Of a stretch of DNA of 64,000 bases, positions 1-64,000 are shown one piece after another (within the stretch, counting starts at the first letter, position 1; the number at the start of each line of letters is the position of its first letter). The DNA comes from Astropecten irregularis. Taxonomy: Eukaryota; Echinodermata; Asteroidea; Paxillosida; Astropectinidae. The stretch covers positions 14,942,001-15,006,000 of the forward strand of contig OZ020248.1 in assembly GCA_963971285.1 (NCBI GenBank), written 5' to 3'. Both the position numbers and the translations under genes were made by a program. Below the pieces are notes generated by a model. That model ran no database searches, was not told the origin of the DNA, and was given only the letters and a program-made list of their open reading frames with translations.

Positions 1-85
1 ACTTCCTGTCAAACCAATGCTTTGTTAATATACTGGATTTGGTGGAGGTTTCAAGTAGCCATGTTTTGATCATTTATATATTATT

Positions 86-645
86 CAGCGGAATGCCACT
101 ATAACGAACACTGCTAAAACCAAACATTTGGCTATACCAAACATCATCTGGCCTTTCCCAATTTTTGTGCACAAAATATACCGATCATTGTTGCTTAAAG
201 GTAATTCATACTTTGGTAATTTGTTTTTTGTCAAAGAAATGCAGATTCATGGGCAAAAATATCATGGCAGATACAGTAACAGTCATCTGTGAAATTCCCA
301 GTCCCATACGGTGCCCAGTTTTTGTAGAAAACAGTGAAAAATGGCCACCATATTTCTAAAGTCTTTTCTATTTTATTTTTGATCTTTGAAAGATCCAAAA
401 TAATTTGGGTCACTAGTTTTACTCTTTTCTGGATAAATACAGCATTTCAGGCAGAAAGAAATTAACGGTATGTTTCTACCATCACCATCTTTATACCCTG
501 TAAGTTATATAGGTACATCTGTGAAGATTTCTGTTTCGGTATGCTACCAAAGTATGATACTACCTTTAAATCACTATAACAAACGTCCGCTCTAACCAAC
601 CATTTCTGTGGATCTTACTGTGTTCATTATAGCAGCATTCCACTG
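86..645 (+). mobile_element. TA-flanked MITE (CAGTGGAA family) split by insertion
   Basis: The ends CAGCGGAATGCCACTATAAC and, inverted, ACAGTGGAATGCTGCTATAA match the intact copy at 21251-21432. It is interrupted at its internal TTAA by the MITE at 195-569. The TIR sequence and TA target suggest a Tc1/mariner-pogo type origin. Confidence 0.8.
195..569 (+). mobile_element. TTAA MITE copy a (nested)
   Basis: This family is about 345-380 bp with TIR AGGTAGTATCATACTTTGG between TTAA duplications, an internal palindrome around GATCTTTTAAAAGATC, and no coding capacity. This copy sits in the TTAA of the host MITE at 86-645. The TTAA target suggests a piggyBac- or Kolobok-type transposase in trans. 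Confidence 0.85.
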
Positions 646-853
646 TATTTCAATGTACTGTCTTTTCTTTATGATACACATTTGGGGGATTGTAGGCGAA
701 TGCAAGGCTTACCGAACTTACAAGCTTTTTTTATCTGGCAATGGATGGCCGCCATGAAAATTTGAAGAGTAGAATTTGTTCTGTTATCAAGAAAGAGTTA
801 TCGATTCGTAGAGCTACTGTTCTGGATGTTTTTCCCATGTAATGTTTTGAGTC

Positions 854-1092
854 CTGGTTCCAAATTCATAGCGCTGCTTAAGCACCAAAATTTACTTAAG
901 CACCAAAACCTTGGTAAATGAAATCTGTATGTCTGCCAAAACTCATTGTAAATGTCATGTTCAGCAAACAATGGCCGGATACAATTCAAAATCAGTAAAC
1001 ATCACATGAAAATTTAGTTGGTAATCATGTTTGATCAAGGAAGACTTTTCGCGCTGAAGCAATTTTGTGCTTAAGCAGCTCTATGAAATGGT
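854..1092 (+). mobile_element. MITE, AGAGCTGCTTAAGCA family
   Basis: About 240 bp with ends CCAAATTCATAGCGCTGCTT and, inverted, CATTTCATAGAGCTGCTTAA. Related copies are at 34319-34912 and 57001-57231. Confidence 0.7.
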
Positions 1093-2823
1093 GTCATTTT
1101 CACATTTTCACAAAGCATATAAAGATTAATCTTAAATTGTGAATCAGTCCTAATTGCCTATTGCAATTTTTGCCTTTTGCCTATTTGCTAAGCAATGTGT
1201 GATGTCACAATACCAATCACCATGGTGATAATGACAACTCAAAAGTAGGATCAAATCTTAATTCTTTGTGAAATTGAAAATAATTGTTGAAAATAAGTTG
1301 AAAATAATGTACATGTATAATGGTATTTATTGCCAAGATTCAACACGGGCACCCCCCCAAAAAAAAAAAAACCCTGAAATTTTTGGTAAAAGCCACAGTC
1401 AGTACCTAAGTCAAAAGAAAGAATTTGTAATAAGTTGGAGAGAAAAATATTATTTATCAGAGATGTACAGAGTGTAAGTGGATGTAATAGGAGACTGTTA
1501 TAGAAAAATGGCAGCAGACTTATTGTAGGTTATTTGGTTGTATTATATTATAACTATACAAAGGTGTTTCATATGCTGCTGTTACTGCATATATACATAT
1601 CTATGCATTGCCAGTGGCAGATTGTGACGTTTTTTAATTCACTGGTTGTCAATAAATGTGTCTTTAAACTCATTTCTTGGGCTTTTTTCTTATTCATGGT
1701 GTTGCGGAACGACGGATTATGGACTTTGGTGGCAACAGACAGAAGATTTTGACAAGAAATGCATCTTAAAGCGGCATATAAAACTTTGAAATGCCCATGA
1801 ACCAATCGCAAATCACCATCAAAATTTGTCAAAATGTTTCAATTGAGGGAATTTTCCATAAGAAGTATTATCTTTGTGAGATCAGTTTTATGTTTTCACA
1901 GAAATAAAACATTTTCACATCAAATAACTTTATTTAAGTTGCCTGTCAAGTGAAAAAAAAAAATTCTTGAACAGAAACTACTCTGCTTGTGGAAAGGAGT
2001 GGATTGATTCAATGTGTCGTACTTCGAATTAATATAGTTTAAATTGACAGGCTTTGTGTGAATAAAGTTTGGAAAAAAGATTTCAGAAAGTTCTTTCGAA
2101 CGAGTCCAAACGACTGGTAGCGAGTTTAAGTACGGATTTTGCTACCGGTAAAGTAAAATACCGCCCTCTGTTGGTTGATTTAAACAACCCAGTGAATTTA
2201 TGTCTAAAGCCCTGACTGCGTAGTGGGAGATTGTGCGTTATTGGTGTTCTTGTATCTGTCTAAGCGCCCACGTGAAATGAAAATACTTCAAAACATTGCA
2301 GACGAAGGTATTTATTAATGATAGTGTATTTATTTGACTAATGTGGTTTTAGCTAGCCTTAATGTACAGGCACATACAGGGTATTATTAACTAGCACATC
2401 TTGGAAGCTAATTTTTCATTTGCATTTGTAGTAGGCCTACGATAAATAAGGGGAGAAAATTGTTTGTATTGACTATTGTTTAGTTTGTTATGTGTAGCTG
2501 CAGTAAGTTACTGTGTTGTAAGGCGGACTCCCGTGTTCACTCCCGTGTTCACTCCCGTGTGCACGGAATAATGGACTCGTGTTTTTCAAGTTTAAGTTCC
2601 TGTACTCTGTAGCCCTACGACAACAACGTCAACGAGTAATATACTAGCCTAGGCTACAGTTACTGCAGCTACATGCTCTCAATTCATAACATTCAATGCA
2701 TTACACGCTACACAATAATGTTGCGGTGTTGGTTAGCACTTTTCGTGTGATGTTTTAACTTTCTTTGTGTATTTGATGAAAAATTTTACATTTTCCCCCA
2801 AAAATGTTGGGAAACATTTCAGT

Positions 2824-3189
2824 TTTAAAGGCATTGCATACGTTTGGTAATGACTCTGAAAATTTATGGCAATAAAAACTTACTTGGTGAGAAGTACAGC
2901 TGCTTTGGATAGTATAATGCATATTGAGAAACGTTCAATTCGAAGTACCGCGGTTATGGAAAAATATGTCACTTTTTATCTCAAAAAATTATGAATCTGA
3001 GAAGCGTTATGGCCGTAACGCTTCTCAGCTATTGACTAACTGTTCTCTGGCGTGAAATAACCGCTCTAGTTTGTCGCCAAAATCTCAAAAACACTTTCAC
3101 AGGTTAGTTTTATGGTACATATATACAATTATATTGGTTTGAAACAAACAGTAGGCTCAAATTACCAAACGTATGCAATCCCTTTAAAC
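2824..3189. mobile_element. Inverted-repeat element with inner hairpin
   Basis: The ends TTTAAAGGCATTGCATACGT and its near inverse (CGTATGCAATCCCTTTAAA) enclose about 366 bp. An internal palindrome lies at 2997-3028 (GAGAAGCGTTA...TAACGCTTCTC). Confidence 0.75.
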
Positions 3190-3409
3190 ACATTTTTCCC
3201 GGCCTTGAGCCGAGCCATCATTCAAAATTCTTTGAGGCCGAGGCCAAGGCCGAGTCATGGACCCACAAGGGTGAGGCTGAGGCAGCCAATTTTTCGGCCT
3301 CAAGGCCGAGACCAACCTCGAGTCAATACGACACTGAAAATCACATTGTTTTTCTTTTTGGGTCTGACAGTGACACTGACAGCCTGTGAGTGACCTGAAA
3401 TGAACAGCC

Positions 3410-6400
3410 ATGTTTGTCCTAGCTGAGATGACCGATACTGTCCGTATTGAACCTTGGCTGTTCAATGTCAAACTCAACAGTGCCATCACAGAGGAACTAA
3501 ACAAGAAGCTCGCAAATAAAGTAAGTTTTTTAAAAATGGTCAAAAGGTCGAAGGGATGTACAAATTTGTACGTTTTTCATACCATTCGGAAGATCATGGC
3601 GAGCTCTGTGGAAGTGGCAACAATTCGATTAGTCTGAGTATCACCCATTCTACTCCATGCCACTACGTACGAACGTCTGATACATATGCAATGTGGCACA
3701 TCAGCCAATCAGATCTGTTTTGAGAACATTTCTGTCAGAATTGTGACGGAGGATGTTGATTGGTCAATTCCCGCTCGTCGCGCAGCAGCTAGCTAGTGAT
3801 AGACACACTCGCCAAACGGTATTGATAGTACTCAGTAGATACTTCTTGATTGGTCAAAACTTTTAAGGTCAGTGCTGGGTTGGCTTGCATAATTAATCAG
3901 GAAATCTGCACACATGTGATAGATGCTCGCTCGCTGTATGACGAGTGCATCTATCACATAGACTACGATTCAAGTGGGCATTGCTGAATATGTGTACATG
4001 CCCATTTTTGGTCACTCAGTGTGATGACGTCAGATGATGAGATGATAGTGACTGACGGCCTCTTGCCGCCATTTCGCAACGGAAAGTTAAAGGAGCAGAT
4101 GCATTTAAATGGTTGACTCCCTATAAACATTCCAGAAATTAGGAAATTCTAAAGAAGAAGGGTTGATTAGCTGTTGAAAATAGTTTTGGAGTCTTAAAAA
4201 ATAACATTATTTTAAATATCCCCACTGTACACCTGAAATTGGTTTCACACAGAAGATGTACCCTCTGATTATTTTACTAGTGTTTTTTTGTTCTGTTCTT
4301 TCATAGGTTGTACATAATGTTGGACTGTGCATTGCTCTACATGATATCATCAAACTAGATGATTCTCATATCTTTCCTGGTGACGGTGCATCGCACACCA
4401 AGGTAAACATCTCCACAATTGGCCAATGAGGGCGCTTCATTTAATAACCACCTTTGATGGCGGGATTCGAACCGGGGACCTCCTGAATACTGTACAGTAT
4501 GGTGCCTGTACGGTATTAAGGAGGTCACCGGTTCAAATCCCGCTCCAGTCAATTTTCCTTTGTTCACCTTTCAATGATTACAAAAATTCAGTCAGTTTCC
4601 CTTGTGGTTATTTTATGATTACATTTCTAAAATTGTTAGTTTGCTTTTTCAGATTTTGTGTTGGTACAAACGATGTGTATGGTGTGCTTTTTTCCCACTC
4701 GGCTACAATATTTTAACATGAGACTTAATTTCAACTTTTAATAGGCACTCACCTATTATTTTTTAGGCACTCGCCTCATGGCTTGTGCCATGTGAATAGA
4801 GTTCTCTCCTAAGGGTTTTTCTCCGGATTCTCCAGTTTTCCTCCCTCCACAAAAATCAAACACTTGATCTCAGGCTTTGTTCCGTGATCATATATATGAG
4901 TTGATGTGGCTAGCAGCCAAAGGGCGCCCATGAGAGCCTGCTGCTCGATCATGTTGTTGCCGCATCCTTCGCAGTTAAGCACCCGAGTAAGGATGATTAG
5001 CTGCCCCAAGGATTAATGTTCTTATTATGAATATGGTGTAAAATCACGGCATGATATTCTGTGTTTTTTATACTTGTGTGTACCTAGGTGCATTTCCGCT
5101 ATGTGGTGTTTCGTCCATTCATGGATGAGATTCTAGTTGGAAGAATACGCAGTTGCAGTAGAGAGGGTGTGCACAGTAAGTATCACATAGGCTAAGATTG
5201 AGTTGGGAAAGTTTAAGTTGATAAGTTCCAAGCCATGAAGTTGTAGTCCTTAGTGAGAAAGGTGAAGTTCTAAGTCAGAAAGGAAATGTTCAAAGTTAAG
5301 AATGGTACAATCCCAAGTTCCAAACTGTGAAGTTTAAGTCCGTTAGATTCACTCCTCAATCAGATAGGTGAAGTCATGAAGATTAAGCCTTTAAAGGGAG
5401 CATAGGATTTGCAAAGATGTGCGTTTTGGCTGAATTTGGTACTTGAACAGAAATGAAGGTCTTAAACTTCCTTAATACAGACTTTGTTTCATATACCTTT
5501 TTATGCTTTGTTCATCTGGATAGCAGAAATACGGCCGAAATAATCTTGCCCCCCTCTGAATCCTTCACGGTTACACCATACTTTCGAAATGCTGAAAAGA
5601 TCGTTTGGACGAATCTTTAAAGGTATCATACATGTTTGGCAAAGGTCACAGAACAGCATTCACACTTTGTCTGATGAAATATACACATGAAATGATACAC
5701 CTGTATGTCTGATCAAATACATACCGGTACATGGAATGATACACCTGTGAAAATATGAGTTCAATCGGACATCTGAGTCACGAGAAAATAGCGAAAACCT
5801 GACTCAGTTAATGGATTTTGATGTTTGTTGAGACATCTGCCAGAGCCTGCTATGGCCGTTTGAAGTCTTGCCTTTGGTAAAGCTGTTCCTGCAATGATAT
5901 GGATTCCTTCTTCTTTCTTTGTCATTTGCAGTATCGTTGGGATTCTTCGATGACATTGTCATTCCGCCTGAGGCTCTGCAGCAGCCCTCCAAGTTGTATC
6001 CTTGTGTCCAAGCCTGCGTCAGATCCCTTTAACCCCTTCTGCCCCGGAAACATCTATCTGATTCTGAATCTGAATGTATACGATGTAGGGCCCTACTGGG
6101 CATAAACGCATCGGGTGAGAGAGTGCGCAGGGATGATTAGAAGGTTCTGCCAATGGCCTTCTTGAATGAGTTTGTTGATGGCGAGTTGATGACAGCGTCG
6201 CTCAGGTGGTTCCACTCGATGATGGTGGATGGGAAGAACACGTTCTTGTACCATTCAGTTTGTGCTCTTATTGGAATGTAGCACTTACTGTTATTTGTTA
6301 CTTGGCTATCAATAATATTTGTAGTGTCACAGTATTCAAATTGTTTGGCACAGATACATCGTCTGGGTTTTATAGGTTGAGCAAAATTTTGGATTGGGAT

Positions 6401-8824
6401 CCTATAGATTTTGGATCTATAGCAGTTCCTTGTGTGATAATATTTATGATTGCTTTGTTATTTCTATTGAAAATAGAACAAGAGGTTCAATGAACCTTTA
6501 TTGTCCCAAAAAATGGTACATTTTCCCCCTTGATTTGCATTTGAATAGAGAATTTTCAAGCAGACCGCAATCTGTGAATTCTAAACACAGCTGCGTGCAT
6601 GGATTACAGTCTGCCTGCAATTTGGGATAAAGTGTGGCAGTATTCAACCATTGTGTGCCGGCATTGTTTACACCGAGCTCCCTGTACGCATGGGCCGGCC
6701 AGATGACCTCTATTCCATCTGTAGCTGTGAGGCCGGTGCAAGCAAAGCCCAAAAACCTGGGCAGAAGTGGTTGATGATGATGTCATCACAGTTTGTAGAT
6801 TGGAGAAACTTACCAATCTGTTCATCCTAGTGCTGGGTTTTTTATCCGGTATTTTTTGACCGACCCGGATTTCATTATTCGGTTACAAATGTTCACTAAC
6901 CGTTAACCAAAACAGAAAGGGAACAAAACAGAGACCAACCTTTGGCTCATAATCAACAACCCAAAAAGTGTAACTGTAGAATGCATACCTGAATTTCTGT
7001 CAGTTATTCTGTAGAAAGTAGAAACACGCTTTTCACTACTTGACCTAAAAAAATATTGAACGTACTTGATCCAAATGCTAGATCTAGCATTTGATCTAAA
7101 AGCACGACCGTGCTAACACTTTCATTTAATATATTCGTGAAATAACCACAAGGGAAACTGACTGAGTTTTTAAGTCATTGAAAAGTGAACAAAGAAAAAT
7201 TGACTGGAGCGGGATTCGAACCGGCGACCTCCTGAATACCGTACAGGCGCTCTACCAACTGAGCCATCCAGCCCTATGTTGGTGGTGACCCCAATTGTCA
7301 ACTATCTTTGTTCGTTTGGCAGTCAGAAGCCATGAAACCACACACACACCGTCACACCCCAGGGATCGTTTCAATGATACACGCAACAATGCTGCAATAT
7401 TTTAATGACTAAATATTTTAATTCATTTAATGACGGTGATTACATAGGTTAACTGTTAACCTGATTTCTTTTTGCAATTAGTAACCGGATATGAAATTAC
7501 GGGATTTTGCCCAGCACTAGTTCATCCCTTGGTGTACCTTTGACTCATATCATGTAATACATGTACGATCACACCATATACAAAGATGTAAGAGGGCAGG
7601 AAACAGACCTTTAATACCGATAGCGCCCTCTGTTGACAATCAAGCTGAATAGTCTTGTTCCATGTAATTTTTGTCGCGTTCGAAATAGCAACCGCACATG
7701 TCAAAATGACTTCAACGTTAGAAATAAAAAAGAAGGAAGGATAAATCTTTGATCAAAACATTCACAAGGGACAAGATACAAAGAGCATTGATACAAATAA
7801 ATGGATAGAAGTGGGAATCCTAAACACTGAAGGGCGCCTGCACCCCTGCCGTAAGTCTTTCGCCTCGGTCGCGCAATTTATTGGCCTTCAGTGATTTTCC
7901 AGAAATGACTTTGTCGGTCACTTACATCCCTGCATATACAATTCTACCATGTAGGATCGTATCATGTACAATCATACTGATTACGATTATACTTTCTACG
8001 AGCGTACCATGTACAATCATACCATGTGCCATCTCGAGACAAAATCGATTTGATCCTTAACATCGATAATCCCAGTGACGACACGGAACAAGTGTGGGTC
8101 TGGGAGTACGAAACCGACGAAGGAACCCACGATCTCTTCATGGACACATCGGAGGAGATTCGGTTCCGGGTCGTAGACGAGGCCTTCGTGGACACCACGC
8201 CAGTCGGGCCCGAAGATGGAGGCGAGCCGGGGTCGGAGGTTGTCCGGGATGACACCAAGAGCAAGCACTCTCCGTACAGCTTGACGGTAAGAAACCAGAC
8301 GGAGAATGAACCCTAACCCTTCTCCTATCCACCAACAATCCATCTTATCCTATCATTAGACATTGTAAGGGATGTAGGTCATTTTAACCGTGTCAATGAA
8401 TGTGGGGTGCTGTGGCCTAGTGGTCTAGCGTGTCGCACTCAAGATCTTGTGGTCAATCTACAGATTGTGGGTTCTAATCCAGCCATGAGCTAATGGTGCT
8501 TGCGTCCTTGGGCAAGACGTTTTGTCACATATTGCTCCTCTTCACCCAGGTGTAAATGGGTACCTGCGAGGGTTGAGATGGCTCTGTGGTTTGATTGGCC
8601 TCTGTGTGATTTACAGTAGCCGGGGCAGTATGCTCCTAGGGAGTTGAGATGGTTTCAGGAATGTAAATTATGGCCTGAAGACGAGGGATAATTAATAATA
8701 CATAAAGTGCATAGTGAATCTTTGATTATTATGTGCTTTATAAGTGGATATTATCTTTTATTATTATTCCCAGGGATCAATCAGTGAGCCTGGTCTTGGA
8801 CTGCTGACTTGGTGGGCGAGTTAA
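3410..8824 (+). CDS. POLR3H: RNA polymerase III subunit RPC8 (POLR3H)
   Basis: Coding exons are 3410-3520, 4307-4402, 5088-5175, 5932-5995, 8076-8286 and 8774-8824. Phases join cleanly to a 206-residue protein, close to the roughly 204 residues of vertebrate POLR3H. RPC8 pairs with RPC9 (CRCP) to form the Pol III stalk that binds emerging RNA and helps initiation on tRNA and 5S genes in the nucleus. Seen in sequence: the N-terminus [16 protein letters not shown], the block [14 protein letters not shown] in the N-terminal SHS2-like half, then [17 protein letters not shown] and [16 protein letters not shown] in the S1/OB-type half, and the conserved C-terminus [11 protein letters not shown]. 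The start is the first ATG of the family-matching frame. Intron 4 (5996-8075) looks U12-type; the other donors are GTAAGT, GTAAAC or GTAAGA. The acidic linker near [12 protein letters not shown] is the least conserved part. Confidence 0.95.
3640..3965 (+). repeat. Repeat shared by first introns of POLR3H and LENG9-like
   Basis: About 320 bp resembling 15095-15410, with common blocks TACGTACGAACGTCTGATAC, ATCTGTTTTGAGAACATTTC and TGATAGACACACTCGC. Confidence 0.75.
4445..4625 (+). mobile_element. SINE-1, self-inverted copy
   Basis: The B-box half of a SINE-1 is present inverted (GGGATTCGAACCGG) and then direct (CCGGTTCAAATCCC), giving a hairpin. The usual SINE-1 tail (TTTGTTCACCTTTCAATGAT, then CAGTTTCCCTTGTGGTTATT) follows. 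POLR3H intron 2. Confidence 0.75.
4770..5030 (+). mobile_element. SINE-4, 3' part
   Basis: Matches the inverted copy at 40490-40795 over the CTCCCTCCACAAAAATCAAA, GGCGCCCATGAG, GATCATGTTGTTGCCGCATC and GTAAGGATGATTAGC blocks. The tRNA-like head is missing here. Confidence 0.65.
6405..6745 (-). mobile_element. Copy of the 26575-26980 repeat
   Basis: The reverse complement matches 26640-26960, for example ATAGAGGTCATCTGGCCG, CAAATGCAAATCAAGGG and GAACCTCTTGTTC. POLR3H U12 intron. Confidence 0.65.
7140..7395 (-). mobile_element. SINE-1
   Basis: A tRNA-derived SINE. On the minus strand it has about 110 bp of leader with TGACTGCCAAACGAACAAAG, a tRNA-like part with A box TGGCTCAGTTGG and B box GGTTCGAATCC, and a tail TTTTTCTTTGTTCACTTTTC then CAGTTTCCCTTGTGGTTATT. 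The tRNA-like part keeps acceptor pairing (GGCTGG with CCAGTC). Confidence 0.88.
8401..8755 (+). mobile_element. SINE-3
   Basis: A tRNA-like head (A box TGGCCTAGTGGTCTAG, B box GGGTTCTAATCC) is followed by a conserved body (CCTTGGGCAAGACGTTTTGT, TTCACCCAGGTGTAAATGGG) and an AT-rich tail. It occupies most of POLR3H intron 5, which ends 18 bp after it. Confidence 0.8.
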
Positions 8825-8929
8825 AAGGGTCAACTCATGATAGGTAAGATCGCTTTATAGGAAACAGACATATTCACATAACTTAAAAAAGTGTAAAGAT
8901 GGAGGTGGTGACACCCTTCCGATGAAGTC

Positions 8930-9740
8930 TGTGTTTGTTTGTTTGTTTGTTTGTTTGTCTTGTCAGACTTTCAGTGTGTCTGTCAATTGGGCTGTTTGTC
9001 CTTCAAGGGGGCAGGTTGTCTGTTTCTCTGTCTTGTTTGGCTGTCAGGCTGTGTCTATCTGGTTGGCTGGTTGATCGGTTGGCTAGTAGGTTAGTCTGCT
9101 GGCTGGCTGGTTTGTTGGCTTGTTTGTTAGCTGGTCTTCTGGCTGGTTGGCTGGTTTATCTGTTGGCTAATAGGTTAGTCTGCTGTCTGGTTGGTTGCAG
9201 GGGCGTAGATACCCCCGCCCCCTCCCGGAGAACCGCCACTGACATGTACACAATAAAATACCAGTACGACCCAGCTAGAGGATCAAACACCCCCCCCCCC
9301 CCCCCCCCCAGGTCTGAGAACCTGTCTACACCACGGGTTGGTTGGTTAGTTGGTCTGCTGGCTTGTTGAATGGCTGGTTGGTTGGCTGGTTGGCTGGGTG
9401 ATTGGCTGTTAATAGTTGGTCTCCTGGCTTGTTAGTTGGCTGGCTGGTCTGATGACTGGTTGGTTGGTTGGCTGGCTGGCTGGTTGCTGGTCGTTTGTTG
9501 GTTGGCTGGTCTGCTGGCTGGTTGGTCGGTTGGCTGGCTGGTTGATTACTGGTCGTTTGTTGGTTGGCTGGTCTGCTGGCTGGTTGGTCGGTTGGCTGGT
9601 TGCCAATAAGTCTGTTAATCCGTATTAAATTAGTTGGTCAGTTTAATTGTTGTTCATTCATTCATCTACTAATTGATTTCATTATTCTTTGGTTGGTTGG
9701 TTGATTGATCCATTCGTCATTTGTTTGTTTTTTGTTGAAA
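8930..9740 (+). repeat. GTTTG / CTGGTTGG low-complexity array
   Basis: Starts as (TTTG)n, then irregular TTGGTTGGCTGGCTGG with a 65-bp near-duplicate (about 9478 and 9547). An unrelated insert at about 9195-9330 has a C-run. The open frames across it are repeat artefacts. Confidence 0.9.
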
Positions 9741-10464
9741 AGAACGGAGCAAGCATTTTTCATCCTAAGGGATGTAAACCATTTTGTTAATGTCAATTGA
9801 AGAAATTCAGTTTAAGTTTCTCACTTCTTGACTAATTACTCTGATGGCTGAATGAGTTCAAACTATTACAGTTGTGTTTATTTGTGTACATTTTGGATCA
9901 AGTGGAGTATGAGTGCTGCTCTATGACCTACTAAATTATGTTTTATTCCCCAAACTCAGTGTAGATGTGTCTGGTAATACACACAGAGCCTGTGGATGCT
10001 TCCAGCTGCAAGAGAAGTCCAAGCTGCCTGGAGTGGCTAGAACCCTGAGAGGTGTAGTGTTCTCCACTGACAAAACTTAAGAAACTCACAGTTGGAGTTA
10101 CCTACTAGTCAAAGCCAGCCAGAGTTGCTCCAGGTGCCAGAGAATGCCAGCAGCGAAGACCATAAAGAATGATGAAGAGAGCGAGAGAGAAGGTAGAGGG
10201 GGCATCTTCTGAACTGGAAGTGGGAACTCCTGCACTGGAAGCTTGAGAATTTTAACTCAGCATCGAATCTCTCTTGAGAGAGAGAGATCGAGGCGACCCC
10301 AGCACTGTCATAGGAGAGAAGGGTAAGGGAACGTCACCTGAAATAATTTCCCAAACTTTCAACTATTTTTAGACTCATGGGAGAGACATTATTTAACCAA
10401 ATCCAACAAGGGTTTGGGCAAACACTTGGCTGGATGTAGTGCTTGAGAGTCAATTGGTTCATAC

Positions 10465-10961
10465 CATAGAGCTATAGTATAATTACTAGAGTGCTAGCCC
10501 TGTGTACAGAGTGATGCCTGCTGGGCGCATCCATGTTTGTGCATAAACCTATGGAAAACACTACATTTTGTACGTTTTTTTTTACGTTCATTTGCATATC
10601 TGTGTTGTGTTCTATACAAGTGAGTGATGGAAGCCAAATACGCTCAGAATCTGACGCACCTCAGGTAAATGCGCGTTTCATTTTGCACAGTCCGCGTACA
10701 CGCGCTGCACTTAAATTTTGCTATGACGTTGGATTTCATCAGCAGTCGAGTCACGTACAGCACAGCAGCCTTCACGCGTACTTACTTGCGCATTGCATAT
10801 AGAGTACCGTACACTTTTCGAAAGGCATTCCAATCAGTCAAAGTTTTCTTGTTCTACAGACACGCACACAAATTCAAAATGAGTGCGCCCAGGACGGCTT
10901 CAAATCATCTATGCACGGAGAATGCGAGCTAGCGCTCTAGTAATTTTAATATAGCTCTATG
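10465..10961 (+). mobile_element. hAT-like MITE copy 1
   Basis: Ends CATAGAGCTATA and, inverted, the same; 497 bp, flanked by GTTCATAC and GTCCATAC (8-bp duplication with one change). Confidence 0.85.
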
Positions 10962-11140
10962 GTCCATACACACTGGAACACAAATTCTTGGAAATGCTGC
11001 AATGGTCATGATTTTGTTATTTGATTTCCTTTGTGTACCTCGGGCCAAGATCCTCAGCAAGGTAAGACATCTGAACTGAGTAGGCTTCATGCGGTTGCAT
11101 ACCTCTAAGCCTGGTTTTTCACTCTTGTCACGTTAAACAG

Positions 11141-11386
11141 AATGTACACTGTCAATATTTTCAGTAAACATGTTGCCCAGTTAGGGCAACACACCAGGGC
11201 AACACAACTTTGGGCCCTGTCTACTTTAGCAACATTTGTCAAACATGTTACCGAGATGTTGCTGCGACATGTTACCCAACTCATTTTGCTCTGTGTACAC
11301 TGACAACATTTTCAGCAATAAGGTACCTGAGCAACATGTAATATCGAGATTGTTACCAAAAATGTCGACAGTGTACACTCTGCTTT
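11141..11386. mobile_element. Degenerate inverted-repeat element
   Basis: ATGTACACTGTCAATATTTT at the left reappears inverted at the right (AAAATGTCGACAGTGTACAC), and inner AACATGTTGC-type repeats also pair. Confidence 0.55.
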
Positions 11387-11909
11387 ACTCAAGCATTCTG
11401 ACCTCAGTAAGGAATTTGAACGGCTTCTAAACTTTGAAACACTGAAACAATCAAGACGATACCATAGTAAAAGAAAAAAAATTGAAGTTGCTTAATCAAT
11501 TACTGTGTGAGTTTTTATTGCATCTTGGTTGATTTTTATTTACTGGGAAAAGATGATCTCATGGCAAATTTAACTGCCCTAATGTAAATGTTCGTGTAAA
11601 AAGTCTTGGTTAAAAAATTGTCAAATTTATTCTAAAAATATTTAGAATTTGTCTTAATTTTCCATGCAAATGGAACATTTATAAAATACTATACTAGGTT
11701 AGGTATAAAGAACAACAGTCACAAATAAAGGAATCTAATTTATTCTAATATTCACCAATCCCCGACTCTTTTTTTCAAAATTCTAGGCCTCACAATTTTC
11801 AAAAGTTTGGAATCGGAAAGTTTTGAATTTGAAGGCATGATAAAGGTATGATAGGTATGGTACACATTTGTTAATTATGTATTACACAGGCACAATGTGT
11901 TCCACTATG

Positions 11910-12250
11910 CTTATATCATACTTCAGGTTTTTTCAAGGAAATGCAGATTCATGGGCAAAAATATCAAGAAAGATGCATTCATCTGTGAAATTTCCAGTCC
12001 CATACGGTGCCCACTTTTTAAGAAAACAGTGACAAACACCCACAGTATTTAAACAAAATCTTTTCACCTTTATTTTTGATCTTCAGAAGATGAAAATTGT
12101 TTTTGGTCATTGGTTTTACTCTTTGCTGAATAAATACAGCATTTCAGGGAGAACCTTTTTAAAGGTATGTTTCTGCCATCACCATCTTTATAGGTAAATC
12201 TGTGAAGATTTCTGTTTCGGTATACTACCAAAGTATGATAGTATCTTTAA
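11910..12250 (+). mobile_element. TTAA MITE copy b
   Basis: Degenerate left end; right end AAAGTATGATAGTATCTTTAA. It lies antisense to the LENG9-like gene, 10 bp beyond its stop codon, and so forms most of its 3' UTR. Confidence 0.8.
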
Positions 12251-12260
12251 ATGACCCCTA

Positions 12261-15200
12261 TCAGTGTTCATATTGGACATCCATACTGGCTAAACAATAG
12301 TAGAAGCCATCAGCTCTTATGGGGTCATCCATAGAGCAAAGGTGGATGGCATCTACAGGTTGTACCCCGATGAAGGCTTGTTCAAATCTCTTATACAAGT
12401 CAAAGTGAATGGGCATGCCATCAAATGCACGGGCGTCATCCCAGTTCATCTTCATCAGAGTCAAGTGAGGGTTGAACGTGTCACGGTTGCCAACGAGGTT
12501 GATCCCAGCATCCCTTAACCCTGTTAAGAGTGTCTGGGAGAGTTTCAAGAGGGCCGGGGATTTCTCCGGAGGCGAGTACAGGATCCGGTTGGAGAACTGC
12601 CCCAGGCCCTGGAACCGTAGCATGGTCAGTGGGGAAAGAAGGCTGGAGATGTCCTGCTGGAGTGACTGCAGGACGCGGATGGCCGTGGACTTCTCGTAGG
12701 AGCTCTCCAGACGCATAGTGCAGAGGGTGATGTGGAGGCGGGCATCATCGATGCACGTATCCTCTAGCCGCGGGTCCCAGTCACAGACAGCATCCTGGAT
12801 GCGTCTCACACACCTGAGGATGACAGGGTCTGTGATGCGGATGCTAAAAAAGTAATTGGCACCCTGACGCGGTTGTCGTTTCTTCTCCACTCTTGATGAC
12901 GCCTCTGAATCCACAGATAACTTCTCAACCGTCAGCTCTTCCTTGACGTCATCACTTGTTTCCTTCTCTTCCACGTTCTGGTTCTCTTTCGAAAACATCT
13001 GCACCGTGTCCAAGATGGTCGTGTTGCTGCCGGTCGACCCGAAGACATTATCGATCCGTTGATTTTTGTCCCAGACCACCTGGTCTTTGTACTTGAAGTA
13101 CTGGATGCGGTGCCTCGGTATGGCCAGGGTCACGTAGTCATCAACGGTGGCGATGTCCACCCAACTGAAAGCCGTGAAAGGTTTCTCCATGATGCCCACG
13201 AATCGGTCCAGGTAGCCCACGGTGAAGTCCTCCTGGCGTACCTGCCTGTCCCACTGGATGCGGGAGATCACCTCTGATGCCGTCTTCATCCTGGGCTTCT
13301 TGCTCTGATATTCCTCCTCCTGACTTGCCCGTTTCTTCTTCTTCTTCTCCTTCTTCCCTCTCCTCCGAGAATCTCCTATGTCTTCATCTTCAAGATTCTC
13401 GTCTTCCTTGGGGATAGGTGTCCTTGATGCAGGCTCACCGACTGCAGGCAAAGTGGAACAAGGTCAGATTTGAATGACACAAGATTATACAGGGGTTGTA
13501 GGGGTTACTGCAGGCCCAACTTGGTCCAAAGTGTGCCAGATCAATGAAGAAATGGCGCATAACACAGGACCTTGTTTGTTTAACGCAAAGGACCACGGAT
13601 TCTGTGGGTCTGGATCCCATTTTAGCATACCCTGCATAGGACTTGGATTCACAAATTTGGAATCATGTGTGTTAAACAAACAGGCCCCTAATCAGGGGCC
13701 GATTTCACTAACGCTTTGCCATCATCGCTAAAGTCCAAATCCATCACTTAATGGGAAATTGCTATGCAAAGAAGCAATCAATTTTTCCGTTAAAGGTTGT
13801 ATCACACTTTGGTAAGAAACCAAAACGGAAATGTTCATTGATTTACGTATAACTTACAGGGTATGAAGATGGTGGTGGTAGAAACATACCGTTAAAATGT
13901 TTCCGCCTGAAATGGTGTATTTATCCAGAAATTTATAAAACAACGACCGAAAATCTTTTTGATCTTTTAAAAGATCAAAAATAAAACAGAAAAGACTTAA
14001 GAAATACTGTGGCCGTTTTTCACTGTTTTCTCGAAAAGTTGGCACCGTATGGGACTGAAATTTTCACAGATTACTTTTACTGTATCTTCCTTGATATTTT
14101 TGCCCATGAATCTGTATTTCTTTGACAAAAACCAAAGTATGATACTACCTTTAACCAGCTCTATGATATTGACCCAGCTTAGACCCAAGGCCAAAGGTGG
14201 TGTTAGGCAAAGTTTCTTGGCCTGTGTACTCACCTGGATCCTCTTCCTCCTGATCACTATCATCATCAATATCGTCTCCTCCAGCGGCCCTCCGTCCATC
14301 CAGCCACTCCTTAGCAACGTCCAGCAGAGCGTACATGACCGGTTCTCCCCTGGACTCCTGGGCGGACTGGTAGAGCTTCTGCAAAAGCTCCGTCAGTAAT
14401 GGGTCATCCTGGTCGAGATTAGCGGCCGCCTCCTCCCTGGCGAGAATCTCCACCTTCGGACTGGTCTGTGGATAGTTTGCTTCACATCACAGAAAAAAAT
14501 TTAATTAGCTCAGTTAAAACTAATATATAATTTGAAGAATTTATAAGATTTGAAAAGTGAACAAAGAAAAATTGACTGGAGCGGGATTCGAACCAGCAAT
14601 CTCCAGAATACCGTACAGGGGCTCAATTAGTTTGCCTTGTGGTTGTTTAATGAATTTATAAGATTATCTAAAAGTACGTAATGATTGATAAAATGTGAAA
14701 TGTGCCACAATTATTTTAAAATGGCAGTGTATATTTTGCTAGCACCGGCATTTTTCTTGCAAATGCTATTTTGCAGCTGCAGCCAATTTCATGAAATTTC
14801 ACCTTATTTTCACGTAACTTATGCAACATTTTACTGCCTTTGGTTGCACAAGTTATGCACGTTTCACGAAACTAACCCAACATTTATATGTGGCATAAGT
14901 TATGCAACATTTTGTGAAATCGGCTGCAGTTCCCTTACTTGGATTGGCAAAAATTTGCATTACATAATGCTTGCAAGAACGTACCTCCAGCAAATAACGT
15001 TTAGAGAAAGAAGGCCGGCATGACATATTGAGAATTGGCCAATAAGAAAAAATTAATGCACACTTCAACATTATTAAAAGCAATAAGACAAGTTGAAACT
15101 CTGTGTCAATACGTACGAACGTCTGATACATGCGTGCATGCAAATTTTATGCGACACGGCACATCTGCCAATCGGATCTGTTTTGAGAACATTTCCGTCA

Positions 15201-15638
15201 GGATCGTGACAGAGGATGTGTATTTCCACGCAGAAGCTAGCTAGTCTACGTGATAGACACACTCGCAATTCGGTACGATAATAGATGCGCCCCCTGATTG
15301 GTCAAAACTTAGAGAGGTCAGTGCATAATTAATCAGGAATTCTGCACGCATGTGATTGACGCTCGCTCGCTGTGACAAGTGCATTCCTTCCTCCATGATC
15401 TATCACATAGAAAACACAACAGCGCCCTCACACACAAAAACTCACTAGGTAGAGAGAACTGTAGTCCTACTGCCAGACCCTCGGGCCTGAGCCGCACCAC
15501 GCAGTGGTATTCTTCACCAGCTGGCAACCTCTCCACATTAAATTCTTCCTCTCCGACAAAGATTGAGGCTAGTGCCTCCAGCTCTCCCATGAGGTCCTCA
15601 TCCGAGGTACAGACATCGGGGTTTGTAGCCTCTGCCAT
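12261..15638 (-). CDS. LENG9: LENG9-like protein: RWD + MJ1316 + 2H phosphoesterase
   Basis: Coding exons on the minus strand are 15638-15446, 14479-14234 and 13441-12261, giving 539 residues with consistent phases. Donors are GTGAGT. Residues about 10-110 look like an RWD domain (ELEALASIF near the start; LPTNYPQTSPKVEI rebuilt across the exon 1/2 junction). An acidic linker and a lysine-rich NLS-like stretch (about 176-184) follow. Residues about 199-283 match the MJ1316 (DUF504) RNA cyclic-group recognition domain (TVGYLDRFVGIMEKPF, AIPRHRIQYFKYK, VFGSTG). Residues about 340-535 match the AKAP7/2H phosphoesterase family with both HxT motifs: HIT at 383 and HLT at 472. This domain set points to LENG9. 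The CCCH zinc finger of vertebrate LENG9 is not visible. An RNA-end processing or binding role is inferred; no substrate is known from sequence. It shares an upstream region with DHX40 (head to head). Confidence 0.87.
13695..13799 (+). mobile_element. Partial MITE, CCGATTTCACTAACGC family
   Basis: Matches the left half of the full palindromic copy at 49116-49265. It is broken where the TTAA MITE at 13800 begins. Confidence 0.65.
13800..14154 (-). mobile_element. TTAA MITE copy c
   Basis: Ends TTAAAGGTTGTATCACACTT and ATGATACTACCTTTAA, with TTAA on both sides. LENG9-like intron 2. Confidence 0.88.
14554..14655 (-). mobile_element. SINE-1, truncated
   Basis: Keeps the tail and B box (GGATTCGAACC on + strand) and part of the anticodon arm; the 5' half is missing. 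LENG9-like intron 1, about 75 bp from the exon 2 acceptor. Confidence 0.75.
15095..15410 (+). repeat. Second copy of the shared first-intron repeat
   Basis: Parallel to 3640-3965 with many substitutions and small indels. It lies in LENG9-like intron 1, ending about 35 bp from the exon 1 donor. Confidence 0.75.
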
Positions 15639-16533
15639 GATCAGCTGTCCGATGAACAAAGCAAAAACAAAGCAATTAAGACAATAAACTGTGGTGACTT
15701 CTGCTTTGTTTTACTATCTGGGCCCAATTTATGGTTCCACTTACAATAAAGTATTGGAGCTTAGCATGGAAACTGAAAATTCTGATTTTGTGAAGAAGTG
15801 AGAAATGTTTGCAGGTACTAGTTGCGACGATCGTAATCCCTTGGTTTATTGGACCTTAGGGTTACGATCATCGCAACATAGCATGAAACTAAAAAAAGCA
15901 CAGATGCAAATTGCAGATAAGGCAAAATGCCTTTTCAATTAGAAGTATAAATAATTGGAATGCTTTACCAGAGGAAGCAGTTTCTGCATCCAGTGTGAAT
16001 ATGTTCAAATCAGCTATTAATTGAGCTAAAGTTTGTACCCTACCAGAGACTATCCAACTTGACGAGGGGCAAATAAGCTGTAAGCTTTACGTCTCTACAT
16101 CCAAGTAAATCCAAGTAAGTAAACTGTAAAGTAAGTCAGTACACTCGTCCTACCTTTTTTCTGAAACAGCCACCTAATTCGTTAGATGAGAAAATGATTA
16201 TGGTGGTCGTATTTGCTATTTTCGGTCGTTTTTATTAGGCCTACATGGCATCGGGTGATTGCACAATAGATGGATTGCACATTACACATAAAATAAAATT
16301 AGACCATCACACTGATTACATTGCACCATTGCACTGAAATGCAGTTCCCTGTTTGTTTACATTGACGATAACAAACGATCATTGCATTGTGTAGGGGAAC
16401 TACAAATTGTGTATTGCACAACGTGGTGAAACATTCTTCCGGAAACCAGACCCGATATTCGCGTGTATTTCAAACTCATGAATAGTCTGGTGCACATGTG
16501 TTGTCGTTTGGTCGTTTGAGAGGGGAATCCAAG
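15639..16533. promoter_or_regulatory. Head-to-head intergenic region of LENG9-like and DHX40
   Basis: The 895 bases between the two start codons must contain both upstream regions and 5' UTRs. A bidirectional promoter is an inference from layout. No clear TATA box is seen for either gene. A short palindromic repeat of the GATCGTAACCC family lies at 15817-15885. Confidence 0.45.
15817..15885. mobile_element. Short MITE, GATCGTAACCC family
   Basis: ACTAGTTGCGACGATCGTAA pairs with the inverted GGGTTACGATCATCGCAAC. The ends are the same as those of the 2.17-kb element at 16919-19079. Confidence 0.65.
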
Positions 16534-39821
<23,288 letters not shown>

Positions 39822-40007
39822 TTGTTCCTTTCCGCTGGCTTTGCGGGAAGGTCCCTGTTTGACTTCTACTCTTTGCTGTGGTCAGACTTGTAAAGGTCAG
39901 ATATTTACTATTCCTGCTCAATACCATCGCCTGAAACACTGGACGTCAAAGTCACATGGTATTGGCTGCACCTAACATCAACAAAAACATTGATGTGCAG
40001 CAGGAGA

Positions 40008-40013
40008 ATTAAA
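40008..40013 (+). terminator. Candidate poly(A) signal of DHX40
   Basis: ATTAAA, a common variant hexamer, 187 bp after the DHX40 stop codon and just before a repeat begins at 40061. Confidence 0.35.
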
Positions 40014-40060
40014 ATGATGACGCCATTATCATAATGACGTCATCAAGAGTGAGGAGTGAC

Positions 40061-40430
40061 CATAGAGCTAGCTAGAGTACTAGTCTTGGTTCTCCGTGTG
40101 TAGACGCTTTGAAGCTATCCTGGACGCCGTTGAATTTGTGTGTGTGCCTGTGGAAGAAGACAACTTTGACTATAATGTCTTGTGAAGAATGTACTCTAAT
40201 GCAACGTGGAACACACTGCACTTGCAAACGTTATTAAAATACCGGTAGCGCGTCTTGATGAAACGCGCATTTGCCAAAGGTGTACTTTTGGCGTATTGGG
40301 CTTCGATAGTGCACCTGTATATGGAGCACAATGCAGACTTAAAAAAGGTGTACAACATTCTGTTTCCAGAGGTGTGTGCACAAACATGGATGCACCCAGC
40401 AGGCATCACTCTGCACAAATATCAGCATTC
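40061..40430 (-). mobile_element. hAT-like MITE copy 4 (truncated)
   Basis: Reverse orientation: CATAGAGCTAGCTAGAG, then GTGTAGACGCTTTGAAG and the rest of the body; the other end is missing. Confidence 0.75.
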
Positions 40431-40489
40431 CAGTAAAAAATAATGGCAGATTTTTAATTACCAAAAATAATTATTTGAGCGGGTGATCA

Positions 40490-40795
40490 TCCTTACTTAC
40501 AGCCAGGGTGCTGAATTGCAAAGGATGCAGCTATAACATGATTGAGTTGCCGGCATTCATGAGCGCCCTTGGCTGCCAGGTACATCAACCCATATATGAT
40601 CACTGAGTACAGCCCAAGATCAAAAGTGTTTGATTTTTGTAGAGGGAGGAAACCCGGAGAAAAACCCTCGTAGCATAGGAGAGAACCAACGCACAACTCT
40701 ACTCACATATGACCCAAGCTGGGATCGAACCAGGGCCACATTGGTGAGAGGCAAATGACAATTGTCCTACCACCCCAAAATTCATTTTTGTCAGC
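40490..40795 (-). mobile_element. SINE-4
   Basis: tRNA-like head on the minus strand (B box GGTTCGATCCCAGC), body with CTCCGGGTTTCCTCCCTCTA and CAAGGGCGCTCATGAATGCC. Confidence 0.75.
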
Positions 40796-40810
40796 TTGGC
40801 CGGGTGTAGA

Positions 40811-40986
40811 ATAGCGCTCCGCACTTGCGCTAAAAATAGCACCGGATCTCAGACAAACATTGCAACGTGTGGTGGGTGTACTTGTGTGCACATGCATGCA
40901 TGGTGTACACTACGTATGTGAGTCAATGTTTGTCTGGCATCCGCCGCCAAATCAATCGTGTGACGTCATTAGGGCGGAGCGCTATT
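40811..40986. mobile_element. Palindromic MITE, AATAGCGCTCCGC family, copy 1
   Basis: AATAGCGCTCCGCACTTGCG at the left and GGGCGGAGCGCTATT at the right; inner CAGACAAACATTGCAAC is also inverted. Confidence 0.85.
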
Positions 40987-41187
40987 GGAACGTGCTGTTG
41001 GGTTGTCAAATTCTTTGACGCTATTGTGATGTCATCAAAACAGCAAATCTTTTTTTGTTTGTTAACGTTTCAAAGATTTGAAACTTGTGGGTTATGTCAG
41101 GCATATACCCTAAATGACAAATATGAAATAACATCATATTATCATTTTGTTAAAATTTTGTTTTTAATAAATTTTCCCCCTTCCCAA

Positions 41188-41349
41188 TAGCGCTCCGCAC
41201 TTGCGCTAAAAATAGCAGCGGCTCAGACAAACATTGCAACCATGCAAACGTGTGTGCGTACCGTGGGCCTCCATGTCCACTACGTGTGTGAGACAATGTT
41301 TGTCTGACATCCGGGGATTTTGTGAAGTCATTAGTGCAGAGCGCTATTA
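41188..41349. mobile_element. Palindromic MITE, AATAGCGCTCCGC family, copy 2
   Basis: Same arms and core as 40811-40986, about 200 bp further on. Confidence 0.85.
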
Positions 41350-41412
41350 TAATTTGTTGCATTTCATAGAAATGATTTTGAAGCCTCGTTTATACCAAGC
41401 CCAATGTCTTGT

Positions 41413-41990
41413 TAATGGGAGACTTTTGGAGCGGGCTGTCGATAGAGGGCAACAAACAACCGGTCTCCTGAAAACTTTTGTACACGCTTTAAGTACGGCG
41501 ATTATTGGCAAATTCTCCAAAAGATGCAGGAAAATGCTGTGAACATTAAATTCAGGACATTTACAATGAACTTTTAGCTTCTTATTGCCGCCCACCTCAA
41601 TTTTAATACCCGAAAATACAAAGTGAGGTGATATTCTTATGTTTGGCGAGGAAGAATGTGCTAGGTTTCGCTTGCCAACGTAAAACTTTGTGCACAAAAC
41701 AATATGATGTTTGACATCAGCCATTATGATCGTTTGTAACTCGCCCTTTTGATGGCAAATCTCCACTGATTCTGCATTTGCTTGTTCTTGGGGAAATGGT
41801 CCTCCCCTGCCACCACAACCGGGCACTGCACAGTATGTACCCCGCATTTTCATGCGCTTATTTTACGCCGGTTGTGTTTACGACAGATATCTGTGCACAA
41901 AGACAACAAGACACACGTTTCCCAAGAATGGTGAAGGGCGCCCTCTTGAGGTTAACAATGGTTAGTCAAAAGTCTCCCATTATGATGATA
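41413..41990. mobile_element. Inverted-repeat element with a THAP-like ORF start
   Basis: TAATGGGAGACTTTTGG at the left is inverted at the right (CAAAAGTCTCCCATTA). A minus-strand frame opens at 41853 with MRGTYCAVPGC, resembling the C2 start of a THAP finger. The rest is not recognisable. The outer sequence is shared with the palindromic MITEs at 21451 and elsewhere. Confidence 0.5.
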
Positions 41991-44416
41991 TCATTACTTG
42001 ACATGTGACATCCTCATCATTATAAAAAAAACTGCAAGTTTTATAGTGAGCATGGCCAAACAGAATGGTGCATCGAGGCAGCAATGTGTCAGAAGTGAGC
42101 GGAAATGTCATGATGTCACAGCGACTCTGCGCTAACTCTGCATCATACAACACCGTCTTTAAAAAAATCTGAATCAATCACAGGATGTTATCGTGAGCAA
42201 ACGGCTTCCGAGCTCCAAACAGCTAGCAAGCAAGCTGACTGCTAGCCACAGGACAACTGCACCGAATTAAGGGTGCACCCTACTAAATAGCTCAAAATTC
42301 AATGCGCCGAGCTGATTATCATATTCTGTGTACCCTCGAAATGTTTTTAAAATATGCAATTTGTGGGGTCATGCAATTTGTGTAATTATGACGGGCTATC
42401 ACAGCCTGGGGGTTCAGTGCTTCAGCCTGTTGTGGAGACTTGAGACATTTTGGTTTAAAATCCGGTCCTACGTTGTTTTGAACGTGGAGGGTTGCTTCAT
42501 GAAATCTGGTAGCAAGTCGGTTACTGAATAAGGACATTTCGAGGGTGTTTTTTTTCTTGGGGCAATTAGCAAAAAATCCAATCGGTTACCCAACCAAAAA
42601 TTGAAAAGAATTGGGTAGATGAGAGTTCACACTACCATTTACACAATTGCACCAACAACTGAGAATCTTCTGGATGGGATTTTTTTAACTGTGAAGTTGA
42701 GGAATTTTACACTAAGGTCAATGGGAGTTTATTTAGTGTGGTGACTGTTAAAGTTATCTGCCGCCCTCTATTGACAGAAAAAGTTACTTTGATATTTTAT
42801 ACTGTTCTATCTTTTCTACTCCCCCCTCCCCTTTTAAGATTGATTGTATGAAATAAATGGATACAAAAAAATAAAATATGAAATAGAAATTAAACCTGAG
42901 GACTCCCGGAGTGATATCTGTTTGTTGTAAAATAGGAAAATGAATGAGGTGTCGAGTTATGTTGATTCTTGAGCTTTTTGCTTGTAATTGTGCCTACTGT
43001 CTATTGTACATGTACATGTACATGACTTTCTTTTACAATTTCAGTAAAATCATTAGTTTCGTTGCAAGGCCTTATAGTTTTGCACTGTTTTCAATGGACC
43101 AAACATGATTATTTGTGTACATGTATTTCTATTCATGGGACTTTGAGTTATTGTGATCTTTTTCTTTTGAAAGAATGAGAATCCAAGTGGAATTTTAATA
43201 ATCTGCCCCAAAAAGCCTAAATTCTGTTTCCCGTAGTTTAGAATCGGCGTTTACAGAAGCAGAAAATCCCCAACTTGATCCTATTTCTTTAATTCGGAAG
43301 TTTTTTTTAGTTGTGCACGTGCATAATACAAGATTTTCTAGTCAACTAGGCTGGTGTAGAAATTTGGCGCTAAACCTAAAAAGCAAAGAATTAGGATCAT
43401 AAGGGCATGATTTCCATGAAATTAAGGCAGAACAGACTGTCCTGCTATTGGGGAATGCTGCATATTAAAATTATGTACTTTATATAAATTGTTTAGGGAT
43501 GTAAATGCTACCTCCATGGTTATGGTTTGAAACTTTGGATAAATGACAAAATGCTAATTTAGATTGGATGGATATCTGGCCAGTGTAGCATGCTGTTCAA
43601 TTCCTTCCCCGTTAATGGTTCGCGTCATCATTACTTGTTAGTCCTCCAAATCCCCCCATGTAATAGGACCACACCCTTTCCTGAGATCAATGAGATCAAT
43701 ATTTCCTCCAATCACTTCCAGTGTATGGCCGGGGTCAGTCTTATCAAATATGACCATATTAAATGTCTATGGTTCACCCATTACAAGGACCATATGGGCT
43801 AGGCAATTTAGCTGTAGTGATTTCTACATGAATTTATATTTCTATAAGTACCAGGGATGAGATTGACCAATGATAAAAATGTCTGAAAACAGCCGACAGG
43901 GAGCATAAAAAGTCTTAAATCTGAAAATCTCCTATAGCTATACTTTTGTACACAGGCTGAGGAAAAAAATCTGAAATCAGATTTTAATCTGAGAAATCTC
44001 ATCCCCGTTTAACCCTATTATTACTTTCAACATTCTTGTGATTATTTCTTGTGATTTTCACAAAAGTAACACTGCGCAATTTTGTTTGCTGTGTTGGCAC
44101 TCTTTTTTTTACATTTGCAGTTGAGTTCCTTGTCTCTTCTTTTGCTCAGTAATAATTTAAGGCCCTTTTAAAAAAAAGCATCCCCTGCATGGCTACAAAA
44201 TTTTCCTGGGGTGGGATTTCCCGTGTTATTGCAAATTGTAAAAAGACGCAAAGTATCACAAAATAATTATCTGACAATAGTCAGATGTGTTTGTTAGTTA
44301 ATAGTCCCCATGGTTAGTTAAAATAATCCTAAGATTTTGACTTTATACTTAAAAATGGTTAACACATAAACAAAGACGCATTTTATTTAGCAATGGAGAA
44401 ACAGACATACTGACTT

Positions 44417-44430
44417 AATCTCTTTTTTGA
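44417..44430 (-). promoter_or_regulatory. Histone downstream element (U7 snRNA pairing)
   Basis: The purine-rich minus-strand sequence TCAAAAAAGAGATT starts about 10 nt after the stem-loop, at the position and with the composition of the element that base-pairs with U7 snRNA. Confidence 0.75.
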
Positions 44431-44439
44431 AGATGTGGT

Positions 44440-44455
44440 GGCTCTGAGAAGAGCC
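44440..44455 (-). terminator. Histone mRNA 3' stem-loop
   Basis: On the minus strand this reads GGCTCTTCTCAGAGCC: a perfect 6-bp stem, 4-nt loop, flanked by AAAC upstream and ACCACA downstream. It is the SLBP binding structure of replication-dependent histone mRNAs. Confidence 0.95.
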
Positions 44456-44482
44456 GTTTGGGTTTTGGAGGAAGTAAAATCT

Positions 44483-45160
44483 TTACTTCTTGGAGGCCTT
44501 CTTTGCTGCTGGCTTCTTTGTAGCCTTCTTTGATGGCTTGGCCTTGGTTGGCTTCGGCTTGCTGGTCTTCTTGGGCGACTTGCTTGCCTTCTTGATGGCT
44601 GGCTTCTTTGTGGCCGATGCTTTCTTGGCAGCTGGCTTCTTGGCCTTCTTGTCGGCCTTCTTGGGGGACTTGGCCTTCTTCTTCTCTGTCTTCTTCTTGG
44701 GGGACTTGGCCTTCTTGGCTGCTTTTTTGGCTGCCTTCTTGGCTGCTGCCTTCTCCTTCTTGGCTTTGTTCTGCTCCTTCTTCTTCTCCTTCAGGACCTT
44801 GGCCTTCTGGCGGGCCTTCTCCTTCTTGGCCTTTGCTGAAGCAGACTGCTTGGCAGCCTTGTTGTCCAGCTTGAAGGATCCGCTGGCTCCCTTGCCCTTG
44901 GTCTGCACCAACTTTCCGGAGGTGACCAGGGTCTTGATGCCACGCTTGATGTAGTTGTCGTACGAGGCAGGCAGGGTGTAGTTGGCGTGGATGTACTTCT
45001 TGATCGCCTGCAGGGAAGAGCCCGAGCGGGGCTGGTCCTTCAGGTTGGCCACGGCAGCCAGGATCATTTCACCGGCAGACGGGTGGGACGTCTTCTTCTT
45101 GGCCGCGGTCTTCTTCTTGGCCGGCTTGGCTGGCTTAGCAACGGGTGCCTGATCAGTCAT
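44483..45160 (-). CDS. Linker histone H1 (intronless, replication-dependent type)
   Basis: A single-exon frame encodes 225 residues. A short lysine/alanine N-tail leads into a winged-helix globular domain of about residues 26-100 (HPSAGEMILAAVANLKD, SLQAIKKYIHANY, IKRGIKTLVTSGKLVQTKGKGASGSFKL). A long tail of lysine, alanine and SPKK-type repeats follows. It binds linker DNA and compacts nucleosome arrays in the nucleus. The stop codon is 28 bp before a canonical histone stem-loop (44455-44440), followed by a purine-rich downstream element, so the mRNA is probably non-polyadenylated and S-phase expressed. No core histone gene is seen nearby. The antisense strand also stays open because of codon bias; that is a shadow. 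Confidence 0.96.
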   Translation of the reverse strand: MTDQAPVAKPAKPAKKKTAAKKKTSHPSAGEMILAAVANLKDQPRSGSSLQAIKKYIHANYTLPASYDNYIKRGIKTLVTSGKLVQTKGKGASGSFKLDNKAAKQSASAKAKKEKARQKAKVLKEKKKEQNKAKKEKAAAKKAAKKAAKKAKSPKKKTEKKKAKSPKKADKKAKKPAAKKASATKKPAIKKASKSPKKTSKPKPTKAKPSKKATKKPAAKKASKK

Positions 45161-45285
45161 GATGAGATGTGATGGTTATTCTTTACGAGAGAAGCGAAAA
45201 GTCTGATTGCAACAACGACAAACAAGTTCATGGGCATGGACAGCTACGCGCGAGACTTATGCCTGTATTGCGGACGCAGTATAAG

Positions 45286-45297
45286 CCACTCAATTAT
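45286..45297 (-). promoter_or_regulatory. Weak TATA-like element of the H1 gene
   Basis: The minus-strand sequence GGCTTATACTGC lies about 130 bp upstream of the H1 start codon, so transcription would begin about 100 bp before the ATG. AACACAA (45359-45365), resembling the H1-specific AAACACA box, lies about 70 bp further upstream. Both are motif matches only. Confidence 0.3.
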
Positions 45298-48110
45298 GAC
45301 TGCTGCCATAGCAGGTTTGTCCGCGTATTTTCAGCGCAAAATGGCACCTGCTACACAATTTGTGTTAGTGGTCATTTTTTCAACCGAATATTTCGGGCAA
45401 AATATCTTACGCTAAGTATCGTCCGAACCACGGTTGGAAAGAGGATGAAATAATCTTTCGTTTCGTATGTATTTCACGAATTGTCTATCCCATTTAATTG
45501 GAGGAAAAATCGCGTGAAGATAAAAGTGGATTTCTGTTAAATCACGATATCAAAATTGCACTAGTATTCCACGAAAATCACAGTTTCAATCACATAAAAA
45601 CATATCACACATGAAATTTGGATTTACAAAGAAGACATCCTTCGATTTGGTTTCCTAAATTCAATTTGTTGCAGAGGTGAAATTTCCATCTGAAATCAAG
45701 GTGGAAGGACGAGAAATGAAGTGACGCCATGTTGAGTCGATTCATTTTCAACCCCGAATGGGCTTCGCCAAACACCAGATCTTGGCTCCAAATCACACTT
45801 TCTAAACCTTTTGATGAAACAAAAACCACCCAAATCTGTCTAAAATGTGTATCTTAACATTTAAACCTCAGAAAAAGGCAAATTTGGCGACTTGTTGAGG
45901 AAAAAATTGAGAAAGTTTGCATTGTGTTCAATTGATATCAGGGTTGACCCTCGACCAAAAAGTTGACGTCATAAAAGCAAAAGCCAGAAAAGGACCGCCA
46001 AAATTTTCACCGTTTTACGCAAAATTCGACCAAATAAACACAATTTCAGACACATTGCGTGATCCATGAGCACATTATGGTGTACATGTGTAACACAATT
46101 CCAGTTAAAATCACAAGTTGAGCAATTTTGAAGCATTTTTTTGTCAAAATGTCACCTCGATCTAGACACTTTATGTTATCATTTTGTTTCGTCGGGATAA
46201 AAGTTGCTATTTTTAACTCAGCTCTTGAATCAAAATATTAGCGCAACATCTGCAATCTATAAAAGTTTTTGGCGGAATTTTCACAGCAAAAAAAGAAGTG
46301 GACCACCTATAATTGTTTGACTTTAAAGTTGTACTATGTGCATATGAATAAATCCATTCCAATTTTATATTATATAGTCTTATAACATTTGCTGCGAGTC
46401 TGAACTAAACCCGGATACTGCACCTAGCATTTGACTTTATACTTGTCGACTTATTTCAAGGTAGTCAGCCCGCCAGGATTTTTGTTTTCACTTTTCTCGG
46501 TCAGCACCCGGTCCGAAAAAAAATACATTCCATGAAACAAATTTCATTCAAACTGAATTACTGTATACAAAAACAATTTATTTTTTAAAGATTGCTGCTT
46601 AATTATAGAATACAAGATCATTCTAAATTCAACTCGCACTATAAAGTGATACTGAAATGATGTAGTCGATCATGCTGCAGTTCAAGTAAAATCAGTCCAT
46701 GTTCTATTTCTCACCGATTAGATTTTTTTTTATGATCACACAAACCAAATACTTTCTAGAGCATAAGTTGTTCAGTTGATAGTTTATGTGTTCGGATTAT
46801 ATTCAGTGGTGATGATGTAGCAACAAAAAGTACAGTTTCATTGGGGAAAAATAAACTGAAAAGCTTAAGTTAAAAATACGCGCGCCCGAACTTTGAGAAA
46901 AAAAATGGTATTGTCCCTAAGAAAAGGAAACATCATAGTATTTGACATTGACATAGTGATTCGAATGCGCTCTGTAAAATATTTTTAGTTTTAAATTAAA
47001 TTAATTAAAATTAGTTTTTAAGTGACAAAATTACTTAATAATAAAAACATATTGGATTTTATTGCACAGTTGCTTTAGATTTTCATTGATTTATTTTTAT
47101 TCTCAGGAGTAATTACAATGTACATGTATATGGTATTTTTTTTAATTGTACACAAAGAAACCTATGATATGCACATTTGATTGTGGATTATGTGACATAG
47201 GACCAGCCCGCATAAGTAATGTTGGTACTAGGTTTTAATGTGTTTTAAAGTGAAATTAAATTTATTCTATTATTTTATAAAGAGGAATGGCCAAGTGCAT
47301 GCATTCATGTACAAAATGAACACCGAATCTCCACATTCCACAATTGAGGGTGTCAAAAGATGAATTCATATTTTATCAGACATTCGCCATTACAATTATA
47401 ATTGATAAAAATATTTATTCTGTTTTTTTCATTTCTGAAAAAGGGTATGTCTGGGCACTAGCACTGTACACAGTGTGTACTACAGGCATATGGCAAAGGA
47501 TTGAAACAGCTAGTGAATGTGGCTCAATGAAGGACTTCTACATTTGGGAGCAAAACTGTGGTCCAACATTCCAAGTGGAAATCGAACCCACAGACTCAGG
47601 TAGGGACTGAAAAACTCCCACTCCATATAAAAGCCTGCATGGGTGAGAATCGAACCAAGGCCAGAATGGCAGCAGCAATTGGTGTATGGTCCACAACACC
47701 CCTAACCAATCCAAATTGATCCCCATAGTTTAAAATGGATTCAGTTACAAAGAAGACATGGCAGCCAAACCTGACCAGCCCATTTTCTGTTCTGGAATAT
47801 GGAACAACTGTCACTAATAGTCCTAAATATTTTCCACACAAAGATCTCAGAAATCTGTAAATGGGGTCAATTTGAGGTGTACATGTTGCCGCTCAGAATG
47901 ACAACATTTCAATATCTGCTTCATGGAAAACCACAATACCCAACAAAATTTCCCCCAAAATGTAAGTTGTACACACCTAGTATATATCTAATACAGGAAC
48001 ACATTAACCAGAGAACTCATAATGAAGTCTACTCATAATGAAGTCTACCCATGGAATATTCGGTTCAAAAGAAAAAACAAATTGTCCATAGCACAAAGAA
48101 CTTTTCTCTC

Positions 48111-48116
48111 TTTATT
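48111..48116 (-). terminator. Candidate poly(A) signal of HAUS2
   Basis: AATAAA on the minus strand, about 270 nt after the HAUS2 stop codon. This is the first clear hexamer seen downstream. Confidence 0.5.
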
Positions 48117-48384
48117 AGGGAACCAAATTTGGCACCCATTGAAAATAAGAATGGGTTTCCGAGTGAAGTGATTCGACAAATAAATCGAGTTTACAACTCA
48201 AATCCGGTAGTAAGACGTTCAGCAGCAACTCAGGCAGTCTGCACAGGTCAACTGTCGCTGTCTCGATAAGGAGAAGCAAAGATGGTAGGACTGCGCATGA
48301 TCCTGACATCATACAGAGAACATACAGTCCTCAAGTTTGCCTGCCTTGCTGGGACCTGAAGAAAATTCAGCCCTGGCATCATAT

Positions 48385-51300
48385 TCACGTAGATATTCCA
48401 GAAGCTTGCGCCTCAAAATTGTCCAGAGTGCCCCGAAGTTGGCATATGGTCTGGAGGCTTGTCTGGAGTTGAGCGAGCGACGTGGAAATTCCCATCAGAG
48501 TTTCATCCTGAGACAAATGAAAGGGACAAAGGGTAAGGTTGAAGAGATTTAGTATAATTTCTTTAGTTCCTTTTGTATTTCAAAGTTTTGTTAATGCCAT
48601 TATTGCTTTTAAATCCAGAAAATGTGAGGGTCATGTAATTAAACCAAAGACATCAAATAGACTTTGCAAGATGGTATATATGGTATTATGGTTTGTGTTT
48701 TTTTTTAGTTGCTTCAACATACTCACCATCTTCCCATCCTTGGTATCAAAGCCGCTGGTCCATTGGATGGTGGCCAGGTTACTGCTGAGCTCCGCTAGAC
48801 ACGAAGCCACCAATGGGAAGAGCTCTTTCACGTGCCTGTGGTAGGTGGCCTCAACCTTGAGATAGTCTCCCACGAAGGGCTGCTGAAGGCGGTTGATCAG
48901 GTGATCTTTGCTCTGGACCACGGCCTGAAGATGCTCTGTCAATGTATCCAGCTGGGAAATCTTGGATTCTGAAAATTGTCAGGAGAAAAAAGGTATCATC
49001 CAAATGATGTCCGCTTCAGAAAAACCTACTTTTGATATACAAATAGCTAGATCTTTGCTGGAACATTTTTGAAACAAAGCTTTGTTAGGCCAACTGTGTG
49101 TCAGGCATATCTGGGACCGATTTCACTAACGCTTTGCAATCATCGCTTAAGCCCAAATCCAACACTAATCGAAAAATTACAACGCAAATTAGCGATCAAT
49201 TTTCTGTTTAGCGATGGATTTGGGCTTTATTAGGAATGATCGCAACGCGTTAGTGAAATCAGCCCCTGGACATGCACAAATATACAAATTCAATATTGTA
49301 AAGGTGTTTTGGTGAGGAGCCACTCTGAATGCATCAAATTCACACTCAATGCAACGTGCCAGACAGCACTTTCTTTGGCCTTAGATCAAGTTGGGTCGGC
49401 AAGTCCCATTCTAAAATCCATTGCTACCACATTCTTCTGTGCTCTGAAATGCTCCAGTCCAGTGACAGATTTAAACAGCCTGAGATTTGGGATTGTCAGG
49501 TTTAACAGAAAGAACAAACTGAAGTTGCTGACTCATTGCGGCACAATTTGTGTCTCAGAATGGAAAACCAATATTCCATTGTTGTTTGGGCATGATCTGA
49601 TATGGGTCCAGTCAATACAAATTATTACAGTCAAAGATTATATCGTCAAATCTTTCTTACCGAGGATAGCAAGGTGTGTGATGTCTCTTGTGTCCTTATC
49701 CATCAGTCGACATTGTATTTCAGCATTCATCTGACAGGGAAGAAGGAAAAAAAGAGCAAGAAAATTTCATGATTCAATGGACTTGAAATGAGAATGAATC
49801 AGGTTGAGAGTCAGGTTGGCGTAGCTCACCTTTCACCTCTGCCGACCAAGTACAAGTCCAGCTCAGTCCACAAGTGGATTGGGTTTTCAGTCCCTACCTG
49901 ATTCTGTGGGTTTTATTACCAAGAATATTACTCTGGGGGTTTTCCTCCCACCTCTAAAGCCGTATCTTCTTCTCATCATCTTTCCGTATCAGGTTTCATC
50001 AGGCTATCGAGCTACAGTACCTAGGGTGCTTTTGAGGAATCCTTGGTGTCATTACCAGAAATAAATAATAATAATAAATAATAATGAATGTCAAGGGTTA
50101 AATATCATCTGCCTTACTTAGATTCAGGTTTAATATCAAATAATAAAGTCAATGATAACTTGAAAACTAAGAGTAGACTCCGGAATTTTCAAACACATTC
50201 CATTTCCTTATCTTTCTTTTAACATCTAAGGCTACAGATTTCACTACCTTGCAGTAGATTTTAACAAAAACTGACACCATGGCGTAAGTCTGCTTTAATA
50301 CACAACATTTATGATGGCATAAATTTCACAACGCTTTGGCAAAAGATTTCGTCAGCTGGTCTATGGCCTTGGTGCCCCCTTTAAATGTTCCTAGGGACTA
50401 GTTGCGATGATCGTAACCCTAGATCTGACATGCAGACCATAGGGTTACGATCATCGCACCTAGGGTTACGATCATTGCAACTTTCCAGGGAGGCAGGGAC
50501 ATGTGGGTTTTCCAGTGTTATTGCCACATGCAGTGGTCTGCCCCTTCACAAACAAAATCCATTGTCAGGTAACTGCAGCCTGATCGGGATATTCTTGTGG
50601 GTTTTTTTTTTATCTCATTTTACAGATGGAATTCAGATAAAGGGAGACTTTTGAGAATCGGTCTTCAAGTCAACAGCGCACACTCACGCACAACAGCGCA
50701 GGTACAAAACAACATGCGCATGCTCACTATTGCAGGCGCGTGCGCTGTTGACTTGAACCGATTCTCCAAAGTCTCCCATTGAATTTGACATTATCATCGG
50801 TTTTGTTAATTTTTTGCAATCATTCCTTGAAAGTTTTGAAAGGAACGTAATAAATAACTGCGTCCTTCTGTAGATCTGCAGTTGGCTTTCACTGTTGACC
50901 GTGGCTTTCAACGTCTGGCACAATACATCCATCCTTGGCCTCACCTTGTCCAGTCTTTGGCCCTTATCGGTCATCTCCTTGAGCTGTTTAATGAGGTGCA
51001 GGGATGATGAGCTATCCTTCAAGGTTTGAACCATCCCGCCTATCACTTCATCTCTTCTCTTTTGGACACAAAAAGATTAAAAACACAGACATTTACATCA
51101 TTACTTCAAATATACTGAAATAAACATGTCAAAAGGAAAAAATTCCACTGATGACCATCATTTGTGCACAACTCTATGGAACCAACAGAGGGCATTTTGA
51201 GGAAAATGGCTGCTGCAGTGCTGTACTTAGAAGTGTATCCCTACAAACTTAACAAAGAATAGGCCTACAATTAATTACAAATTGTAAATAAAAAAAAAAC

Positions 51301-51637
51301 CTGTAAAAAAACTCACATTTTTTAAACATGCTGAAATCCATCATAATTTTTTATTCAATAAGTTAACTCTTGGAGGGTATAATCCTTTTTCCTTAATCAG
51401 TTAATGGTGGAATTCTTTCCATAAAAATGCACTTGTGCAACTGTGTGCAATCCTAATGCAACTCGTAGGCCCCTATCATGATACATGTAATATTAGGATT
51501 TGTACCGTTTTCAAGTGACCGCTTCTTTCAGCGAGACGGATTGCGCTACAAACGGCTGCGGTAGTGCGATCTTCTGCAATCCAAGGATTCGACAGCTGAA
51601 AAGAACCCCTCAATTCGTTCGTCTCCATCGAAGCCAT
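48385..51637 (-). CDS. HAUS2: HAUS augmin-like complex subunit 2
   Basis: Minus-strand coding exons are 51637-51506, 51058-50945, 49730-49661, 48968-48727 and 48507-48385. They join in phase to 226 residues (vertebrate HAUS2 about 235). Augmin recruits the gamma-tubulin ring complex to existing spindle microtubules to start branched nucleation; HAUS2 is one of its small coiled-coil subunits. Seen in sequence: an early SNPW motif, a mostly helical body, NAEIQ followed by LMDKDTRDITHLAIL, then LTEHLQAVVQSKDHLINRLQQP and EATYHRHVKELFPLVASCLAELSSNLATI, which matches the best conserved part of the family. All introns are GT-AG. Exon 1 and exon 2 are assigned by phase and position, since the N-terminal half is poorly conserved; the exon 2 acceptor is the least certain. 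An AATAAA signal lies about 270 bp past the stop. Confidence 0.87.
49116..49265. mobile_element. Palindromic MITE, CCGATTTCACTAACGC family
   Basis: GACCGATTTCACTAACGCTT and AAGCCCAAATCC are inverted at the right (GGATTTGGGCTT, GCGTTAGTGAAATC). HAUS2 intron 3. Confidence 0.85.
49803..50090 (+). mobile_element. SINE-2
   Basis: Body with GGGTTTTCAGTCCCTACCTG, GAGGAATCCTTGGTGTCATT and ACCAGAAATAAATAATAATA tail; part of the head is deleted. HAUS2 intron 2. Confidence 0.88.
50394..50485. mobile_element. Short MITE, GATCGTAACCC family
   Basis: GGGACTAGTTGCGATGATCG and two inverted GGGTTACGATCAT blocks; same ends as the 2.17-kb element. Confidence 0.7.
50640..50780. mobile_element. Palindromic MITE, GGGAGACTTTTGAGAATC type
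   Basis: Arms AAGGGAGACTTTTGAGAATC and inverted GATTCTCCAAAGTCTCCC, with the GCGCATGCTCACTATTGC core of the family. HAUS2 intron 2. Confidence 0.85.
51147..51420. mobile_element. Partial CATCATTTGTGCACAA element
   Basis: Left part matches 19888-20318 (CATCATTTGTGCACAACTCT, CCAACAGAGGGCATTTTG, TTAACTCTTGGAGG); the right arm is missing. Confidence 0.65.
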
Positions 51638-52252
51638 GTCGATATGCGTCCTAAATAAACACAGATCACTAGTTTATTAGTTTGTTTATTCCTGATGTTT
51701 TCAATTCTACCGCTACATTTTGACATTTTCGTGACGTTGAGGGACATTAGTCAGGCTCCCTGCACCAAAATGTTTGACCTTGTATTAGATTATGTTGCTG
51801 TTTTCTCGGAGACGTCTGGGTGTCGCCATCTCTCTGAAAACGAAAATAAGCCCGGATCGGTATTCTCGGCTGTGGCTAGATATAGCACATACTCACTACG
51901 GGAATTTTGCATAAGCCGCGAGCTACCGGCTTCCATAGACATACGTGTAATTCCAAGCCGTAGCCATTGAAGTTGTATGCATAATGCACACGAGATTTTT
52001 TGTTGTAGAGCCTTGAGCATAAAGATCTCTGCTTTTTCCACTGTTGAACTCCCAGTCCCATGCAGTGAAGCTTGCAGTTGCACCCAACATCTTACTTTTT
52101 GTGCAGCCATTGACGAATTGGTGGGTTTGCCATTTTTTACGTTTTCAATTCCAGTAAGGAATTTACGGCAATTTATGTGAATTAGGCCTAAATATGACTT
52201 CGGACTTGTTCTAAATGTTGTTATTTTTTGCAAATGGGTCTGGGCCTAACTA

Positions 52253-53373
52253 AAGTCTAAACGGGTGCCAGTCAACTCGGTCCGTGACCAACTCGGTCCG
52301 AGTCAACTCGGTCCGTGACCAACTCGGTCCGAGGCCAACTCGGTCCGAGGCCAACTCGGTCCGCGGCCAACTCGGTCCGCGGCCAACTCGGTCCGCGGCC
52401 AACTCGGTCCGCGGCCAACTCGGTCCGCGGCCAACTCGGTCCGCGGCCAACTCGGTCCGCGGCCAACTCGGTCCGCGGCCAACTCGGTCCGCGGCCAACT
52501 CGGTCCGCGACCAACTCGGTCCGTAACCAACTCGGTCCGTGACTAACTCGGTCCCTATGGGAAAACGTACACAAACAAGAATCCATGCATTTTGCAGCAG
52601 CAGTGTACAACATGTAGGCTACTTGCATTAATGTTTTTTAATGTCTCATAACATAATATGTTTTGCTTGTGGCTGAAACCGTGAAGAAATAAATTATGTC
52701 TTATGATGTTGATACCATAATTATTTGATAAAAAGGCACAATACAATTTTAATTAAAATATCAATTAAATTATACACGAAGTCAAATGCCTTATGAAAAC
52801 GTGCTTTTTATGTTTAAAATTAATAAATCAATTAATGAATAATAAAGATGATTGTTTTGTGTTTTTGTTTTTGATTTGTTAGCTTTGTTTTAATTAATCT
52901 GTGTATATACATATAACATAATTTAATATAATATTTATAATTGGCAGGTTGGGAAGGCACGTCTTTTGATGACAGGTTTTTATGTGTGTTTTTTTTTTTA
53001 CTTTTTGTCAGGCCCTGGGCAGCACCTGCCAATGTATTTTTCATTATTTTAATGTTTTTAAGATAATAAATGAATAGATAAATAAATAGACCTAGATAAA
53101 TAGTTAAATTCACGCAATTTGAGAGACTACCTACTCGTTTTGCTGAAACAAAATTACCAGACGTTTTTGCGTGCATTTTCCCATAGGGACCGAGTTGGTC
53201 ACGGACCGAGTTGGTCACGGACCGAGTTGGTTACGGACCGAGTTGGCCTCGGACCGAGTTTGTTACGGACCGAGTTGGTCATGGACCGAGTTGGTTACGG
53301 ACTGAGTTGGTCACGGACCGAGTTGACTCGGACCGAGTTGGTTACGGACCGAGTTGACCTGAAACCGTCTAAA
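52253..53373. mobile_element. Foldback element with 16-bp tandem-repeat arms (TU-like)
   Basis: The left arm (52271-52552) is about 17 copies of a 16-bp unit, CCAACTCGGTCCGCGG and variants. The right arm (53188-53360) holds about ten inverted copies. The inner ends of the arms are also inverted (CCCTATGGGAAAACG and GCATTTTCCCATAGGG), as are the outer ends (TCTAAACGG and CCGTCTAAA). CCTAACTA precedes the left end and follows the right end. The middle (about 620 bp) is AT-rich with no recognised gene. Confidence 0.88.
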
Positions 53374-53500
53374 CCTAACTAGGCCTAGGCCTATTTGCTG
53401 TTTTATACTATTACTAGGTCATCTACCTCCACGATAGGCCTATCTTGAGTTTGTGTTTGGCCAAACAAAATGAGGAGATTGAAGAATGAAGAGGAATTGT

Positions 53501-53571
53501 TTATTTTATCGTGAGATCCCCGTTGTATGCAAGCCTTTTGGCTTGTCAACGGGGATCTCACGATAAAATAA
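53501..53571. repeat. Perfect 25-bp hairpin with nested loop stem
   Basis: Arms 53501-53525 and 53547-53571 are exact inverse copies (ATCGTGAGATCCCCGTTG at the inner side). The 21-nt loop has AAGCC and GGCTT that can pair. Confidence 0.9.
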
Positions 53572-53840
53572 GGCCAGTCGCCCAGAAAACAAGTTTTAGG
53601 CCAGAAATTTTCCATTTTCAAAATTGAATGAAGGTTGGTAAGGTTATTAAAGACCCTCCCACACCTGCATCGTTTGTGCCCAACTTAAGTTGGGCATGCC
53701 CAATTAACTGTCCTGGGCATGGCCTGGACACAGTTGGGCCATTGGCCACAGTTGGGACGTAACAGGCCTACTGTAAGTATAAATTAAGCCACAGAGAAGT
53801 CTTATTTCTCCATGAATGATTTAAAAGCATGAATGTCACT

Positions 53841-54775
53841 GTCAGACAAGTCGACCACAGGACAACTCGTCTTGAGACAAATCGACTCCAAAGACAACTC
53901 GACTCTGAGACAGCTCGAATCCAAAGACAACTCGACTCTGAGACAGCTCGTCTCCAAAGACAACTCAACTCCGAGACAGCTCGACTCCAAAGACAACTCA
54001 ACCCCAAAGTCCCCAAGACAAGTCGGCTTCATCCATTCCCCTGTGCGGCGATGCTAGGCTGGTGTGCGCAACAGAAATTTATGTAAAGGAAAATGATGCG
54101 CAAAATACTAAGTCTGATAGTAATAAATTGGAAGCAAAAGGCTGGCTGCCTTCCTATTTACTTCTATATGGTTTATGTATTTTATCTGTGTAATTTTTTT
54201 ATTCACATACTGCATAGGCCCTACACTTTTGTTTACATAATTATTGTTTCGTACTTTCATCGCACACACTAGCCTAGCATCGCAGTGGCATAGATATAGA
54301 GTCGACTTGTCTTGGAGTCGAGTTGTCTTTAGCCCTGTCTGCACTGGACTTTTTTGGGGCAAAGTAACCGAGACGCTGGGTACCCATTTTACGTCCAATG
54401 CGGACGTCTCAGGAAGTCTTCCTCTCAGTTACTTTGCCTGATGAGCCGCGCAGGTATTTCTACCGGCCAATTTCTGCCCGGGTAGCAATGCCCGAGACAC
54501 TTTACCCAAGACGAAAAGTCCAGTGTGGACAGTGCGAGTCGGGTACCCGCATGAGCCTAGTATTGTCAGCTCGGTAATTCTTCCTCGTATTCCGTGCCTG
54601 CACGGTTAAGTTACCTGTGTCAAAAGTCCAAGTGGGGACACTGGTAATATTTGCTTATTTTTCATTTACCCATCGGCTCAGTTAGATCCCCAGAAAAAAA
54701 AAGTCCAGTGCGGACAGGGCTTTTGGATTCAAGTTGTATTTGGAGTCGAGTTGTCTCGTGGTCGACTTGTCTGGT
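53841..54775. mobile_element. Foldback element, GACAAGTCGACCAC ends, with nested transposon
   Basis: The left arm (53841 to about 54025) is a tandem array of roughly 30-bp units made of GACAACTCGACTC and GACAGCTCGACTCC blocks. The right arm, inverted, is split by another element into 54300-54330 and 54722-54775. Outer ends are AGACAAGTCGACCAC in both orientations. Confidence 0.82.
54331..54721. mobile_element. MITE, AGCCCTGTCTGCACTGGACT ends
   Basis: 391 bp with ends AGCCCTGTCTGCACTGGACT and inverted AAAAGTCCAGTGCGGACAGGGCT-type sequence; TTT on both sides. It sits inside the right arm of the foldback. A relict of the same family begins at 56480. Confidence 0.85.
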
Positions 54776-55345
54776 GCCCTCTTAAGCGTTCTTTGTGGAC
54801 ACCCACACAATGTCAATGACACAGGTCAGAGCTTTAGCTAGCTTGTCTAGTTCCTGCATGAAATGTTTACATTACTGTAGCGTTGTGTTGATTTTTACAT
54901 GTGGATTTCTACCTCCATGCTATCCAGGCCTTGAAATTTGTTTTAAAAGGGGCAAGGCCACTTTTCCATTGCAAGGCTGGGGCACTTCCTTTGGAAAAAC
55001 ATAGTGTCTATGGAAACATTTGAAGGGGGCAAAAAGGCCAAGAACCAGGGCAACAAAGGTTATGGCCTTAGTGGCCGCCGTTAAATTCAAGACTTGTCAT
55101 GCATTTTAAACTGTTTCATCGACAGTTTAAGATTGGCACCATGAGTTGTCACATGTTTTATCGATAAAGCATTGGCACCCTCTTGCAAAGCATCATGGGA
55201 TGCAAAAGGGATATCTCCTTTTCAGAGGTTCGGAAAGAATTCCACGGAAAAAGGATTGTATCATCCGTCAAATCATGGTCAAATGCTGTTTAAATGGCAC
55301 AAAAGGAACAAAGTAATTGACATATATTGAAACACTGCCAACATA

Positions 55346-55475
55346 AGGCTGTATATAGCTCATTTGGCTGTTAAGAGTGCCTGTACGGTATTCCAGAGGT
55401 CGTTGGTTCGAATCCCAACCCCGCTCCTGTCAATTTTTCTATGTTCACTTTTCAATAACTTAAAATTAGTCCAGC
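55346..55475 (+). mobile_element. SINE-1
   Basis: A box TAGCTCATTTGG, B box GGTTCGAATCCC, tail with TCTATGTTCACTTTTCAATA. Another tail fragment is at 55590-55660. Confidence 0.8.
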
Positions 55476-55799
55476 GAATTTTTTTTTACCAAAAAGTGTA
55501 TTTAACTGTAGAATTTCAGTCAGTTATTTTGTCAATTTTTCCAAGTAGAAACACGCTTTTTGGGGGGTACAAAACTTCAAATCCTGCTCTAGTAAATTTT
55601 TCTTTGTTCACCTTTCAATGATTTAGAATTAAATCAGTCAGTTTCTCTTGTGGTCATTTTGATGATTAAATATGTTTTACTCTGTCCATGGACTTTTTGT
55701 TGACTTTTTTAGTTGTGCAATAATTATTTTATGTGGATTAGCATGCTGCTCAAATTGTACATTATGTGTGATACATCCAATATAAAGTTAAACCACAAC

Positions 55800-56062
55800 G
55801 GAAATTGACTGAATTTAATGTCATTGAAAAGTCAACAAACTAACAAAGAAAAATGGACTGAAGCGGGATTTAAACCAGTGATCTCCAGAATACCGTACCG
55901 GTGCTCTACCAACCTTATGTTGGTAGAGTCTTTGATAGTCAATTATATTTACTCATTTGGCAGTCGGAAGCCATGAAACCACTCACACACCGCCATACCC
56001 CAAGGATAATTTGTATCGAAACACGCAGCTCAATGCTGCAACCTGAGAAACATTACATGGGG
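55800..56062 (-). mobile_element. SINE-1
   Basis: Inverted copy with full leader: GGATTTAAACC at the B box and GTCGGAAGCCATGAAACCAC in the leader. Confidence 0.82.
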
Positions 56063-56089
56063 GATCACTGATCACTCAAAGAGGACACC

Positions 56090-56205
56090 ACCAACATGGG
56101 AATGGCTAGCTCAGCTGGCAGAGTGCCTGTACGGAGTACGGTATCCCGGGGATCGCTGGTTCGAATCCCGCTCCAGGCAATTTTTCTTTGCTCACTTTTC
56201 AATGT
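56090..56205 (+). mobile_element. SINE-1 next to FKBP exon
   Basis: A box TAGCTCAGCTGGC, B box GGTTCGAATCCC, tail; ends about 30 bp before the acceptor at 56236. Confidence 0.85.
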
Positions 56206-56253
56206 ATAATTATTGTGTATAAATCTGTCTTTGCAGGTAAAAAATCATACAGG

Positions 56254-59200
56254 ATGAGTGGTTTTATTGGTTTAGTACCTGTTAGCGATGGTGTCCAGAA
56301 ACAAGTTCTCAGGCCCGGAGGACCAACCAATGTGAAGGCTGGAGAGAAGATAACAGTACACTGCACAGGCTCTCTGGCTACCAACCCACCCAAGAAATTC
56401 TGGAGGTACAGTATTCATGGGGCCAAGGACTGAAATGAAATGGAAATTCTTTTCTATCCAGTAAAAACCTCTTCTCTAAAGCCCTGTTCACACTGGACTT
56501 ATTTTGGGCAAAGAAACTGAGCCAATGAGTAACTTAGTGCGGACAGCCTGGGTAATTTTCCTGACAGGTAACTTAACCAAGCCGCGTGGGTAGTTTAACC
56601 GAGCCAAAGTTGGCCAGGAAGATTGACCAGGTCAGTTTAACCGAGCCAGAAAATCTAGATAAATACAGCATTTCAGGCAGAAATATTTTAATGGTATGTG
56701 TCTGCCATCACCATCTTTACACCCTGTAAGTTATAGGTAGATTTGTAAAGAATTTGTTTGTTTCGGTGTGCTACCAAAATATGATACTACCTTTAAGTCC
56801 TTACAATTCCCCATGCGGTAAAGCACATCAGCCCACTTAATTAAACTTATTCTAATCTGCACTGTTAAAATCTTTCTTAGCAAATTTGAATTATTTCTGT
56901 TTTGTTTCTTTTGTTTTGTTTTAAGTACAAAGGATCCAGGACAGAAGCCGTTTTCCTTCAATGTTGGCATAGGACAAGTGATAAAAGGTACTCACAACCC
57001 TGGGGCCAATTTCATAGAGCTGCTTAGCACAAACAATTGCTTAGCACAAAAATAGCTTGCCCAATAAAACAAACCATCATTGAAAATTTCAGTTGATATT
57101 CATGGTCAGCGAACGACAGCCAAAGAACAATTGCAAGTGATACACAACACACCGAAATCCTGATTTTACTAAGACAGAAATGTCATGCTCAGCGAATTTT
57201 TGTGCTAAGCAGCTCTATGAAAATGGCCCCTGGTCTACCACCCTGCCATTCCTATGTTCTCAGTCTGTAATAAAAATCCTCATAACTCCTAAACCTACTC
57301 ACCCAACTGTCCGATTTCCTCTAAACCATTCATTACCCCCTAAACCAACCCCTTTAACCATCTCATCACCCCCCCCCCCTGGCCATTCCCACCCTTGCAA
57401 ACCTCCCATCCCTCAACCACCACACCTCTCAATTATCCAAAACCTCCAACCATCCCCTAATACCTCAAATATCCTCTTCATTCCCTACCCCCCCCTCCCA
57501 ATCGGCCATTTCCACACCTTCAACCCTCCCACCTCTCAACCATTCTCCACCCCTCAACCATTCCCCAATCATCCCTCCCCCCTATAACCATCACTACCCA
57601 CTCAACCATTCCCACCCTTTCAACCTTCCCACCTCTCAACCATCCTTAGCCCCTAAGCTTCCTCTACTCTCAAAACCTACTCTCTTTGGGTCAAGTTTGC
57701 CTCTTCAATTTGTTTTAATGTTTTTTCATTATACTGTATTTCTTGTTGGTTCCCCACATGAGTATGCATGAAAATTCCCCATTTTGCAAAGCCATTCAAA
57801 GGAAAACGAAATACTAGTTTGAAACCAAAATAAGACTTTCCATTCATTACCTGTCAGTATACATGTATTCTCTGTATGAAGGCAATACAATATAAACCTG
57901 ACTGAACGAAGCACTGCAGTAACCTTTTAACCATCTCGCTACCATTCCCAACTCTTCCACCATTAACCATCCCTAACCATAAACCGTCCACTATCCCAAA
58001 CCACCCCTTACCCCTCAACCATCCCCAGCCCCAACCTTTGTCTCCCCTTAACCATGACCCTACCCTCTCAACCATCCCCCTGTCTTCTTCTTTCTTTGGC
58101 CCAAGCAACAAGAGTGATGCTATCGCCTAATTGAAGAGAGCTTACCTATCTTTTGTTGTTGTCCTTGTTCTTCCTCAGGCTGGGATGAAGGTTGTATGAG
58201 CATGACCAAGGGGGAGATTGCAGTGCTGCATATTTGCGCTGAGAAAGGCTACGGTGCCTCCGGCTTTCCAGCATGGGGATATCCTTTCACATACTTCATT
58301 TCGCAACCCCCCCTCTCCCCACAACAGCAGCATATGAATCCAACCTGTTTTCAGGTTCAATTTGACCTGCCTTCATGTTGAAAGTTGATCAATTAATTCC
58401 CAAAATGAAGCCACGAAGAATTTGTTAGTTGAATTTCAACTCTGCCCAGAGCTAAGATCAACTTCCCTTCATGTTGAAATTTGATCAACTAGTTCCCAAA
58501 GTGACTCTGAATTTCAACTCTGCCCAGAGCTAAGATCAACTTCCTTTCATGTTGAAATTTGATCAACTAGTTCCCAAAGTGACTCTGAATTTCATCTCTG
58601 CCCAGAGCTAAGATCAACTTCCCTTCATGTTAAAAGTTGATCAACTAGTTCCCAAAGTGAAGCCATTTAGAATGTGTTAGTTGATTTCCAACTCTGCACA
58701 GAACTAAGATCAACTTCCCTTCATGTTGAAAGTTGATCAACTAGTTCCCAAAGTGAAGCCATTTAGAATGTGTTAATTGATTTCCAACTCTGCCCAGAAC
58801 TAAGATCAACTTCCCTTCATGTTAAAAGTTGATCAACTAGTTCCCAAAGTGAAGCCATTTAGAATGTGTTAGTTGATTTCCAACTCTGCACAGAACTAAG
58901 ATCAACTTCCCTTCATGTTGAAAGTTGATCAACTACCAAAGTGAAGCCATTTAGAATGTGTTAATTGATTTCCAACTCAGCCCAGAGTAAGAACAACTTC
59001 CCTTCATGTTGAAAGTTGATCAACTAGTTCCCAAAATGAAGCCACAAAGAATTCGTTTATTTCCATCTCTGCCCAGAGCTACTAAGATCAACCTCCCTTC
59101 ATGTTGAAAGTTGATCAACTAGTTCCCAAAGTGAAGCCATGAAGAATTTGTTTGTTGATTTCCAACTCTGCCCAGAGCTAAGATCAACTTCCCTTCATGT

Positions 59201-61102
59201 TGAAAGTTGATCAACTAGTTCCCAAAGTGAAGCCATTTAGAATGTGTTAATTGATTTCCAACTCAGCCCAGAGTAAGAACAACTTCTCTTCATGTTGAAA
59301 GTTGATCAACTAGTTCCCAAAGTGAAGCCATGAAGAATTTGTTTGTTGATTTCCAACTCTGCCCAGAACTAAGATCAACCTCCCTTCATGTTGAAAGTTG
59401 ATCAACTAGTTCCCAAAGTGAAGCCTTTTAGAATGTGTTAATTGATTTCCAACTCAGCCCAGAGTAAGAACAACTTTTCTTCATGTTAAAAGTTGATCAA
59501 CTAGTTCCCAAAGTGAAGCCATTTAGAATGTGTTAGTTGATTTCCAACTCTGCCCAGAACTAAGATCAACTTCCCTTCATGTTAAAAGTTGATCAACTAG
59601 TTCCCAAAGTGAAGCCATGAAGAATTTGTTAGTTGATTTCCAACTCTGCCCAGAACTAAGATCAACTTCCCTTCATGTTGAAAGTTGATCAACTAGTTCC
59701 CAAAGTGAAGCCATTTAGAATGTGTTAATTGATTTCCAACTCAGCCCAGAGTAAGAACAACTTCCCTTCATGTTGAAAATTGATCAACTAGTTCCCAAAG
59801 TGAAGCCACAAAGAATTTTTTAGTTGATTTCCAACTCTGCCCAGAGCTACTAAGATCAACCTCCCTTCATGTAGAAAGTTGATCAACTTGTTCCCAAAGT
59901 GAAGCCATGAAGAATTTGTTAGTTGATTTCCAACTCTGCCCAGAACTAAGATCAACTTCCCTTCATGTTGAAAGTTGATCAACTAGTTCCCAAAGTGAAG
60001 CCATTTAGAATGTGTTAATTGATTTCCAACTCAGCCCAGAGTAAGAACAACTTCCCTTCATGTTGAAAATTGATCAACTAGTTCCCAAAGTGAAGCCACA
60101 AAGAATTTGTTAGTTGATTTCCAACTCTGCCCAGAACTAAGATCAACTTCCCTTCATGTTGAAAGTTGATCAACTAGTTCCCAAAGTGAAGCCATTTAGA
60201 ATGTGTTAATTGATTTCCAACTCAGCCCAGAGTAAGAACAACTTCCCTTCATGTTGAAAATTGATCAACTAGTTCCCAAAGTGAAGCCACAAAGAATTTT
60301 TTAGTTGATTTCCAACTCTGCCCAGAGCTACTAAGATCAACCTCCCTTCATGTAGAAAGTTGATCAACTAGTTCCCAAAGTGAAGCCATGAAGAATTTGT
60401 TAGTTGATTTCCAACTCTGCCCAGAACTAAGATCAACTTCCCTTCATGTTGAAAGTTGATCAACTAGTTCCCAAAGTGAAGCCATTTAGAATGTGTTAAT
60501 TGATTTCCAACTCAGCCCAGAGTAAGAACAACTTCCCTTCATGTTGAAAATTGATCAACTAGTTCCCAAAGTGAAGCCACAAAGAATTTGTTAGTTGATT
60601 TCCAACTCTGCCCAGAGCTAAGATCATCCATGCAACTGCAATGTTCGTGTTTTTAATACTTAAGCTCCATGCATATTCAGTGTATTTTTACTGTTGTGTT
60701 TATGCAACTTTGCTAAGTTTGCCTGGGTGCGGAGTTTGTGTTTGTGCATCACTAAGCATGAGTCACGGATACAGTGAAACACCACTATAATGAACATGCT
60801 GGGATGCACAGAAATGATGTTCGGTATAGTGGTCATTCGTTATATTGAACAATGTTCAGCAGGCCTGCACATTGTACACAAAAATTGAGAGCCAAGTGCT
60901 AATGATGTTCGGAATAGCCAAATGTTCGCTCTAGTGATGTTTGTTATAGCAGCGTTCCACTGTATTATAACTTTTTATTCTCCTGTGAAGTCTAAGAGTA
61001 ATTTCTTTTAAGCTGCTTCATTGAAACATCTTTCCTTGACTTGCTGTTTCTCCCACGATACCTTCAAACACCGGTCTTCAATTTGAAATAGAGATCCTGT
61101 AA
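56254..61102 (+). CDS. FK506-binding protein, plant FKBP12-like peptidyl-prolyl isomerase
   Basis: Exons 56254-56405, 56926-56987, 58179-58278 and 61057-61102 join in phase to 119 residues, one FKBP domain. FKBPs catalyse proline cis-trans isomerisation. Pocket residues visible are the F of KKFW, V and I of QVIKGW, the W itself, Y of GYGASG and F of LQFEIE. The motifs KFWSTKDPGQKPF and GFPAWGIP are more like plant and protist FKBP12 than like animal FKBP1A, which has KFDSS at the first site; the aspartate of that motif is replaced by W. The C-terminus FEIEIL then stop is typical. A splice acceptor 17 bp before the ATG suggests a 5' UTR intron. The last intron looks U12-type AT-AC. No signal peptide is seen, so it is probably cytosolic. 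Confidence 0.92.
56480..56600 (+). mobile_element. Relict of the AGCCCTGT(C)TGCACTGGACT MITE
   Basis: Begins AGCCCTGTTCACACTGGACT with GGGCAAAGAAACTGAG, parallel to 54331; the right end is lost. FKBP intron 1. Confidence 0.55.
56656..56796 (+). mobile_element. TTAA MITE copy k (3' part)
   Basis: Only the right 140 bp, ending ATGATACTACCTTTAA. FKBP intron 1. Confidence 0.82.
57001..57231 (+). mobile_element. MITE, AGAGCTGCTTAGCA family
   Basis: GGGGCCAATTTCATAGAGCT at the left and its inverse at the right (AGCTCTATGAAAATGGCCCC). It begins 14 bp after the FKBP exon 2 donor. Confidence 0.85.
57280..58080 (+). repeat. C-rich CCATCCC / CAACCATTCCC low-complexity tract
   Basis: Two pyrimidine-rich stretches (57290-57660 and 57920-58080) of irregular CTCAACCATTCCC units in FKBP intron 2. 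The proline-rich ORF over it is not a gene. Confidence 0.85.
58375..60627 (+). repeat. Minisatellite of ~78-98 bp units with higher-order structure
   Basis: About 24 tandem units, early ones about 78 bp and most 95-98 bp, each with the core CTTCATGTTGAAAGTTGATC followed by AACTAGTTCCCAAAGTGAAG. Every unit has a copy of the palindrome AGTTGATCAACT or a near variant. Units fall into variants (CCATTTAG, CCACAAAG, CCATGAAG). A five-unit block starting at 59793 recurs almost unchanged at 60288, a 495-bp period. Confidence 0.97.
60772..60962. mobile_element. TA-flanked MITE, CAGTGAAACACC type
   Basis: Third copy of the 21251-21432 family with TA on both sides. It lies in the U12 intron 70-285 bp before its branch site. 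Confidence 0.82.
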
Positions 61103-61262
61103 GGTGATGAGGTGACTGCGCGTGCAGACGATTGCTGATTCTTCCATATTGGAAACCTGTAGCGTAGATTGTACTTGTCAGAATATGATTGTAGACCTGT
61201 ATGTATTTCAGGGTGATTCCTTCAACAAAAAAAGAAGAAAAAAATCATAATAATGGTAATGA

Positions 61263-61438
61263 AAGAAGGTAGGTTTGCGATGACACCATGTGTCACTCTC
61301 TTTTGTGAGAGTTTGTGGTTCTGAGAACCGGTGGTTTTATCTCAACGTTCCGAACAATGTGCTCTGTTCATCCTCAACAGAGTAACGCACCCTCACAGAA
61401 GAGATTACATGGTGTCACCGCAAACCTACCTTCTTTTA
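61263..61438. mobile_element. Inverted-repeat element with stem-loop
   Basis: Arms AAGAAGGTAGGTTTGCGATG and inverted CCGCAAACCTACCTTCTTT. Inside is GGTTCTGAGAACC (61317-61329) and CAACGTTCCGAACAATGTGC. FKBP 3' UTR. Confidence 0.8.
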
Positions 61439-62725
61439 GTACTTCCACCATGCATAGCTTCAAGTCTTCATTCAATAGTAATGAAAACCAGGTCCGATTC
61501 CGCTCCAGTCAGTTTTCTTTGTTCGCCTTTCAACGGCTTAAATCAATCTTGTCACTTCTAGTGGTTAATTTTTTTTATAAAATAAAAACAGAAATGGTTA
61601 ACAATCATGGCCCTTCATTGTGAATTGTCCTAATTCTAGAAGAATTTGGGCAATCTATACATGCATGTTATGTTTAATTACAGTGATTATGTATCATATG
61701 TTGTAATATGATATATGCCAGGGCTCGAAATATCCACTAGACCTTGGACCAAGTCTAGTGATTTCAGTGTCGGTCTAGTAAAGTGTGTACCGCCCTAGGA
61801 CAGCTGTCTAGTGATTTTGTTTTCCTTGCACAATTCAAACTCAATAATCAATATTGTATACAATTATGGTTTTCCTATGTGCATGAATGCCAGAAGTCTG
61901 GTGAAAAATGTTTAGGTCTGTTCAATTACTAGACCAGCTGTCCAGTGCTTTTTTTTTCCACAAAATTTGAGCCCTGTATGCAGTCATCCACGCAAGGAAC
62001 ACACCATTGAGTATTCAGTTTTGATATAATCCTCTCTTTTTATTAATAACACCAAAGTAATCGCATTTCAAAGTTGTTTTGTTTCTACAGTTGTGTCTAT
62101 TTTGAAAGACATTGGATTAATTTTTGCATTAAATTATTATTCTATATTTTATATGCAACATTTTGTAAGCTTAATGCCTTCCTCCTTGATATTTCATGCG
62201 TTTGGGTTTTTTTTGTTTTACAACTGGAAATGTCATGTACTTTGGAGTATTTTTATGACAAATATTACACACATTATTCACACACTGTGTACAGCTATGC
62301 CATTATCAGATTAGCACTAGATTTGTGCAAAAAAATTTGTGCGTTTTTGGTTTTTGGCCAATAATTCTGAAGGGTGGTTACAAAGCAGAACGTTAATTGT
62401 GAAATTTGGTTGCCCCAAAAGAAAAAATGAACTAGATAGTTGATTAATGTTGAGTGAAGTTGCGCCCTATTCTTATCTGGTATGATGTGTCCGGGTTTCT
62501 ATGCAGAAGGTATTTTATAGGAAGGTGTGTGCAGAGATGAGTTATTACCCTATCTATATCCTTCTAGATCCACATCGAGCTTAACATTCAGCATGAGACT
62601 TATTTTAGGAACCTAAACGGGTTTCTTCTTGAACAATATTGTTTCATATACAATTTTATATCTGCAGATATGTGTGTGGTTGCATAATGGCGAATGGGGA
62701 AAAAAAGATCATTGACATTTTGGGG

Positions 62726-62845
62726 GATACCACCAATGTAGGGCTGGATAGCTCAGGTTTGTAGAGCACTGGTTCGATATTCTGGGGTTTGCAGGTTCGA
62801 ATCCCACTCCAGTCAGTTTGTTTTCCTGTGTGCACCTTTCATTGA
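62726..62845 (+). mobile_element. SINE-1
   Basis: A box TAGCTCAGG-TTTG, B box GGTTCGAATCCC, tail diverged. Confidence 0.75.
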
Positions 62846-63506
62846 ATTGTAAGTTCTGACTAAGAACAATTAAGTGGAGGTATCGTAGAATTTTGCAGGA
62901 TTTTAATATAGAGGATACAAGAATTGTGTCAGCTGTAGAAAACAACCGATTTATCCGAAAATGATTGCTGTTTTCAAAAGGAGGAGGAAAAAACAGGGTA
63001 ACATGCTGTAATACCTAATGCACCGTGACCTGCAACTAAGCATGGAGTTTCCCATTCCAACAGTAAAAACCTTCGTCATCTTGCCAAAATATAGTTTGGA
63101 AATACTTCACAGTTGTATCTGATACAATTGCATCATGAAAAATATAAATCAGTTAATAGAGCAAATAAACATATTTTCTGGAATATTTCTAACTATCTCC
63201 AATTATGTGAATGCATTTCAAAGTAGCAGAAATAACTTAATTGCACTAATTATTCCAATTTGTCAGATGATTTTGTGTGGTGTGAAATTTCAAAAAGCCT
63301 ATACACTGTACTAATAATTGAAGGAGGGGAAATCATTTGGTGTTTTTTCCCAAAAGTGTATGGGAAATTATTATGTGTGCTTCCTCCCTAGGGGAAAGAC
63401 CGAAGTGAATGTGAGGGATTTTAGAACACCAGTAGTTGCTTGGTAATAAAATGAAATTCTACGAACAGGTTAAATATTCGTTGTGGAAATTGTAATTTAG
63501 TTTATT

Positions 63507-63889
63507 TTAAAGGTAAGTACAGGATTGGTATAACATATACACAGACAGAATTTGTTTTACATATTTATGTGTATAACTTTCAGGGTATGAAAATGGTGCT
63601 GGTAGAAACATACCGTTAAAATGTTTCTTCCTGAAATTCAATATGTATCCATAAATTATTCAAACAACGACCGAAATCAGTTTTGAACTTGGGGTAATTT
63701 CAAAACCATTTTTTATAATTTATTTTAGAAGAAAAAATGAGTTGGGTTTTTACTATTTTTTTCTCGTGATTCATAGTGTCCGAAATTGAGTTCAATTTTT
63801 CACAGGTGCGTTATTTTATGTACATGTTGGATTAGACAAAGCGTGAGTGCTGTTCTGTGACATTTACCAATCATGTATTATACCTTTAA
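63507..63889 (-). mobile_element. TTAA MITE copy l (diverged)
   Basis: TTAAAGGTAAGTACAGGATT at the left and TATTATACCTTTAA at the right. The body keeps GGTATGAAAATGGTGCTGGT. Confidence 0.75.
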
Positions 63890-64000
63890 AGGTAGTATCA
63901 TACTTTGCCAAGAAACCAAAACAGCAATGTTCACAGATTTACGAATAACTTACAGGGGTATGAAGATGGTGGTGGTAGAAACATACCGTTCAAATAGTTC
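63886..64000 (-). mobile_element. TTAA MITE copy m (cut by window end)
   Basis: TTAAAGGTAGTATCATACTT directly back to back with copy l; runs off the window. Confidence 0.85.

Follow-up and report, generated by a model that had tools for sequence, protein, structure and literature searches.

A U12-type AT-AC intron very probably interrupts the last coding stretch of an Astropecten irregularis FKBP12-class gene, at a codon where two paralogs also carry U12-type introns

The last intron of an FKBP12-class gene in Astropecten irregularis is with high probability a U12-type AT-AC intron, and the overall best explanation for it includes descent from an ancestral U12-type site shared with two other FKBP genes of the same genome. 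The gene lies in a window of 64,000 nucleotides (contig OZ020248.1, positions 14,942,001 to 15,006,000), where a preliminary description had proposed a canonical U12-type AT-AC intron at 58279..61056. This proposal appears to be right, as the splice signals, reading frame, competing splice pairs, minor spliceosome RNAs, their possible pairing and the paralogs all agree with it. The gene has four exons on the forward strand, with its ATG at 56254 and the end of its stop codon at 61102. The exon with the start codon (56237..56405, ATG 56254-56256) is preceded by an acceptor at 56236, which implies a further, possibly untranslated exon upstream. It is followed by a GT-AG intron of 520 nt (56406..56925, phase 2 in codon 51), a second coding exon supported by a tblastn match (56926..56987), a GT-AG intron of 1191 nt (56988..58178, phase 1 in codon 72) and a third coding exon (58179..58278), which ends in GCATGGGG (A W G) and leaves codon 105 split after two bases. 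The last intron (58279..61056) is 2778 nt long and in phase 2 in codon 105. The last coding exon (61057..61102) supplies the third base of that codon, the residues IPSNTGLQFEIEIL and the stop TAA.

The four exons give 119 codons with no stop or frame break, the first two introns being clean GT-AG introns, and the spliced product of 119 amino acids reads AWG-IP across the junction and ends in FEIEIL, the two restored motifs that had been predicted from the sequence. The Pfam FKBP_C profile (PF00254) matches this protein as a complete domain, over positions 2-94 of 94 with 76.4 bits (cut-off 21.1), whereas the read-through protein is matched over positions 2-76 of 94 only, with 61 bits. That the profile is matched whole only after splicing counts in favour of AT-AC splicing.

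The intron opens with ATATCCTTTC at 58279, directly after the exon end at 58278. Its donor ATATCCTTTCA (58279..58289, forward strand) contains a perfect ATATCCTTT, in agreement with the 5' splice-site rule RTATCCTT(T), of which RTATCCTT is given for U12-type introns in PMC2846911. The branch site TTCCTTGAC (61032..61040, forward strand) agrees with the TCCTTRAC rule and has its branch A at 61039, 17 nt from the intron end, which is a terminal AC (61055..61056, forward strand). Donor, branch A and terminal AC thus stand exactly where the preliminary description had placed them. However, the branch distance exceeds both the 11-13 nt given as optimal (PMC6717393) and the 10-15 nt given elsewhere (PMC2426677), which is a point against the U12 reading. 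Under a first-order Markov model of the window, the chance of a perfect [AG]TATCCTT is 3.6e-5 per position and that of a perfect TTCCTT[AG]AC within a 13-nt range is 1.7e-4, giving a joint chance for donor and branch site of about 6e-9 at the junction fixed by the coding sequence, or 2e-8 when three shifts are allowed. Either motif taken singly is not rare in the window, where seven perfect [AG]TATCCTT lie on the two strands together, against an expectation of 2.15 per strand, and two perfect branch sites have an AC or AG in range, against 0.53 per strand.

The genome (475.7 Mb) holds one match to each of the minor spliceosome RNAs U6atac (139.2 bits), U12 (132.2), U11 (100.7) and U4atac (87.4), all above the family cut-off. 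With the RNAs of this same genome the donor could form eight Watson-Crick pairs to U6atac (positions +4 to +11) and seven pairs, one of them G-U, to U11 (+3 to +9), while TTCCTTGAC could form 12 pairs, three of them G-U, to U12 if A61039 is bulged, although such pairing is not independent of the consensus since it follows from it. In the proposed mechanism U11, and then U6atac, would pair with the donor ATATCCTTT, U12 would pair with TTCCTTGAC and bulge A61039, and the minor spliceosome would join 58278 to 61057, adding the 14 residues IPSNTGLQFEIEIL that would complete the FKBP fold. Splicing of 58278 to 61057 by the minor spliceosome is very highly probable.

Two paralogs carry a U12-type intron at the corresponding site. 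On contig C22, an FKBP1A-type gene contains a U12-type intron of the AT-AC subtype, 468 nt long (donor ATATCCTTTTT, branch site TCCTTAAC, end AC). It splits codon 91 in phase 2, and this codon corresponds in the protein alignment to codon 105 of the window gene, likewise interrupted in phase 2. The FKBP3-type gene at 6.2 Mb on contig C8 has a GT-AG U12-type intron of 946 nt (donor GTATCCTTTGT, branch site TTCCTTAAC, end AG), also in phase 2 and followed by the codons for I and P. All three introns therefore share a phase 2 site just before Ile-Pro; they differ in length and subtype (AT-AC with 2778 nt in the window gene), and the branch A lies 11 and 14 nt from the end in the introns of the two paralogs. 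The C-terminal 50 residues of the C8 gene match FKBP3 (3kz7) with 75.7 bits, the best single-domain chain among those listed, and its C-terminus matches a wheat three-domain FKBP with 101.4 bits over several stretches. Ten FKBP domains, drawn from 20 exon matches, were inspected by eye at the codon preceding I-P (in one domain, V-P). A U12-type intron is present there in these three genes, and no intron is present in the other seven, of which two are on C15 and one each on C24, C10, C23, C21 and C8 (at 15.5 Mb). A GTATCCC near the end of one other exon (L231) was rejected as a U12 donor, being part of an ordinary GTAAGTATCC donor.

That two paralogs have U12-type introns in the same phase of the corresponding codon suggests a very old intron, and a single U12-type intron older than the split between the AWGIP-, FKBP1A- and FKBP3-type genes is the probable origin of all three. 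A change of subtype, to AT-AC or to GT-AG, would then have occurred on one branch. An independent origin of the three introns, or their spread by gene conversion, at a site that is not ancestral, is unlikely. The comparison covers three introns of one genome, with no outgroup genome, which leaves this alternative some room, and the lack of any similarity among the three introns beyond their signals (best stretch 12 nt, E 0.48) is expected under either reading. However, the introns occupy the same codon and phase in three genes, whereas no GT-AG intron position of the window gene recurs in the FKBP1A-type gene in the protein alignment (codons 13, 29 and 67 in the FKBP1A-type gene, against its codons 39 and 59 for the introns of the window gene). 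The C-terminal coding stretches IPSNTGLQFEIEIL, IPPKATLVFDVELIGMK and IPPNATLIFEVELVSLD, moreover, are too different for a recent conversion. A point against the overall best explanation is the place of the intron at the 3' end of the window gene, as conserved U12 introns tend toward the 5' parts of genes (PMC2426677).

A still greater age can be suggested more tentatively. The AWGI-motif form of FKBP12 is one that we take to be the form of plants. The AWGI-type FKBP12 construct of PMC11848173, in a passage that names no organism, is identical to the window protein at 61 of 108 positions in an alignment without gaps across the junction, and in a five-row tree the two group together with support of 99/97. 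If this protein is a plant's, the separation of the AWGI type predates the split of plants and animals, and for this reason the intron could reach back to the last common ancestor of eukaryotes. An AT-AC intron has been reported in peptidyl-prolyl isomerase genes of Phytophthora ramorum and P. infestans (Russell et al. 2006, via PMC2846911). It is of the same subtype as the window intron, and peptidyl-prolyl isomerase is the enzyme class of FKBPs, but the text of PMC2846911 names neither the FKBP, cyclophilin or parvulin class of the protein nor the place of the intron. That a U12-type intron before Ile-Pro comes from the common ancestor of eukaryotes and is the same as the Phytophthora intron, with its termini changed on at least one branch, may be the case, although we lean slightly to doubting it.

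No literature placing a U12-type intron in FKBP1A, FKBP3 or an AWGI-type FKBP was found in the texts consulted, and the word FKBP is absent from the main text of PMC10639083, PMC6717393, PMC2426677, PMC8280824 and PMC6865273, although U12DB, MIDB or supplementary tables may list such an intron. The contig and plasmid collections searched for relatives cover prokaryotes and viruses and are silent on other animals. Viral contigs hold five viral FKBPs with 33-45% identity to the window FKBP, and plasmid records hold 28 bacterial FKBPs, all below 60% identity. The pattern GCNTGGGGRTATCCTT occurs in 87 stretches of viral contigs and in at least 117 of genome contigs. A tblastn search of the FKBP against 209 loci matched only the five viral FKBPs and none of the 204 pattern loci.

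Predominant or regular retention of the intron, with a second protein form that would carry 33 other residues (YPFTYFISQPPLSPQQQHMNPTCFQVQFDLPSC) in place of its last 14, is very unlikely. The read-through frame is indeed open for 33 codons, and A-type minor introns have been reported to show a relatively high basal retention (PMC8280824). However, the read-through protein lacks FKBP_C profile positions 77-94, whereas the last exon encodes 14 residues that fit the FKBP pattern and continue the gapless alignment to the PMC11848173 protein, and in mouse and human it is the shorter, not the longer, minor introns that are more retained (PMC6717393).

Removal of the intron by the major spliceosome in spite of its AT-AC ends is less probable still. 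Major AT-AC introns exist (PMC2831892, PMC8280824), and the stretch before the terminal AC is pyrimidine-rich (by eye, 14 pyrimidines among the 17 bases that follow the branch A), a feature reported to be absent from U12 introns in the region from the branch site to the 3' splice site (PMC2846911). The absence of this stretch, which the window intron does not show, is treated here as a tendency of U12 introns and not as a criterion of exclusion. Against the major spliceosome, AT-AC introns of the major class in sodium channel genes carry G at +5 (PMC2831892), whereas the window intron has C at +5 within a perfect ATATCCTTT, together with a perfect U12-type branch site. A different, U2-type splice was ruled out among 600 donor and acceptor pairs (donors 58200-58420, acceptors 60900-61099), where none of the 60 GT-AG and 150 GC-AG pairs is in frame with the last exon. 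Scored against the AWGI-type FKBP of PMC11848173, the 58278/61057 junction ranks first of the 600 with 318, the next pair reaching 304. With two references lacking AWG it ranks fourth of 341 pairs (416 vs 422, 422 and 418), the top four all being in frame and all AT-AC; the AWGI-type reference was retained because the window gene itself has AWG.

The U12-type AT-AC intron also holds repetitive DNA, and the roughly 2.2-kb satellite and the MITE close to the branch site that had been described beforehand were both confirmed. A tandem array lies at 58430..60626 on the forward strand and is also seen in self-matches, with 78- and 96-nt units and higher-order periods of 191 and 481, made up of one part at 58430-58660 (78-nt unit) and one at 58589-60626 (96-nt unit, 21.3 copies). 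A MITE-like short inverted-repeat element with TA ends lies at 60770..60964 on the forward strand, with 22 of 31 end positions alike and a hairpin z-score of -2.61, its right end 68 nt before TTCCTTGAC; these ends were found by a custom script, the repeat finder having given the inner pair only. A decaying gene copy with an unused junction, as this tandem array and transposon remnant might suggest, is scarcely credible given 119 open codons over four exons, two other clean GT-AG introns and no second genomic copy in a tblastn search of the genome, where three of the 10 matches are to the window gene itself and seven are weaker FKBP-like or unrelated stretches.

In its donor ATATCCTTT, its TTCCTTRAC branch site near the 3' end, its AC terminus, its phase other than 0 and the minor spliceosome RNAs of its genome, the window intron resembles AT-AC U12-type introns of animals, plants, oomycetes and others, and it departs from them in a slightly long branch distance (17 nt), a length of 2778 nt with a satellite inside and a pyrimidine-rich tail. 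The preliminary description overstated the rarity of this subtype in describing it as a very small fraction of U12-type introns, as AT-AC introns account for about a quarter in the cited figures (24% of minor introns, PMC8280824; about 26% of human minor introns, PMC10639083; 204 AT-AC against 565 GT-AG clusters in U12DB, PMC2831892). Taken alone, an AT-AC intron in one animal gene is ordinary, although annotation pipelines may lose such a feature. What lifts the case is the shared codon at which three FKBP paralogs of one genome carry U12-type introns, two of them AT-AC and one GT-AG. If the ancestral reading is true, a minor intron before Ile-Pro has outlived the turnover of the major introns around it. 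The FKBP trio is a clean natural example in which to date a minor intron and follow a switch of subtype, and it raises the question of why minor introns stay in place while major ones are gained and lost.

The window FKBP gene, on the plus strand, has four coding exons (56254-56405, 56926-56987, 58179-58278 and 61057-61102), of which the first three are separated by GT-AG introns of 520 and 1191 nt. The third intron (58279-61056, 2778 nt) starts with ATATCCTTTCAC, ends with TTTCCTTGACTTGCTGTTTCTCCCAC and interrupts codon 105 in phase 2. The predicted spliced product has 119 residues and matches the whole FKBP_C profile (2-94 of 94, 76.4 bits), the read-through form covering positions 2-76 (61 bits), and its matches among solved structures are FKBPs. 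When 600 plausible pairs of termini were scored against the AWGI-type FKBP printed in the portion of PMC11848173 consulted, the AT-AC pair 58278/61057 came first with 318 (runner-up 304) and alone among the best six gave a gapless alignment at the junction. The last exon was reached in frame by 31 of these 600 pairs, and by none of the 210 GT-AG or GC-AG pairs within them; with two references lacking AWG, the AT-AC pair ranked fourth of 341. At one fixed junction, the joint probability of a perfect U12-type donor with a perfect branch site in range is about 6e-9 when the window is modelled as a first-order chain. Taken singly the motifs are common (for the donor, 7 perfect copies in the window, two strands together); the weight of these signals comes from their location at the junction that the protein fixes.

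The genome assembly containing the window (at C11:14942001-15006000; 475,729,200 bases, 168 contigs) has a single above-cut-off match each for U6atac (139.2 bits), U11 (100.7), U12 (132.2) and U4atac (87.4), and 14 control genomes, all prokaryotic, have no minor snRNA match. Pairing of the intron with these RNAs (donor +4 to +11 with U6atac, eight Watson-Crick pairs; donor +3 to +9 with U11, seven pairs, one G-U; the branch region with U12, twelve pairs, three G-U, if A61039 bulges out) is implied by the consensus and is no independent proof.

Two paralogs carry a U12-type intron at the same site, the codon directly before Ile-Pro. A protein search of the assembly gave at least 10 matches, 3 being exons of the window gene itself, and led to a gene on the minus strand of contig C22 (2686501-2696500) encoding 108 residues. 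This protein is FKBP1A-type, with 80 of the 108 identical to human FKBP1A. Its last intron is AT-AC U12-type (ATATCCTTTTT ... TCTCCTTAACTTCCATGCAC, 468 nt, phase 2, codon 91), with the branch A 11 nt from the intron end, and in the protein alignment codon 105 of the window gene falls on codon 91 in equal phase. The C22 gene has three GT-AG introns, at codons 13, 29 and 67. Those of the window gene map to codons 39 and 59 of the C22 gene, and the two genes therefore have no GT-AG intron position in common. A PF00254 search gave at least 20 exon matches, among them an FKBP3-type gene (C8:6210601-6230600) in which the exon ends PDA-AA before GTATCCTTTGT and, after 946 nt, TTTTCCTTAACTAACAATCCTCAG is followed by A-ATT-CCT, giving K-I-P. 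This intron is GT-AG U12-type (GTATCCTTTGT ... TTCCTTAAC ... CAG, 946 nt) and lies in phase 2 in the codon before Ile-Pro. Seven further FKBP domains, read by eye, lack an intron at that codon, some having GT-AG introns a few codons off; a U12-type intron is thus present there in three of the ten domains readable at the site.

According to the consulted parts of PMC10639083 and PMC8280824, roughly one in four minor introns in human is AT-AC. The 2.8 kb length of the window intron, its tandem array (58430-60626) and its MITE-like element (60770-60964) are compatible with minor splicing. Among the minor introns of mouse and human, the shorter ones are retained more (PMC6717393, in part); retention of this last intron is predicted to put 33 residues in place of 14. 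Elsewhere in the window the MITE-like element has a near-full copy at 21249-21435 (75% over 202 columns), as well as partial copies at 80-174 and 571-648. A 16-nt unit, CAACTCGGTCCG..., makes up two arrays in inverted orientation (52255-52575 and 53166-53374, about 590 nt apart, 87% complementary) that resemble an element with tandem-repeat ends, and a similar, weaker arrangement has GACAACTCGACTCC units on one side and their complement opposite (53861-54009 and 54299-54776; one 56-nt pair, 79%). The minus strand holds a linker histone H1 reading frame (PF00538, 44483-45175) with a downstream histone 3' stem-loop (44414-44460), and a 400-codon open frame with MJ1316 and AKAP7_NLS domains (12261-13463). 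Four tRNA-like Rfam matches (7201-7273, minus; 24698-24770, 37299-37371 and 62742-62815, plus), two of which ARAGORN calls as Thr (anticodon GGT) and Ile (GAT), are perhaps tRNA-derived repeats.

Judged from these sequences, a single U12-type intron before Ile-Pro most likely predates the split of the window, FKBP1A-type and FKBP3-type genes. It is the best fit because codon, phase and class agree without a common major intron, the latter holding for the window and C22 genes, the pair with all positions compared. In the consulted parts of the literature, 36 clusters contain both AT-AC and GT-AG subtypes, so switches are known (PMC2831892), U12 introns exceed U2 introns in human-Arabidopsis position conservation (PMC2426677), and duplication of minor-intron genes is expected to yield minor-intron-rich families (PMC6865273). 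However, conserved U12 introns are concentrated in the 5' parts of genes (PMC2426677, in part), and that the window intron is the last of its gene counts against an old intron. According to Russell et al. 2006 as cited in PMC2846911, peptidyl-prolyl isomerase genes in three Phytophthora species have an AT-AC intron; the portion of PMC2846911 consulted gives neither enzyme class nor site. In a five-row unrooted tree the window protein groups with the AWGI-type protein from the consulted part of PMC11848173 (support 99/97). The C22 protein groups there with human and a fungal FKBP. The AWGI type is presumably the plant form; if so, the window and FKBP1A-type lines, and the intron with them, would have parted before the plant-animal split.
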